Below, one piece after another: positions 1-64,000 of a DNA stretch of 64,000 nt. Under the pieces are notes generated by a model. It worked only from the letters and a program-made list of their open reading frames with translations. It ran no database searches and was not told where the DNA came from. The position numbers and the translations under genes were made by a program. The stretch is taken from NCBI RefSeq assembly GCF_014466955.1, contig NZ_AP023396.1, positions 5,270,001 through 5,334,000 on the forward strand. The letters run 5' to 3'. Origin of the DNA: Nocardia wallacei. Its GTDB lineage: Bacteria > Actinomycetota > Actinomycetes > Mycobacteriales > Mycobacteriaceae. Position 1 is the stretch's first letter. Each line of letters starts with the position of its first letter.

Positions 1-1545
1 ATTCTTGCCCGACTCCGACGATTTCGTCGCGTCGGTCGCTGCGGAGTCTGCCGCATTCTCACCGTTATCGGTCAGGGATGCGGATTCGTTGCCGGTATCG
101 CCCGCACTTTCACTTCCCCCACTGTCGACGGGTTCGCTCGCCACAGGGTCGCCTGCCGCACCCTCCGCGCCTTCCGCGGACGTACCCGCCTCGCGCTCAG
201 CAGGCTCGCCGGCCGCATCGTCGGCACCCGTGCTCGCGGTGCTCTCGGCGGAATTGCCGAGCGCTCCCTCAGCAGGCTTGGTCACTGCGCCCGGAGCGGA
301 CTTGCTCACCGCATCGTCGGCGGACTTGCCCGTCGTGCTCTCGGCCGACTCGCTCACCGCATCCTGAGCGGACTCGCTCGACGCATCGGCGGCCGGTGTG
401 CCGGAGGTGGTGCCCGCAGACTTTGCCGCGGCTTCGTCCGATGCGTTCCTCTCTTCCGGCGCAGCGGTTTCCGTGTCGCCGGGTGTGCCCTCGGACGCGG
501 TTTCCGCTGGGGCGTCGTCGGTTTCCGTGGGTGCGGGCGAATCCGCCACTGCGGCAGCGGGTGTGGTCGCGGTCGTCGCGCTGTCGGATTCCGCGCCTAC
601 GCGGCGGAGGGCGCCGAACTGCCAGGGCCACGGACGGTATCCGCCCGGTTGCAGTTGCTCGGCGGCCTCGCGGCCCTTGGTGGCCAGGAGGAAATAGGCG
701 ATGGCGCAGAGGAATACGAGCGCGGAGGTGAACGAGTTGATCCGTACACCCGCGATGTGGGTGGCCTCGTCGTCGCGCAGCAGCTCCACCCAGAACCGGC
801 CGAAGCAGTAGAGCGCGACGTAGAGCGCGAACAACCGGCCGTGGCCGATGCGGAAGCGCTTGTCCACCAACAGCAGCACCAGCACGCCGATCAGGTTCCA
901 CACCAGCTCGTAGAGGAAGGTCGGCTGCACCACCTTCTCCACCACGCCGGTGGACACGCCGTTCATCATGTCGAGCTGACCGTCGGAGTCGAAGCGCAGA
1001 TAGATCTCCAGACCCCACGGCAGGTCGGTGGCGCGACCGTAGAGCTCCTGGTTGAAGTAGTTGCCGAGGCGGCCGATCGCCTGCGCCAGCAGGATCGCCG
1101 GAGCGATCGCATCGCCCAACGCGGGCAACGGAATTCGGTACACGCGGCAACCGATCCACGCGCCCACGCCGCCGAGCAGCACCGCGCCCCAGATGCCGAG
1201 GCCGCCCTCCCAGATCTTCAGGGCGTTCATCGGATGGCCGCCGTCGCCGAAGTACTTCTGCCAATCGGTGGCGACGTGGTAGAGCCGCCCGCCGACCAGG
1301 CCGAACGGCACCGCGAACATCGCCACGTCGAGCACCGCGCCGGCCGCCCCGCCGCGCTCACGCCAGCGCCGCTCTCCCCACCAGATCGCCGCGACGATTC
1401 CGACGATGATGCACAGCGCATACGCCCGCAGCGGGAAGCCCCCGACGTACCACACTCCGCGCGGCGGACTGGGAATCGACGCCAGCACCGCCGCCTGTAC
1501 CCCACCGTGCGCAACAACACTGTCTGCCAGGACTGCAAAAGTCAC
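1..1545 (-). CDS. lgt: Prolipoprotein diacylglyceryl transferase with long disordered tail (3' end outside window)
   Basis: Transfers diacylglycerol from phosphatidylglycerol to the lipobox cysteine of prolipoproteins in the plasma membrane. After a GTG at 1545 (or GTG 1488, which begins nearer the conserved IPSPPRGVWYVGGFPLRAYA segment) the reading frame stays open for 515 codons to the window edge. The Lgt signature GRLGNYFNQELYG is clear, and several hydrophobic segments follow the family pattern. From about residue 300 the sequence becomes low-complexity Ala/Ser/Glu/Thr/Asp for over 200 residues, probably a disordered cytoplasmic tail; mycobacterial Lgt also has an extension, but the end of this one is not visible. 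It lies downstream of trpA, as in M. tuberculosis. The start choice is uncertain; the family assignment is not. Confidence 0.93.
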   Translation of the reverse strand, partial: MTFAVLADSVVAHGGVQAAVLASIPSPPRGVWYVGGFPLRAYALCIIVGIVAAIWWGERRWRERGGAAGAVLDVAMFAVPFGLVGGRLYHVATDWQKYFGDGGHPMNALKIWEGGLGIWGAVLLGGVGAWIGCRVYRIPLPALGDAIAPAILLAQAIGRLGNYFNQELYGRATDLPWGLEIYLRFDSDGQLDMMNGVSTGVVEKVVQPTFLYELVWNLIGVLVLLLVDKRFRIGHGRLFALYVALYCFGRFWVELLRDDEATHIAGVRINSFTSALVFLCAIAYFLLATKGREAAEQLQPGGYRPWPWQFGALRRVGAESDSATTATTPAAAVADSPAPTETDDAPAETASEGTPGDTETAAPEERNASDEAAAKSAGTTSGTPAADASSESAQDAVSESAESTTGKSADDAVSKSAPGAVTKPAEGALGNSAESTASTGADDAAGEPAEREAGTSAEGAEGAAGDPVASEPVDSGGSESAGDTGNESASLTDNGENAADSAATDATKSSESGKN

Positions 1546-1587
1546 GCGCCCACCGTAACGGACCACCGCCGATCCGCAGTCCTCCGG

Positions 1588-1833
1588 TCAGCGACGCCGC
1601 CGATCCGTCTGCTTCGGATGTGCCGTGCCCGCCCGGGTGATCCACACTGTGCGCGTGTCGTCATCGACCGCGTACCAGATGCGGCCACCAGCTGTCACCT
1701 CGTATTGCCCTCACTTCGTGCCGCCCGGACGTGGGATCTCGGGACCGTCGCCGGGAGACGGCGCAAGGAGATCATGCGCGAGCTCGGGGTCCGACCAGAT
1801 TTCGGCCGTCGACAGGCATCGACCGCGTAGCAC
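1588..1833 (-). pseudogene. Small ORF interrupted by an in-frame TGA
   Basis: Fills the gap between trpA and lgt. One frame reads from GTG 1833 through STAEIWSDPELAHDLLAPS to GGTK, meets TGA at 1713-1711, and continues in the same frame with GQYEVTAGGRIWYAVDDD...TRTVWITRAGTAHPKQTD to a second stop at 1590-1588. Both halves look coding (protein-like composition, a hydrophobic strand followed by a HPKQTD tail) and no frameshift is needed to join them. The tail recalls short RelE/ParE-like or uncharacterised actinobacterial proteins, but I do not recognise a family. It is either a nonsense-inactivated gene or two tiny ORFs: GTG 1698 could restart the second half. Confidence 0.45.
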
Positions 1834-1855
1834 AGCAGCCACCGGCCGCAGCGGG

Positions 1856-2647
1856 TTACGAGGGGACCGGGGTGGCGCGGACGCCCTGGGCGAGTTCGGC
1901 GGTGAGAGCTCGGACCCGGTCGAGGCCTTCGGCTACGGCGGAGACGAGGGCCGAGCCGACGATCACGCCGTCGGCGTAGGAGGCGATCTCGGCGGCCTGG
2001 GCGCCGCTGCGGACGCCGAGGCCGACGCCGATCGGGATGTCGGAATGGGTGCGGATGCGGGCGCACAGGGCGGGGGCGGCCGAGGATACGGCGTCACGGG
2101 CGCCGGTGACGCCCATGGTGGAGGCGGCGTACACGAAGCCGCTGCTGGCTTCGACGGTCTTGACGAGCCGCTCCTCGGTCGAGGACGGCGCGACCAGGAA
2201 GATGCGGTCGAGATCGTGTTCCTGGGCGGCGGCGATCCACTCACCGGCCTCTTCGGGGATGAGGTTCGGGGTGATGAGCCCCAGTCCCCCGGCGGTGGCG
2301 AGATCCCGCGCGAAACGGTCGACGCCGTACTGTAGTACCGGATTCCAGTAGGTCATCACGACGGCCTTGCCGCCGGAATTGCTGATCGCCTCCACCACCG
2401 AGAAGACGTCGCGCACCCGCACACCGCCGCGCAGCGCCTGTTCGGCCGCCGCCTGGATGGTGGGCCCGTCCATCACCGGGTCGGAGTAGGCGATGCCGAC
2501 TTCGATGATGTCGCAACCGGATTCGACCATGGCCGTGCAGGCGGCGATGGAGCCGACCAGATCCGGGTAGCCCGCGGGCAGGTACCCGACCAGGGCGGCG
2601 CGGTTCTCGGCGCGGCAGTCGGCGAAGGTGCTGCCCAGGCGACTCAC
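1856..2647 (-). CDS. trpA: Tryptophan synthase alpha chain
   Basis: Cleaves indole-3-glycerol phosphate to indole and glyceraldehyde-3-phosphate; the indole is channelled to TrpB. The product is 263 aa if begun at GTG 2647, which overlaps the trpB stop as GTGA; upstream codons in frame give no family homology. The catalytic Glu of the IIEVG strand and the Asp of VMDGP are present, as are the glycine-rich phosphate-binding segments [11 protein letters not shown] and [12 protein letters not shown]. The loop between the catalytic residues reads GIAYSDP, where E. coli has GVPFSDP. It is the last gene of the trpE-(membrane protein)-trpC-trpB-trpA series and is presumably co-transcribed and co-translated with trpB. 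Confidence 0.97.
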
Positions 2648-3912
2648 TTGTCGTCCTCCCCGTACAGGCCGAACCATTTGGCGGCGGTGTCCATGTCCTT
2701 GTCGCCGCGGCCGGACAGGTTGACCAGGATGATCGCGCCCTCGCCCAGTTCACGGCCCAGTTGCAGTGCGCCCGCCACCGCGTGCGCCGACTCGATGGCC
2801 GGGATGATGCCCTCGGTGCGCGAGAGCAGCAGCAGGGCGTCCATCGCCTCGGTGTCGGTGATCGGCCGGTACTCGGCGCGGCCGATGTCCTTCAGGAACG
2901 CGTGCTCGGGACCCACCCCCGGATAGTCCAAACCCGCTGAGATGGAATGCGATTCGATGGTCTGGCCGTCCTCGTCCTGCAGCAGGTACGAGTAGGCGCC
3001 CTGGAACGCGCCCGGCCGCCCGCCGGTGAAAGTGGCCGCGTGCCTTCCGGTTTCGACGCCGTCACCGGCCGCCTCATAACCGATCAGCCGGACGTCGGGA
3101 TCGTCGATGAACGCGTGGAAGATGCCGATGGCGTTGGAACCCCCACCGACACAAGCGGTTACGGCATCGGGCAGCCGCCCGGTGCGGTCCAGCACCTGCG
3201 CCCGCGCCTCCAGCCCGATCACGCGCTGGAAGTCGCGCACCAGCAGCGGGAACGGATGCGGCCCGGCGGCGGTGCCGAAGCAGTAGTAGGTGTCGTCGGC
3301 GTGGGTGACCCAGTCGCGCAGCGCCTCGTTGATGGCGTCCTTGAGCGTCTGCGAGCCGGTCGTCACCGACACCACCTCGGCGCCCAGCAGCCGCATCCGG
3401 GCCACGTTCAGCGCCTGCCGGGCGGTGTCGACCGCGCCCATGTAGACGATGCAGTCCAGGCCGAGCAGCGCGCACGCGGTCGCGCTGGCGACGCCGTGCT
3501 GACCGGCGCCGGTCTCGGCGATGACGCGGGACTTGCCCATCCGCTTGGCCAGCAGCGCCTGCCCCAGCACATTGTTGATCTTGTGAGAACCGGTGTGGTT
3601 CAGGTCTTCCCGCTTGAGCAGTATGCGCGCGCCACCGGCGTGCTCGGCCAGCCGGGTGCACTCGAATACCGGCGAGGGGCGACCGGCGTAGTCGCGCTGC
3701 AACCGGTCCAGCTCGCTCAGGAACTCCGGATCGACGCGGCACTTGTCGTATTCGGCGGTGACCTCCTCGATCACCGCCATCAGCGCCTCGGGCACGTGAC
3801 GGCCGCCGTACGCGCCGAAGTGGCCGCCGAGATCCGGTTCGTGGCTGCGCTGGGTGACACCGACGCTCGCCTGCGGCAGTTCGCCCGCGCCCGACTCCCG
3901 GGTCCGGGTCAT
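2644..3912 (-). CDS. trpB: Tryptophan synthase beta chain
   Basis: PLP enzyme condensing indole with L-serine to tryptophan in the alpha2beta2 complex. The 422-residue length is normal for actinobacteria. The PLP lysine is K111 in HTGSHKINN, and the phosphate-cradling GGGSNAIG motif is present. The N-terminal 25 residues are polar and poorly conserved. The ATG at 3912 overlaps the trpC stop as ATGA and the TGA overlaps the trpA GTG, so all three are translationally coupled. Confidence 0.98.
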
Positions 3913-4733
3913 CGGGCGGCACCCCGGCGCAGCGGCCGCGGGCAGGACGGATGCGTCCCCGCGGTCGCCAGCTCGGACACCGCGGCGCGCGGGTCGCCGC
4001 TGGTCACCAGGCTCTCGCCGACCAGCACGGCGTCAGCGCCCGCCCCGGCGTAGGCGAGCAGATCGGCGGTGCCGCTGATGCCGGACTCGGCGACGCGGAT
4101 GACCTCGGTCGGCAGGCCGGGCGCGATGCGGGCGAACACGTCGGTGTCCACCTCGAGGGTCTTGAGGTTGCGGGCGTTGACCCCGATGACCGAGGCACCG
4201 GCCTCCAGCGCGCGGTCGGCCTCCTCCTCGGTGTGCACCTCCACCAGCGCGGTCATGCCCAGCGATTCGGTGCGGTCGATGAGCGAGGAGAGCACGTCCT
4301 GCTCGAGCGCCGCGACGATCAGCAGGATCATGTCGGCGCCGTGCGCGCGGGCCTCGTGGATCTGATACGGGCCGACGACGAAATCCTTACGCAGGATCGG
4401 CACGTCGACCACCGCGCGGACGGCGTCCAGGTCGTCGAGCGAACCGTTGAAGCGGCGGCCCTCGGTGAGCACGCTGATGATGCGCGCGCCCCCGTCCTCG
4501 TAGGCCTTGGCCAGACTGGCCGGGTCGGTGATGTCGGCGAGTTCACCCTTGGAGGGGCTGGCCCGCTTCACCTCGGCGATGACCCCGACACCGTCCTGAT
4601 GCAGTGCGGCGTACGCGTTGCGCGGCGAGGGAGCCGCGGCGGCGGCCTGCTTGACGGCCTGGAAATCCAGGAGGGCTTCCCGAGCGGCCACATCCGCGCG
4701 GACCCCGTCGAGAATCGAGTCGAGTACCGTCAT
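3909..4733 (-). CDS. trpC: Indole-3-glycerol-phosphate synthase
   Basis: Ring-closes carboxyphenylaminodeoxyribulose-5-phosphate to indoleglycerol phosphate, the substrate of TrpAB. The protein is 274 aa from ATG 4733, preceded by the strong site AGAAAGGA; longer in-frame starts would cross the structured leader and are not conserved. The motifs [56 protein letters not shown] and AESGIS are all intact. No trpF lies nearby; the PriA encoded at 11688-12419 is expected to supply the preceding isomerisation. About 150 bp separate it from the upstream membrane gene, unlike the overlaps elsewhere in the cluster. Confidence 0.98.
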
Positions 4734-4754
4734 CTGGCTCGAATCCTTTCTGGG

Positions 4755-4796
4755 GAGACGGACTTGCTGCCTGAGAATCCCCCCAGGCGCTGTCTC
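4755..4796 (-). promoter_or_regulatory. Nested hairpin just upstream of the trpC ribosome-binding site
   Basis: In the trpC mRNA sense an outer GAGAC/GTCTC stem encloses an inner GCCTG/CAGGC stem whose loop contains GGGGGG. The structure ends about 14 nt before AGAAAGGA. It could modulate trpC translation or be a processing site. There is no run of Trp codons and no T-box sequence, so no known mechanism can be assigned. Confidence 0.35.
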
Positions 4797-4883
4797 ACCG
4801 ATGCTGATAAAGGGTAAATGGCTGTACTCCAGGTTCTGACGCCGGGGTGTTCTGCGTCGCATCCATCCGGAAGGGGATAATGC

Positions 4884-5780
4884 TCACCTTCCCGGCTCGT
4901 CGTCGGTGGGGTCGGCGCCGGCGTCGAGGGCGTCCCACAGCACCCGTTCGGACAGTTGATCCGGAGCCGTCGAGCCGGTGCCCGCCTCCGGAGTGGTCGC
5001 GTCACCCGCCGCGCGCTCCCGGGCCTGTTGCGCCGCAACCTGATCGGCCGCCGCGGCGCGCCGGAACACCGGATTGTCGTACTTGCCGGACAGCCGCGCG
5101 GTGGTCTCGGGCATCCGGGCCAGCAGCACGCCCGCCGCGAACGCCGCCAACGCGCCGATCAGGGTCAGCACGGCCGGGAAGGTCGCCGTCGTCACCTGGT
5201 CCACGTGCGCGCGCGCCGGTAGCTCGGCCAGCCGGGCGGCGCGCTCGGCCGTCGCGGTGTGTCCGGTCAGCAGCGCGAAGCCGGGCACGGCGGCCACCGC
5301 CGCCAGCACCGCCACCACCACGCCGAGCAGCCGCCGCAACCAGCCCCGGGTGGCGAGGACCGCGGCGATCGCCGCCAGCAGGACCAGCGACAACGGTGTC
5401 AGCGCCCCGAACCACACACCCCCGTTCAGATGATGGGTGCGCGCCTCGGTGAGGCCGTCGGAGGACTCCAGCGTCACCCACGTCATCCGCGAAGCGCCCC
5501 ACAGCGCCGCCGCGCCCACGAGCAGCAGCAGCGCCGGGCCGACCGGATACCTGCGCGCCTTCGCCGCGGCGGGCGGCTCGCCCTCCGCCCGTGCCTCGCC
5601 CGCTCCGGACGCGACGGGCTCGGCAGCGCCCGCGCCACCCGACACCGGATCAGCCGCGGCAGCCGGTGCCCGATCGGATGCGCCGGGCGCTGCCCCGGCG
5701 CGGCCGGCGGACGACGGCGTGCCCTCGCTGCGGGAGGCAGGCGAAAGTGGTTGGGATGGTTCTGAATTCGGGGAACTCAT
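4884..5780 (-). CDS. Trp biosynthesis-associated membrane protein (TIGR02234-type)
   Basis: A 298-aa protein of unknown biochemical role found between trpE and trpC in actinobacteria (the Rv1610 position in M. tuberculosis). The first ~90 residues are Ala/Pro/Ser-rich and probably disordered. Hydrophobic segments follow around [48 protein letters not shown] and [17 protein letters not shown], giving four likely membrane spans. The ATG at 5780 overlaps the trpE stop as ATGA, fixing the start and implying coupling to trpE. The function is unknown; the family is recognised by hydropathy pattern and context. Confidence 0.85.
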
Positions 5781-7345
5781 CGCGGTGCACCGTCGGGATG
5801 GTCGGGGGTGCAGGCGCGGACGGTCTGGGCGGCGGCGATGGCCTTGAGGACCGCCATCGCCTTGTTGCGCGACTCGGCGTCCTCGTACTCGGGATCCGAG
5901 TCGGCGACGATGCCCGCCCCGGCCTGCACGTAGGCCGTGCCGTCCTTGAGCAGGGCGGTGCGGATGGCGATCGCGGTGTCGGCGTCGCCCGCGAAATCGA
6001 GATAGCCGACCACCCCGGCGTACGCGCCGCGGCGGGTCGGTTCCAGCTCCTCGATCAGCTCCATCGCCCGCACCTTCGGCGCACCGGACAGCGTGCCCGC
6101 GGGGAAACAGGCCCGCACCGCGTCGAGGGCGATCTTGCCCGCCGCCAACCGGCCCGACACGGTCGACACCAGATGCATGACATGGCTGTAGCGCTCCACG
6201 TGCCGGTACTCGGTGACCCGGACCGACCCCGGCTCGCACACCCGGCCCAGATCGTTGCGGCCCAGGTCCACGAGCATGAGGTGCTCGGCGTTCTCCTTCG
6301 CGTCGGCCAGCAGGCCCTTCTCCAGCAGCACGTCGTCCTCCTCGTCGGCGCCGCGGGGGCGGGTGCCGGCGATCGGGTGCGTGGTGGCGACCCCGTCCTT
6401 CACGGTCACCAGCGATTCCGGGCTGGAACCCACGATCGAGAAGGCGGTACCGCCGCTGCCGTCCGGGATGTGCATCAGATACATGTACGGACTCGGGTTC
6501 GACGCGCGCAGCATCCGGTAGAGGTCGAGCGGGCTGCCGTCGTAGTCCATCTCGAACCGTTGCGACAGCACCACCTGGAACGCCTCACCCGCCTCGATCT
6601 CCTTGACCAGCCGGCGCACGCCCGCACCGAACTCCTCGGCGGTGCGCTGGCGACGGTAGTCCGGTTCGGGCCGGTCGAACACCGAGACCGTCGATGCGGC
6701 GGGGGCGGCCAGCGCGGCGGTCATCCGGTCGAGCCGGGCGACCGCGTCGTCGTAGGCCTCGTCCACGCGCTCGTCGGTGCCGTTCCAGTTGACCGCGTTG
6801 GCGATGAGCGTGATGGCGCCCTCGTGATGGTCGAACGCGGCGAGATCGGTCGCGAGCAGCAGCACCATCTCGGGCAGTCGCAGATCGTCGACGGTCAGTT
6901 CGGGCAGCCGCTCCATACGCCGCACGGCGTCGTAGCCGAGATAGCCGACCAGGCCACCGGTCAGCGGCGGCAGGCCGGGCAGCCGCTCGGTGCGCAGCAA
7001 CTCCAGGGTGTCGCGCAGCGCGACCAGCGGGTCGCCACCGGCGGGCGCGTCGGCGGGGGCGGCGCCCAGCCAGACGGCCTGCCCGTCGGCCACGCTCAGC
7101 GCGCTGGGACTGCCGGCGCCGATGAACGACCAGCGCGACCACGATCGCCCGTTCTCCGCCGACTCCAGCAGGAACGTGCCGGCCCGTTCGGCGCCCAGCT
7201 TGCGGTAGGCCGACAGCGGAGTCTCCGAGTCCGCCAACACCTTTCGGATCACCGGCACGACCCGGTGCTCGGCCGCGAGCGCGCGGAACTGCTCGCGGGT
7301 GGTGGTGTCGGTGGTCCCCGGACGGTCGGTGGCTGCGCCGTGCAT
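5777..7345 (-). CDS. trpE: Anthranilate synthase component I
   Basis: Converts chorismate and ammonia to anthranilate, the first committed step to tryptophan; it needs a TrpG glutaminase encoded elsewhere. About 522 aa from ATG 7345, which aligns with the mycobacterial start (MHG... followed by [18 protein letters not shown]); an in-frame GTG at 7375 is possible. The N-terminal feedback region contains [15 protein letters not shown]. The catalytic domain shows [32 protein letters not shown] and [17 protein letters not shown]. It heads the trp series; a possible -10 (TATCGT) lies about 30 nt upstream of ATG 7345. Confidence 0.97.
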
Positions 7346-7514
7346 TCGTCCATCATTCCAGGTTGGAAAGGACACGATATGGACACCCCGGCCAGCCCGG
7401 TCCCGGCTCGCCCCGAATAACTACGGCGAAGAGCAACCGCGGACCCGGCACCCGGGTACCCTCCTGGCTCGAATCGCACGCGGTATTTCCCATTTCGAGA
7501 GGAGTTCGACGAAG

Positions 7515-7838
7515 ATGTACCCCTCGCAGCCGGTCGCACCGGAGGGTTCACGCCACGCAGGCCACCCGCCGATGCACGGTTCCGCGCCCGGTCAGCCACC
7601 CCGGACCGGGAATCTCGGCCAGTACTCCAGCGGTCAGAATCCGAGCAAGTACAACGCCCTGGCCTCCTTCGTCACCTATGTGAAGGCGATCGAGAACCTG
7701 GACCGGCACCGTTTCCCCGACGAGTACGCCGAGCACTCCGATCGCATCAAGGAACTGCGGCCGTTCCTGAAGGCACACGGCATTCTCGACGTCATGGCGG
7801 TCAAGAATCCGGAAGTCGCCGCGCTCCTCGGCGTTTGA
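7515..7838 (+). CDS. Small conserved-looking protein of unknown function
   Basis: A 107-aa product. The ATG at 7515 is preceded by a good ribosome-binding site (GAGAGGAG, 9 nt away). The first ~45 residues are Pro/Gly/His/Ser-rich and probably unstructured. The second half looks helical and charged (NALASFVTYVKAIENLDRHR ... HSDRIKELRPFLKAHGILDV). There is no signal peptide or membrane segment. It is divergent from trpE and upstream of bcpB. No family recognised. Confidence 0.7.
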   Translation: MYPSQPVAPEGSRHAGHPPMHGSAPGQPPRTGNLGQYSSGQNPSKYNALASFVTYVKAIENLDRHRFPDEYAEHSDRIKELRPFLKAHGILDVMAVKNPEVAALLGV

Positions 7839-7878
7839 GCTCACCCCTCGCGCGGTACCGGGCGCCCACCGTGCCCGG

Positions 7879-7884
7879 TACTGT
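7879..7884 (+). promoter_or_regulatory. Leaderless -10 box for bcpB
   Basis: TACTGT lies 8 nt before the bcpB ATG, with no Shine-Dalgarno sequence between them. This is the arrangement expected for transcription that starts at or next to the start codon. Confidence 0.5.
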
Positions 7885-7892
7885 CGCATCCT

Positions 7893-8354
7893 ATGAAGGA
7901 AGGCCAGCGCGCTCCCCAGTTCGATCTGCCCGACCAGTCCGGGATTTCGCGATCCCTCGACGCCCTGCTCGCGGACGGACCGCTGGTGCTGTTCTTCTTC
8001 CCCGCCGCCAACACCCCGGTCTGCACCGCGGAGGCGTGCCATTTCCGTGATCTGACAAGCGAATTCGCCGCCCTCGGCGCGTCCTGCGCTGGCATCAGCA
8101 CCGATTCGGTCGACACCCAGGCGGGTTTCGATGACAAGCAGCGGCTGGGCTATCCCCTCCTGTCCGACAGCGACGGAGCGGTCGCCGAGCGGTTCGGCGT
8201 CAAGCGCGGACTGCTCGGCAAACTCATGCCGGTGAAGCGGCAGACCTTCGTCATCGATACCGACCGCACCGTGCTGAAGGTGATCACCGGCGAACTCCGG
8301 GCGAACGTGCACGCCGATACCGCCCTGGCCTTCCTGCGTTCACGAAACAGCTGA
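7893..8354 (+). CDS. bcpB: Thiol peroxidase of the Bcp/PrxQ peroxiredoxin family
   Basis: Reduces peroxides with a cysteine thiol in the cytoplasm. A 153-aa thioredoxin-fold protein with LVLFFFPAANTPVCTAEACHF: the peroxidatic Cys is C44 in the TPVCT motif, with a second Cys (C49) five residues on, as in atypical 2-Cys PrxQ enzymes. VIDTDRTVLKVITG completes the fold. M. tuberculosis has bcpB (Rv1608c) at the same place between the trp and his genes. The start at ATG 7893 appears leaderless. Confidence 0.93.
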   Translation: MKEGQRAPQFDLPDQSGISRSLDALLADGPLVLFFFPAANTPVCTAEACHFRDLTSEFAALGASCAGISTDSVDTQAGFDDKQRLGYPLLSDSDGAVAERFGVKRGLLGKLMPVKRQTFVIDTDRTVLKVITGELRANVHADTALAFLRSRNS

Positions 8355-8400
8355 TCCGAAACGCCGGGCCGAGTCGTTCCCCGGTACCCGGCAATGCACA

Positions 8401-8406
8401 TACGCT
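8401..8406 (+). promoter_or_regulatory. Leaderless -10 box for the membrane-protein gene
   Basis: TACGCT is followed by 6 nt and then the ATG at 8413. There is no Shine-Dalgarno sequence. Confidence 0.5.
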
Positions 8407-8412
8407 GTCGCT

Positions 8413-9027
8413 ATGACTTCGCGGAGCGTGGAGCAAACGGCCGGCCACAAGCCCGCCTCGACCACCTGGCGCAATCGGATCCTGGCACTGCTGGCCGTGG
8501 CCGTGGTGCTCGTCGTCGCCTATTTCATCCTCGCCGCGTTCATTCCGCGCTGGTGGGCGCAGCGCGTCGCGAGCATGTCCGGCCACGGCAGTTTCGCCCA
8601 GGGCATCTGGTCCGGGCTGGCGCTGGGCTTCCTGTGCACCCTGATCCCGCTGCTTCTGCTGCTGTTCGCGGTGCTGTCGTGGCGACGGCGAGCGGGCCGG
8701 TTCCTCGCCGGCGCCGCTGCGGTGCTGGCGCTCGTCGCGGCGCTGCCTAACCTCATGACGCTCACCATCGTGCTGGGCGGCAGCAGCGCCGCGCACGCGG
8801 GTGAGCGCGTGCTGGACGTGGACGCGCCCGGCTTCCGCGGCGCGTCGCTGACCGCCGCCATCGTCGCCGGGGTCCTGTTCGCGCTGCTGGTGTTCCTGGT
8901 CGTGCGCCGCAAGTACCGCACCCACCGCGCGGCCAAGCGGTCCGGACTCGCCCAGCCGGTCGACACCACGCCGGCACCGCCGCCACCCGGGCCGCCCGGC
9001 CCACGGGAAGACCCTCCCCTGCACTGA
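8413..9027 (+). CDS. Four-span membrane protein of unknown function
   Basis: A 204-aa product with hydrophobic stretches around residues 23-45 (RILALLAVAVVLVVAYFILA), 65-90 (LALGFLCTLIPLLLLLFAVL), 93-120 (FLAGAAAVLALVAALPNLMT) and 147-168 (LTAAIVAGVLFALLVFLVV). The N terminus is short and polar; the C-terminal tail is basic then Pro/Gly-rich (PAPPPPGPPGP). This pattern is common in Nocardia and Rhodococcus proteins annotated only as permease or membrane protein. No catalytic or binding motif is visible. Confidence 0.8.
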   Translation: MTSRSVEQTAGHKPASTTWRNRILALLAVAVVLVVAYFILAAFIPRWWAQRVASMSGHGSFAQGIWSGLALGFLCTLIPLLLLLFAVLSWRRRAGRFLAGAAAVLALVAALPNLMTLTIVLGGSSAAHAGERVLDVDAPGFRGASLTAAIVAGVLFALLVFLVVRRKYRTHRAAKRSGLAQPVDTTPAPPPPGPPGPREDPPLH

Positions 9028-9131
9028 GCACACGTGATAGGTGTCACGTCATCAACGTGAGCCGTGACCATCGAGCGAAATCATGGCAAACTTGGTGGTC
9101 CGCCGGTGACCGATTTGAAGTTTCAATGATC

Positions 9132-9146
9132 GCTAGCTCAGCTAAC
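9132..9146 (+). promoter_or_regulatory. Palindrome upstream of the MarR gene, likely operator
   Basis: The core TAGCT-C-AGCTA is a perfect inverted repeat with a 1-nt centre, extended to 15 bp with one mismatch. It lies 38 nt before the likely start of the downstream MarR-family gene, the usual place for an autoregulatory site. Confidence 0.45.
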
Positions 9147-9183
9147 GAACGTTTGTCACGCGGCTGCAGTGAGAGGGCGCGAT

Positions 9184-9687
9184 GTGACGAAGTGGCTGAA
9201 TCCCATCGAACAGCGAGCTTGGCGGACTCTTGTCGCGCTGACGACTCGGCTACCAGCGGCGATGGATACCCAGCTGCAACGTGAGTCGGGCGTAACGCAT
9301 TTCGAGTACTTCGTGATGGAACTACTGACCGAAGAGCCCGGCCATCGCCTGCAGTTGAGCGAACTTGCCTACAAGGCAAATGCATCGCTATCTCGGCTGT
9401 CGCATGTGGTCACCAAATTGGAACGGCTCGGCTGGGCCACACGCGAGTCGATGCGCGGACGACGCGGCGCCCACGCGGTGCTGACCGACGCCGGCTACCG
9501 CAAGGTCGAACAGGCCCGCCCCGGCTATCTGTCGGCGGTGCGCGGCCTGGTGTTCGACGGGCTCGACGAAACCCGGACCGAGGAGTTGCTGGAACTGGGC
9601 GAGCTGCTGGTGGCACAGCTCGACGCCGGTCTGGCCCGGGGCATCGGACGGTCCGGCCCGAATCCGGCGGACAACGGCGAGGAGTAG
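9184..9687 (+). CDS. MarR-family transcriptional regulator
   Basis: A winged-helix regulator, 167 aa from GTG 9184 (GAGAGGG precedes it by about 7 nt; an in-frame GTG at 9169 would add 5 residues). The body matches MarR: THFEYFVMELLTEEPGHRLQLSELAYKANASLSRLSHVVTKLE (dimer helix, helix-turn-helix and recognition helix), then the wing GWATRESMRGRRGAHAVLTDAG and C-terminal dimerisation helices. The ligand and targets are unknown. It is tandem with the membrane-protein gene, 156 bp downstream of it, with its own upstream palindrome, so autoregulation is likely. Confidence 0.88.
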   Translation: MTKWLNPIEQRAWRTLVALTTRLPAAMDTQLQRESGVTHFEYFVMELLTEEPGHRLQLSELAYKANASLSRLSHVVTKLERLGWATRESMRGRRGAHAVLTDAGYRKVEQARPGYLSAVRGLVFDGLDETRTEELLELGELLVAQLDAGLARGIGRSGPNPADNGEE

Positions 9688-9693
9688 GCCGGG

Positions 9694-10041
9694 TCAGGAT
9701 CGGTCGGTCAGCAGCACGTCACCGTCCCAGCAGGTGTGCGTGCCCGTGTGGCAGGCCGCGCCCTCCTGGTCGACGAGCAGCAGCACGGTGTCGCCGTCGC
9801 AATCCAGACGGACCTCGTGCACGTACTGGGTGTGGCCGGACGTCTCGCCCTTGACCCACAGCTGCTGCCGGGAGCGGGAGAAGTAGGTCGCCTGACGGGT
9901 CGCGAGGGTCCGCGCCAGCGCCTCGTCGTCCATCCACGCCATCATCAGCACGTCACCGGTGCCGCGCTCCTGCGCGATCGCCGCGACCAGCCCGGCCTCG
10001 TTGCGCTTGAGGCGGGCGGCGATGGCGGGATCCAGACTCAT
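9694..10041 (-). CDS. hisI: Phosphoribosyl-AMP cyclohydrolase
   Basis: Third step of histidine synthesis: opens the purine ring of PR-AMP using zinc. 115 aa, the stand-alone cyclohydrolase type not fused to HisE. Family blocks present: [36 protein letters not shown] and [16 protein letters not shown], with the metal-binding CDGD and CHTGTHTCW cysteines and histidine. It follows hisF by 35 bp and ends the hisA-hisN-hisF-hisI unit. Its stop is convergent with the MarR gene just 6 bp away. Confidence 0.97.
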
Positions 10042-10076
10042 GCAGACCTTTATATCAATGCGCCCGCGCCCGGCGG

Positions 10077-10850
10077 TCAGCGGACGACGATGCCCTCGCC
10101 CCGCATCGCGTCCTTGACCTGCGGGATGGTCAGATCGCCGAAGTGGAAGACGCTGGCGGCGAGCACCGCGTCGGCGCCCGTCCGCACGGCCGGGGCGAAG
10201 TGCTCGACCCGGCCCGCGCCGCCGCTGGCGATGATCGGCACCGATACCGCCTTGCGGACCGCCTCGATCATCGGCAGGTCGAAGCCGCCCTTGGTGCCGT
10301 CGGCGTCCATCGAGTTGAGCAGGATCTCCCCGACACCCAGTTCGGCGCCGCGCGACGCCCACTCGATCGCGTCGAGGCCGGTGCCGCGCTTGCCGCCGTG
10401 CGTGGTCACCTCCCATCCGGACGGTGTCGGCGCGGTGCCGTCGGGCACGCGGCGCGCGTCCACCGACAGCACGATGCACTGCGACCCGAACCGCTGCGAC
10501 ATCTCGCGCAGGATCTCCGGGTTGGCGATGGCCGCGGTGTTGACCGACACCTTGTCCGCACCGGCGCGCAGCAGCCGGTCGACATCCGCGACCGTGCGTA
10601 CACCACCGCCGACGGTGAGCGGGATGAAGATCTGCTCGGCGGTGCGGGTCACCACGTCGATCATGGTGCCGCGGTCGCCGGAGGAGGCGGTGACGTCCAG
10701 GAAGGTCAGTTCGTCGGCGCCCTGCGCGTCGTAGGCCGCGGCCAGTTCCACCGGATCGCCCGCGTCGCGCAGGTTCTCGAAGTTCACGCCCTTCACGACG
10801 CGACCGGCGTCGACGTCCAGGCACGGGATCACGCGTACGGCCAGTGTCAT
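10077..10850 (-). CDS. hisF: Imidazole glycerol phosphate synthase, cyclase subunit
   Basis: With HisH, converts PRFAR to imidazole glycerol phosphate and AICAR. A 257-aa TIM barrel: [17 protein letters not shown] carries the catalytic Asp of strand 1, with [34 protein letters not shown] (second catalytic Asp) and IIASGGAG following. The start at ATG 10850 overlaps the preceding phosphatase stop as ATGA. Its partner hisH is about 2.7 kb away, beyond the interruption in the his cluster. Confidence 0.98.
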
Positions 10851-11683
10851 TGCGCCCTCTCGGAAGTTCCGGCATCGCCGCCGCGACGCGTGGCGACCGC
10901 GCTGTCGATCAGTTCCAGCAGTTCCCCGTGCACGCCGGGCGCCGCCGCGAGCACAGACTTCGAGGTGATGGTCCACGGCTCGCCGCGCAGATCGGTGACC
11001 ACTCCCCCGGCGGCGCGCACCAGCGCCACGCCCGCCGCGTTGTCCCACGGGTGATGGCCGAACACGACCGCCCCGCCGAGCACGCCGGAGGCGGTGAACG
11101 CCAGGTCGATTCCCGTGGAGCCGTGCATGCGCAGCCGCCCGGACAATCGGCTCAACGCGCCGAGCAGGTCGAACCGGAAGCGGCCCGGGATGCGGCCGTG
11201 GCTGTCGATGTTGAACGCGCCGAAACCGATCATCGCCTCCGACAGCCGCCCGGACTCCAAGGGCGGCAACGGTTTTCCGTCCAGCAGCACCGGACCGCCG
11301 ACGGCGGCGGCGTAGCGGCGGCCCAGCAGCGGCAGCCAGGTCAGGCCCAGCACCGGCTCGCCGCCGTCCACCAGGGCCAGCAGCATGCCCGAAAGCGGAT
11401 GTCCGGCAGAGTAATTGAAGGTGCCGTCGATCGGGTCGAGCACCCAGGCGGTGCCGGAGGTGAGTTCGGGGCCGCCGAATTCCTCGCCGTGCACCGGGAT
11501 TCCGGTCTGCTCCCGCAGCTGCGCCGACAGCGTACGTTCCAGTTCGAGATCCAGTTCGGTGGCGAAGTCGCCGCGCCCCTTGCTGACCGCGCTCGGTGCG
11601 CCGACGCCCTCGACGAAACGCGGGGTGACGGAATCCAGTACGTCGCCGGCGACGGCGAGCAGCCCGGCCCGATCGATACTCAT
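10847..11683 (-). CDS. Inositol-monophosphatase-family phosphatase, probable histidinol-phosphatase
   Basis: A 278-aa protein from ATG 11683, member of the Mg2+-dependent FIG/IMPase superfamily. The metal-binding set is complete: [17 protein letters not shown] and [17 protein letters not shown]. It corresponds to impA of M. tuberculosis, which sits between hisA and hisF. In actinobacteria without a PHP- or HAD-type histidinol-phosphatase, an IMPase-family HisN does that step, and this position in the his cluster makes histidinol-phosphate a good candidate substrate. Inositol-1-phosphate remains possible. It overlaps hisF by ATGA. Confidence 0.88.
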
Positions 11684-11687
11684 ACCC

Positions 11688-12419
11688 TCAGCGCACCGCG
11701 TCCAGCGCCTCGGGCAGGGTGAAACGCCCGGCGTACAAGGCCTTTCCGACGATCGCGCCCTCCACACCCTCGGGGACCAGGGTCGCGATGGCGCGCAGAT
11801 CGTCGAGGGTGGACACCCCGCCGGAGGCGACCACGGGCGCCTCGGTCGCGTTGGTGACCTCGCCCAGCAGCTCGAGATTGGGGCCGGTGAGGGTGCCGTC
11901 CTTGGTGACGTCGGTGACGACGTAGCGGGCGCAGCCGTCGCGCTCGAGCCGCTCCAGCACCTCCCAGAGGTCGCCGCCGTCGCTGACCCAGCCGCGCCCG
12001 CGCAGCCGGTACTCGCCGTCGATGAGGCGCACGTCCAGGCCGACCGCGATGCGGTCGCCGTACTCGGCGATGGCGCGGGCGCACCACTGCGGGTCCTCCA
12101 GCGCGGCGGTGCCGAGATTGACCCGGGCGCAGCCGGTGGCCAGTGCCGCCTTCAGCGAATCGTCGTCGCGGATGCCGCCGGACAGTTCGACGCGCACGTC
12201 CAGCTCGCCGACGACCTCGGCGAGCAGCTCGCGGTTGGAGCCGCGCCCGAAGGCGGCGTCCAGATCGACCAGATGGACCCACTCGGCACCGGCTTGCTGC
12301 CAGGCCAGCGCGGCCTCACGCGGCGAACCGTAGCTGGTTTCGCTGCCGGCCTCCCCCTGAACCAGGCGCACGGCCTCACCATTGGCGACATCGACGGCGG
12401 GTAGCAAGACAAGACTCAC
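11688..12419 (-). CDS. priA: PriA: dual ProFAR / phosphoribosylanthranilate isomerase
   Basis: Performs the HisA reaction and, in actinobacteria lacking trpF, also the TrpF reaction, so it links the his and trp genes of this window. A 243-aa beta/alpha barrel: [18 protein letters not shown] holds the catalytic Asp (D10) and Arg18, and [16 protein letters not shown] holds the second catalytic Asp. The loop [16 protein letters not shown] contains the Arg and Trp used by mycobacterial PriA to accept both substrates. The GTG start at 12419 lies 6 nt after TAGGCT with no ribosome-binding site, so it appears to head a separate, leaderless his transcription unit. Confidence 0.96.
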
Positions 12420-12425
12420 GCTCGC

Positions 12426-12431
12426 AGCCTA
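12426..12431 (-). promoter_or_regulatory. Leaderless -10 box for priA
   Basis: Read on the minus strand, TAGGCT is followed by GCGAGC and then GTG. It implies that priA, the IMPase gene, hisF and hisI have a promoter of their own after the his cluster was split. Confidence 0.5.
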
Positions 12432-12606
12432 CTGGGCTGCGCCCGAGGTCCCGGCGCCGGGATGGCGCGAATAGGACACCGGTCACGGACGGGCGACCGC
12501 GGTCGCCAGGTTTGCCGGGCCCGTCGCCGGGCTATACGAAGGTGACCGCGCCGCTCCGGCGCGGACGCCCGTTCCCGTTTCCCGTCGACGAGCAAGGATT
12601 CCCGTC

Positions 12607-13086
12607 ATGTTCCGGATCACGCTGCGCCACTTCGCGATTACGCTGCCGCCGGCGGCGGTCGCGGTGTCCGCGCTGGTCGTGACCCCGCCGGCGGCCGCGG
12701 CGCCCACCGATCCGGTCCAGCTGGCCGCCTGCGACTTCGGCCGCCAGCTGACCACTTTCGACTTCAACCGCTACGACGAGTACGACCGTCGGGTGCTGGA
12801 CCGCTCCACGGGGGCGTTCCGCGAGCAGTTCGAAAGTTCCGCCGCCGACCGCCGGGCCCGGGCCACCGGCTCGCACACCATCGCCGAGGCGAAGACGGTC
12901 GAATGCCGCACCGAAGCCGCCGACGCCGAACACGCGGAGATTCTGGTGACCGTCGACCAATCCACCCGCAGCGATGTCACGCTGGGCCTGCCGCAGCCGA
13001 CCCGCTCCAGCATGCGCGTGTTCCTGGACAATGTGGACGGCCGCTGGCTGGCCGGGCGGGTGGATCAGATCCCACCGGCGAACTGA
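12607..13086 (+). CDS. Secreted Mce-associated-like protein
   Basis: A 159-aa product with an N-terminal signal peptide (hydrophobic LPPAAVAVSALVV, then AAAAPTDP, a plausible signal peptidase I site). The mature part resembles the small NTF2-like proteins described as Mce-associated in mycobacteria and nocardiae: FGRQLTTFDFNRYDEYDRRV, then EAKTVECRTEAADAEHAEIL and FLDNVDGRWLAGRVDQI. There is no membrane anchor after the signal. It is transcribed against the his genes and, with the next two features, separates hisH from priA. No mce operon is visible nearby; the role is unknown. Confidence 0.78.
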   Translation: MFRITLRHFAITLPPAAVAVSALVVTPPAAAAPTDPVQLAACDFGRQLTTFDFNRYDEYDRRVLDRSTGAFREQFESSAADRRARATGSHTIAEAKTVECRTEAADAEHAEILVTVDQSTRSDVTLGLPQPTRSSMRVFLDNVDGRWLAGRVDQIPPAN

Positions 13087-13098
13087 GCGCGCCGGAAC

Positions 13099-13200
13099 TC
13101 AGGATCCGGCCGAGCCGCTGTCGGCCCAGCCCGCCGACCAGTATCGCAGCCAGGTCGGCAGATCGAACGCGGTCGCCAGCAGTGCCGGAATGTCGCCCAT
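13099..13200 (-). CDS. Candidate 33-aa protein
   Basis: An ATG at 13200 follows AAAGGGG by 5 nt, a good ribosome-binding site. The product has a hydrophobic-aromatic core, PALLATAFDLPTWLRYWSAG, ending WADSGSAGS. It lies between the tandem repeat downstream of hisH and the convergent secreted-protein gene. There is no known family; its short length leaves real doubt. Confidence 0.4.
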   Translation of the reverse strand: MGDIPALLATAFDLPTWLRYWSAGWADSGSAGS

Positions 13201-13279
13201 CACAGCCCCTTTCGCCGTGCCGAAGTTCAGGTCGATACGACGATAAGCCGTGATTGCCCGATATTCGCCCAGCTATGGT

Positions 13280-13500
13280 CTCCGGCGCGCCGGGGCATGG
13301 AACAGGTACCCACGCCACGAACTCCGGCGCGCCGAGGCATGGAACAGGTACCCACGCCACGAACTCCGGCGCGCCGAGGCATGGAACAGGTACCCACGGC
13401 ACGAACTCCGGCATGCCGGGGGGCATCGGACTTGGTACCCACGCCGCGGTCCCCGGCACGCCGCGGCGTCGAACAGGTACCGAGGCTGCGATCTCCGGCG
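13280..13500. repeat. 42-bp tandem repeat array (five units plus a partial)
   Basis: Units start at 13280, 13322, 13364, 13406 (45 bp) and 13451, with a decaying sixth at 13493. Units 2 and 3 differ at a single base; units 4 and 5 are diverged. Each unit holds GGTACC and a dyad CCGGC-NN-GCCG that remains self-complementary in several units despite a changed centre (GCGC, CATG). Because unit lengths are multiples of three the array is open in frames on both strands and could encode a 14-residue repeat (MEQVPTPRTPARRG), but the reading frames have no convincing start signal. It lies 29 bp beyond the hisH stop. Confidence 0.9.
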
Positions 13501-13528
13501 TGGACAGAAGCGGCCTGACCGGCAGGTA

Positions 13529-14157
13529 CTACAGCGAGCCGATCCAGTTGCGCAGCAGCTGCGCGCCCGCGTCGCCCGACTTCTCGGGGTGGAACTGGGT
13601 GGCGCACAGGGGGCCGTTCTCCACGGCGGCGAGGAAGGGGCCGCCGTGCTCGGCCCAGGTGAGTCTGGCCGGCGCGAGCGTGCCGTTGTCGGGCAGTTCC
13701 CAGGTGCGCGCGGCGTAGGAGTGCACGAAGTAGAAGCGGGTGTCGGCGTCCATCCCGGCGAACAGCACGGTGTCGGCGGGCGCGCGCACGGTGTTCCAGC
13801 CCATGTGCGGCAGCACCTCGGCGGGAAGGCGGTCGACGGTCCCGGGCCATTCCGCGCAGCCCTCGCTCTCGACGCCGAACTCCACGCCGCGCTCGAACAG
13901 GATCTGCATGCCCACGCAGATGCCGAGCACCGGACGACCGCCCGCGAGGCGCTTGCCGATGATGCGTTCCCCGCGCACCGCACGCAGGCCCGCCATGCAG
14001 GCGGCGAACGCACCGACACCAGGCACCACCAGGCCGTCCGCGGCCAGCGCGATCTCCGGATCGGCGGTCACGGTGACATCGGCGCCGGCCCGGATCAGGG
14101 CTCGATTGGCCGAGTGCAGGTTGCCGGAGCCGTAGTCCAGCAGCGCGACCGAAACCG

Positions 14158-14161
<4 letters not shown>
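13529..14161 (-). CDS. hisH: Imidazole glycerol phosphate synthase, glutaminase subunit
   Basis: Class I glutamine amidotransferase that supplies ammonia to HisF. 210 aa; the nucleophile is C82 in LGICVGMQ, and the His/Glu pair lies in [12 protein letters not shown]. The oxyanion loop PGVGAF is present. The GTG at 14161 overlaps the hisB stop as GTGA. It is the last gene of the hisD-hisC-hisB-hisH unit; the next his gene is over 1 kb away across an insertion, whereas in M. tuberculosis hisH and hisA are adjacent. Confidence 0.97.
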
Positions 14162-15968
<1,807 letters not shown>

Positions 15969-16111
15969 CTATCGGTCCACCGGCGGCGGATTCGCGGCGC
16001 GGGCAGTGGCGCCGCGCCGGGCAGCCGGGGCCGAGAGCGATGGGGGCCGATCGTGGAGGCGCTGGCCCCGGGCCCGGCATGCTGGAAGGCGGCTGGAGAT
16101 GATCGCGGTAT

Positions 16112-17449
16112 TCAGTCGAGCTGTTCGAACCTGGCCCGGACCGCCTGGCCGTGGGCGGGCAGGTCCTCGGCGTTCGCCAGGGCCACCACGTGCCCCGACA
16201 CATCCTTCAACGCCGACTCGCTGTACTCCACGACGTGGATGCCACGCAGGAAGGTCTGCACGCTCAGGCCCGACGAGTGCCGCGCACACCCGGCGGTGGG
16301 GAGCACATGGTTCGATCCGGCGCAATAGTCGCCGAGGCTCACCGGGGACCAGGCGCCGACGAATACCGCTCCGGCGCTGCGGACGCGCGCCGCGACGGCG
16401 GGCGCGTCGGCGGTCTGGATCTCCAGATGCTCAGCGGCATAGGCGTTCACGACGCGCAGGCCCTGTTCGATGCCGTCGACCAGGACGGTGCCGGATTGCT
16501 TGCCGGACAACGCTTCCGCGACGCGCTCGCGGTGCTTGACGACGGCCAGCTGCGCGTTGATCGCGGCGTCGACGGCGTCGGCCAGTTCGGCACTGTCGGT
16601 GACCAGGACGCTGGCGGCGAGTACGTCGTGCTCGGCCTGGCTGATCAGGTCGGCGGCGACGTGCACCGGGTCGGCGGTGGCGTCGGCGAGTATCGCGATC
16701 TCGGTGGGTCCGGCCTCGGCGTCGATGCCGACCAGGCCGCGGCACAGCCGCTTGGCCGCGGTGACGTAGATATTGCCGGGGCCGGTGATCATGTCGACCG
16801 GGGCCAGCGGGGCCTCGTCGGTGTCGGTGCCGCCGTAGGACAGCAGCGCGACCGCCTGTGCGCCGCCGACCGCCCAGACCTCGTCGACGCCGAGCAGTTT
16901 CGCGGCGGCCAGGACGGTCGGGTGCGGCAAGCCGTCGAACTGTGCCTGCGGCGGCGAGGCCACCACCAGCGATTCCACCCCGGCGGCCTGTGCGGGAACG
17001 ACGTTCATCACCACACTGGACGGGTAGACGGCGTTGCCGCCGGGCACGTACAGGCCGACCCGCTCGACGGGCACCCAGCGCTCGGTGACGGTGCCGCCCG
17101 GGACGACCTCGGTGGTGGTGTCGGTGCGGCGCTGGTCGGCGTGCACGCGGCGGGTGCGCTCGATGGCGACCTCCAGCGCGGCGCGCACCTGCGGGTCGAG
17201 TTGTGCCAGCGCGCGGTCCGATGCGGCGGCCGGGACCCGGATCGCGGCGGGCGTCACGCCGTCGAACTTCGCGCTGAATTCCAGGGCGGCCGCGACGCCG
17301 CGGTCGCGGATCGCCTCGACCACCGGACGCACCTGATGCAGCACCGAGTCGACGTCGACTCCCCCGCGCGGCAGCGCGGTGCGCAGCTCGGCAGCGGAGG
17401 GAGTGCGACCGCGCAGATCGACGCGGGCGAGCTCGATGCGGGAGGTCAT
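16112..17449 (-). CDS. hisD: Histidinol dehydrogenase
   Basis: Zinc enzyme catalysing the last two NAD-dependent oxidations to histidine. 445 aa from ATG 17449; longer in-frame starts run into the repeat-bearing upstream region. It contains [70 protein letters not shown] (zinc/substrate ligands) and [15 protein letters not shown]. It heads the first his transcription unit, and transcription diverges here from the PPOX gene. Confidence 0.98.
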
Positions 17450-17470
17450 AGCGGTGCGGAGTCCTTGTCT

Positions 17471-17517
17471 GTGCCGGTGGTCGCGGTCTGTGCCGGTGGT
17501 CGCGGTGTGTGCCGGTG
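17471..17517. repeat. 19-bp direct repeats upstream of hisD
   Basis: GTGCCGGTGGTCGCGGTCT at 17471 is repeated at 17490 with one change and partly at 17509. The repeats lie in the leader or promoter region of hisD, 22-68 bp before its ATG. In the hisD sense they are rich in CAC and CCG triplets, but no start codon opens a His-rich leader peptide. Confidence 0.7.
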
Positions 17518-17642
17518 ACGTCCGGCCGTTTACCAGACTATCGGGTCGTGCCCAGCGGTTTTCCGGCCGCCCGCCGCGGGTGCCGGGGGCATGAATACCA
17601 TCGGCAGGCTGTTCTGATCGCGTTTCGACCCCAGGAGGACCC

Positions 17643-18050
17643 ATGCCGACCATCGAGATTTCCGGGAAAGCCCGTGACCTGCTGGAACGTCCGCTCTTCG
17701 CGAGTCTCGCGACCACCCGGCCGGACGGCGCGCCGCAGGTGAACCCGATGTGGTTCGTGTGGGACGGCGAATTCCTCTGGTTCACCCACACCACTTCCCG
17801 TCAGAAGTTCCGGAACGTGGCGCACGAGCCCCGCGTATCGATCTCCATCTACGACCCCGCCGACCCCTATCACTACATCGAGGTCCGCGGCGTGGTCGAC
17901 CGCATCGACGACGACCCCGACGGCGCTCTGTTCACCCGCCTGTCCGAGCGCTACGGCAACGGTTCGGTGGTGCCCCCGGACGCCAAGGTCCGCGTGGCGA
18001 TCGCCGTCCGCCCGACCAGCATCGCGGGCAACGCCACCCGCGGCGACTGA
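17643..18050 (+). CDS. PPOX-class F420/flavin-dependent enzyme (Rv1155-like)
   Basis: A 135-aa split-barrel protein of the pyridoxamine-5'-phosphate-oxidase superfamily; actinobacterial members of this size (TIGR03618-like) usually bind F420 or FMN and reduce varied substrates. The start of the barrel, [30 protein letters not shown], is typical, as are [20 protein letters not shown] and [14 protein letters not shown]. The ATG at 17643 follows CAGGAGGACCC, a strong ribosome-binding site. It is monocistronic, divergent from hisD; the substrate is unknown. Confidence 0.88.
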
Positions 18051-18172
18051 ACCGCGGCTCCGCTCGCTGGAGACCGCGAGGGCGGGTGGATCTCCGGCGA
18101 GCCGACGGGGGTGGAACACCTTCGCTGTCAAGGCGATTCGTGCCGCCTGCCGGAATCGGGCGGCGAGTCCGT

Positions 18173-18772
18173 TCAGCCGAGGCGTTCGCGGAGGATCGCG
18201 ACGCCGTCACCCTCCAGATCATCGAGGGCGGCGGGACGGCCGACCATGACCAGCGCCAGGGCCTCCCCCGGCCCGCGCACCTCCGGCCCCTTGCCCCGCG
18301 ACCATTCCACATCGGTGGCGACATACCGCAGCCCGCGGGTGTAGCGCCGCGGGAACGCGAACGGGTCGGGATGCGACAGCACCGCCACCAGCCGCTCCGC
18401 CGGAACCTCACGCGCCCGCCCGAGCGGACGGCGAATGTCCTGTTGATGCACGAACATGTCCGCCAAGGCGATCCCCGGCGCCATGCGCGTAAACCACCCA
18501 CCCGCACCGTCGAGCCGATCAATCAGCTCCTCGGTAGGCCGCGCCCCGAACTCCCGCACGAGCAGATCGTTCACCCCGTCCACCGACCGCCCTCGCACGG
18601 TGAACCCGAGATAGGTCCCCAGCGACACGGTATCGGTCTGCAGATGCGCCACCACATCCCGCACCCGCCACCCCGCACACAGCGACGGGGTCTCCCACTC
18701 TTCCTCGGACAACTCCCGCAGCAGCGAAACCAACTCGCCCCGCTCCGCCCTGAGCATCTCCCGTGTATCCAC
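18173..18772 (-). CDS. DinB-fold, mycothiol-dependent maleylpyruvate-isomerase-like protein
   Basis: A 199-aa four-helix-bundle protein resembling the TIGR03083/MDMPI family: LLRELSEEEWETPSLCAGWRVRDVVAHL at the N terminus gives the first metal-type His (VVAHL), and MFVHQQDIRRPLG a second. Members are often mycothiol S-transferases or unassigned. The GTG at 18772 follows a TAGGCT box by 6 nt with no ribosome-binding site, so it is likely leaderless. The substrate is unknown. Confidence 0.8.
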   Translation of the reverse strand: MDTREMLRAERGELVSLLRELSEEEWETPSLCAGWRVRDVVAHLQTDTVSLGTYLGFTVRGRSVDGVNDLLVREFGARPTEELIDRLDGAGGWFTRMAPGIALADMFVHQQDIRRPLGRAREVPAERLVAVLSHPDPFAFPRRYTRGLRYVATDVEWSRGKGPEVRGPGEALALVMVGRPAALDDLEGDGVAILRERLG

Positions 18773-18778
18773 GCTGAA

Positions 18779-18784
18779 AGCCTA
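18779..18784 (-). promoter_or_regulatory. Leaderless -10 box for the DinB-like gene
   Basis: TAGGCT on the minus strand, then TTCAGC, then GTG. Confidence 0.5.
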
Positions 18785-18842
18785 ACCGGGACAACATTTT
18801 CGCGATACCCGCGCGAGGCGGCCACACCCGCCGGGTGTCCGG

Positions 18843-20402
18843 TCAGGCGCGGGTGTCGCTGTCGATCAGTAGCTTTCCGTTGCTCGACTTGATCAGACGC
18901 AGGGTCACAGAGTTGTTCTGTCCGCTCTTGTAGGTCACGCTGGCGACCCCGATATCGATCGAGCCGTCGGCATTGGCGCTACCACCGCTCTGCACGTCGA
19001 TCGTGTTGAAGCCGATCACCCGATTCTGCTGCCAGTACGTGCGGAATTCCTGCTGGCTTCCGTAAACCTGCTGCGCGGCAGGGGTCAGCTGGTTCCAGGC
19101 ACTGCTCGGGTCCGATGTCGTCAGGGTCTCGTAGAAGTCCTGGGTCGCGTCGATGGCCTGGTTCGAGTTCACCGTGCCCGCGCTCTTGGTCTGACCCAGG
19201 GCGCCCGTGCTCGGCTCGCTGGTGCGGGCCGGGGCGGAGGTGGAGGCCGAACCTGCCTCGGACGACGGGGGGTTGGTGCCGCCGGGAGAGAACAGGAAGT
19301 ACATGGCGGCGGCGACTATTGCTACGCCGGCGAGGACTCCGCCCCAGACCAGGGCCTTGCGGCCGCCGGCGGAGGGTGGGGGTTCGGCGGAGCGGACGGG
19401 GTGGGAGCGGGTTTCGGGGTGGGAGCCGTTGGGAACCGGGCGCACGCGTGGCAGGTCGGGCTCGGAAATCGTTGCGGCCGTTGCCATCATCTCGGCGGTG
19501 GAGATGTCGGCCTGGGCGGAGCGGCGATCCAGGGTACGGGTGGCGCGGCGGGCGGCGGGCCGATGCGTGGCGAGCATGCGGGTGCTCTCCGCGCCGTCGC
19601 CGAATTCGGCGAAATCGGCCAGCTGGTCGCGGACGTCGGTCATGCTGGGCCGATCCTCGGGATCGAAGCTCAGCAGCGACAGCAGCAGATCGGTCAGAGG
19701 CCCGGCGTTGCGCGGCTCACCGAGTTGGCCGTTGGCGGCGGCGTACAGCAGCGCCAGCGGGTTCGGATTGGTGCCGTAGGGCGGCTCACCCTCGAGCGAG
19801 TGGAAAAGCGTTGCGCCGAGGGCGAATACGTCGGCGGCCGGGGTCGGCTCGGCGCCGCGGGCCACCTCGGGCGCCAGGTACGCCGCGGTGCCGGAGATCA
19901 GCCCCGTCGCGGTCAGCGTGACGTCGCCCTTGGCCTTGGAGATGCCGAAGTCGGTGATCTTCACCGTGCCGTTCTCGCCGAGCAGCACGTTGCCGGGTTT
20001 GACGTCGCGGTGCACGATGCCCGCCCGGTGCGCGGCCACCAGCGCCGACGCCACCTGCTCGCCGATGCGGGCGACCTGCGGCAGCGGCAGCGTGCCCTGC
20101 GAGGACAGCACCACCGCCAGGCTCTGCGACGGTAGGTATTCCATGATCAGGCACGGGTCGCCCGCATGGTCGGTGATGTCGAAGACGACGATCGCGTTCG
20201 GGTGCTGGAAGCGGGCGGCGTTGCGGGCCTCGCGGGAGGCACGCTGCCGCACTATGTCCTTCTCGCCCGGCGGCAGGCTGGGCTGAGTGAGGATCTGCTT
20301 GATCGCAACCGAACGCTCCAGTCGCTCGTCGACGGCACGCCAGACGACGCCCGTGCCGCCGCTACCAATCCGCTCGACCAGGCGGTAATGCCCTGCGATC
20401 AC
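18843..20402 (-). CDS. Membrane Ser/Thr protein kinase (PknB/PknD-like) with extracytoplasmic domain
   Basis: A 519-aa receptor-type kinase. The kinase domain spans residues 1-265: glycine-rich loop GSGGTGVVW, K35 in VAIKQ, catalytic HRDVKPGN (131-138), DFG (151-153) and APE in YLAPEV. A polar juxtamembrane region of about 85 residues follows, then one membrane span (351-373, LVWGGVLAGVAIVAAAMYFLF), a Ser/Thr/Pro linker, and an external domain of about 110 residues of NTF2-like appearance (QAIDATQDFYETL ... LTPAAQQVYGSQQEF). The start is GTG 20402. A TACACT box near 20490 could be its promoter. The signal and targets are unknown; the neighbouring transpeptidase suggests cell-wall control. Confidence 0.93.
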   Translation of the reverse strand: MIAGHYRLVERIGSGGTGVVWRAVDERLERSVAIKQILTQPSLPPGEKDIVRQRASREARNAARFQHPNAIVVFDITDHAGDPCLIMEYLPSQSLAVVLSSQGTLPLPQVARIGEQVASALVAAHRAGIVHRDVKPGNVLLGENGTVKITDFGISKAKGDVTLTATGLISGTAAYLAPEVARGAEPTPAADVFALGATLFHSLEGEPPYGTNPNPLALLYAAANGQLGEPRNAGPLTDLLLSLLSFDPEDRPSMTDVRDQLADFAEFGDGAESTRMLATHRPAARRATRTLDRRSAQADISTAEMMATAATISEPDLPRVRPVPNGSHPETRSHPVRSAEPPPSAGGRKALVWGGVLAGVAIVAAAMYFLFSPGGTNPPSSEAGSASTSAPARTSEPSTGALGQTKSAGTVNSNQAIDATQDFYETLTTSDPSSAWNQLTPAAQQVYGSQQEFRTYWQQNRVIGFNTIDVQSGGSANADGSIDIGVASVTYKSGQNNSVTLRLIKSSNGKLLIDSDTRA

Positions 20403-20586
20403 TTGGCCGGTTTCGATGGCACTACTCCGAGTTTCTGCGCGATCCGTGACTTACCGAGCGCGGTTGCCCGCGCGTTCCTCGGGCAAGTGTAGCGGGCCGG
20501 ACGGGCGGGTCTGTCGCCGGAGCGAGATACGTGTGAAATATGTACGAATGGCCCGAGATGCGGATGAGATCACGGCGCGATCCACC

Positions 20587-20605
20587 TGAGACACAGTGTG
20601 TCTCA
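20587..20605. promoter_or_regulatory. Perfect 19-bp palindrome, orphan operator candidate
   Basis: TGAGACACA and TGTGTCTCA flank a single G. It lies in the 243-bp gap between the transpeptidase stop and the kinase start, about 185 bp upstream of the kinase GTG. The geometry suits a TetR-type dimer. No regulator gene is adjacent. Confidence 0.5.
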
Positions 20606-20645
20606 AATCACTTTCCGGCCACCGTCGCTCTGGCGCCCGCACCTC

Positions 20646-22418
20646 TCACGGCCGGGTCCGCAGGAACCGACCGGCGGCCTCCACCGCCGGGCCCGAACTG
20701 CCGGCGTCACTGACGAATACGGCCAGCGCCAGATCGCCGCGGATGCCGACGAACCAGCCGTGCGCGTGCTTGTCGTCGATGTACTCGGCGGTGCCGGTCT
20801 TGCCCAGCAGGTCGGGAATATCGCGCAGCCGGGTGGCGGTGCCGTCGGTCACGGTCTCGCGCATCATCGTCTTGACCTGGTCGGCGACTGTGGCCGGGAG
20901 TGGCTGCGGGGTGCGATCGGACGTGCCGGGTTTCCCGGCGACGATGGTCGGGGCGGGCACCGAACCGTGCGCCAGCGACGCGGCCACCAACGCCATCCCG
21001 AACGGCGTCGCGGTCACCTTGCCCTGGCCGATGCCCTCTTCGACGCGCAGCGCGGGCGTGTCGGCGGTGGGCACCTTGCCGGTGACGGTGGTCATGCCCG
21101 GCGCGGTGAAGTCGATGCCGAGACCCAGCTGCGCGGCGGCCGCGGTCAGCCCGTCGGGCGGCAGGCCCACCGCGAGCCGCCCCATCGTGGTGTTGCAGGA
21201 GCGCGCGAAGGCGGTGTGCAGCGGCACGGTACCGAGGTCGAAATTGTTGTCGTTGGGGATCTGACGGCCCTCGATGTTCTCGGTGCCCCGGCAGGCGACC
21301 GGGCTGTCGGGGGTCACCTGACCGGCCTGCAGCGCCGCGGACACGGTCACCGTCTTGAAGGTGGAGCCGGGCGGGTACAGGCCGGTCAGCGCGATCGGTC
21401 CCTGTGCGTCGGCGGCCTGGTTCTGCGCCATCGCGAGCACGTTTCCGGTGGAGGGCTGCATGACGACCATGGCCGCCGGAGTCGGGATCGGCTCCAGCGC
21501 CGCGTCGGCGTCGCGCAGCATGCCGATGTCGAGGGTGCCGGGTATGTCGGCGACCGGCCGCGGGTCCTGGCCGCCGACGCGCTGCGCGCCGCCGGGAGTC
21601 TGGGCGCGGACCACCCACCCGGAGGCGGCGTCGGTCTCGGTCTGCCACAGTTCCGACAGCCCGGACAGCGTCGGCGAGGTCAGCGCCTTGTCGGTGGTGA
21701 GCAGCCGGGTCTGCGGTGCCAAGGTGACGTTCGGCAGCGCCGCCAGCCGTTGCTGTATCGGGTCCAGGTCGGCTTGGCGCAGCGCGATCGCGGTGACCGG
21801 CTTACCTTGTGCCCCAGCCAGTTCCGTGTCGAGCGCGCCCTTGGTGATACTGGCTTCTATCGGATTCAGCAGCGCCGCGAGGGCCTCGGTGTCGGCGCCG
21901 GGCGCCACGTTGACGAGGGTGACGACCTGCTGGGTCAGCAGTTCGGCGCCGGTGCGGTCCAGCACGCGGGCGGGCGGGTCCGGCGCGACGGTGCCGTAGC
22001 CGAGCGGGCCGCTCTCCAGCCCGGGCGCGACGGTCGCCGGATTCCAGCGGATCTTCCAGTTGTCACCGGACTCGGTGGCGTTGCCGGTGGTCTGGTACGT
22101 CCACTGGTTCTTCCCGCCCGGGCCGAGTTTCCAGGTGGCGACGAGGGTGAAAGTGGCGCTGTCGTCGGTCTTGTCGACCATGTCGACCTCGAAGTGCACG
22201 TCCTTGCCGAGGCTGTCGTACAGCGGCCCCAGCACGCCGGACGCCGCGGCCGGGTCGCTGGTGACGGCGGCCGCGGCGGGGATGTCGTCGCGGTTCAGCG
22301 CGTCGGCGAAGGTGTGCACGGTGGTGTTGAGCCGGTCGGTGGATTTGTTGCCCGAGCAGGCGGCCAGGGCCAGGACCGGGGTGGCGAACAGGGCGAACAG
22401 TCTCATACCGGTGCGCAC
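20646..22418 (-). CDS. Lipoprotein penicillin-binding protein, class B transpeptidase (PbpLipo-like)
   Basis: Cross-links peptidoglycan outside the membrane. 590 aa: signal with lipobox LALAAC (lipidated C21), an NTF2-like MecA_N region (about 27-130), a dimerisation-type region, and a transpeptidase domain with the nucleophile S352 in PPGSTFKTV, S407-C408-N409, and K540-T541-G542. The layout equals M. tuberculosis Rv2864c. The active-site set is complete, so it should be catalytic and beta-lactam-sensitive. It lies upstream of the membrane kinase on the same strand. Confidence 0.95.
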   Translation of the reverse strand: MRTGMRLFALFATPVLALAACSGNKSTDRLNTTVHTFADALNRDDIPAAAAVTSDPAAASGVLGPLYDSLGKDVHFEVDMVDKTDDSATFTLVATWKLGPGGKNQWTYQTTGNATESGDNWKIRWNPATVAPGLESGPLGYGTVAPDPPARVLDRTGAELLTQQVVTLVNVAPGADTEALAALLNPIEASITKGALDTELAGAQGKPVTAIALRQADLDPIQQRLAALPNVTLAPQTRLLTTDKALTSPTLSGLSELWQTETDAASGWVVRAQTPGGAQRVGGQDPRPVADIPGTLDIGMLRDADAALEPIPTPAAMVVMQPSTGNVLAMAQNQAADAQGPIALTGLYPPGSTFKTVTVSAALQAGQVTPDSPVACRGTENIEGRQIPNDNNFDLGTVPLHTAFARSCNTTMGRLAVGLPPDGLTAAAAQLGLGIDFTAPGMTTVTGKVPTADTPALRVEEGIGQGKVTATPFGMALVAASLAHGSVPAPTIVAGKPGTSDRTPQPLPATVADQVKTMMRETVTDGTATRLRDIPDLLGKTGTAEYIDDKHAHGWFVGIRGDLALAVFVSDAGSSGPAVEAAGRFLRTRP

Positions 22419-22485
22419 TCGCCCGACCCTACCGGCCGGGAGCTTCGGCCCGCGGGAATGGGCGAGGTCCTGCGCGCCGCGACAT

Positions 22486-22527
22486 TTCAGTGCTGACCGT
22501 TCAGTGCTGACTGTTCAGTGATACAGC
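22486..22527. repeat. 14-bp tandem repeat at the 3' end of nat
   Basis: TTCAGTGCTGACCG (22486) and TTCAGTGCTGACTG (22500) are followed by TTCAGTGATAC, which contains the nat stop codon. It looks like slippage duplication of the gene end; a regulatory role is not evident. Confidence 0.7.
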
Positions 22528-23381
22528 CACGGCGCGGCGGCGAGCGTGTCGTGGTCGGCCGGGTCGAGTTCGATGTCGAAGACCTCGGCCAGGGTCTTGG
22601 GCAGTTCGGACGGATCCAGATCGCGCGAATGTGAGCTGCCGTCGGGGTATTCGGTCAGCCAGGTGGCACCGTCGAGGACGTGGTGCACGTCGGGCCGGAA
22701 GCGCTGCACGTACGGGCGGGTGACGAACGGCGATCGCGGCGAGGTGGAGACGAAGTGGTTTCCGACGGCGTAGTCGATGCGGTACTGCGGGCTCATGGTC
22801 ACGGTGTGGCGCAGCGTCCAGCCGTCACGGGCGAAGTGATACGTCGTCCAGATCTCGCTGCCGAGTTCGCCCTCGGAGCGCTCGAGGCGGAAGCGCCACT
22901 CGCCCGCGCGCACCTCCCCCGCGTCCGGGTTCAGCTCCAGTGGGGCCGCGGGGCCGCTGCCGAAACCGATGTCGCACAGCCACACCCGGTCGTCGTCGGA
23001 CGCGGTGACCCGCAGCATCGCGTGTGAGGCGGGGCGCAGTCCACCCGGCGCGCCCATGACGACGCGGCCGTGCAGGCCGGTGACGCCGAAGCCGAGACGT
23101 TCCAGCGCCGCCGCGAACAGGCCCACGTGCTCGTAGCAGTAGCCGCCGCGGCGGCGCCGGACCATCTTGTCCTGCACCGTCGGGAGGTCGAGCGGGACCG
23201 AACGCCCGAGGATGATCTCGAGGTTCTCGAACGGAAGGGTGGTGGTGTGGGCATGCTGCAACCGCCGCAGCGTCTCCAGCGTCGGGACGCGATCGCCGCC
23301 GAACCCGATGCGCGTGAGGTACGCGTCCAGGTCCAGCGCAGCGCCGTCCCAGTGATATGCCGGATCCGCGGGCTTGCCCAT
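22515..23381 (-). CDS. nat: Arylamine N-acetyltransferase
   Basis: Transfers acetyl from acetyl-CoA to arylamines and hydrazines; in mycobacteria it is linked to cell-wall lipid metabolism and isoniazid acetylation. The catalytic triad is intact: Cys in RRGGYCYEHV, His in PASHAML and Asp in LCDIGFGSG (82, 120, 137 from ATG 23381). The ATG overlaps the stop of the preceding 90-aa gene (TGATG); an in-frame GTG at 23384 is the alternative. 288 aa is slightly longer than typical (about 275-285). Confidence 0.95.
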   Translation of the reverse strand: MGKPADPAYHWDGAALDLDAYLTRIGFGGDRVPTLETLRRLQHAHTTTLPFENLEIILGRSVPLDLPTVQDKMVRRRRGGYCYEHVGLFAAALERLGFGVTGLHGRVVMGAPGGLRPASHAMLRVTASDDDRVWLCDIGFGSGPAAPLELNPDAGEVRAGEWRFRLERSEGELGSEIWTTYHFARDGWTLRHTVTMSPQYRIDYAVGNHFVSTSPRSPFVTRPYVQRFRPDVHHVLDGATWLTEYPDGSSHSRDLDPSELPKTLAEVFDIELDPADHDTLAAAPWLYH

Positions 23382-23653
23382 CACGCCTCCTCGTCAGTGG
23401 GCGGCAACGCGCCGCCTGCCTCGTCAGTGAACGGCAATGCACCGCCCGCCGCGTCGGCCACCAGCGCACCACCCTCGCGTCGAACAACCACCCCGGCCCC
23501 CAACCTGTTCCGCGACCGCGAAACACCTCGCCCCCGGCGTCCGGCCCGCACCGCTCCCCACCACACAGCGAGCGTCCCCGTCCGGCGGCGATGCCGACCA
23601 GCCGGGCGGGGAGCGCGGTCGAGCCGCCGTGCGAGTTCGCCGTCATAGGACAC
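23381..23653 (-). CDS. Small basic protein of unknown function, coupled to nat
   Basis: A 90-aa product from GTG 23653, which has a strong GGAGG 5 nt upstream; its stop overlaps the nat start. The N-terminal two-thirds is Arg-rich ([40 protein letters not shown]). The C-terminal part is two imperfect GGALP-(F/P)TDE repeats, acidic. The frame continues upstream into the repeat array but the ribosome-binding site argues for this start. Family unrecognised; the overlap with nat suggests co-translation. Confidence 0.5.
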   Translation of the reverse strand: MSYDGELARRLDRAPRPAGRHRRRTGTLAVWWGAVRAGRRGRGVSRSRNRLGAGVVVRREGGALVADAAGGALPFTDEAGGALPPTDEEA

Positions 23654-23677
23654 GTTCGCCTCCGATGCGGGAGGAGT

Positions 23678-23910
23678 AGTCAGGCAGCGCACCTCACCGA
23701 GCCGAGCCGGAAACATGATCGAGCGGCGCACCTTTCCGGGGTCGAGCGGACAGCGGAGACAGGAAGCGCACCTCACCGAGCCGAGCCGGAAAACGTGATC
23801 GAGCGGCGCACCTTTCCGGGTCGAGCGGACAGCGTAGTCAGGCAGCACGTCTCACCGCGCGAGCGAAAGGCGTGGACAGGCGGCGCATTTGCCGGGCGGG
23901 GCGGGAGGAG
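23678..23910. repeat. 79-bp direct repeat array made of ~40-bp half-units
   Basis: Units begin at 23678, 23757 and 23836, exactly 79 bp apart; the first two are nearly identical and the third is decayed. Each unit contains two related halves, CAGGCAGCGCACCTCACCG and GAGCGGCGCACCTTTCCGG. The fading array runs up to and slightly into the 3' end of the hydrolase gene (last codons AKCAA), as if the gene end had been duplicated. There is no CRISPR-like spacer structure. Confidence 0.8.
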
Positions 23911-23913
23911 TGG

Positions 23914-24915
23914 TCAGGCGGCGCACTTCGCGCCCGGTGGGGCGGGTGGGGCGGTGACGATGCCTCGGGCGACGTCGACGACGTAGTCGCGATCGGGGCC
24001 GTCGATCGGCTCGGTGTCGGTGAGCAGGCGCTCTACGACGCAGCCGCCTTCGAAGTAGGCCGGGCCTATCGTGTGGTCGCCGGGGACCACGGCGCCTTCG
24101 AGGTTGCGGCCGGTGGCGATGGTGTACATGGACAACGGCTTGCCGGCGGCGGCCAGCGCGGCGCGCATCTCCACGCTCGTGGGGAAGGGGACGACGCGGT
24201 CGGCGACGCCGTGCACGAGGAAACTGCGGCGCACGTTGATGCCGGACGCGAGCAGCGCGGGCGACCGCTGCGCGTAGGTCTGCGGGCAGACCACCGGTGA
24301 GCAGCCGCCGGCGTCCCGCTCGATCTGGCCGCGCAGTTGCGGCTCGGCCAGGTCGGCGCCCAGCCACGCGGTGAAATCGTCTGCGGGACCGAAGTTGTCG
24401 ACCCAGTAGTCGTACAGTCCGGGTGGCGCGGCGGCCGCGACCAGTCCGCTGGTGATGCCGCCCTGGCTCCAGCCCCACAGCACGGTGCGCGTGACCGCCG
24501 GGTGCCCGTCGCGATACCAGCGGGTGGCGGCCAGCACGTCCTCGCGTCCCGCGCGCAGGTTCCACGCACCGGTGACCCACTCGCTGTCGGCGGCGCGCAT
24601 GTCCATGACCAGCAGCGGCGTAACGGTCCGGCGCGCGATGGCGGTGAGGTAGCCGCCGAGGTCGGCGGAACTGCTGTTGTGACCGTGCACCCCGACGATC
24701 AGTGCCCGCGGCTCCAGATCGCCCGGCGCGCACCGGAAGGGGTCGTAGACGAGCCCCGTCGCGGCCTCCCCCTCGACGGTCAACGTCACCGGCCGCACCT
24801 CGACCCGCACCGGGCATTCCGGCTCGGCCGCGGCCGGATCTGCCGTGAAGATTGTCGACGCACACAGACCGAGTAGTCCGAGACCCAGCCCCCACCAGCG
24901 GTTTCGACGCCTCAT
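23914..24915 (-). CDS. Secreted alpha/beta hydrolase
   Basis: A 333-aa product with a signal peptide (MRRRNRWWGLGLGLLGLCAS, cleavage likely after ADPAAA). The nucleophile elbow is GWSQGG, with an oxyanion-type VGVHGHNSSS upstream. The acid/His part is less certain: DRVVPFP and GDHTIGP are candidates. Four or more cysteines in the mature part (CPVRV, FRCAPG, GGCSPVVCP) fit an exported enzyme. It resembles nocardial lipase- or esterase-like secreted proteins; the substrate is unknown. The C-terminal tail PPAPPGAKCAA merges into the adjacent repeat array. Confidence 0.82.
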   Translation of the reverse strand: MRRRNRWWGLGLGLLGLCASTIFTADPAAAEPECPVRVEVRPVTLTVEGEAATGLVYDPFRCAPGDLEPRALIVGVHGHNSSSADLGGYLTAIARRTVTPLLVMDMRAADSEWVTGAWNLRAGREDVLAATRWYRDGHPAVTRTVLWGWSQGGITSGLVAAAAPPGLYDYWVDNFGPADDFTAWLGADLAEPQLRGQIERDAGGCSPVVCPQTYAQRSPALLASGINVRRSFLVHGVADRVVPFPTSVEMRAALAAAGKPLSMYTIATGRNLEGAVVPGDHTIGPAYFEGGCVVERLLTDTEPIDGPDRDYVVDVARGIVTAPPAPPGAKCAA

Positions 24916-25016
24916 CGCCGCATCATCGCACGACGAAACCGGTGAACGGCACAGGTTCGGTCGTACCGTGCCCGGTTCGGTACGCCAGGGCCGAGTCGGA
25001 TGTCGGTGGGGCGGGA

Positions 25017-25022
25017 TAGGAT
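25017..25022 (+). promoter_or_regulatory. Leaderless -10 box for the winged-helix gene
   Basis: TAGGAT, then TCGTTC, then ATG 25029. There is no Shine-Dalgarno sequence. Confidence 0.5.
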
Positions 25023-25028
25023 TCGTTC

Positions 25029-26201
25029 ATGCGTTCGATCGGCGTGGCGGAGCGGCGGGCTCGCCTGGGTGTGCGGCACCGGTTGGCTCCGGCGGTGCGG
25101 GGCGAGGAGGTAGCGGGCATCGTCGAGTCGATGGTGGCATTGCATGCCACCGATCCGGCCACGGTATTCCTGTCCGTCGCGGCGCGCAGCCGCGGGCTGG
25201 AGCCGGCGCACGTGGAGAAGGCGCTGTACGAGGACCGCACCTTGCTGCGGCTGCTGGCGATGCGGCGCACCATGTTCGTGGCACCGGTGGATCTGCTGCC
25301 CGCACTGCAGTCGGCGGTCGCGGACGCGCTGGCCGCCAAGCAGCGCCGGACCTACGGCCGCTATCTGCAGGAAGTCGTGGACGGCGATGTCGCGGCGTGG
25401 CTGGCGGAGGTGGAACAGGAGACCCACCGCGAACTGCTGGCGCGCGGCAGCGCGACCGGCGCGCAGCTCGGCGCCGCGGTGCCGCGCCTGCGCACGCAGG
25501 TCGACACCGCCCCGGGCAAGCCGTATTCCAAGCCCACCAACATCACCACGTGGGTACTGGTCACGCTCGGTTGCGCCGGGCAGATCGTGCGGGGGCGGCC
25601 GGGCGGCAGCTGGGCCAGCAGCCAGTACAGCTGGGCGCCGATCGAGAACTGGCTGCCCGGCGGGATTCCCACGCTGCCGATCGAGCAGGCCCGCGACGAG
25701 CTGGTGCGCCGCTGGCTGCGCACCTTCGGCCCGGCCCCGGTCACCGACCTCAAATGGTGGACCGGCTGGACCGTCGCCGAGGTGCGGAAAACCTTGGCCC
25801 GGTTGGATATCGAGGAGGTGGACCTCGACGGCGTCACCGGTGTCGCGCTCGCCGGAGACCTCGAGCCGGTGCCCGCCCCGGAGCCGTGGGCGGCGCTGCT
25901 CCCGGCGCTGGACCCCACGCCGATGGGCTGGCAGTCGCGGGATTGGTTCCTCGGCCCGCACCGCCCGGCGCTGTTCGACGGCAACGGCAATGTGGGGCCC
26001 ACCGTGTGGTGGGACGGCCGCATCGTCGGCGGCTGGGCCCAGCGCCCCGACGGCGAGATCGTCTGGAAGCTGCTGGAAGACGTCGGCTCGCAGGCGCGCG
26101 AGCTGATCGCCGCGGAGGCCGAGCGGATGCGTGCGTGGTTCGGCGACGTCCGCGCGGTTCCGCGATTCCGCACCCCGCTGGAGCGCGAACTCAGTGCCTG
26201 A
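25029..26201 (+). CDS. Winged-helix protein of the HTH_42/YcaQ-AlkX-like superfamily
   Basis: A 390-aa protein matching the winged helix DNA-binding-domain family (Pfam PF06224), whose best-known members, E. coli YcaQ and Streptomyces AlkX/AlkZ, are DNA glycosylases that unhook crosslinks. Visible family features: AGIVESMVALHATDPATVFLSVAARS (where many members have LQAQD), LLAMRRTMFVAP, and WWTGWTVAEVRKTLARLDIEEV. Without the QxQ/QxD catalytic motif being clear, glycosylase activity cannot be claimed. It is leaderless and monocistronic. Confidence 0.78.
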   Translation: MRSIGVAERRARLGVRHRLAPAVRGEEVAGIVESMVALHATDPATVFLSVAARSRGLEPAHVEKALYEDRTLLRLLAMRRTMFVAPVDLLPALQSAVADALAAKQRRTYGRYLQEVVDGDVAAWLAEVEQETHRELLARGSATGAQLGAAVPRLRTQVDTAPGKPYSKPTNITTWVLVTLGCAGQIVRGRPGGSWASSQYSWAPIENWLPGGIPTLPIEQARDELVRRWLRTFGPAPVTDLKWWTGWTVAEVRKTLARLDIEEVDLDGVTGVALAGDLEPVPAPEPWAALLPALDPTPMGWQSRDWFLGPHRPALFDGNGNVGPTVWWDGRIVGGWAQRPDGEIVWKLLEDVGSQARELIAAEAERMRAWFGDVRAVPRFRTPLERELSA

Positions 26202-26339
26202 GCGCACCGTGGCACTCCTCGGGTAGCGCCGGGCACCCGGATTTCCCCACAAGATCGGGGGCTTTCGCACGAGCCGATCTCTGTTAACGTCGGCCTGTTG
26301 TAGTTCGGGTCCGACAGGACGGGGCCAGGGGGTTCACCG

Positions 26340-26759
26340 ATGCCACTTGCCGACGACCGACACCAATTGTCGGATACGTTGCGCGACAGCGTATTTCGTG
26401 ATGCCGCCGTGGGCGTGTGCGCACTGGTGAGCGTCGGCGGCGCGGCCGATCCGGCCGAGCGGGTCCGCGTCGCGGACCGCATCGGCGCCAGCGGGGTGAT
26501 GTACCACTTCCCCGCGCACGAGTTGCGAAATCTGTTCGAGGACAACTGGCATCGGCTCACCCTCGACCCCGCCTTCGGCCGCGCCTACGTGCTCCAGCAG
26601 GTGGCGCGAGCCACCGAGCGACCCGCGCAGGCCCGCGCCGCCGTCCGGGTCGGTCTCGAAATCGCCGCGACCGACGGCGGATTCGACCTCCGCGAGGCCG
26701 CGGCCCTGCGCGAATGCTGCCGGGTACTGCGCTTGGCGCCCGCCGAATTCGGGCTCTAG
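26340..26759 (+). CDS. TerB-like helical protein
   Basis: A 139-aa acidic all-helical protein resembling the TerB/DjlA-like superfamily: DAAVGVCALVSVGGAADPAERVRVA ... FPAHELRNLFEDNW ... and a second half AAVRVGLEIAATDGGFDLREAAALRE, the internal repeat with acidic residues (ATDG.FD) typical of TerB. GGGGG about 8 nt before ATG 26340 is the ribosome-binding site. No ter operon is nearby, so tellurite resistance is unlikely to be its specific role. Confidence 0.78.
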   Translation: MPLADDRHQLSDTLRDSVFRDAAVGVCALVSVGGAADPAERVRVADRIGASGVMYHFPAHELRNLFEDNWHRLTLDPAFGRAYVLQQVARATERPAQARAAVRVGLEIAATDGGFDLREAAALRECCRVLRLAPAEFGL

Positions 26760-26766
26760 GCGCGAC

Positions 26767-27627
26767 CTACATGTCCAGGCCGAGATCCAGGACCCGGACC
26801 GAGTGGGTGAGCGCGCCGACCGCCAGGTAGTCGACACCGGTGCGGGCGTAGTCGGCCGCGGCCGCCAAGGTCAGCCCGCCCGAGGATTCGAGCTCGGTCC
26901 GCGGCGAGCGGGCGTCGCGGCGCTGCACCGCGGCCTGGGTGGCCCACAGCGGGAAGTTGTCCAGCAGCACCAGTGCCACGTCCTCGGCCAGCACGGCGTC
27001 CAGCTGGTCGAGACTGTCGACTTCGACCTCGCAGGCGATATCGGGCGCCAGTTCGCGCACCGCACGCAGCGCCGCGACCACCGAACCGGCCGCGACGACG
27101 TGGTTGTCCTTGATGAGCGCCGCGTCACCCAGCCCCATGCGGTGGTTGACCCCGCCGCCGACCCGCACCGCGTACTTCTGCAGCGCCCGCAGCCCGGGCA
27201 GGGTCTTGCGGCTGTCGCGGATGCGGCAGCGGGTACCGGCCACCGCGTCGACCCACGCCGACGTCGCCGTCGCGATACCCGACAGATGGCACACCAGATT
27301 CAGCATGGTGCGCTCGGCGGTCAGCAGCCCGCGCGTCGGCGCGACCAGACGCAGCACCGCGTCACCGGCGGCCACCCTGGTCCCGTCGGCGACGCGCTCG
27401 GTCACCTCGTAGTCGCCCGCGCCGATCACCTCGTCCAGGACCAGCAGGCCCACGTCGAGTCCGGCCACGGTCCCCGGCTGCCGCGAGACCATCGCCGCCT
27501 TCACCACGGCCTCGGCGGGAACCGTTGCGGCGGTGGTGATGTCGGGCCCGTAGCGCAGGTCCTCGTCCAGCGCGGTACGGATCAGCCGCACGACCTCCGC
27601 GCGGTCCAGTCCGGCGTCCAATGCCAT
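26767..27627 (-). CDS. nadC: Nicotinate-nucleotide pyrophosphorylase (quinolinate phosphoribosyltransferase)
   Basis: Makes NaMN from quinolinate and PRPP. 286 aa from ATG 27627, preceded by AGGAG. Signature parts: EDLRYGPDITTAATVP, ERTMLNLVCHLSGIAT, RDSRKTLPGLRALQKYAV, NHRMGLGDAALIKDNHV (substrate-binding His and Lys), CEVEVDSLDQL, LLDNF and ESSGGL. It is separated from nadB by 202 bp, whereas nadB and nadA overlap; in M. tuberculosis all three are contiguous. Confidence 0.97.
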   Translation of the reverse strand: MALDAGLDRAEVVRLIRTALDEDLRYGPDITTAATVPAEAVVKAAMVSRQPGTVAGLDVGLLVLDEVIGAGDYEVTERVADGTRVAAGDAVLRLVAPTRGLLTAERTMLNLVCHLSGIATATSAWVDAVAGTRCRIRDSRKTLPGLRALQKYAVRVGGGVNHRMGLGDAALIKDNHVVAAGSVVAALRAVRELAPDIACEVEVDSLDQLDAVLAEDVALVLLDNFPLWATQAAVQRRDARSPRTELESSGGLTLAAAADYARTGVDYLAVGALTHSVRVLDLGLDM

Positions 27628-27829
27628 GGTGCACTCCTGTTCCGGGTCCGGCTCTCGGACGGACGGGCCGTCCGCGAGCCGAGTCGACAATGTTCCAAGC
27701 CTTCGCATCCCGCACGCACCGTCCCGGCAAGTGCCCGGGACGCCCGGCACTCGAGACGGGCAGGGTGCGGGATGTGGTCCGGGCCTCCGGTCGCCACGAG
27801 TTTCGAACCGCTCAGCGGTAACGCCGTTC

Positions 27830-29521
27830 TCATGACGCCGGGGCGACGGCGAACGACGCCGGTGCGTCGGGCGCCTCGGTGACCAGCTGGGGGCGGCCGT
27901 CGGTACCCAGCCGGACGGGGAGGCTGCGGCGCAGCTCGTCCCTGGTTTCAGGATGGTCGGAACGGGTGTGGCAGCCGCGACTCTCGGTGCGGGCGGTCGC
28001 GGCGACCAGGAAGGCGCGAGCGGTCAGCGTGAGCGCCGCGTCCTCCAGCACCGCGACGCACGGCGCGGTGACCTCCCCGGCGGACTCCTCCGCGCTGCCC
28101 TCGCACGACTCCGCGGCGGACCCCGGCCGTTCCGCCGCACGCCCGATCGGATCCGACAGCAGTTGCAGCAGCCGCAGCACCGCCGACCGCAACCCCTCGC
28201 CGTCGCGGACCACCGCCGCGTGCTCGGACATGACCTCCTGCAACGCGCCGCGGTCCGCACGCGGGAACGTCACGGCGCCCAGCTCGGACACCCGCGCACG
28301 CTCCCCGAGGCGTTCGGCGGCCGCCGCCCCGGCCCGCTCACCGACCACCAGACCCTCGAGCAGGCTGTTGGACGCGAGCCGGTTGCCGCCGTGCAGGCCC
28401 GTGCGGGCCACCTCACCCGCCGCGTACAAACCCGGCACGGCGGTGCGGCCGTAGGTGTCGGTGACCACGCCGCCACACTGGTAGTGCGCGGCCGGAGCCA
28501 CCGGAATGAGATCCGCGCGTGGATCCAGCCCGGCGGCCACGCAGGACGCGGTGATGGTGGGGAATCGCCGCGCGAAGCCGTCGATGGCCCGCGCGTCGAG
28601 ATACACGTGATCGGTGCCGAGCGCGCGCATCCGGGCGGCGATCGCACGCGACACCACATCGCGGGGCGCCAGATCACCGCGCGGATGCACCCCGGCGGTC
28701 ACCGACCGGCCCTCCGAATCGACGAGAACCGCGCCCTCGCCCCGCACGGCCTCGCTGACCAGCGGCCGCCTGCCGAGACCGCCGGGCGTGAACAGCACCG
28801 TCGGATGGAACTGCACGAATTCCAGATCGGCCACCAGCGCCCCGGCCCGCAACGCCAGCGCGATGCCGTCCGCGGTCGCGCCCGGCGGGTTGGTGCTGCA
28901 GGCGTACAGCTGCCCCAGCCCGCCGGTCGCCAGCAGCACGGCCGGAGCGTGCACGACTCCGAAACCCTTGTCCGACACCGCGATCACACCCCGGACCCCG
29001 CCGGGCCCGGTGACGACGTCGACCGCCGCGGCGCCGAACAGCACCGGCAGCCCGGCGGCGTTCAGCGCGCGCTGCACCTCCGCGCCGGTCGCGTCGCCGC
29101 CGGCGTGGATGATGCGGCGCGTGCTGTGCCCGCCCTCGCGGGTGCGCGAGACCTGGCCGTCGCGGCCCAGATCGAACACCGCACCCAGATCGGTCAGCGC
29201 CGCCACCGCATCGCGGCCGCCCTCGACGATCGAGCGCACCGCGACCGGATCGCACAGTCCCGCCCCGGCCGCCAGCGTGTCCCGCACGTGCGCGTCCACC
29301 GAATCGCCGTCCGGCGCGACGACGGCGATACCGCCCTGGGCGTACTGCGTGGAGGTGTCGGTCGGGCCACCCTTGCTCACGGTGAGCACCCGCAGCCCGC
29401 GCAGCGAGGCGGTCCGCGCGGCCGTGAGACCGGCGACCCCGCCGCCGATCACCACGAGATCGGCGTCGGCTTCCCACGCCACCGTCGGGGTGCTGGAGAC
29501 CGCCGCGCTCGGTTCGGTCAT
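27830..29521 (-). CDS. nadB: L-aspartate oxidase
   Basis: FAD enzyme oxidising aspartate to iminoaspartate for quinolinate synthesis. 563 aa. Dinucleotide-binding start [17 protein letters not shown], then [20 protein letters not shown]-type THSRRI segment ([17 protein letters not shown]), PTVLF and the C-terminal FAD-site [24 protein letters not shown]. The ATG at 29521 overlaps the nadA stop as ATGA. An Ala/Glu/Ser-rich insert near the C terminus ([17 protein letters not shown]) is unusual but in frame. Confidence 0.96.
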
Positions 29522-30543
29522 TCGCCCCCGCCCGGATTACCGATGGCGATCATGCGCTGCACCGAATTGCGGGCCAGCGCGGCGGTTTCCGCGTCGACGT
29601 GCACCTCGTCGAGGTTGTCGGTCAGGCAGCGCAGCAGCGCCGCGGGCGTGATCATCTTCATGTACTTGCAGGACGCGCGATCGTTGACGGCCTGGAAGTC
29701 GATGCCCGGCGCGGCCCGCCGCAGCTGATGCAGCATGCCGATCTCGGTGGCGACCAGGACCTGGTTCGACTTCGCGGCCTTGGCCGCGTCGATCATGCCG
29801 CCGGTGGACAGGATGTGCACCCGGTCCGCGGGGAACGCGCCCTCCCCGGCGAGGTACAGCGCCGAAGTGGCGCAACCGCATTCGGGGTGCACGAACAGTT
29901 CGGCGTCGGGATGGGTGCGGGCCTGCTCGGTCAGTTCGTCGCCGTTGATGCCGGCGTGCACGTGGCATTCGCCGGCCCAGATGTGCATGTTCTCGCGCCC
30001 GGTCACGCGCTTGACGTGCGCGCCGAGGAACTGGTCGGGCAGGAACAGCACCTCGCGATCCGGGTCGATGGCGGCCACCACGTCCACGGCGTTGGACGAG
30101 GTGCAGCACACGTCGGTCAGCGCCTTCACCGCGGCGGTGGTGTTCACGTACGAAACCACCACGGCGCCCGGGTGTTCGGCCTTCCACGCGCGCAGCTCGT
30201 CGGCGGTGATGGAATCCGCCAGCGAACAGCCCGCCCGCTGGTCGGGGATCAGCACCGTCTTGCCGGGGCTGAGGATCTTGGCCGTCTCCGCCATGAAATG
30301 CACGCCGCAGAACACGATGGTGTCCTCCGGGGCCTCCGCCGCGATGCGCGACAGCGCCAGCGAGTCCCCGACGTGGTGGGCCACGTCCTGGATCTCGGGC
30401 AGCTGATAGTTGTGCGCCAGGATGGTCGCGTTGCGCTCGCGCGCCAGGCGCTGGATCTCCTGCGCCCACTCCGGGGTGGCCGCTACGCCCGTGTACCCCG
30501 TCGGACCGTCCGTGACGTGCCCGGCAAACGTCATGGTCGCCAT
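29518..30543 (-). CDS. nadA: Quinolinate synthase
   Basis: [4Fe-4S] enzyme condensing iminoaspartate with dihydroxyacetone phosphate. 341 aa. Family blocks: [79 protein letters not shown] and STGGMIDAA; the three cluster cysteines lie in FCGV/AGCS, CTSSN and PECG. GGAAGGAG precedes ATG 30543. It is divergent from nrtR with a shared operator, so nadA-nadB (and perhaps nadC) should be repressed by NrtR. Confidence 0.97.
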
Positions 30544-30596
30544 GGCATGACTCCTTCCTCATGCGCTCGGCGACTTCGCCGATTCGCATCAACCCG

Positions 30597-30619
30597 GTTT
30601 TCGACTTAGAATCGAAAAC
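30597..30619. promoter_or_regulatory. NrtR-type operator between nadA and nrtR
   Basis: Perfect 8-bp arms GTTTTCGA and TCGAAAAC with a 7-bp centre. The centre and right arm contain TAGAAT, a -10 box ending 7 nt before the nrtR GTG. The site touches the nrtR start codon and lies 54 bp upstream of nadA, suiting repression of both genes. Confidence 0.75.
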
Positions 30620-31378
30620 GTGGCCCATAGTAGCACCATTCACGAATCGCTCACCGCGGTGTTCCAGGTTCGCCGCTTTCCGGACACCATGTCCGCAGGT
30701 CAGGCCGTTAGTCACCCGGTTGATCCGCAACTGCCGCGGTGCGCACCGGGCTGGCACACCGAACTCGCGGTGCTGCTGTGGGAGCGCGCGATGGAGCCAC
30801 AGACCGGCACCTGGTCCCTCCCGGGCGGACGCCTGCGCGACGACGAGGACCTCGACATCTCGGCGCGCCGGCAACTCGCGGAGAAGGTGGACGTGCGCGA
30901 GCTGTGGCACATCGAGCAGCTGTCGGTGTTCAGCGATCCGCACCGGGTGCCGGGCCCGCGCCGCATCGCCTCGGCGTATCTCGGACTGGTGCCGCTGACC
31001 GCCGATCCGCACCTGCCGCCGGACACTCGCTGGCATCCGCTCTCGGCGCTGCCGGACATGTCCTTCGATCACGGCACCGTCGTCGACCATGCCCGGGCGC
31101 GACTGGCGGCGAAGCTGTCCTACACGAATATCGCCTTCGCCCTGGCGCCTTCGCGTTTCACCATGTCGACACTGCGCGAAATCTACTGCGCCGCGCTGGG
31201 GTACGAGGTGGATACCACCAACCTGCAGCGAGTCCTGAGCCGCCGCAAGGTGATCACGCCCACCGGCGACACCGCGTCACCCGGCAAGGCCGGCGGCCGG
31301 CCGGCGGCCGTGTATCGTTTCACCGACGACGAGCTCCGGGTTACCGACGAGTTCGCAGCGCTGCGTCCCCGTGGCTGA
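30620..31378 (+). CDS. nrtR: NrtR-type Nudix-related repressor of NAD synthesis
   Basis: A 252-aa protein with a Nudix fold (about 20-160) and C-terminal winged helix (about 170-245). The Nudix box is degenerate: it begins GRLRDDE but the catalytic REXXEE reads RQLAEK, so hydrolysis is unlikely and a ligand-sensing role fits NrtR. The winged helix has SRFTMSTLREIYCAAL and GGRPAAVYRF, typical of NrtR. The Rv1593c orthologue sits at the same place beside nadABC. The GTG 30620 directly follows the operator, so the mRNA is probably leaderless. Confidence 0.85.
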   Translation: MAHSSTIHESLTAVFQVRRFPDTMSAGQAVSHPVDPQLPRCAPGWHTELAVLLWERAMEPQTGTWSLPGGRLRDDEDLDISARRQLAEKVDVRELWHIEQLSVFSDPHRVPGPRRIASAYLGLVPLTADPHLPPDTRWHPLSALPDMSFDHGTVVDHARARLAAKLSYTNIAFALAPSRFTMSTLREIYCAALGYEVDTTNLQRVLSRRKVITPTGDTASPGKAGGRPAAVYRFTDDELRVTDEFAALRPRG

Positions 31379-31492
31379 ACAGCGCCGAGTTCGATCCTGA
31401 AAACGGTTTCAGCTATCTTCAGGATGCATTCAGTAGGATGCTGAGAAAGTGCTGGCCTATCGAGAAAACAACTCCCACAGGAGATTCGCCCG

Positions 31493-32251
31493 TTGCTGCC
31501 GTTTCACTCACCCCCGAGAAGATCCCCGTTCCTGCGCAAGATCGCCATCGCGTCGACGCTGGCGATAGCCGCGACCGGACTCACCGCCGGAACCGTCGGC
31601 GCCACACCGCAAGCCGATAGCGCTGGAGCCGTCGGTTTCACCGCTACCACCTCCGAAGACCGGGCGATCGTCGAGATCGACTCCGGCGCCATGGAAGTCG
31701 AAAACGGTGTGTTCGAGATCGAGGCCGCCGACGGCACCGTGCTGGCGGGCACCCCGCTGGAGTTCCGGGTCGACGATTTCGTCTTCCCCATCGCCGCCGA
31801 CATCCAGGGCCGGAAGGCCACGCTCACACCGCAATTCGACCTCGAGCACGCCAGCTACCGGCCGGTGGCGCTGCCGTTCGAGGAGCATGCCCAGTGGGCT
31901 ACACCCTACGATCGTGAAGTCGCCGCCTTCACCCGTCTGAAGGACACCATCGCCACCGGCGCCGCGATCGGCCTCGTGGTCGGCGGTATCGGCGGCGGTC
32001 TCGTCGGTTGTGTGCTGGGCGGGATCGCCGGCGCCACCGTCGCCGGCGCCACCATCGTCGGCTTGTTCGGCCCGTTCATTCCCGCCGCGGCGGTGGGCTG
32101 TGTGGGCGGCATCATCGCCATCGGCGCCCTCGGCACCTTCGCAGGTCAGCTGCTCGTGACGGCGCCGATCGCCATCGCGGCCATCGCGCAGTACTTCACG
32201 ACGATCAATCAGCCGTTCGTGCCGCGTCCGCCGCAGCAGCAGGCCAGGTAA
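31493..32251 (+). CDS. Secreted/membrane protein with glycine-rich C-terminal region (DUF8020-like)
   Basis: A 252-aa product starting at TTG 31493 (CAGGAG 10 nt upstream). A signal peptide (LRKIAIASTLAIAATGLTAG, cleavage near VGATPQA) precedes a soluble beta-rich part of about 110 residues, then a long Gly/Ala/Ile/Val-rich hydrophobic region (AAIGLVVGGIGGGLVGCVLGGIAGATVAGA...) able to form two or three membrane passes. This two-part pattern recurs in nocardial paralogues annotated as DUF8020. The function is unknown. A TAGGAT box near 31434 is a plausible promoter. Confidence 0.8.
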   Translation: MLPFHSPPRRSPFLRKIAIASTLAIAATGLTAGTVGATPQADSAGAVGFTATTSEDRAIVEIDSGAMEVENGVFEIEAADGTVLAGTPLEFRVDDFVFPIAADIQGRKATLTPQFDLEHASYRPVALPFEEHAQWATPYDREVAAFTRLKDTIATGAAIGLVVGGIGGGLVGCVLGGIAGATVAGATIVGLFGPFIPAAAVGCVGGIIAIGALGTFAGQLLVTAPIAIAAIAQYFTTINQPFVPRPPQQQAR

Positions 32252-32381
32252 CCTGCCCGGCAAGGCGTTCGATTGTCGGTCGAAATCCGCCCGCTCGATA
32301 CTGCGGGCGGATTCGGCGTATATGGGGCCGCTTCCACGGACGGCTGCCCGGCCCGCGGATACCGTGAGTCGTCTCGGCGGC

Positions 32382-32552
32382 TCAGTACGCGCGATGCCGG
32401 TGCTTGGGCGTGCGCTCGTACCGGCGCTTGCTCGGGACCGGTTGCGCGGCATTGGATCTGCGCAACTCGTGGCGCCGACGCCAAGCGGCGAGATCGGCTC
32501 GTTCGGCCGTCTTCTCGCCCCGGGCATCCGCCGATCGGGATGTGTTGTCCAT
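32382..32552 (-). CDS. Small basic protein, 56 aa
   Basis: The ATG at 32552 is preceded by an excellent GGAAGGAGGG ribosome-binding site about 6 nt away. The product begins MDNTSRSADARGEKTAERAD, continues with AWRRRHELRRSNAAQPVP and ends SKRRYERTPKHRHRAY. It is strongly basic, without signal or membrane segment. Short Arg/Lys/His-rich proteins like this are common and unassigned in Nocardia. It lies downstream of the DUF1353 gene by contrary spacing of about 90 bp. Confidence 0.6.
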   Translation of the reverse strand: MDNTSRSADARGEKTAERADLAAWRRRHELRRSNAAQPVPSKRRYERTPKHRHRAY

Positions 32553-32638
32553 CGCCGCCCTCCTTCCGCTTCGATCGCCCCACGGTAACGGCGCGGGCAG
32601 CGGGCCGGCCAGCGAATTTCCGCCTCCGCCCGGCGAAC

Positions 32639-33175
32639 TCAGGTGGTCATCTTCACCCGTGGTTTCGGGGCCGGTCCGGTGACCCGGCCGGTGACCCGGC
32701 TCGAGGTCCAGAACACAGCCTCCACCACCCAGAACAGCAGCAGCCACAGCTGGACGATCACCACCGGGACAACCAGGAAGATCACCGAGGGGATGGCGAC
32801 GAGCAGGAACTTCGCGATATCGCCGACGGTGGCCCCGCGCAGTCCGGAGCCCAGTCGCACCGCGGCCCACATCATCCACCGCTGCGGCACCGAGACGCCC
32901 TGTTCATGCAGCGCGCGGCGGAACAGCCCGTCGGCGTCGGCACGGCTCACCTCGGCGGCGCGGGACAGGTAGTCGTGCAGGATGGCGGCCTTGGTGAAGG
33001 CGCCGTAGCGTGGGATCAACCAGACCAGCGCGCGGGGCACCGAGGCGAAGTCGGTCCGGAACCCGGCCGGAACCACGAAAGTCTCACGGTCGCCGCGATA
33101 TTCGATGGGCTCGCGCACACACCAGGACTCCGCGTCGAGTTCCTCGACCACGAGTGCGCCACCGGTGAATCCCAA
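32639..33175 (-). CDS. DUF1353-domain protein with C-terminal membrane span
   Basis: A 178-aa product. The N-terminal 110 residues match DUF1353: EYRGDRETFVVPAGFRTDFASVPR, then GAFTKAAILHDYLSRAA and ADGLFRRALHEQGV. DUF1353 proteins are common in phages and some bacteria and are of unknown role. Here one long hydrophobic stretch follows (FLLVAIPSVIFLVVPVVIVQLWLLLFWVVEAVF), ending in a basic tail, so it is probably tethered to the membrane. No phage genes are adjacent. Confidence 0.85.
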   Translation of the reverse strand: MGFTGGALVVEELDAESWCVREPIEYRGDRETFVVPAGFRTDFASVPRALVWLIPRYGAFTKAAILHDYLSRAAEVSRADADGLFRRALHEQGVSVPQRWMMWAAVRLGSGLRGATVGDIAKFLLVAIPSVIFLVVPVVIVQLWLLLFWVVEAVFWTSSRVTGRVTGPAPKPRVKMTT

Positions 33176-33275
33176 CCCGCCGCCTCCTCCTGCGAACCCG
33201 GCGCGTCAGGCCGGAAGGACCTCAGCTTACGGCGGGCAGGGAAACCTCGGGCAACGCTTCGGCTTCGGCCCGGCG

Positions 33276-33935
33276 TCAACGCGCCGAACCGGAATCGGCG
33301 CCCTCGAACGGCTGCGCGGCCGGTGTTCCGTAGGGGCCGTAGCTGATCTGCGAGGCGTACGCGCGGGCCCCGTCGGGCTCGGCCGCGGTGACGGGCCCGG
33401 CGCCCAGGTCCTCGGAGGTGTTCAGCGCCGACAGCACGAGCACGACCAGCGCGGCCACCAGCGGCTGCACCACCAGCTGCGTCCATCCGGTGAACTCCGA
33501 CGGTGAGATCAGCGGCGGCAGTTCGACGATCGCGCGCACCGGCGGATTCGGCACGTGCGGATACTTCCACTCGGCGACCCGCTCCCCCAGCCACGCCATC
33601 AGCCAGGCACCGGCCAGCGAACCGAACAACAGCCCACCCTGCAGCAGCGGGCCGCGGATCCGGCGCACCCGCCACGCCGCGGCGGCGGTGAGCAGTCCGG
33701 CGATCACAGCGACGCACACGAAGATCGCCACCGCGTCGAACCGGTGCGCGCTCTCGCCGGTGAGGGCCGCGCCCCGGCCCGGCTCCACCACGATCACCCG
33801 CTCCGCGGGCGCCAGCAGCGCCCAGACCACGCCACCGAGCGCGCTGACCGCCAGCACGGCGGCCACCACGCCCAGCACGGCACGCACCTCGCGGCGGCCC
33901 GCACCGGACGGCACGACGGCGCTCTGGTGGGCCAT
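33276..33935 (-). CDS. DUF2567-like membrane protein (Rv1591 position)
   Basis: A 219-aa product from ATG 33935, which overlaps the bsaP stop by one base (TGATG). About four spans: VRAVLGVVAAVLAVSALGGVVWAL, AVAIFVCVAVIAGLLTAAAAW, LLQGGLLFGSLAGAWLMAW and TQLVVQPLVAALVVLVLSAL. An external loop WKYPHVPNPPV precedes the last span. M. tuberculosis Rv1591 has the same size, topology and place next to Rv1590 and bioB. Coupling to bsaP may link it to biotin synthesis, but its role is unknown. Confidence 0.82.
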   Translation of the reverse strand: MAHQSAVVPSGAGRREVRAVLGVVAAVLAVSALGGVVWALLAPAERVIVVEPGRGAALTGESAHRFDAVAIFVCVAVIAGLLTAAAAWRVRRIRGPLLQGGLLFGSLAGAWLMAWLGERVAEWKYPHVPNPPVRAIVELPPLISPSEFTGWTQLVVQPLVAALVVLVLSALNTSEDLGAGPVTAAEPDGARAYASQISYGPYGTPAAQPFEGADSGSAR

Positions 33936-34159
33936 CAACGATGGTCCAGGCTCTTGGAATCGATCACCCCGTGGCGCGAGCACTTCGCCCACCAGCCGTC
34001 GGGGCTCACCTGAACGATCATGCGCCGCCCGCACTGCTCGCAGAACCGCGGCGGCTCCAGACCCAGCACGGCCGCCGCCGGGATCGGGTCGGCCAGGTTC
34101 GGTACCACCCGCTTACCCGTGAACGGGTTGTAGCGCTCTTCCATGATGTCCACGTCCAC
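33935..34159 (-). CDS. bsaP: Biotin synthase auxiliary protein
   Basis: A 74-aa cysteine protein equivalent to Rv1590, reported as BsaP, a small iron-sulfur protein needed by the actinobacterial type of BioB. It contains [20 protein letters not shown], then FCEQCGRRM (C40, C43) and WWAKCSRHG (C60, H63), a plausible cluster- or zinc-binding set. It is immediately downstream of bioB and overlaps the next gene. The start is GTG 34159 with GAGG nearby; ATG 34144 (MEERYNPF) is a possible alternative. Confidence 0.85.
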
Positions 34160-34252
34160 CTCGAAAAGTGCAGCTCCTGGGCTGCTGACAATACCCGACC
34201 GGGACCCGCCCGCCGGGTAGCGGTGCCGTCCCGGCGGGTGGACGGTTGCCGC

Positions 34253-35272
34253 TCAGAGAGTTTCGTTGAGGGCCTTGATCGGCATCTTCAATTCGCCCAG
34301 CAGATCCAGGTCCTGCTCGGCCGGACGGCCCAGCGTGGTCAGGTAGTTGCCGACGATGACGGCGTTGATGCCGCCGAGGATGCCCTGCTTGGCGCCGAGG
34401 TCACCGAGAGTGATCTCGCGGCCCCCGGCGAAGCGCAGCATGGTGCGCGGCAGCGCGAGCCGGAACGCGGCGACGGCCTTCAGCGCCTCGGCCGCGGGCA
34501 GTACCTCCAGATCGCCGAACGGGGTGCCCGGGCGCGGGTTGAGGAAGTTCAGCGGCACCTCGTCGGGCTCCAATTCGGCCAGCTGCGAAGCGAATTCGGC
34601 GCGCTGCTCGATGGTCTCGCCCATGCCGAGGATGCCGCCGCTGCACACCTCCATACCGGCCTCGCGGACCATGCGCAGGGTGTCCCAGCGCTCCTCCCAG
34701 CTGTGCGTGGTGACCACGTTCGGAAAGTGCGACCTGGCGGTCTCGAGGTTGTGGTTGTAGCGGTGCACGCCCATGGCGGCGAGCTGGTCGACCTGCTCCT
34801 GGGTGAGCATGCCCAGCGAGCACGCCACCTGGATGTCGACCTCGTTGCGAATCGCCTCCACACCGGCGGCGACCTGCGCCATCAGCCGCTCGTCCGGCCC
34901 GCGCACCGCCGCGACGATGCAGAATTCGGTGGCCCCGGTCTTGGCGGTCTGCTTGGCGGCCTCGACCAGCGAGGGGATGTCGAGCCAGGCCGCGCGCACC
35001 GGGGACTGGAACAGCCCGGACTGCGAACAGAAGTGGCAGTCCTCGGGGCAGCCGCCGGTCTTGAGCGAGATGATGCCCTCGACCTCCACCTCCGGGCCGC
35101 ACCACTTCATGCGGACCTCGTGCGCGAGTTCCAGCAGCTCCTCGAGCCGGTCGTCGGCGAGGCGCAGCACCTCGGCGGTCTGCTGCTGGTCGAGGCCGAC
35201 GCCGCGGTCGAGCACCTGCTCGCGGGCGATCGCCAGAATGTCGGTGTCGGTCCTGACGGGTGCCTGGGTCAT
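34253..35272 (-). CDS. bioB: Biotin synthase
   Basis: Radical-SAM enzyme inserting sulfur into dethiobiotin. 339 aa from ATG 35272. The SAM-cluster motif is [14 protein letters not shown] (C75, C79, C82); [22 protein letters not shown] and [10 protein letters not shown] are typical. It is followed by bsaP and divergent from bioQ. The BioQ-type operator lies 44-56 bp upstream of its ATG, so it should be repressed when biotin is plentiful. Confidence 0.97.
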
Positions 35273-35315
35273 GCGCACGAATCCCTTCGTCCGGCCGGGC
35301 TGCGGCCGTGCAACT

Positions 35316-35328
35316 TGAACGGTGTTCA
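35316..35328. promoter_or_regulatory. BioQ-type operator, bioB/bioQ
   Basis: TGAAC-GGT-GTTCA, extended on one side by T. It is in the middle of the 106-bp bioB-bioQ divergent region, 3 bp before TAGGGT, a plausible bioQ -10 box. Confidence 0.75.
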
Positions 35329-35378
35329 GGCTAGGGTAGCGTGGGGGCCGAGTCAAAGCACGAAAGGGTTGTCGCCAA

Positions 35379-35963
35379 GTGCAACTGCACCGCACCGACG
35401 TCGTCGACGGCGCCATCGCCATCCTCGACCAATTCGGCCTGGCCGATCTCACGATGCGCCGGCTGGCGACCTCGCTGCACGTCCAGCCCGGCGCGCTGTA
35501 CTGGCACTTCCCCAACAAACAAGCGCTGCTCGGCGCGGTCGCCGACCGGATCCTGGCACCGCTGGACGAGCCGGTCGCCGCCGGCGAGTGGTCCGCTCAG
35601 GTGGGCGAGCTGGCACACCGGATGCGCTCGTGCCTGCTCGCCTACCGCGACGGCGCGGAACTGGTATCGGCCACCTATGCCTCGCGCCTGACCACCAGCA
35701 AGGGCCGCGAGCGGGTGGCGGGCGCGCTGATTCGCGGCGGCATGGGCCGCGAGGAGGCCGACCTGGCCGCCTACACCCTGCTGTACTACGTGCTCGGCGA
35801 GACCGTCGACGAGCAGTCGCGGATGCAGATGGATTCGGCGGGCGCGCTGCCGGAGGAGTCGTCGCCGCTGTACGAGAACACCAGCGCCACCGAGCGTTTC
35901 GACTTCGGGTTGCAGCTGTTCGTGGGCGGGGTCCGGCATCTGCTGGGCGACCGGGTGCGCTGA
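35379..35963 (+). CDS. bioQ: TetR-family biotin repressor BioQ
   Basis: A 194-aa TetR regulator. The helix-turn-helix lies at residues 8-55: [49 protein letters not shown]. The C-terminal helical domain has no recognisable ligand motif. In corynebacteria and mycobacteria BioQ binds TGAAC-N3-GTTCA and controls the bio genes; here three such sites occur in the window, one directly upstream. The GTG start at 35379 has AAAGGG 11 nt before it, a little distant; the TetR domain begins right after it, so no longer protein is expected. Confidence 0.85.
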
Positions 35964-35997
35964 CCGGACAAACCGGACGGTAGAGTCCCCTTCGTCA

Positions 35998-36110
35998 TTC
36001 CCGGCGGGTGCGGGAATCCGGTGGAATTCCGGAACGGTCGCGCCACTGTGACCGCGGGCGGGCTCGGGCTCACCGCGGAAGTCAGACCTCCCTCGCCGGG
36101 TACCGCTCTG
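35998..36110 (+). ncRNA. Cobalamin riboswitch
   Basis: The adenosylcobalamin-riboswitch core is unmistakable: GGGAATCCGGTGGAATTCCGG (36012-36032) followed by AACGG and CGCCACTGTGACCG, then the B12 box GCGGAAGTCAGACCTCC (36075-36091). It lies between bioQ and the importer genes, 31 bp before the btuC ATG. The downstream CGGGTACC.../GGTGCCC pairing could couple ligand binding to access to GGAG, so translational control of the importer is likely. Outer helix limits are approximate. Confidence 0.92.
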
Positions 36111-36140
36111 AGGTCGCGAGGTGCCCATGGAGTATCGGCG

Positions 36141-37172
36141 ATGATCCGCGCGCGGACATCGGTGGTCGTCCCCGTCGTCGTGCTGGCGCTCGGGTGCGCC
36201 ATGGTGGCGGCGACCGGATGCGGGGCCGAAACCGTGCCGCCCGCAACCGTTTTCGAGGTACTGCGGGCGAGGGTGACCGGAGCCGCCGTCGCCGACCCCG
36301 GTCTCGACACCATCATCTGGCAGTTGCGGGTGCCGCGCACGCTGCTGGCGGCCGTGGTGGGTGCGGGCCTGGCGCTGGCCGGGGCGGCCATGCAGACGCT
36401 CGTGCGCAATCCGCTCGCCGATCCGTATCTGCTCGGCGTGTCGTCCGGGGCGGGCGTGGGGGCTGCGGCGGTGATCACCTCCGGGTTCTTCGCGGGGGCC
36501 GGAGTGTGGGCGCTGTCGGGGGGTGCGCTGCTCGGCGCGTTCGCCGCGGCGGCGATGGTCTTTCTGATCGCGGTCGCCCAAGGCGGGCTGACACCGCTGC
36601 GGCTGGTGCTGACCGGCACCGTGCTGGGGTCGGCTTTCGCGGCACTGAGCAGCTACCTGATCTTTCGCAGCGCCGATCCGGCGGCCGCCCAGGCGGTGCT
36701 GTTCTGGCTGCTGGGGAGTCTCGCGGGGGCGGACTGGACGCGGATCGCGTTGCCCGCCGGTGTCGTCGGGGCCGCGGCGCTGGCACTGGCGGCGGCCGCG
36801 GGCTGGCTCGACGCGCTGACCGTGGGCGCCGACACCGCGGCGTCCGTGGGAGTCCCGGTGCGCGCCTTGCGGATTGCGCTGTTCGCCGGGCTGGCCGTGC
36901 TGGTGGGCGTCCTGGTGGCGGTCTCCGGCGGGATCGGTTTCGTCGGTCTGGTGGTGCCGCACGCGGCCCGCCTGCTGGTCGGCTCCCCGCACCGCGCGCT
37001 GCTTCCGGTGAGCGCCCTGTGCGGCGCGCTGTTCCTCGTGGTGGCCGACGCCGCCGCCCGAATCCTCGTCCGCCCCACCGAAATCCCCGTCGGTGTCCTC
37101 ACCGGCCTCATCGGCGCTCCCGTCTTCCTCCTCCTGATGGGCCGCCGCCGCTACCGATTCGGTGCGTCGTGA
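36141..37172 (+). CDS. btuC: Cobalamin ABC importer, permease (BtuC-type, FecCD family)
   Basis: A 343-aa polytopic permease from ATG 36141 (GGAG upstream). FecCD hallmarks: RVPRTLLAAVVGAGLALAGAAMQ, NPLADPYLLGVSSGAGVGA and GGIGFVGLVVPHAARLLVG. About ten membrane spans. FecCD permeases import siderophores, haem or B12; the cobalamin riboswitch directly upstream argues for B12 or a cobinamide precursor. Confidence 0.92.
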   Translation: MIRARTSVVVPVVVLALGCAMVAATGCGAETVPPATVFEVLRARVTGAAVADPGLDTIIWQLRVPRTLLAAVVGAGLALAGAAMQTLVRNPLADPYLLGVSSGAGVGAAAVITSGFFAGAGVWALSGGALLGAFAAAAMVFLIAVAQGGLTPLRLVLTGTVLGSAFAALSSYLIFRSADPAAAQAVLFWLLGSLAGADWTRIALPAGVVGAAALALAAAAGWLDALTVGADTAASVGVPVRALRIALFAGLAVLVGVLVAVSGGIGFVGLVVPHAARLLVGSPHRALLPVSALCGALFLVVADAAARILVRPTEIPVGVLTGLIGAPVFLLLMGRRRYRFGAS

Positions 37173-37192
37173 GGGTGTCGGAGGGTCAGGCG

Positions 37193-37990
37193 ATGCCCGC
37201 GGCGGGCCGGGGTCCTGTGCTGGAGGTCCGGGAGCTGGCCTGCGGCCCGGGGCGGCGGACCGTGCTGGCGGAGGTGGGTTTCACGGTGGCGGCCGGTGAG
37301 CTCGTCGGGATCGTCGGCCCGAACGGGAGCGGGAAGACCACGCTGTTGCGCACGCTGGCCGGGCTGCTTCGGCCGCGGCGGGGACAGGTGCTGGTGAAAG
37401 GCATCGACCTGCGGGGCGTGTCGGCGCGGCGGCGGGCGCGGGCGATCGCGTCGGTCGCGCAGGACGAACAGCCGCCCGATGATCTGCGGGCGGGTGAGGT
37501 GGTGGCGTTGGGCCTCACTCCGTATCTGCCGCCCTGGGGGTCGGGCGGTCCGCGGGAGCGGGCGGCCGTCGAGAGCGCTCTGCGCGCAGTGGATCTCGAG
37601 GGGTTCGCCGATCGGCCCGTACATCGGATGTCCGGCGGGGAGCGGCAGCGGGTGCTGCTGGCTCGCGCGCTCGTGCAGGACACCCCCGTGCTGCTGCTCG
37701 ACGAACCGACGAATCATCTCGATGTCACCCACCGCCTCGCGCTGCTGGCGCTGGCTCGCACGCTGGACCGGACGGTGGTGCTCACGCTGCACGATCTCGA
37801 CCTGGCCGACCGCTTCTGCGACCGTGTCGTGGTGCTGCACGACGGCCGTGCGGGTGCGTTGGCACCGCCCGAGTCCGCGCTCACGCCGGAGGTGCTCGGC
37901 AGCGTGTTCGGCGTGCGAGCCGCGCGCGTCCGCCATCCGGACACCGGGGAAACCCACCTGCTGCTCGACACGATGGCCGACCGGTCGTGA
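37193..37990 (+). CDS. btuD: Cobalamin ABC importer, ATPase (BtuD-type)
   Basis: A 265-aa ABC ATPase: Walker A GPNGSGKTT, Q-loop AQDEQPPDDLRAGE, signature MSGGERQR, Walker B VLLLDEPTNHLD and the switch His in LTLHDLDLA. ATG 37193 has GGAGGG 7 nt upstream; a GTG at 37169 overlapping the btuC stop is an alternative. It is preceded by btuC and followed by the binding protein, so the three form one transcription unit under the riboswitch. Confidence 0.93.
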   Translation: MPAAGRGPVLEVRELACGPGRRTVLAEVGFTVAAGELVGIVGPNGSGKTTLLRTLAGLLRPRRGQVLVKGIDLRGVSARRRARAIASVAQDEQPPDDLRAGEVVALGLTPYLPPWGSGGPRERAAVESALRAVDLEGFADRPVHRMSGGERQRVLLARALVQDTPVLLLDEPTNHLDVTHRLALLALARTLDRTVVLTLHDLDLADRFCDRVVVLHDGRAGALAPPESALTPEVLGSVFGVRAARVRHPDTGETHLLLDTMADRS

Positions 37991-38016
37991 CCCGCACCAC
38001 CCACAGAAGGACGACG

Positions 38017-39045
38017 ATGAGATCCTGGGCTCCGATATTCGCCACTCTCGCAACGGTTCTCACGGTGACAGCGTGCGGCGCCGCACCGGCCGTGCACGGC
38101 AATCTCACGCTGCGCAACTGCGGACGGGAGGTGCGCTTCCCCGCACCGGCCCAGCGCATGTTCGTCAACGACAGCAACATGATCTCGATGGCGCTCGCCC
38201 TCGGCGCGCAGGACGCGGTGACCGCGGTGTCCAGCCTGCAGGCCGACGACGCCGCGACCCTGCGCCGCCACTACGGCGACGCGGTCGATCGCCTGCGCGT
38301 GGTGTCCCCCGAGTCTCCGTCCCGGGAGACGGTGATCGCGCAACGCCCCGACGTGATGGTCGCCGGATGGAACTACGGTTACACCGAGGCGAAGGATCTC
38401 ACTCCGGAGTCGTTGCGCGCGAACGGCATTGCCGCCTACATCCTGACCGAGAGCTGCCGGCAGCGCAGCGGCGAGCAGGCGCGCGGCATCGTCGATCCGT
38501 GGACGGCCCTGCGCACCGATCTCGGCAACCTCGGCGCGATCACCGGCCGCACCGAGCAGGCCACCCGCCTGGTCGCCGACCTCGATGCCCGCCTCGACGC
38601 CCTGCACCGCGCACCGCAGGCCGATCGGCGGCCGCGGGTCTTCGTCTTCGACAGCGCGAGCGACACCGTGTTCTCCAGCGGCAGATTCGGTGGGCCGCAA
38701 GCGATCCTGGACGCCGCGGGCGCGCACAACGTCCTCGAGGACGTGGCCGACTCGTGGACCCGGGTGTCGTGGGAGCGACTGGCGGCATCGGATCCGGACG
38801 CTCTGGTGTTCGTCGACTATCCGCCGCAGACGTTCGCTCAGAAGGTGGAACTGCTACGCGCCAAGCCCGGCATCAACCGGCTCCGCGCGGTGACCGAGCA
38901 GCGGTTCTTCGACCTGCCCTACACCATGTGGACCAGCGGGCCGCTCAACATCGACGCCGCCGAGCAGGTCCGGGCACAACTGGAGACCTGGAAACTGTTG
39001 CCGCCGTCGGGAATTCGGCCGCGCAGCGACGACGCGGTGCGGTGA
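38017..39045 (+). CDS. btuF: Cobalamin ABC importer, lipoprotein binding protein (BtuF-type)
   Basis: A 342-aa lipoprotein from ATG 38017 (AAGGA upstream; a GTG at 37987 overlapping btuD is possible). Lipobox LTVTAC. Then a class III periplasmic-binding fold: LTLRNCGREVRFPAPAQRMFV, IAQRPDVMVAGWNYGYTEAKDLTPESLRANGI, VFVFDSASDTVFSSGRFGGPQAIL, PDALVFVDYPPQTF. B12 versus iron-siderophore binding cannot be told from sequence alone; the riboswitch favours B12. It is convergent with the next gene. Confidence 0.9.
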   Translation: MRSWAPIFATLATVLTVTACGAAPAVHGNLTLRNCGREVRFPAPAQRMFVNDSNMISMALALGAQDAVTAVSSLQADDAATLRRHYGDAVDRLRVVSPESPSRETVIAQRPDVMVAGWNYGYTEAKDLTPESLRANGIAAYILTESCRQRSGEQARGIVDPWTALRTDLGNLGAITGRTEQATRLVADLDARLDALHRAPQADRRPRVFVFDSASDTVFSSGRFGGPQAILDAAGAHNVLEDVADSWTRVSWERLAASDPDALVFVDYPPQTFAQKVELLRAKPGINRLRAVTEQRFFDLPYTMWTSGPLNIDAAEQVRAQLETWKLLPPSGIRPRSDDAVR

Positions 39046-39051
39046 AACCGA

Positions 39052-40200
39052 TCACCGCGCCATGACCAGTTCCTGATCGCGGACCTGCCGCACGAACGGC
39101 ACCACCTGCTGCGCGATGACCTTGTTGTACTCCCCCGGCTGCTGCACGGGATTCGCGTGCCCCGTACCGTGCGCGAGCACCGTCAGCAGATTCCCGTCCA
39201 CGCCGCCGACCTGCTGGATCAGTACCCGATGGGTGTACTCGACATCCACGATCGGATCCCGCTCCGGATTGTTCGGGCGCAGGAAGACCACCGCCGGACG
39301 CGACTTGCCGCTCACCGGTTTGACCAGAGCACGCAGATCATCGACCGCGCCGCCCGCCACGATCGCGCGGAACTGCGATTCGATCAGCCCGTTGCTGGCC
39401 GCGTCGCGATTGCCGATCTTCTGCCGCAACACCTCCCCCACCGTCGACCACAGCCGGTCACCGCGAATGCCGGGCGGGGTGGTGTCGCGGTCGAGGAAAC
39501 GGTCACGCCGAGCGTAGGTTTCGGCGAACAGGCGCAGGCTGCGGCTCTCCCGGATGCCCGGCAGCCAGCCGGTCCAGCGCAACAGATCCTCGCCCTGGTC
39601 GCGGCTTTCCGGGCGTACGGCGTCGAGGTCGATCGGCGTGCAGTCCAGGACGACGGCGGCCAGGTTCTTGGTGGAGCCGGTGTGGATGTGCTTGCCGATC
39701 TCCAGGGCGATCACGCCGCCCATGCTGTGGCCGACCAGCACCACGTTGTCGATGCGCGCGGCCTCGGTGACCCTGATGATCAGGTCGCTGATCACCTTGG
39801 TGTCGATACCGGTGTTGTCGTAGCGCACCGCCCACACCGAACCCATCCGGGTCAGCGACGGCAAGGCGCGAGCGGTGGCGGTGGCGTCGAGCGAGCCGAG
39901 ACCGACCAGGTCGAACACCGCGGTGTTGCGGGCCTCGGGGGCGGGCGCCGCGACCGGCAGCACGGCCGGTTCGGTGCGCGCCAGCCGCGCCCGTTCCGGC
40001 GCGATGTCGACGGCGAGGTACTGGGCGAAGACCATCAGCAGCAGTATCGGCACCAAGGCCAGGCGCAGCAGCACCCTTCGGGTTCGCCGCAACCGCACCC
40101 AGCCGTGCCCCCACCGGGTTTCGGCCAGCCGGGCCCTCCGCCGCGCATCGTCGTAGTCCGCGACGGTGGTCGGGTGCCGGTCCTCCAGAAGCATCTCCAT
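39052..40200 (-). CDS. Membrane-anchored alpha/beta hydrolase
   Basis: A 382-aa product. A basic N terminus is followed by one membrane span (LLRLALVPILLLMVFAQYLAV, about 45-65), then an external hydrolase domain: nucleophile elbow VVLVGHSMGGVIALEIG, GTGHANPV near the C terminus as the likely His region, and DRDTTPPG. It probably acts on a lipid or ester at the outer membrane face. A TACAGT box precedes ATG 40200 and the second ATG at 40194 by 3 and 9 nt, so the shorter start could be leaderless. It interrupts the bio region between the importer and bioD. Confidence 0.8.
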   Translation of the reverse strand: MEMLLEDRHPTTVADYDDARRRARLAETRWGHGWVRLRRTRRVLLRLALVPILLLMVFAQYLAVDIAPERARLARTEPAVLPVAAPAPEARNTAVFDLVGLGSLDATATARALPSLTRMGSVWAVRYDNTGIDTKVISDLIIRVTEAARIDNVVLVGHSMGGVIALEIGKHIHTGSTKNLAAVVLDCTPIDLDAVRPESRDQGEDLLRWTGWLPGIRESRSLRLFAETYARRDRFLDRDTTPPGIRGDRLWSTVGEVLRQKIGNRDAASNGLIESQFRAIVAGGAVDDLRALVKPVSGKSRPAVVFLRPNNPERDPIVDVEYTHRVLIQQVGGVDGNLLTVLAHGTGHANPVQQPGEYNKVIAQQVVPFVRQVRDQELVMAR

Positions 40201-40317
40201 CCACTGTAGGACGGTCCGGTCCGCATGATCATCGACAATGCCCGCCCGGTGGCCCGTTCCACATTCCGTGCCCGGCGGCTATCACGGCCCCCGCCCGGTA
40301 TTCCGAACGTGCGCGGA

Positions 40318-40998
40318 TCAGTGCAGGTAGCGTGCGCGCCACCCCGCCTGGAACCAGGTCGGGGCGGTGTCGGCGAAGCGCTCCGGTTGCCACCGGCCCG
40401 CGCCCTCGGGGACGGCGCCGACCAACTCCACTCCCGTCACCTCGGGGAGGTCGGTCCGATTGCAGTCGGCGGCGAGATCCGGCGTGGCGGGCCAGGATCC
40501 GATCACCAGGCCCGCGCAGGGGACGCCCGCCGCGGCGAGGGCGCGGGTGGTCAGTTCGCTGTGGTTGAGGGTCCCCAGCCCGGCCGCGGCGACCACCAGC
40601 ACGGGTGCGGCGAGCTTCTGGGCGAGGTCGAGGAGAGTGAATTCGCCGAGCCGGACGAGCACGCCGCCCGCTCCCTCCACCAGCGTCAGGTCCGCGTCCG
40701 AGAGCGCGTCGATGGCGGCGACGGTGTCACCGAGCGTCAGCAGCGGCTGCCCCGCGCGCCGGGCGGCGGTGTCGGGGGCCAGCGGGTCGGGGTAGCGAGC
40801 CAGTTCCAGCGTCCGGGTGACCCCGGCCAGCCGCGCGATATCGGCCAGGTCGCCGGGCTCGCCCGGCCGCACGCCCGTCTGCGCCGGTTTGCACACCGCG
40901 ACCGACCGTCCGGCGGCACGCGCGGCGGCGGCCAGTGCCGCGGTCACCACCGTCTTGCCGACCTCCGTCGAGGTCCCCGTCACGATCAACACGCTCAC
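40318..40998 (-). CDS. bioD: Dethiobiotin synthetase
   Basis: Makes dethiobiotin from DAPA, CO2 and ATP. 226 aa from GTG 40998. The P-loop [19 protein letters not shown], substrate-binding [19 protein letters not shown] and [11 protein letters not shown] are present. It follows bioF by 24 bp on the same strand, the usual order bioF-bioD. Confidence 0.96.
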
Positions 40999-41022
40999 AG
41001 CCGTGCTACCTCCTCGTCCCGC

Positions 41023-42171
41023 TCATACCGGCACCGGTCCCCGCGCGTCGGCCAGCACGGCCGCGAGAGTCGTTGCGATGAAGTCCATTTCGGCGTCGGT
41101 CAGATCGGCGCGGGCGGTGAGCCGCAGCCGCGACGTGCCCTCCGGGACCGACGGTGGTCGGAAGCAACCCACGCTCAGGCCGCGCGCCCGGCACGCCTGC
41201 GCGGCGTCGTAGGCGACCTGTGCCTCGCCGAGCACCACCGACACCACCGCCGAATCCGGTTGCGGCGCGGCGGCGATGCGAGCGATGGCGGTGGCACGCT
41301 CCCGCACCCGTCCCGCCATCGCGGGATCGCGCCGCAGCAGGCGCAGCGCCGCCCGCGCCGCCCCGACCGCCGCGGGCGCGAGCCCGGTGTCGAAGATGAA
41401 GGTGCGGGCGGCGTCGACCAGGTGGGCGCGGACCCGCTCGGGAGCCAGCACCGCACCCCCTTGGGCGGCAAGGGCTTTCGACAAGGTGGCGGTGACGATC
41501 AGGTCCGGCTGCCCGGCCAGGCCGACCTCGTGCACCAGCCCGCGGCCGCCGTCGCCGCGCACCCCGATGCCGTGCGCTTCGTCGACGATCAGCACCGCAC
41601 CGTTGGCCCGGACCACGCGGTGCAGCTCGCGCAGCGGCGCCAGATCCCCGTCGGCGCTGAACACCGAGTCGGTCAGCACCACCGCCCGCTCCTCGGTACG
41701 CGCGGACAGCAGCCTATCCACGGCGAGCACGTCGCGATGCGGCGCTATCGCCACCCGGGCCCGCGACAACCGGCAGGCGTCGACCAGCGAGGCATGACTG
41801 CCCGCGTCCGACACCACCAGCGACCCACGCCCGGCCAGCGCCGTCACCACACCGAGATTGGCGGCGTACCCGGAGGCGAACACCAGCCCCGCCTCGGCCC
41901 CGGTGAATTCGGCCAACTCGGCCTCGAGTTGCTCGTGCGCCACGGTCGTCCCCGTCACCAGCCGCGACCCGGTGGACCCGGTCCCCCACGTCCGCACCGC
42001 CTCGACCGCGCCCTCGACGACCTCGGGATGCCGCGACAAGCCGAGGTAGTCGTTCGACGCCAGATCGATCGGACCGGCCTGCGGCCCCCGGGCGCGCAGC
42101 TCGCGCCGCAACCCGGCCCGCACCCGCTCCCCGGCCCGCACATCAATCCAGCCCAACGGATCCACACTCAC
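41023..42171 (-). CDS. bioF: 8-amino-7-oxononanoate synthase
   Basis: PLP enzyme condensing pimeloyl thioester with alanine. 382 aa from GTG 42171. Landmarks: ASNDYLGLSRHPEV, GTGSTGSRLVTGTT, SGYAANLGVVTAL, DSVFSADGDLAPL, IVDEAHGIGVRG and the PLP lysine in TATLSKALAAQGG. TATGCT lies 8 nt before the GTG with no ribosome-binding site, so it should have its own leaderless promoter, overlapped by a BioQ operator 17-29 bp upstream. An upstream in-frame ATG (42207) would run through that operator and is rejected. Confidence 0.95.
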   Translation of the reverse strand: MSVDPLGWIDVRAGERVRAGLRRELRARGPQAGPIDLASNDYLGLSRHPEVVEGAVEAVRTWGTGSTGSRLVTGTTVAHEQLEAELAEFTGAEAGLVFASGYAANLGVVTALAGRGSLVVSDAGSHASLVDACRLSRARVAIAPHRDVLAVDRLLSARTEERAVVLTDSVFSADGDLAPLRELHRVVRANGAVLIVDEAHGIGVRGDGGRGLVHEVGLAGQPDLIVTATLSKALAAQGGAVLAPERVRAHLVDAARTFIFDTGLAPAAVGAARAALRLLRRDPAMAGRVRERATAIARIAAAPQPDSAVVSVVLGEAQVAYDAAQACRARGLSVGCFRPPSVPEGTSRLRLTARADLTDAEMDFIATTLAAVLADARGPVPV

Positions 42172-42187
42172 AGCACAGCAGCATACT

Positions 42188-42200
42188 TGAACGCCGTTCA
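42188..42200. promoter_or_regulatory. BioQ-type operator, bioF
   Basis: Perfect TGAAC-GCC-GTTCA, 3 bp upstream of the bioF -10 box TATGCT on the minus strand. It lies between the monooxygenase stop and bioF. Confidence 0.8.
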
Positions 42201-42220
42201 GGAGCAAGGGGCGACGTCTG

Positions 42221-43360
42221 CTACTCCGGAGGTTGCCAGTTCAGGACCGGGGCGAGGGCGCGCAGGGCGACGCCGGGCGGGGTGAGCCGGGCGGCGGTGT
42301 CGCGGAGCAGGGCCGCCGGGGGCCAGGACCACTGGGCGATGGCGCCGAGTCGACGGGAACGGCGGGCGAGGGATCGGGTACGCGGGCGGCGGGAGCGGTC
42401 GTAGGCGGACAGGGCGGTGGCGAGGGGGTGGCGGTCGAGGAGGGCGGCGAGAGTGACGGCGTCCTCGAGGGCCTGGTTCGCACCCTGGCCGAGGTTCGGG
42501 GTCATGGCGTGCGCGGCGTCGCCGACGAGCGCGACACGGTGGTGCACAAAGGTCTTCAGCGACGGGAGGTCGTAGATGTCGTGGCGCAGTACGGCCTCGG
42601 GGTCGACCGCGTCGAGCAGGGCCGGGATCGGCTGCGGCCATGCGCCGAACCGCCTGCGCACCTCGGCGAATTCGCCGTCCGGTGCGCGTTCGCCCGCCCG
42701 CGCGTTGGCGACCCCGAACAGATAGGCCCGGCCGTCGGGCAGCGGGGCGACGCCGAAACGCTCGCCGCGGCCCAGGGTTTCGCCCCCGCTGCGCAGGTCG
42801 GGCACGGGGCGGCTGATCATGCGCCAAGCGGTGTAGCCGGCACAGCGCGGCCGGAAAACGTTCGGCCACAGCGCTTCCCGCACGCTGCTCCGGATGCCGT
42901 CCGCGCCTATCACGAGGTCCGCTTCCGAGACCCCCGCGCTGTGCGCCACCGTCACCTCGTCACCGTGGTACTCGAGTCCGGTCACCGTGACGCCGAGGCG
43001 CAGCGACCCTTCCGGCACGGCCGAGCGGAGGATGCCGAACAGGTCGGCGCGGTGCATGGCCACCATCGCCCCGTAACGCCGGGCCAGTTCCTCGGTATCG
43101 GTCCTGGACAGCCAGCGACCCGAGCGATCCCGGATCCCGCCCTCGGTGTCGACCATAGCGCGCGCCCGCACCCGCTCCCCGAGCCCCAGCACGTCGAGAG
43201 CCCGTAACCCGTTGGGCCACAGGCTCAACCCCGATCCCCCTTCCCCGGTCACCGCCCGCTCCAGCACCTCCACCTGCCAGCCGCGCCGCGCGAGCGCGAC
43301 AGCCGTCGCCGACCCGCCGATGCCGCCGCCCACCACAACCGCCCGCCCGGCACGCTCCAT
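42221..43360 (-). CDS. FAD-dependent monooxygenase inserted in the bio cluster
   Basis: A 379-aa PHBH-type flavoprotein from ATG 43360 (GGAGGA upstream). FAD-binding start VVVGGGIGGSATAVALARRG, DG motif VIGADGIRSSVRE, and GDAAHAMTPNLGQGANQALEDA near residue 285. It resembles salicylate-hydroxylase-like aromatic monooxygenases. It lies between bioA (40 bp upstream) and bioF, where M. tuberculosis has the two biotin genes adjoining. It should be transcribed with bioA and so fall under BioQ. Substrate unknown; a role in making the pimelate precursor is possible but unsupported. Confidence 0.88.
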   Translation of the reverse strand: MERAGRAVVVGGGIGGSATAVALARRGWQVEVLERAVTGEGGSGLSLWPNGLRALDVLGLGERVRARAMVDTEGGIRDRSGRWLSRTDTEELARRYGAMVAMHRADLFGILRSAVPEGSLRLGVTVTGLEYHGDEVTVAHSAGVSEADLVIGADGIRSSVREALWPNVFRPRCAGYTAWRMISRPVPDLRSGGETLGRGERFGVAPLPDGRAYLFGVANARAGERAPDGEFAEVRRRFGAWPQPIPALLDAVDPEAVLRHDIYDLPSLKTFVHHRVALVGDAAHAMTPNLGQGANQALEDAVTLAALLDRHPLATALSAYDRSRRPRTRSLARRSRRLGAIAQWSWPPAALLRDTAARLTPPGVALRALAPVLNWQPPE

Positions 43361-43400
43361 GACATCCTCCACTACAGCTGTGGTCCGACCCGCACGGCCG

Positions 43401-44669
43401 TCATGCGGCGGCCGCGGCCACCACTCCGGCCGCGATCCGCGCCACGTCGTCGGGCGTGCTGATGTACGGCGGCATGGTGTACACGAGATTGCGGAACGGG
43501 CGGAGCCAGACACCGGATTCGACGGCGGCGTGGGTGGCCTTGCGCATATCGACCGGGTGGTCGAGTTCCACGACGCCGATCGCGCCCAGTACGCGCGTCT
43601 CGACGACACCCGGAACTTCCCGTGCCGCGGCCAATCCCGCTTCCAGGCCCGCTTCGATACCGGCCACCTCGCCCCGCCAGTCGCGAGACAGCAGCAGCTC
43701 GATCGAGGCGACGGCGACAGCGCAGGCCAGCGGATTGGCCATGAAGGTCGGACCGTGCATCAGCCCGCCGTGCCCGGCGCTGATGGTCTCCGCGATCTCG
43801 GCGGTGCACAGCGCGGCGGCCAGTGTGAGGTAGCCGCCGGTGATGGCCTTGCCGACGCACAGCACATCGGGCCGCACCCCCACCCGGTCGGCGGCGAAAA
43901 GCGTTCCGGTGCGGCCGAATCCGGTGGCGATCTCGTCGAAGACGAGCAGCACGCCGTACTCGTCGCACAGCCGCCGCAGCTCGTTCAGATATCCCGGATG
44001 GTGAAACCGCATGCCGCCCGCGCCCTGCACGATCGGCTCCACGATCACCGCGGCCGTCTCGTCCGCGTGCGCCGCGAACAGCCGCTCCAGCTCCCGGACA
44101 TATTCGGGCACATAGTCTTCGGGTGGCACCGGCGCGAAGATCTGCTCGGCGAGCACGTCGGTCCACAGCGAGTGCATGCCACCGTCGGGGTCGCACACGC
44201 TCATCGGCGTGAACGTGTCGCCGTGGTAGCCGCCGCGCCAGGTGAACAGCCGCCGTTTGCCCGGCCTGCCGAGCGCGCGCCAGTGCTGCAGGCACATCTT
44301 GACGGCCACCTCGACCGACACCGAACCGGAATCGCAGAGGAACACCTTGTCCAGACCCGCGGGCGTGATCTCGACCAGCAACTGCGCCAGCCGCACCGCC
44401 GGCTCGTGGGTGAGGCCGCCGAACATGACGTGACTCATCCGCTGCGCCTGCGCGGTCAGCGCCGCGTCCAGCACCGGGTGCCGGTAGCCGTGCACCGCCG
44501 CCCACCACGAACTCATCCCGTCGATCAGCTCGCGACCGTCGGCCAGCCGCAGGCGCGTACCGGCGGCGGACGCGACGACCAGCGGTTCCGTGCTCGCCGG
44601 AAAGCCGCCGTACGGATGCCAGACGTGCGCGGCGTCGAGTGCGGTGATCTGGTCGGGTGTCAGGGCCAC
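43401..44669 (-). CDS. bioA: Adenosylmethionine-8-amino-7-oxononanoate aminotransferase
   Basis: PLP aminotransferase using SAM as amino donor to make DAPA. 422 aa. Typical BioA segments: [79 protein letters not shown] and the PLP lysine in [17 protein letters not shown] 44669 is preceded by GAAGGAA. A perfect 17-bp operator lies 22 bp upstream, overlapping the likely transcription start (TAACTT box). It begins the bioA-monooxygenase unit. Confidence 0.96.
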
Positions 44670-44690
44670 GGGATTCCTTCGCGCCGGAAG

Positions 44691-44707
44691 CTTGAACGCC
44701 GTTCAAG
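44691..44707. promoter_or_regulatory. BioQ-type operator, bioA
   Basis: CTTGAAC-GCC-GTTCAAG, perfectly self-complementary apart from the 3-nt centre; it is the best of the three matches. It lies between bioA and the MarR-GNAT gene. Confidence 0.85.
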
Positions 44708-44765
44708 TTACCACGACGGGCACATCGTCCCGCGAAATCGGCCCACGAGGCGTGGCCGCCGGTTA

Positions 44766-44786
44766 ATCTTTGACTTTGTCAAAGAT
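44766..44786. promoter_or_regulatory. Perfect 21-bp operator of the MarR-GNAT gene
   Basis: Arms ATCTTTGAC and GTCAAAGAT flank TTT. It lies 44 bp before the ATG of the MarR-GNAT fusion and contains a TTGACT that could be its -35 element. Autoregulation by the MarR half is the simplest reading. Confidence 0.65.
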
Positions 44787-44829
44787 CTGTGGCGGGTGGC
44801 CACAGGGAGTCGCCGGGAGGCACGGGTAC

Positions 44830-45765
44830 ATGAGCACCGCCACCGCGTCCGTGGCCGCCGAGCACATCGCCGCGGTCCGCGAATTCAATCGCCGCTACAC
44901 GCGCCTGATCGGGGTGCTGCACGAGCACCTCGTCGATACGGACTTCTCGCTCACCGAGGCGCGAATCCTGTTCGAGCTGGCCCGTTTCGGGCCGGTCGAG
45001 GTGGTCGCGTTGCGCCGGGAGCTCGGGCTGGATCCCGGTTATCTCAGCCGCATCCTGTCCCGGTTCGAGAACGCCGGGCTGGTGCTGCGGCAACGCTGCG
45101 AGACCGACGCGCGCCGCCGACTGGTCCGGCTGACCGAGCACGGCGAGACCGCCTTCGCCGACCTCGACGAGCGCTCCAGCCGCGATGTCGCCGCGCTGCT
45201 CGGCAGCCGGGCATCCCACGACCGCGACCGCCTGGTCGATGCCATGCGCACCATCGAACGCGTCCTTGGCGACCAGCCGGGCGCGCCGTTTCTGCTCCGC
45301 GATCCGCGGCCCGGTGATTACGGCTGGGTGATTCAGCGCAATGCCGCCCTGTACGCCGCCGAGTACGGCTGGAACGCCGACTACGAGACGCTGGTCGCGC
45401 GGATCGTCGCCGACTATCTGGAGACCCGCGAACCGCAGGCGGAGCGGGCCTGGATCGCCGACCGGGACGGCGAGCCGATCGGCTGTGTGTTCTGCGTCCG
45501 CGAGGACGACACCACCGCACGACTGCGACTGCTGCTCGTCGAACCGTCCGCACGCGGCCTCGGAGTCGGCTCCGCCCTCGTGGACGAGTGCCTGCGCTTC
45601 GCCACCGCGGCGGGCTACCGCAGCATGGTGCTGTGGACCAACGACGTCCTGACCTCCGCCCGCCGCGTCTACGAACGGGCGGGCTTCGACCTCGTCGAGA
45701 CCGAACCGCACCACAGCTTCGGCAAGGACCTCACCGGCCAGACCTGGCGGCGCACCCTGCGCTGA
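44830..45765 (+). CDS. MarR regulator fused to GNAT acetyltransferase
   Basis: A 311-aa fusion. Residues 1-150 are a MarR winged helix (FSLTEARILFELARFGPVEVVALRRELGLDPGYLSRILSRFENAGL, wing RQRCETDARRRLVRLTEHG). Residues 155-311 are a GNAT domain with the acetyl-CoA loop SARGLGVGSALVDECL and the C-terminal RRVYERAGFDLVETEPHHSFGKDL. Such fusions are widespread in actinobacteria and proteobacteria; whether the enzyme modifies a small molecule or a protein is unknown. ATG 44830 was chosen over 44770 because the earlier start would overlap the operator. Confidence 0.9.
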   Translation: MSTATASVAAEHIAAVREFNRRYTRLIGVLHEHLVDTDFSLTEARILFELARFGPVEVVALRRELGLDPGYLSRILSRFENAGLVLRQRCETDARRRLVRLTEHGETAFADLDERSSRDVAALLGSRASHDRDRLVDAMRTIERVLGDQPGAPFLLRDPRPGDYGWVIQRNAALYAAEYGWNADYETLVARIVADYLETREPQAERAWIADRDGEPIGCVFCVREDDTTARLRLLLVEPSARGLGVGSALVDECLRFATAAGYRSMVLWTNDVLTSARRVYERAGFDLVETEPHHSFGKDLTGQTWRRTLR

Positions 45766-45779
45766 GCCCGCGGTCGACG

Positions 45780-46391
45780 CTAGCGGCGCACCTTGAATCT
45801 CAGGTGCAGCACCCGGTCGCCTCGGACGACGACGTGCGGGTCCGCCAGGCGATACCGGTCCCCGACACTGCCGAAATATCGCCGCCCCGAACCGAATACG
45901 ACCGGAGCCACGTCCATCGCCACCTCGTCCACCAATCCGGCCGCGAGTATCTGGCCGCCTACCTCGCCCGCGTTCACACTGACGGTTCGCTCCCCGGCGA
46001 GCTTGTTCGCCGTGTCGATCGCCGCGGTCACGTCGTCGACGAAGTGATAGGACGCCTCGGGATGCCAGCCCGCCGGCTTGGGCCGGTGCGACACCACGAC
46101 CACGTGCTCCCCGGCGGGCGGATCGCCTTCCCACCCGTTCACCAGGTCGAACAGCCGACGGCCCATCACTATGACGCCGATCGACTCCCACATCGGCCGT
46201 ACGTATTCCGCCGACGCCCGCGAGACGCGGAAACCGCTCCCGGTCCCGGAATGATCGAACTGCCGCTCATCGCGCTCGACGATCGGGGTGTCCCCGCTGA
46301 AATACCAGTCGTGCAGCGGACCGACGTCGTCGTTCTCGTCGGCGATGAAGCCGTCGAGTGACACCACGCTGTGCATGATCACCGTGCCCAC
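45780..46391 (-). CDS. Dihydrofolate-reductase-fold protein (RibD C-terminal family)
   Basis: A 203-aa product of the actinobacterial DHFR/RibD_C-like family: MGTVIMHSVVSLDGFIADENDDVGPLHDW, then VIVMGRRLFDLVNGW, GEHVVVVSHRP and VSVNAGEVGGQILAAGLVDEVAMDVAPVVFGSGRRYF. Members are NADPH reductases of unknown substrate, some acting in folate or riboflavin metabolism. The ATG at 46391 follows a weak ribosome-binding site (AGGAGGGCC). It is convergent with the MarR-GNAT gene and monocistronic. Confidence 0.88.
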   Translation of the reverse strand: MGTVIMHSVVSLDGFIADENDDVGPLHDWYFSGDTPIVERDERQFDHSGTGSGFRVSRASAEYVRPMWESIGVIVMGRRLFDLVNGWEGDPPAGEHVVVVSHRPKPAGWHPEASYHFVDDVTAAIDTANKLAGERTVSVNAGEVGGQILAAGLVDEVAMDVAPVVFGSGRRYFGSVGDRYRLADPHVVVRGDRVLHLRFKVRR

Positions 46392-46467
46392 AGGCCCTCC
46401 TCAAGTCTGCTTGCTCTCGATCACGATCGATCGAAGCGCACCGGGTGGCGGCCGGGCTTGTAAAAAA

Positions 46468-47310
46468 TCACGCGACGGGCATCGGGCCCCCGTCCGGCGG
46501 GAAGCCGGGAGCGGCGGGGAATCGGCGGCGCAGCGCCAGGTACTCCGTCGGCGTGTGCCCGGTGAAGTCCTTGAACTCCTTGCCCAGATGGGCTTGGTCG
46601 AAATACCCCACCGTCGCGGCGAGTTCCGACCAGCCGACCGGCTCCCGAGCGTCCACGGACAGGATCAGTCGCGCGAAACGATAGATCCGCGCGATCTGCT
46701 TCGGCGTCACCCCGACATGGGATTTGAACTGCCCGGCCAGGTGCGTCGCACTCACACCCGCGGCCTCGGTCAGCGCACCGACCGGGACCACACCGTGGGA
46801 GGTCGCGAGCCACTGCGCCGTGTTCCGTACCAGGTCGAGGCCGTGCGGCGGCGTGTCCGCCAGTCGCGAGCGCAACTCGGTCTCCACCGCCTCCAGCATG
46901 TCGCCGGGGGTGGCGATCTCGCCCAGCCGGTTGCGGATCCGGTCCAGCGACCGCTGCCAGACCGCGTCGACCGGCACCCATCGATCCCGCAGTTCGCTCG
47001 CCGGCACGTCGATGAACGGCGACATCCCCCAGGGCTTGAAATGCACCCCGACCAGCCGGACCTCGCTGCCGTAGTCGAAGCAGAAGCGCCGGGTCCACAC
47101 GCCCATGAACCATCCGTCGGCGAAGACCGCGGGCGGCACCGACGGATCGGAGTCCCACAGCCGCGCGGGCTCGCCCAGATTCACGAACAGATGCGCCGAC
47201 GGCATCGGGGGCACGCTCATCCGGCGATGGCGCGGCACCCCGGTCAGGCAGTAGATGTCGTCGATGTACCGATCGAGCGGCGGCGCCGGCACCCGGGCCA
47301 GGTAGTCCAT
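46468..47310 (-). CDS. AraC-family transcriptional regulator
   Basis: A 280-aa regulator from ATG 47310. The N-terminal sensing domain (about 1-170: PAPPLDRYIDDIYCLTGVP ... SAHLFVNLGEPARLWD) is of the DUF6597/AraC type. The C-terminal pair of helix-turn-helix motifs: GALTEAAGVSATHLAGQFKSHVG and SELAATVGYFDQAHLGKEFKDFTGHTPTEYL, the latter being the AraC signature. The target is unknown; it might be the neighbouring DHFR-like gene on the same strand, 76 bp downstream. Confidence 0.9.
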   Translation of the reverse strand: MDYLARVPAPPLDRYIDDIYCLTGVPRHRRMSVPPMPSAHLFVNLGEPARLWDSDPSVPPAVFADGWFMGVWTRRFCFDYGSEVRLVGVHFKPWGMSPFIDVPASELRDRWVPVDAVWQRSLDRIRNRLGEIATPGDMLEAVETELRSRLADTPPHGLDLVRNTAQWLATSHGVVPVGALTEAAGVSATHLAGQFKSHVGVTPKQIARIYRFARLILSVDAREPVGWSELAATVGYFDQAHLGKEFKDFTGHTPTEYLALRRRFPAAPGFPPDGGPMPVA

Positions 47311-47373
47311 GCACCCACTGTGCCGGAAATCCGGCACGCCCACTCGGCTTCGGCCATCCGGCAGCGCACTCGT

Positions 47374-47496
47374 GTGCGCGCCGTGCCGACACCTTCCGCG
47401 CCGGCCGCGCCCGCCGGACTCCAGCGCCTCGTCCTCGGCGGCCTGGCCCGGCTGGCCCGCCGTACCGGCTACGAACGACGCTGGCTGGCGGACTGA
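47374..47496 (+). CDS. Possible 40-aa protein
   Basis: A GTG at 47374 (or 47383) opens a frame reading PTPSAPAAPAGLQRLVLGG, then LARLARRTGYERRWLAD to TGA. The Arg-rich C terminus looks protein-like, but there is no ribosome-binding site. It lies in the 243-bp gap upstream of glgX; nothing else is seen in that gap except the glgX -10 box. Confidence 0.25.
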   Translation: MRAVPTPSAPAAPAGLQRLVLGGLARLARRTGYERRWLAD

Positions 47497-47540
47497 GCCC
47501 GCAACCGGCACTCGGACACCGCCTCCGGCCGCGCTGCGAT

Positions 47541-47546
47541 TAGGGT
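47541..47546 (+). promoter_or_regulatory. -10 box for glgX
   Basis: TAGGGT lies 7 nt before the glgX ATG. The intervening CGGGGGC could act as a weak ribosome-binding site if transcription starts earlier. Confidence 0.45.
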
Positions 47547-47553
47547 CGGGGGC

Positions 47554-49661
<2,108 letters not shown>

Positions 49662-49665
<4 letters not shown>

Positions 49666-52106
49666 TCGAAATCGAGATGACAGAATTCCCCGCCACTCCC
49701 GACCACCGCACCGGCCCGATCGCCCGCGCCACCCCGGTGCGCAGCACCTACCGGTTGCAGCTGCGCCCCGACACGCTGACCTTCGCCGATGCCCGCACCA
49801 TCGCGGAGTACCTCCAGCAACTGGGCGTCTCACATCTGTATCTGTCGCCGATCATGACCGCGATGCCGGGTTCGCCGCACGGGTACGACGTCACCGATCC
49901 GACCACGGTGTCGGCGGCGCTCGGTGGCCCGGGCGGGTTGAAGGCGCTGGCGGACGAGGTGCGCAGCCGGGGCATGGGGCTGATCGTGGACCTGGTGCCC
50001 AATCATGTCGGCGTCGGCGATCCGCGGCAGAATCCGTGGTGGTGGGATGTGCTGCGCAACGGCAAGAAGTCGCAGTTCGCGCACTGCTTCGACATCGACT
50101 GGAGTCCGAACAACGGCGCCGGGGGGCGGCTGGCGCTGCCGGTGCTGCAGAGTGAGAACGATCCGGCCGCCCTCACCGTCGACCGCTCCGGCCCCGAACC
50201 CATGCTGGCGCTGCATGATCTGCGCTTCCCCATCGCGCCGGGCACCGACGGCGAGAACGCGCTGCGCATCCACGACAAACAGCACTACCGCCTGGTCAGC
50301 TGGAAGGCCGGGATCTGCACCTACCGCCGCTACTTCGCGGTGTCGAGCCTGGCGGCGCTGCGACAGGAGGATCCGGCGGTCTTCGAACTCACCCATCGCG
50401 AGCTGGCCGCCTGGTGCGAGCACGATCTGGTGGACGGCGTCCGGGTCGATCATCCGGACGGATTGGCCTATCCCGCGGCGTATCTGGCGAGACTGCGGCG
50501 GCTCATCGGCCCGCACCGGCTGCTGCTGGTGGAGAAGGTGCTCGCCAGCCGCGAGCCGCTGGACGCCACGCTGCCCATCGACGGCACCACCGGCTACGAC
50601 GCACTGGGCGAATTGAGCGGCGTGCTGGTCGACCCGTCCGGCGAGCCGACGCTGACCGCGCTGTCGCGGCAGTACTGCGGGCACGGCAGCAACGGCGCCT
50701 GGTTCGGCAACAACGAGCACCGGATCAAGCGAGCCGTCGCCGAGCGGCTGCTGGTGCCGGAGGTGCGGCGGCTGGTCGCGGCGATCAAGCGCGACGCGGC
50801 GATCGGTGGCTTCGACGCCGCGGCCACCAGCGATCTGGCGCTGACCAACGCGACCGTCGAGGTGCTGTCGTTCATGCCGGTCTGCCGCACCGACTACGCG
50901 CCGCTGGCGGGCATGGCGGGCAGTATCGTCGCGAAGGTCGGCAAGCGCAATCGCGAACTCACCGTGCCCCTTTCGGTGCTGGTGACCGCGCTGTCCGCCG
51001 GTGGGGAGGCGGCGGTGCGATTCCATCAGGTGTGCGGGGCGGTGAACGCCAAGGCGGTCGAGGACACCATGTTCTATCAGGCGGCGCGGCTGGTCTCGCT
51101 GCAGGAGCTGGGCGGCAACCCGTCACGCTTCGGCCATTCGCTGCTGGAGTTCCACCTGGCCAACACCGAGCGTGCCAACCGCTGGCCCGCGACGATGACC
51201 ACGCTGTCCACCCACGACACCAAGCGCGGCGAGGACGTGCGGGCCCGGATCGGGGTACTGTCACAGTTCGCCGAGACCTGGGCGAAGGCGGTGGCGGCCT
51301 GGAACGAGATCACACCGCCGCCCGACGGCGCGACGGCACTGTTCCTGCTGCAGAACATGTTCGGCATCTGGCCCGCCGACGGCCGCCCGGCCGCCACGGT
51401 TCCCGGGCTGCGCGAGCGGCTGCATCTGTTCGCCGAGAAGGCCGTCCGGGAGGCGGGCACCCAATCCTCCTGGGAGGAACCGGATTCCGACTTCGAAGCC
51501 CGGCTGCACCGCTGGGTGGACGCGGTGATCGACGGCCCGGTCGGCGCGGAACTCGACGCCCTGGTGGCCAAGCTGTCGCAGCACGCCTGGTCGGACGCGC
51601 TGGCGCAGAAGCTGCTGCAGCTGTGCGGACCCGGGATCCCCGACATATACCAGGGCTGCGAGCTGTGGGAGGACTCGCTGGTCGATCCGGACAACCGCCG
51701 CCCGGTCGACTTCGGGCACCGGCTGGCGATGCTGCAATCGCTCACCGGCACACCGGAATTGGATTCCTCGGGGGCGGCCAAGATGTGGGTGGTGGCGTAC
51801 GCGCTGTGGCTGCGCCGCGAGCGGCCGGACTGCTTCGTCGGCGGCACCTACACCCCGCTGTTCGCCACCGGCGACGGCGCCGACCACCTCGTCGCCTACG
51901 CGCGGGGCCGCGCGGGCGGGACGCCGCAGGTGATCGTGGCGACCACCCGGCACAGTGCGCGCCTGGCCGACATCGGCTGGGGCGACACGGTATTGGATCT
52001 GCCCGAGGGCACCTGGACCGATCGCCTCACCGGGAACTCCTTCTCCGGACGGGCACGACTGGAGAAGTTGTTCACGCGGCTGCCGGTGGCCCTGCTGGTG
52101 CGCTGA
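49662..52106 (+). CDS. treY: Malto-oligosyltrehalose synthase
   Basis: Isomerises the reducing end of maltodextrins to a trehalosyl unit. About 814 aa. ATG 49662 overlaps the glgX stop as ATGA; ATG 49677 is also in frame. Family blocks: STYRLQLRPDTLTFADA, SHLYLSPIMTAMPGSPHGYDVTDP, DLVPNHVG, nucleophile region VDGVRVDHPDGLAYP, acid/base LLLVEKVLASREPL, and TTLSTHDTKRGEDVRARI. Normally followed by treZ, which releases trehalose; here the next gene is unrelated and on the opposite strand. Confidence 0.96.
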
Positions 52107-52129
52107 GCGGCGCCCGCCGCCGGGACCGC

Positions 52130-53293
52130 TCAGGCGCTCACCGGCTGCTCGAGTTCCGGACAGGGCGCCTCCACCACGTTCTCCACCAGCTCGCTCGGCA
52201 GCGTCCGGCCCTGCTCGCTCAGTTCCCGTTGCCACCGCTGGAGATTCGGCGGACGGTAGTCGTCGCAGATCTCGACCGTCGACGACAGCGACACCTTCTT
52301 GTCGTCGGGTGCGGACAGTCGGCGCCAGAAGTCCGGGTAGTAACGCTGATTGCGCGGATTCACCAGCAGGCCCAGCAGATTCATGATCCGGTACGGCAGG
52401 GGCAGCGCGTTGTGCGGCCGCACCGCGTTGTCGAAGGCGGGCGTGCCCATCAGTTGCTCGAGCCGCTCCCGATCGAACTGCAGCCCCTGCGCGGCGGCCT
52501 CGTCCACCATCCAGCGCAGCGTGAGATCGGAGAGGCGGCAATCGGAATGGCCGCCGCCGATGTCGGTGTGGCCACCCTTGAACCACACCTGCTTCACCCG
52601 ATCGGCACGCTGCTGCTCGACGCCCGCCTCGTCGGTGACCTCCCACAGGCAGGGCGCGAAGATGCGACGGCGCTCGTCGATGGCCAGCGCCTGCCGGGCG
52701 CAGTGCACGTGCGGCGACAGCCGCATGTCGTGGAAGCGGTACCGCCACGAGGTCACCAGGGGCACACCCATCGCGCCGACCGTGTCGAAGACGCCGACGA
52801 ACTTGATCGGCACGGGATAGTGGCAGTGCTCCGCGCGGAAATCCACCCACTCCTGCGGATCCGGGTCGTCGGGATGCCGCTTGCGCTGCCGGTAGATGCG
52901 CAGCGCCTGCGGATACCGCTTGCCGATCATGGCCTCCGGCTTCAGCAGGCCCAGGCGGTGGATCATCCCGGTGAGGCTGCGTGCGGTGTAGGCGCCGCGG
53001 CTGAAGCCGAAGACGAAGATCTCGTCGCCGGGCTCCCAGTTCAGTGCGACCTGCCAGTACATCGTGGACAGGTTCGCGTTCAGGCCGAGCCCGAACGCGC
53101 CGCCGAGCAGTTTGTCGGCGAGGTAGCCCTGTGAGCCGGGGCCGTCGGCGTAGAACACTCGCTGTCCCACATGTTCGCCGGTGTCCAGGGTGGTCCCCAG
53201 GCGCACCGACTCCGCGATCTTGACGACATTGCTGACCGTGGGATTGCTCTCGGATCCCCACGTGCCGTCACAGCACACCACCAGACGTTTCAT
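52130..53293 (-). CDS. DUF2235 hydrolase (Tle1-type phospholipase-like)
   Basis: A 387-aa product of the DUF2235 alpha/beta-hydrolase family: KRLVVCCDGTWGSESNPT at the start, nucleophile elbow FVFGFSRGAYTARSL, and the acid/His parts in GVFDTVGAMGVP and WFKGGHTDIGGGHSD. In type VI secretion such domains are phospholipase effectors (Tle1), but stand-alone DUF2235 proteins are common in actinobacteria with no secretion signal, as here. Substrate unknown. It occupies the place where treZ would be expected. Confidence 0.87.
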   Translation of the reverse strand: MKRLVVCCDGTWGSESNPTVSNVVKIAESVRLGTTLDTGEHVGQRVFYADGPGSQGYLADKLLGGAFGLGLNANLSTMYWQVALNWEPGDEIFVFGFSRGAYTARSLTGMIHRLGLLKPEAMIGKRYPQALRIYRQRKRHPDDPDPQEWVDFRAEHCHYPVPIKFVGVFDTVGAMGVPLVTSWRYRFHDMRLSPHVHCARQALAIDERRRIFAPCLWEVTDEAGVEQQRADRVKQVWFKGGHTDIGGGHSDCRLSDLTLRWMVDEAAAQGLQFDRERLEQLMGTPAFDNAVRPHNALPLPYRIMNLLGLLVNPRNQRYYPDFWRRLSAPDDKKVSLSSTVEICDDYRPPNLQRWQRELSEQGRTLPSELVENVVEAPCPELEQPVSA

Positions 53294-53395
53294 ATCCCGA
53301 TCCTCCCGCCCCGTACTCCACGGATCCTGCGTAGCGAACTACTCGATTCATCGCCGACGAGCCGCGCAAGCGTTAATAGTTCCCGCATATTCGTC

Positions 53396-54490
53396 TCATC
53401 GCCGACGCCATTGCGCAACCGCCGTCCGAGCGGCGACGACCGCCCACGCACCCACCAGCAGCAGGTAGAGGACAACAGCGGAGACCGCGAACAGCACCGC
53501 ATCGGTGTGGTGGTACAGCGCGGCGCTGCCGGTGACGCAGGTACCCACCGGGAACGTGAAACCCCACCAGGTCATATCGAATTCGAGCGCGCCGGCGCGC
53601 AGCGTGCGCACGGTGACCGCCGCGGCCAGCGCCAGCCACAGCATCGCGAACCCCCACGCGAGCACCCCGTAGCCGATCGAGAACACCAGCAGCCCTTCGG
53701 CTTCCGGCCCCGGCAGGGCGGCGGGAGCGGCGTCGGCGAGCAGGCCCGCGGCGGTGATCGACTGCCCCAGCGGACCGAGCCCGATCCACAGCGTGGGCAC
53801 GGTGCCGGACGGCGGCGTGCCGTAGTGCACCAGCCGCGACCAGATCATGGTGAGGGTGATCAGTGCCGCGATCAGGCTCAGGCCGAACATGGCCAGGCAC
53901 GCCAGCAGCAGGGTCAGCCGCCACTGTCCGGCCGGTGTGTGCGGCGCCAGCAGCGCGCCCGTGGCCGCCGACACCATCGGCGGCACCACCGGCATCAGCC
54001 AGCCGCCGAACGCCGCGTCCGGGGCGAGGCGATGCCGGGTGATCATGCGATAGGGCACCACGACCGCCGTCGCCAGGCCCAGCACCGTCCCGGCCGACCA
54101 CAGCGCCCAGTCGATCGCGACCGCCGCCGGCGCACCGATCACGTCCGTCCCGAGCAGCAGCGTGCCCGCGCCCACGGTCAGCAGGGCCATCGGCGGCGCG
54201 CCGAGAAAGTGCGCCATGACCGGGTGATCCAGATGTCCGCGCGAAACGTCCGGATGTCGCCGCCACTGCAGTGCGAACGCCGTGACCAGCACGACCAGCA
54301 GTACCGCCGCCGCCGCCCACACCGCCGTGGCCGCCTCCCGCAGTCCTGGAAACCGCACGGGCAGACTCGCCGCCGCGGTACCGACGATCCCGGTACCCAT
54401 CACCACCGCGAACCAGTTCGGGCCGAGCCGCCGCAGCGCGGACTCGTCCGCCGTCCGGATATCGGACCGCACCGGCGCCACCGCGGTCAT
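53396..54490 (-). CDS. TDT-family transporter (TehA/Mae1/SLAC1-like)
   Basis: A 364-aa membrane protein from ATG 54490 (an in-frame GTG at 54526 would add 12 residues). About ten spans: LGPNWFAVVMGTGIVGTAAAS opens the family fold; also FLGAPPMALLTVGAGTLLLG and LEFDMTWWGFTFPVGTCVTG, typical of TDT proteins, which export dicarboxylates, sulfite or chloride. It is divergent from a LysR regulator with paired operator-like sites between them; by analogy with the sulfite exporter SSU1, sulfite or small anions are plausible, but the substrate is not determined. Confidence 0.88.
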   Translation of the reverse strand: MTAVAPVRSDIRTADESALRRLGPNWFAVVMGTGIVGTAAASLPVRFPGLREAATAVWAAAAVLLVVLVTAFALQWRRHPDVSRGHLDHPVMAHFLGAPPMALLTVGAGTLLLGTDVIGAPAAVAIDWALWSAGTVLGLATAVVVPYRMITRHRLAPDAAFGGWLMPVVPPMVSAATGALLAPHTPAGQWRLTLLLACLAMFGLSLIAALITLTMIWSRLVHYGTPPSGTVPTLWIGLGPLGQSITAAGLLADAAPAALPGPEAEGLLVFSIGYGVLAWGFAMLWLALAAAVTVRTLRAGALEFDMTWWGFTFPVGTCVTGSAALYHHTDAVLFAVSAVVLYLLLVGAWAVVAARTAVAQWRRR

Positions 54491-54590
54491 CGGGACACCG
54501 CCCCGCCACTGCCGAATTCTCGCCACCGTTTCATGCCTTCACCGTTCCCGGCCGCGCGTTCCCGCGGTAGCCAGCCCGTCCCGATGGGTA

Positions 54591-54607
54591 CATAGAACGG
54601 CTCTATG
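54591..54607. promoter_or_regulatory. LysR box 1 (upstream of the TDT transporter)
   Basis: CATAGA-N5-TCTATG with perfect 6-bp arms, and it fits the T-N11-A rule. It lies 101 bp upstream of the transporter ATG. It matches box 2 in arm sequence (CATAGR/YCTATG) and spacer length. Confidence 0.65.
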
Positions 54608-54675
54608 CCCGGTTTGCCTTTCGGCCTCGCTCTGGCCTGCTCGAGTGGCGGCCGGCCGCGTATTTGCCGAGGAGG

Positions 54676-54692
54676 CATAGGCTCGACCTATG
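54676..54692. promoter_or_regulatory. LysR box 2, overlapping the lysR start codon
   Basis: CATAGG-N5-CCTATG with perfect 6-bp arms; its last three bases are the lysR ATG, and its left part forms a TAGGCT -10 box 6 nt before that ATG. The centre-to-centre distance to box 1 is 85 bp. Binding here should repress lysR itself. Confidence 0.65.
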
Positions 54693-55595
54693 CCGCTGTC
54701 GCCACGGGTTCCCGATCTGACCGCGCTCGACCTCCTGCTGTCGGTGGTGGAGCTGGGCAGCCTCGGCCGGGCCGCGCAAGCGCACGGGATCAGCCAGCCG
54801 TCGGCGTCGTCGCGGATCCGCTACCTGGAACAGCTGGTGGGCGTGCCGGTGCTGGAACGGACCACGCTGGGCTCGCGGCCGACGGCGGCGGGCGCGCTGA
54901 TCGCGGAATGGGCGCGCGGCGTGGTCGACGCCGCCGCGCGGCTGGACGCGGGAATCGATACCCTTCGCGCGCAACGGGATTCCCGGTTGCGGGTGGCCGC
55001 CAGCCAGACCGTGGCGGAGTACCTGTTCCCGGGCTGGCTGACCGGGATGCGCGCCGCCGCACCGGACACCACCATCGCGCTGGAGTCCGGGAACTCGACC
55101 GAAGTGGGCACGGCGGTGCTGGACGGCCGCGCGGCGATCGGATTCATCGAGAGCCCGCGCGCCGCCCGCGGCCTGCAGAGTCATCCCGTGGCGCGCGACC
55201 ACCTCGTGGCGGTCGTGCACCCGCACCACCCCTGGGCCCGGCGCGGCACGGTGACGCTCCGCGACCTGGCCACCACACCACTCATCCAGCGCGAATCCGG
55301 CTCGGGCACGCGGACCTGGTTCGAACGCGCGGTCACCGCCGCCGTCCCCGGCGTTCGCCCGGCGGTCGCGCTCGAACTGTCCTCCACCACCGCCATCAAG
55401 TCCGCCGTGGCCTCCGGCGTGGCGCCCGCGGTCCTCAGCTCCCTGGCCGTCGCCGGTGAATTGGCCACCGGGACACTGGCCTCGCCCCGGATCACCGACG
55501 CCGATCTCACCCGTACCCTTCGCGCGGTCTGGCCCGCCGCCCAGCAGCTGACCGGACCCGCGCGCACGCTGTACACCATCGCCCGCCGCCGGTGA
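54690..55595 (+). CDS. LysR-family transcriptional regulator
   Basis: A 301-aa regulator: N-terminal helix-turn-helix LDLLLSVVELGSLGRAAQAHGISQPSASSRIRYLEQLVGVPVLERT, then a periplasmic-binding-like effector domain (RLRVAASQTVAEYLFPGWL ... IGFIESPRAARGLQ ... TPLIQRESGSGTRTWFERAV). It probably senses a small anion and controls the divergent TDT transporter through the two CATAGR-N5-YCTATG boxes. GAGGAGG is 14 nt before the ATG, too far to be its ribosome-binding site, while TAGGCT fits a leaderless start. Confidence 0.93.
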   Translation: MPLSPRVPDLTALDLLLSVVELGSLGRAAQAHGISQPSASSRIRYLEQLVGVPVLERTTLGSRPTAAGALIAEWARGVVDAAARLDAGIDTLRAQRDSRLRVAASQTVAEYLFPGWLTGMRAAAPDTTIALESGNSTEVGTAVLDGRAAIGFIESPRAARGLQSHPVARDHLVAVVHPHHPWARRGTVTLRDLATTPLIQRESGSGTRTWFERAVTAAVPGVRPAVALELSSTTAIKSAVASGVAPAVLSSLAVAGELATGTLASPRITDADLTRTLRAVWPAAQQLTGPARTLYTIARRR

Positions 55596-55631
55596 TCCGC
55601 CCTGCGCCGCAATGGTTCTCAGAGAATGTGC

Positions 55632-56084
55632 TCAGCCTTCGTAGGGGCGGACCGTGAAGCGGAGTTCCCCGGGTTCGGGGACATGGGCCGCGCCGACGGT
55701 GACGGTGCCCACGAAGTCACCGTAGCCCGGCGAGAAGATCGCCGAACGGCCGTCGTTGCTCCAGAACCCGGGCCCGTTGGCGCGATGCGTCTTGCTACCG
55801 GTCTCGCCGGTGGCGACATTGCGCCAGTTCAGGGTGACATCGAGCGAGCAGTTGCCGACGCCGATCAAGGTGACCGCGGCGGTGAACCCGGCGGCGCCGG
55901 AATAGGCGTTCCCGTTCACCGAAGAGTCGACGATCGCCCCGCAGGGGCCATTCGCCAGCGCGTACACCCGGGCGAACTGGCCGCCGTTGGTGTCAGCGGA
56001 AGCCGGTGCGGCAGTAGCCATCGCGGTGGCGCCGGCGACCAGGGCCGCCGCGGCGAGTGCTGTCGTAGATCCCATCGAACGCAT
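55632..56084 (-). CDS. Secreted protein of unknown function
   Basis: A 150-aa product from ATG 56084 (GGGGG upstream). A signal peptide (TTALAAAALVAGATAMATA, cleavage likely before DTNGG) precedes a beta-rich mature domain of about 120 residues with two cysteines (GPCGAIV, GNCSLDV) and a repeated-strand look (VTLNWRNVATGETGSKTHRA, GDFVGTVTVGAAHVPEPGEL). It resembles small nocardial exported proteins without a known role. Longer in-frame starts lack the signal at the N terminus. Confidence 0.72.
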   Translation of the reverse strand: MRSMGSTTALAAAALVAGATAMATAAPASADTNGGQFARVYALANGPCGAIVDSSVNGNAYSGAAGFTAAVTLIGVGNCSLDVTLNWRNVATGETGSKTHRANGPGFWSNDGRSAIFSPGYGDFVGTVTVGAAHVPEPGELRFTVRPYEG

Positions 56085-56388
56085 CAATACCCCCGGAGGT
56101 GGACGGTGACCATCACGGATCGGATGCCATGCGACGGTACCAGTCATCCGGTCGTCCCATGACCGTTCAGCCAGACGTCTCTCCGCCAAGCCGGAGGCCA
56201 TGCCATCCGGAAGACCCTGGTGCGGGAATTGTCAGTGCTCGCTGCTAAGGTTGATACGGGTTCGCTGCGCGCCTCAGCGAGGCGTCCCTTTGGTCGACTT
56301 TCCCACTGCCACATGGCAATTCACTTACTTCACTCGACACCGCGCGTCGAACTTGCGCTAGCCCCGCACGCGGGGGCAGTATCGTCGC
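56085..56388. other. Intergenic region upstream of dnaE1
   Basis: This 304-bp region separates the secreted-protein gene and dnaE1. It must hold the divergent promoters. GGGGGCAG (56372-56379) about 10 nt before the dnaE1 GTG may be its ribosome-binding site. A TCGAAC (56347-56352) resembles half of a mycobacterial SOS box, but its partner is poor (GCTAGC). No RNA gene or repeat is seen. Confidence 0.6.
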
Positions 56389-59300
56389 GTGTCAGCCTCG
56401 GGATTCGTTCACCTCCACAATCACACCGAGTACTCGATGCTCGACGGCGCGGCCAAGATCACGCCCCTGTTCAAGGAGGCGGAGCGGCTGGGAATGACCG
56501 CGGTGGGCATGACCGACCACGGCAACATGTACGGCGCTTCGGAGTTCTACAACTCGGCCAAGAAGCAGGGCATCAAGCCGATCATCGGCATCGAGGCCTA
56601 CATCGCGCCCGCGTCCCGCTTCCAGACCAAGCGCGTCCAGTGGGGCGACCCGAGCCAGAAGAGCGACGACGTCTCCGGTTCCGGCGCCTACACGCACATG
56701 ACCATGGTCGCCGAGAACGCGACCGGCCTGCGCAACCTGTTCAAGCTGTCGTCGCTGGCCTCCATCGAGGGCCAGCTCGGCAAGTGGGCGCGCATGGACG
56801 AGGAGATCATCTCCCAGTACGCCGAGGGCATCATCGCCACCACCGGCTGCCCGTCCGGCGAGGTGCAGACCCGCCTGCGCCTGGGCCACGAGCGCGAGGC
56901 ACTGGAGGCCGCCGCCAAATGGCAGGAGATCTTCGGCAAGGACAATTTCTTCCTCGAGGTGATGGACCACGGCCTGTCCATCGAGCGCCGGGTGCGCGAG
57001 GGCCTGCTCGAGGTCGGCCGCAAGCTCGGCATCCCGCCGCTGGCCACCAACGACTGCCACTACGTGCACGAGTCCGACGCGAGCAACCACGAGGCGCTGC
57101 TGTGCATCCAGACCGGTAAGACGCTGTCCGATCCCACCCGCTTCAAATTCGACGGCAGCGGCTACTACCTGAAGTCCGCCGAGGAGATGCGCGCCATCTG
57201 GGACGCCGACGTGCCCGGCGCCTGCGACAACACCGTCCTCATCGGCGAGCGCGTGCAGTCCTACGAGGAGGTCTGGGCCCACCGCGACCGGATGCCGATC
57301 TTCCCGGTCCCCGAGGGCGAGGACCAGGCCAGCTGGCTGCGCAAGGAGGTCATGCGCGGACTGGAGTGGCGCTTCCCGAACGGCGTGTCCCAGGAGTACA
57401 TCGACCGCGCCGAGTTCGAGCTGAACGTCATCATCCAGATGGGTTTCCCGGCGTACTTCCTGGTCGTCGGCGACCTGATCAACCACGCCCGCGAGGTCGG
57501 CATCCGCGTCGGCCCCGGCCGGGGTTCGGCGGCCGGTTCGCTGGTCGCCTTCGCCATGGGCATCACGAACCTGGACCCGATCCCGCACGGTCTGCTGTTC
57601 GAGCGGTTCCTCAATCCCGAGCGCGTCTCGATGCCCGACATCGATATCGACTTCGACGATCGCCGCCGCGGCGAGATGGTCCGCTACGCCACCGACAAGT
57701 GGGGCAGCGACAAGGTCGCCCAGGTGATCACCTTCGGCACCATTAAAACCAAAGCGGCGCTGAAGGATTCGGCGCGCGTGCAGTTCGGCCAGCCGGGCTT
57801 CGCCATCGCCGACCAGATCTCCAAGGCGCTGCCGCCGCCGATCATGGCCAAGGACATCCCGCTGTCGGGGATCATGGACCCCGAACACGAGCGGTACAAG
57901 GAGGCCACCGAGGTCCGGGAGCTGATCAACACCAACCCGGACGTCAACAAGATCTACGAGACCGCACGCGGCCTGGAGGGCCTGATCCGCAACGCCGGCG
58001 TGCACGCCTGCGCGGTCATCATGTCCTCCGAGCCGCTGATGGACGCGATCCCGGTCTGGAAGCGCGCCCAGGACGGTGCCATCATCACCGGCTGGGACTA
58101 CCCGTCGTGCGAGGCCATCGGCCTGCTGAAGATGGACTTCCTGGGCCTGCGCAACCTCACCGTGATCGGTGACTGCCTGGAGAACATCAAGTCCAACCGC
58201 GGCATCGATCTGGATCTGGAGAATCTGCCGCTCGAGGACGTCCCGACCTACGAGCTGCTGGCCCGCGGCGACACCCTGGGCGTATTCCAGCTCGACGGCG
58301 GCGCCATGCGCGACCTGCTGCGCCGCATGCAGCCCACCGGCTTCGAGGACATCGTCGCCGTGCTCGCGCTGTACCGCCCCGGCCCGATGGGCATGAACGC
58401 CCACAACGACTACGCCGACCGCAAGAACGGGCGGCAAGAGGTCAAACCCATCCATCCGGAGCTCGAGGAGCCCCTGAAGGACATCCTGCGCGACACGTTC
58501 GGCCTGATCGTGTACCAGGAGCAGATCATGCAGATCGCGCAGAAGGTGGCAGGGTACTCGCTGGGCCGAGCCGATATTCTGCGGCGCGCCATGGGCAAGA
58601 AGAAGGCCGAGGTCCTGGAGGCCGAGTTCGAGGGCTTCGAGAAAGGTATGCAGGACAACGGGTATTCCAAGGCGGCCATCAAGGCGCTGTGGGACACCAT
58701 CCTCCCGTTCGCCGGATACGCGTTCAACAAATCGCACGCCGCCGGCTACGGCCTGGTGTCGTTCTGGACCGCGTACCTCAAGGCCAACTACAAGGCCGAG
58801 TACATGGCGGCGCTGCTCACCTCCGTCGGCGACGACAAGGACAAGGCCGCGGTGTACCTGGCCGACTGCCGCCGCCTCGGCATCCAGGTGCTGCCGCCCG
58901 ACGTGAACGAGTCCGAGCACAACTTCGCCTCGGTCGGCAACGACATCCGCTTCGGCATGGGCGCGGTGCGCAACGTCGGCGCGAACGTGGTGGCCTCCAT
59001 CATCGCCGCGCGCAAGGAGAAGTCGAAGTTCACCGACTTCTCCGACTATCTGAACAAGATCGACACCGTCGCCTGCACCAAGAAGGTCACCGAATCCCTC
59101 ATCAAGGCAGGCGCTTTCGACTCGCTCGGTCATCCGCGCAAGGGCCTCATGCTGGTGCACTCCGATGCCATCGACTCGGTGATGGCCACCAAGAAGGCCG
59201 AGGCGATCGGCCAGTTCGACCTGTTCGGCGGCCTCGACGACGGCGACGACAGCGTGTCCTCGGTCTTCGACGTGAAGGTGCCCGACGAGGAGTGGGACAC

Positions 59301-59934
59301 CAAGCACAAGCTCGCCCTCGAACGCGAGATGCTGGGCCTGTACGTCTCCGGCCATCCGCTCGACGGTGTGGCGCACGTGCTCGCCGCCCAGGCCGACACT
59401 CCCATTCCGGCCATCCTCGAGGGCGATGTGAAAGACGGTGCGCAGGTCACCATCGGCGGCATCCTCGCCTCGGTCACCCGGCGCATCAACAAGAACGGAA
59501 TGCCCTGGGCCTCAGCGCAATTGGAGGACCTCACCGGTGGCATCGAAGTGCTGTTCTTCCCGCAGTCCTATTCGGTGTACGGCATGGACGTCGTCGAGGA
59601 CGCCGTGGTGCTGGTGAAGGCCCGCGTCTCGGCCCGCGACGACCGCGTCTCGCTGATCGCCAACGACCTCGCGGTGCCCGACCTGTCCTCGATCGGCGTC
59701 GAGAAGCCTCTGTCGGTCACCATCCCGACCCGCCTGTGCACCCCCGACAAGATCACCGCCCTCAAGCGCGTGCTGACCAGCCACCCCGGCACGGCCAATG
59801 TCCACATCCGCCACGTCGGCTCCCGCGAGAAGACGACCATGCTCAAGGTCGCCGACAACCTGCGGGTGTCCCCGTCGTCGGCGCTGATGGGTGATCTGAA
59901 GGCGTTGCTGGGTCCGGGGTGCCTGGCTGGCTAG
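56389..59934 (+). CDS. dnaE1: DNA polymerase III alpha subunit
   Basis: The replicative polymerase, 1181 aa. The PHP domain at the N terminus ([33 protein letters not shown]) in actinobacterial DnaE1 is a proofreading exonuclease, and its metal residues appear conserved. The palm includes [14 protein letters not shown] and [18 protein letters not shown] (catalytic Asp). [23 protein letters not shown] and the C-terminal OB fold ([15 protein letters not shown] ... [12 protein letters not shown]) follow. The start is GTG 56389. The stop codon TAG (59932-59934) is formed by the TA at which an IS630 element inserted plus the first base of that element, so the gene is intact. Confidence 0.97.
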
Positions 59935-61125
59935 TGCCGCGTCCGGGAAGGTTCGTGCAGTAACTGCCGGGGTGTCGAGTTGATCGTGCCCACCGGCAGC
60001 ACGATGCTGCCGGTGGAGGTGGTGCCCGGTGGCGCGGAAGCCGGATGTGTTCGTCAGAGCGGTGACCCCTCAGGAGGGTCGCAAGCTCGCCCAGGTCGCC
60101 CGCCGCAGTAAGCAGCCGGTGCGGATGCGGCGGGCGATCGTGGTGATGGCCTCGGCGCAGCATCAGCCGGTGCCGATGATCGCGAAGCTGATGCAGGTGT
60201 CGGAATCGTATGTGCGGCAAGTGATCCACGACTTCAACGAGAAGGGTTTCGACGCGCTCGACCCAAAATGGAGCGCGGGCAGGCCGGCGAAGACCGATCA
60301 GGCGACACGTGATCGGATCTGTTCCATTGCCCGGTGCTGCCCGCGTGATCTGGGCTGGCCGTTCTCAGTGTGGAGTCTGTCGAAACTGGTAGAGGTGTTG
60401 CGGCACAACGATATCGCCGACATCAGCCGGGAAACGCTGCGCCAGATCCTCAAAGCCGGTGGGGTGTCGTGGCAGGCCACCAAGACCTGGAAGGCCAGCA
60501 ATGACCCGGATTTCGTCGAGAAGATGAACCGGGTCCTGGACCTGTACGACAATCCTCCCGCCGACGGGCGCGTGGTCTGCATCGACGAGTTCGGGCCGCT
60601 GAATCTGCAACCCCGGCCCGGTCGCGGCTGGTTCGACCGGCGAACGCCGAGGCGGCTGCGGGCGACCTATCACCGCACCCAGGGTGTGCGGCACATGTTC
60701 GGCGCACTGGACCTGAGCACAGGACAGCTGTTCTACCGAATCCGCGACCGGAAACGCTGGACCGAGTTCCTGACCTTTCTCAAATCCCTGCGCCGCCGAT
60801 GGCCGGGCCAGAGGTTGTATCTGATCGCGGACAACTATTCGGTGCACAAGCGTCGCGAGGTTCGGCAATGGTGCGCTGCCAACGATGTGGAACTGGTGTT
60901 CGTGCCGACCTATTCGTCCTGGTTGAACCGCATCGAGTGCGAGTTCTCCGCGCTGCGGTACTTCGCTCTCAACGGCACCGACCACCGCAGCCACGGCGAA
61001 CAGGACGACGCGATCGGCACCTACATCCGCTGGCGCAACCAGCACGCCGAACCGATCCGCGACTTCGCCGTCGGATCGAAGATCCGGCACCCCGATTACC
61101 TACCGAAGGTTGCCTGACGGGGCAC
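59934..61125 (+). mobile_element. IS630-family insertion sequence
   Basis: A 1192-bp element with imperfect terminal inverted repeats (left GTGCCGCGTCCGGGAAGG, right complement GTGCCCCGTCAGGCAACC; 17 of the first 22 bases match) flanked by the duplicated TA dinucleotide (59932-59933 and 61126-61127) typical of IS630/Tc1. It holds a single complete transposase gene and may be active. Confidence 0.9.
60029..61117 (+). CDS. IS630-family transposase
   Basis: A 362-aa transposase from GTG 60029. The N-terminal helix-turn-helix pair (AIVVMASAQHQPVPMIAKLM ... SESYVRQVIHDFNEKGFDAL) binds the ends. The DDE catalytic triad: Asp in VVCIDEFGPL, Asp in LYLIADNYSVHK, Glu in SWLNRIECEFSAL. It is intact, with no frameshift. 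It ends 8 bp before the right terminal repeat tip. Confidence 0.93.
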   Translation: MARKPDVFVRAVTPQEGRKLAQVARRSKQPVRMRRAIVVMASAQHQPVPMIAKLMQVSESYVRQVIHDFNEKGFDALDPKWSAGRPAKTDQATRDRICSIARCCPRDLGWPFSVWSLSKLVEVLRHNDIADISRETLRQILKAGGVSWQATKTWKASNDPDFVEKMNRVLDLYDNPPADGRVVCIDEFGPLNLQPRPGRGWFDRRTPRRLRATYHRTQGVRHMFGALDLSTGQLFYRIRDRKRWTEFLTFLKSLRRRWPGQRLYLIADNYSVHKRREVRQWCAANDVELVFVPTYSSWLNRIECEFSALRYFALNGTDHRSHGEQDDAIGTYIRWRNQHAEPIRDFAVGSKIRHPDYLPKVA

Positions 61126-61144
61126 TAGGGAGTCGGGCCCGCGC

Positions 61145-61423
61145 TCAGGACAGGCGCTCCACGGTGGCGTCCTTCACGACATAGTGTCTGCCGATGCCGT
61201 GCTTGATCGCGCCCTCGGGACTGTAGAGATCGGCATCATCACCCGCGGCGACCAGAGTGCCGGACACTTCGAAGGTTTTGGAGACGTCGGTGTCGCTCCA
61301 TTCCCGCACGCCCTCGATGTAGACCACGGAGCGCGAGCCGCACAGGAGTACCGCGCCCGTCATCGAGTTCTGGGCGATACCGAACAGGGTCACCGGACGA
61401 TCCAGATATGCTTCGAAATTCAT
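61145..61423 (-). CDS. 92-aa protein downstream of the transglutaminase gene, candidate immunity or partner protein
   Basis: From ATG 61423 (GAGGTGGGAA upstream). Beta-rich, acidic: MNFEAYLDRPVTLFGIAQNS, TGAVLLCGSRSVVYIEGVRE, VSKTFEVSGTLVAAG. No signal peptide, no membrane segment. It follows the large gene by 35 bp on the same strand and ends 17 bp before the IS element. Family unrecognised; the position is where an immunity protein for a C-terminal toxin domain is expected, which is the only reason for that suggestion. Confidence 0.75.
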   Translation of the reverse strand: MNFEAYLDRPVTLFGIAQNSMTGAVLLCGSRSVVYIEGVREWSDTDVSKTFEVSGTLVAAGDDADLYSPEGAIKHGIGRHYVVKDATVERLS

Positions 61424-61458
61424 TTCCCACCTCGTCGCGTTCCGCGGACCTCGAATTG

Positions 61459-64000
61459 TCACGGTACAATACGTCGGAACACGAGTCCCATCACCGCACT
61501 GTCATAGTAGCCACCGTAGTTGTGGAACCGGATGTCCGTCTGCACGAATGCCTTCATCGGATCCGCCTGCCGTTGCGCCGGGTCGCGGTACTCCATATGA
61601 TTCGCATTCATCCAGGCGTCGATATCCTCCAGGTACAGACCGAAGTCGAAATTACCCATGCCGGGGCCCTTGGCACAGCATAGATCGCCCGACATATCCA
61701 CCTGCCCGGTCTCCGGATCGGGCGCGAACATATCGGGGTTCGGATCGGTCGGCCGCGCGATCGGCCAACCGGTCCGGGGCTCGTAGAGCGGATTCCCAGC
61801 GGGATCACGGACGTGCTCCTGTCCGGAATAGAAGTGCTTCGCGAAAACGACGATGTCCCACTCGGAGGGTTTGCCGCTCGGCAGGAAACGGCCCACATCG
61901 CGCAGCCCGGACAACTGCGGGTCCTCCGCGACCATCTGCAGGAATTCTTCCCTGGTCGCCGGCTGCCGCTCCAGAATATCCTCGAATGCGCGCTTGTAGC
62001 CCAGAACCATATCCTTGGTTGCCATGCTGTGCTCGAGCTGCGCCATCGCCCGCTGCTCCTGCAGCCGATTGACTTCGTCGCCGATCTTCATAAGCTCTTC
62101 GCGTGCCACCTGCCGAAGTTGGTCCACGTATTTCGTCCACTCGCGCACCACCCTTCTGGCTTCGATCACCTCGGGCACCGAAGCATCGTAGCTGTGCGCC
62201 ATGTTGATCTCGCGCAGCCTGTCCTGCGCATCGAGCAGCGACATTTTCGCGTTGTTCAAATCACTGTTCGCCCGGTCCAGCGGTACCAGCACCCGCTCGG
62301 CGTCGAACTGGGGGCGATAGGTGGCGGGATCGCTGAATACCAGGTTGTTCGGCGGGTGCAGCGGGTGACCGGCCACCGTGCTCGTGATCCCGACACACCC
62401 GAGTTCCAGCGTTGCGATCTCGCTCGGTGTCATCCTCCGGCCGATCTTGTTCTCCCACATCTCGATGACTTGGTCTTTCGAATAGGTATCGGTGCCTCGA
62501 CCCGCGAGATCCGGGACGAATTCACGATCCGACCAATCACCTTCGACTCGCAGTGCCCCGGGCTCCTCGCCCGCTGCCATCCGAGCCGCTTCCTCGTCAC
62601 CCAACCTGGTCCGTCTGGTGGGGACAGTGGGCGGGTCCTCCTCCTCTTCGCGGCGGGCCGCCTCTTCCTCCTCACGGCGGGCGGCTTCTTCCTCCTCCGC
62701 ACGACGGCGTGCCGCCTCCTCCTCGTGGCGAGCCGCTTCCTCCTCCACACGACGGCGTGCCGCCTCGTCCGTCTCGCGAGGGACGGCCGTATCGTCCACC
62801 TCGCGAGGGGCGGTCGCCTCGTCCGCATCACGGGTCGTCTCGTCCAGACCCCGACGCGCCGCTGCGGCCTCTGCTTCGCGACCGCGAGGCGCGGTGACCT
62901 CGCCTTCATCACCACGCGGCGGGGCCGTCTCGCTGTCACGGCCACGCGGCGGGGCCGTCTCGCTGTCACGGCCGCGCGGCGGAGTCCGTTCGCCGTCACG
63001 ACCGCGCGCAGTGGCCTCACGGTCTCGGGCGTGCGGCGGCGTCCTCTCGCCGTCTCGGCCGCGCGGTGGAGTCGTCTCATCCCCGCGAACGGGAACCGGT
63101 GTCTCCGTGCCGGATTCATCGCGGGGGGTGCGGGACTCTTCGTCTGTTCGACGGCCCCCGGGCTCCTCGCCTTCCTCCCGCGGCCGGGAGCGGGCTCCGT
63201 CCTCCGGACGCACCTCCGTCTCGGGCCGTGGCTCGCCCTCGGGCCGCGCCACAGTCTCCGGACGAGCCTCACCCTCCGGAACCGCCTCGTTCTCCGGACG
63301 AGCCACCGCCTCCGGACGCGCCTCACCGACTGACTCCCCTTCGTTCTCCGGACGAGCCACCGCCTCCGGACGCGCCTCACCGACCGGCTCTCCTTCGTCC
63401 TCCGGACGAGCCATATTTTCCGGGCGTGCCTCGGTCGCGGGTGCAGGTTCGTTTTCCGGGCGGGCCGCGCTGTCCGGACGCACCTCGCTTCCCGGACCGG
63501 ATTCGTTCTCGGGCCGGGCCGAGGTCTCGGGCTGGGCCTCGTCCGACGATCGCGTCGGCACGTCTTCGTCCCGGCCTCCGGGAACAGGTGTCGCCGTGTC
63601 GTTCTCCTCGCGTGAGGTGCCGGGCTCTGCTTCGGTTCGGCGACCGCCGCTGCCCTCGGCATCCTCGTTCGGCTGCGGGCGAGGCCCGTCGTCAGCGCGC
63701 GCGTCAGGCTGCGGCTCCGATTCGGGACGTGCCGCGGACTCCGGTCGCGCCTCGCTCGCCGGATCGGCTTCGTTCTCGGGCCGAACCACCGCCTCCGGAG
63801 GCGGCTCGCCCTCCGAACGCGCTGCGCCGGATGGGCTTTCCTCGTCGGACGACCGCGTCGCAGGATCGGCCGAATCGTCGTGCCGCCCGCCGGATGCACC
63901 GTCGTCCCGGCCGCCTTCCGATCCACGGCCCTCGTCCCCGGAGGGTGCGGAAGGCGGCGGCCCGTCGTCGCCATTCGGGGACGCGCCCGTCCTGTCCCCC
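61459..64000 (-). CDS. Long repetitive protein with C-terminal microbial-transglutaminase domain (5' end outside window)
   Basis: Open from the window edge to the stop at 61459 (over 840 codons visible). From the edge to about 62770 it is low complexity: ARPENE/GEARPEAVARPENE repeats, PPRGRDSETAPPRGRDS repeats, then an Arg/Glu coiled coil (EEEAARREEEEAARREEEE, 62638-62768). The last 330 residues match the streptomycete microbial transglutaminase (Pfam Transglut_prok): LELGCVGITS (nucleophile Cys, codon 62397-62395), IVVFAKHFYSGQEH, NPDMFAPDPETGQVDMSGD (Asp, 61698-61696), MGNFDFGLYL, NANHMEY (His, 61599-61597) and GGYYDSAVMGLVFRRIVP. The order Cys-Asp-His is that of the known enzyme. The N terminus, and hence the secretion route, is not visible. 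Confidence 0.85.
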   Translation of the reverse strand, partial: GDRTGASPNGDDGPPPSAPSGDEGRGSEGGRDDGASGGRHDDSADPATRSSDEESPSGAARSEGEPPPEAVVRPENEADPASEARPESAARPESEPQPDARADDGPRPQPNEDAEGSGGRRTEAEPGTSREENDTATPVPGGRDEDVPTRSSDEAQPETSARPENESGPGSEVRPDSAARPENEPAPATEARPENMARPEDEGEPVGEARPEAVARPENEGESVGEARPEAVARPENEAVPEGEARPETVARPEGEPRPETEVRPEDGARSRPREEGEEPGGRRTDEESRTPRDESGTETPVPVRGDETTPPRGRDGERTPPHARDREATARGRDGERTPPRGRDSETAPPRGRDSETAPPRGDEGEVTAPRGREAEAAAARRGLDETTRDADEATAPREVDDTAVPRETDEAARRRVEEEAARHEEEAARRRAEEEEAARREEEEAARREEEEDPPTVPTRRTRLGDEEAARMAAGEEPGALRVEGDWSDREFVPDLAGRGTDTYSKDQVIEMWENKIGRRMTPSEIATLELGCVGITSTVAGHPLHPPNNLVFSDPATYRPQFDAERVLVPLDRANSDLNNAKMSLLDAQDRLREINMAHSYDASVPEVIEARRVVREWTKYVDQLRQVAREELMKIGDEVNRLQEQRAMAQLEHSMATKDMVLGYKRAFEDILERQPATREEFLQMVAEDPQLSGLRDVGRFLPSGKPSEWDIVVFAKHFYSGQEHVRDPAGNPLYEPRTGWPIARPTDPNPDMFAPDPETGQVDMSGDLCCAKGPGMGNFDFGLYLEDIDAWMNANHMEYRDPAQRQADPMKAFVQTDIRFHNYGGYYDSAVMGLVFRRIVP

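What the first reader, a model, noticed from the sequence alone, without database searches (positions are those of the whole stretch)
61459..62480. Streptomycete-type microbial transglutaminase domain at the tip of a giant repetitive protein
The C-terminal 330 residues align by eye with secreted Streptomyces transglutaminase: (L/Y)GCVG(I/V)T, then (A/S)KHF(Y/W)SGQ, (N/D)PD.F.P.PGTG or PETG followed by .VDMS.D, NFD(F/Y)G, and an NH(M/Y) His, ending in a GAY/SAV.(I/L)...P strand. Cys, Asp and His are all present and in order, with larger spacings (233 and 33 residues, against 191 and 19). The usual enzyme is a stand-alone secreted zymogen; here it is the terminal domain of a long Pro/Glu/Arg-rich, coiled-coil protein. 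That layout is typical of polymorphic toxins, and protein crosslinking or deamidation would be an effective toxic activity. I know of no described system of this form.
Basis: partly seen in the sequence, partly recalled or inferred. Interest (0 to 1): 0.85.

Follow-up and report, generated by a model that had tools for sequence, protein, structure and literature searches.

The report
Transglutaminase toxin with its immunity gene
A Nocardia bacterium carries two neighbouring genes for long, probably exported proteins that end in a relative of the food-industry "meat glue" enzyme, each followed by a small gene that probably protects the cell from it, so this enzyme family seems to have been turned into a weapon between bacteria.

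Summary
The domain is real. Window 61462-62583(-) encodes a microbial-transglutaminase (MTG, PF09017) domain ending an 1178-aa protein that runs past the window edge. Its N-terminus is WXG100_2, a type VII secretion leader of CpnT type. About 1 kb upstream ends a second gene of the same design (about 1922 aa). Each is followed by a 92/93-codon gene, 60% identical between copies. In 150 Nocardia genomes I found 19 MTG loci (14 genomes) and 15 copies of the small gene (11 genomes). All 15 sit beside an MTG gene, and distances in the two proteins correlate (r=0.78, 16 pairs). The same N-terminus carries unrelated C-termini elsewhere. This fits a polymorphic-toxin/immunity system with an MTG warhead.

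Cys64 and Asp255 are invariant (25 of 25 toxin-type domains), but the place of catalytic His274 is Asn here and His in only 5 of 25, against 36 of 36 stand-alone enzymes.

MTG-type toxicity has precedent (EAT14, an eCIS toxin). An MTG toxin with a type VII leader and a dedicated immunity protein did not turn up in my literature searches. Toxicity, cross-linking and inhibition are inferred, not shown.

The parts
61459..64000 (-). Toxin 1 gene, 3' part; the whole gene is 1178 aa (L004:1459-4995) and its start codon lies 995 bp beyond the window end
   Evidence: (open at window end)
61462..62583 (-). Microbial transglutaminase (PF09017) domain, about 374 aa
   Evidence: fold from the model of the paralogous domain
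62395..62397 (-). Nucleophile Cys codon (= SmMTG Cys64), invariant in 25 of 25 toxin-type domains
61645..61647 (-). Catalytic Asp codon in NFD (= Asp255), invariant in 25 of 25
61606..61608 (-). Asn codon at the place of catalytic His274 (His in 5 of 25 toxin-type domains, 36 of 36 stand-alone enzymes)
61597..61599 (-). His codon of the NH motif (= His277), conserved in 24 of 25
61969..62307 (-). Long helical insert between the Cys and the KHF motif (limits approximate), of which KalbTG has only a few residues; carries an Arg invariant in 25 of 25
61145..61423 (-). Putative immunity gene 1, 92 aa (ATG at 61423; the ORF listed from GTG 61462 overlaps the toxin stop)
62584..64000 (-). Pro/Glu/Arg-rich linker, in-window part; 498 aa in all with no Lys and 3 Gln
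60029..61117 (+). IS630-family transposase lying between dnaE and immunity gene 1; not part of the system

Best explanation
The locus is a duplicated effector/immunity module of the polymorphic-toxin kind. The toxin is made with an N-terminal WXG100_2 leader that hands it to a type VII (ESX) secretion system. A long low-complexity linker follows, and then an MTG-fold domain that uses a Cys-Asp pair to attack glutamine side chains of target proteins. Inside a competing cell it would cross-link (or deamidate) proteins. The neighbouring 92-93 aa protein, predicted to be a small OB-like beta-barrel, would bind and block the toxin in the producer and its kin, doing the job that the propeptide does in Streptomyces MTG. 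Shown by computation: domain identity and fold, leader, C-terminal swapping, gene pairing, parallel divergence, invariant Cys and Asp. Inferred: secretion, toxicity, chemistry, target, and inhibition by the small protein.
Against: No toxicity or secretion data. The third triad residue is Asn here, and in EAT14 losing that His abolished toxicity. 4 of 19 MTG genes (G009, G036, G037 and one of two in G070) have no such neighbour. Only 6 of the 19 carry the WXG100_2 leader; the other 13 are short (open frames 408-577 aa), and none of the 8 of them scanned has it. No Foldseek hit for the immunity model reaches 1e-3. The protein upstream that resembles WXG100 has no Pfam hit here and is below cut-off in a relative.
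Confidence: 0.68

Rival explanations
1. Same toxin/immunity system, but the chemistry is deamidation or proteolysis rather than cross-linking. (The rivals here are not mutually exclusive.)
For: The third active-site residue varies (N, S, R, G, D or H), so the chemistry may have drifted. The authors of EAT14 could not exclude a protease for their MTG-like toxin.
Against: Cys64, Asp255 and Trp272 are invariant in 25 of 25, and the core fold matches KalbTG closely.
Confidence: 0.3
2. The effector is aimed at eukaryotic hosts or predators; the small protein only protects the producer's own cytoplasm.
For: [quoted passage not shown] EAT14 kills yeast too. Four MTG genes have no partner.
Against: A dedicated, co-diverging partner at 15 loci and patchy distribution (14 of 150 genomes) fit competition between bacteria better.
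Confidence: 0.2
3. Toxin 1 is a decaying, catalytically weak duplicate; only toxin 2, which keeps His274, is active.
For: Asn replaces His in toxin 1 while toxin 2 keeps His; toxin 1 is the weaker Pfam match.
Against: Relatives P0015, P0016 and L031 (N. brevicatena) keep the same Asn with intact Cys and Asp, and 20 of 25 family members lack the His. Immunity gene 1 is intact to its last residue.
Confidence: 0.2
4. Not a toxin: a surface protein that glues cells or anchors itself covalently, with the small protein as a chaperone.
For: The linker of toxin 1 has no Lys and 3 Gln in 498 residues, so it would hardly be self-cross-linked.
Against: Lys-poverty is not specific: the linkers of P0019 and P0025 have 11 and 27 Lys, and the stretch 306-550 of the non-MTG relative P0020 also has none. 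The C-terminus is swapped for other domains, among them a peptidase M14 domain in P0026.
Confidence: 0.08

Closest known systems
KalbTG of Kutzneria albida (PDB 5m6q) and S. mobaraensis MTG (1iu4, 3iu0), PF09017
   Same: Core fold, Cys64 and Asp255, motifs around KHF/SGQ, VDMS, NFDYG, NH
   Different: Here the domain has a long helical insert, sits at the end of a WXG100_2 protein, and has a neighbour gene that may replace the propeptide.
EAT14, eCIS-associated toxin of Chitinophaga rupis (PMC11297309)
   Same: PF09017 domain at the C-terminus of a delivered toxin; toxic, triad-dependent
   Different: DUF4157/LysM leader and eCIS delivery; in the part read (section 11, part 1 of 2) no immunity gene is named; Cys, Asp and His all needed
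CpnT-type type VII toxins
   Same: N-terminal secretion domain and C-terminal warhead (PMC8092274, start of abstract in listing). That CpnT carries the WXG100_2 domain (PF25547) is recalled, not tested.
   Different: CpnT's warhead is an NAD+ glycohydrolase (same listing); here an MTG. Its immunity protein is recalled, not looked up.
Tox-TGase and inactive transglutaminase domains of polymorphic toxins (PMC3482391)
   Same: Papain-like enzymes used as warheads
   Different: That class is AvrPphE/RtxA-type, or an inactive N-terminal domain; the nine passages read name no PF09017 domain

Membership tests
Microbial transglutaminase (PF09017) | Profile score above the curated cut-off | tested here: met
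   Domain alone 29.7 bits against 25. Caveat: full-length protein no hit, genome search 22.6 bits; the paralog scores 65.7
Microbial transglutaminase (PF09017) | MTG fold | tested here: met
Microbial transglutaminase (PF09017) | Cys64 and Asp255 | tested here: met
   25 of 25
Microbial transglutaminase (PF09017) | His274 of the triad | tested here: not met
   Asn in toxin 1; His in 5 of 25
Microbial transglutaminase (PF09017) | Secreted stand-alone zymogen with propeptide | tested here: not met
   Terminal domain of a 1178-aa WXG100_2 protein; no signal-peptide or propeptide predictor was run
Microbial transglutaminase (PF09017) | Gln-Lys cross-linking activity | not testable with these tools
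   needs enzyme assay
Polymorphic toxin system | Shared N-terminus joined to varied C-terminal domains | tested here: met
   P0020, P0022, P0023, P0024, P0026 against MTG-bearing members; only P0020 (HATPase) and P0026 (peptidase M14) have a C-terminal domain above a Pfam cut-off
Polymorphic toxin system | Adjacent cognate immunity gene | tested here: met
   Adjacency and co-divergence only: 15 of 15 loci, r=0.78; protection untested
Type VII (CpnT-type) substrate | WXG100_2 N-terminal domain | tested here: met
   E 8.5e-18
Type VII (CpnT-type) substrate | WXG100 partner encoded nearby | tested here: inconclusive
   371-aa upstream protein: no Pfam hit; relative in L038 20.5 bits, below cut-off 27.3
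Type VII (CpnT-type) substrate | ESX machinery in the genome | tested here: met
   two EccB genes; other components not searched
Type VII (CpnT-type) substrate | Secretion depends on ESX | not testable with these tools
   needs experiment
eCIS toxin (EAT14-like) | DUF4157 leader | tested here: not met
   only WXG100_2 found in the full protein

The most novel reading that the evidence does not exclude
The Nocardia toxins are a natural set of MTGs that work with a Cys-Asp pair and have shed the third triad residue (Asn, Ser, Arg, Gly or Asp in 20 of 25), and whose control has moved from a cis propeptide to a trans, OB-like immunity protein that plugs the active-site groove. If so, the question of how much His274 matters, and the relation between zymogen and toxin/antidote, can be tested within one family.
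Probability: 0.3. Interest if true: 0.75.

Novelty: new variant of a known kind. Interest (0 to 1): 0.62.

Why it matters
MTG is widely used for cross-linking in food and for labelling proteins (PMC5612097, start of abstract). This locus suggests a biological role for a branch of the family as an effector, most likely antibacterial, gives it a candidate protein inhibitor, and offers 19 natural copies in one genus with varied active sites. It also adds a cross-linking or deamidating warhead to the WXG100_2 proteins, which are widespread in Nocardia (85 of 150 genomes).

Full report
Observation. The window is G000:C1:5270001-5334000 of a 7.9-Mb two-contig genome. Its genus is Nocardia, judged by named relatives and by contigs shared with named records. 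The minus-strand ORF ending at 61459 runs off the window; with the next sequence (L004) it is a 1178-aa protein. Its last 340 residues match PF09017 above the curated cut-off, KalbTG (5m6q) at 2.3e-14 and S. mobaraensis MTG (1iu4) at 2.3e-7. The full-length protein gives no PF09017 hit and the genome-wide search scores this copy 22.6 bits, below cut-off, so it is a divergent member.

Leader and surroundings. The N-terminus is WXG100_2 (PF25547; E 8.5e-18). Upstream of the paralog lie a YbaB-family gene and a 371-aa gene whose relative in L038 resembles WXG100 below cut-off. The genome has two EccB genes. In G000, N. aurantia (L025), Nocardia sp. alder85J (L037) and G102 (L142) the module lies within 2.5 kb of dnaE.

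Polymorphism. The N-terminus is found in 85 of 150 Nocardia genomes at E<=1e-20. P0026 carries a peptidase M14 domain. Conversely, 13 of the 19 MTG genes are short (open frames 408-577 aa); none of the 8 of them scanned has WXG100_2. So the warhead, usually with its immunity gene, also occurs apart from the leader.

Active site. The SmMTG triad is Cys64, Asp255, His274 (PMC6265872, passage). Counted along the alignment, Asp255 is the Asp of NFD and His274 the His two residues after Trp272. In 25 toxin-type domains (19 from the genus search and 6 others) Cys64, Asp255 and Trp272 are invariant, His277 is kept in 24, and position 274 is Asn 10, His 5, Ser 4, Arg 3, Gly 2, Asp 1. Toxin 1 has Asn, toxin 2 His. 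Asp255 has been proposed to take the role of the usual His (PMC4030973, passage), so loss of His274 need not mean loss of activity; but in EAT14 the H410A mutant lost toxicity (PMC11297309, section 11 part 1).

Mechanism. [quoted passage not shown] The MTG domain would then cross-link or deamidate proteins in the target cell, and the small protein would keep it silent at home. Delivery, activity, target and inhibition are inferences.

Novelty. EAT14 is a direct precedent for an MTG-family toxin domain. Searches for PF09017 (one paper, the EAT14 one), 'microbial transglutaminase' with 'polymorphic toxin' (three), transglutaminase with type VII, toxin and immunity protein (two) and WXG100 with transglutaminase (five) gave, by listing and the passages read, no description of a type VII MTG toxin or of this immunity family in the open-access library; most subscription papers and preprints are not in it. 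I rate it a new variant of a known kind.

Noticed in passing
window 59931-61130: An IS630-family element (transposase 60029-61117; ends read by eye as CTAGTGCC and GGCACTAG) begins at the dnaE stop codon and ends just short of immunity gene 1, apparently harming neither.
   Followed up: partly
L144:1612-15270 (G000:C1, about 2.2536-2.2673 Mb): A third WXG100_2-type protein in this genome, about 4550 aa, whose C-terminus looks by eye like an amidase-signature enzyme (motif recalled, not scanned).
   Followed up: no
G124, G141, G145, G011, G002 and others: The same N-terminus in Nocardia open frames of up to 21183 codons: extraordinarily long reading frames that deserve a look of their own.
   Followed up: no
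L027, L028, L029 (N. jinanensis, N. carnea): A short MTG subfamily with Arg at position 274, VNM instead of VDM, and no recognisable immunity neighbour.
   Followed up: partly
L030, L032, L036: Short MTG plus immunity gene placed behind what look like gapdh-pgk-tpiA genes (named by eye), suggesting a second conserved insertion site.
   Followed up: no
helical insert of the MTG domain: An Arg in the insert is invariant in 25 of 25 domains although the insert is otherwise variable; its role is unexplained.
   Followed up: no
L004:5137-5442(-): Between immunity gene 2 and toxin 1 lies a 102-codon frame without a Pfam match; it may or may not be a gene.
   Followed up: no
P0017: A precomputed PAAR (PF05488) label sits on a protein with an EGEPVVR repeat array; probably an artefact of the repeats.
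   Followed up: no
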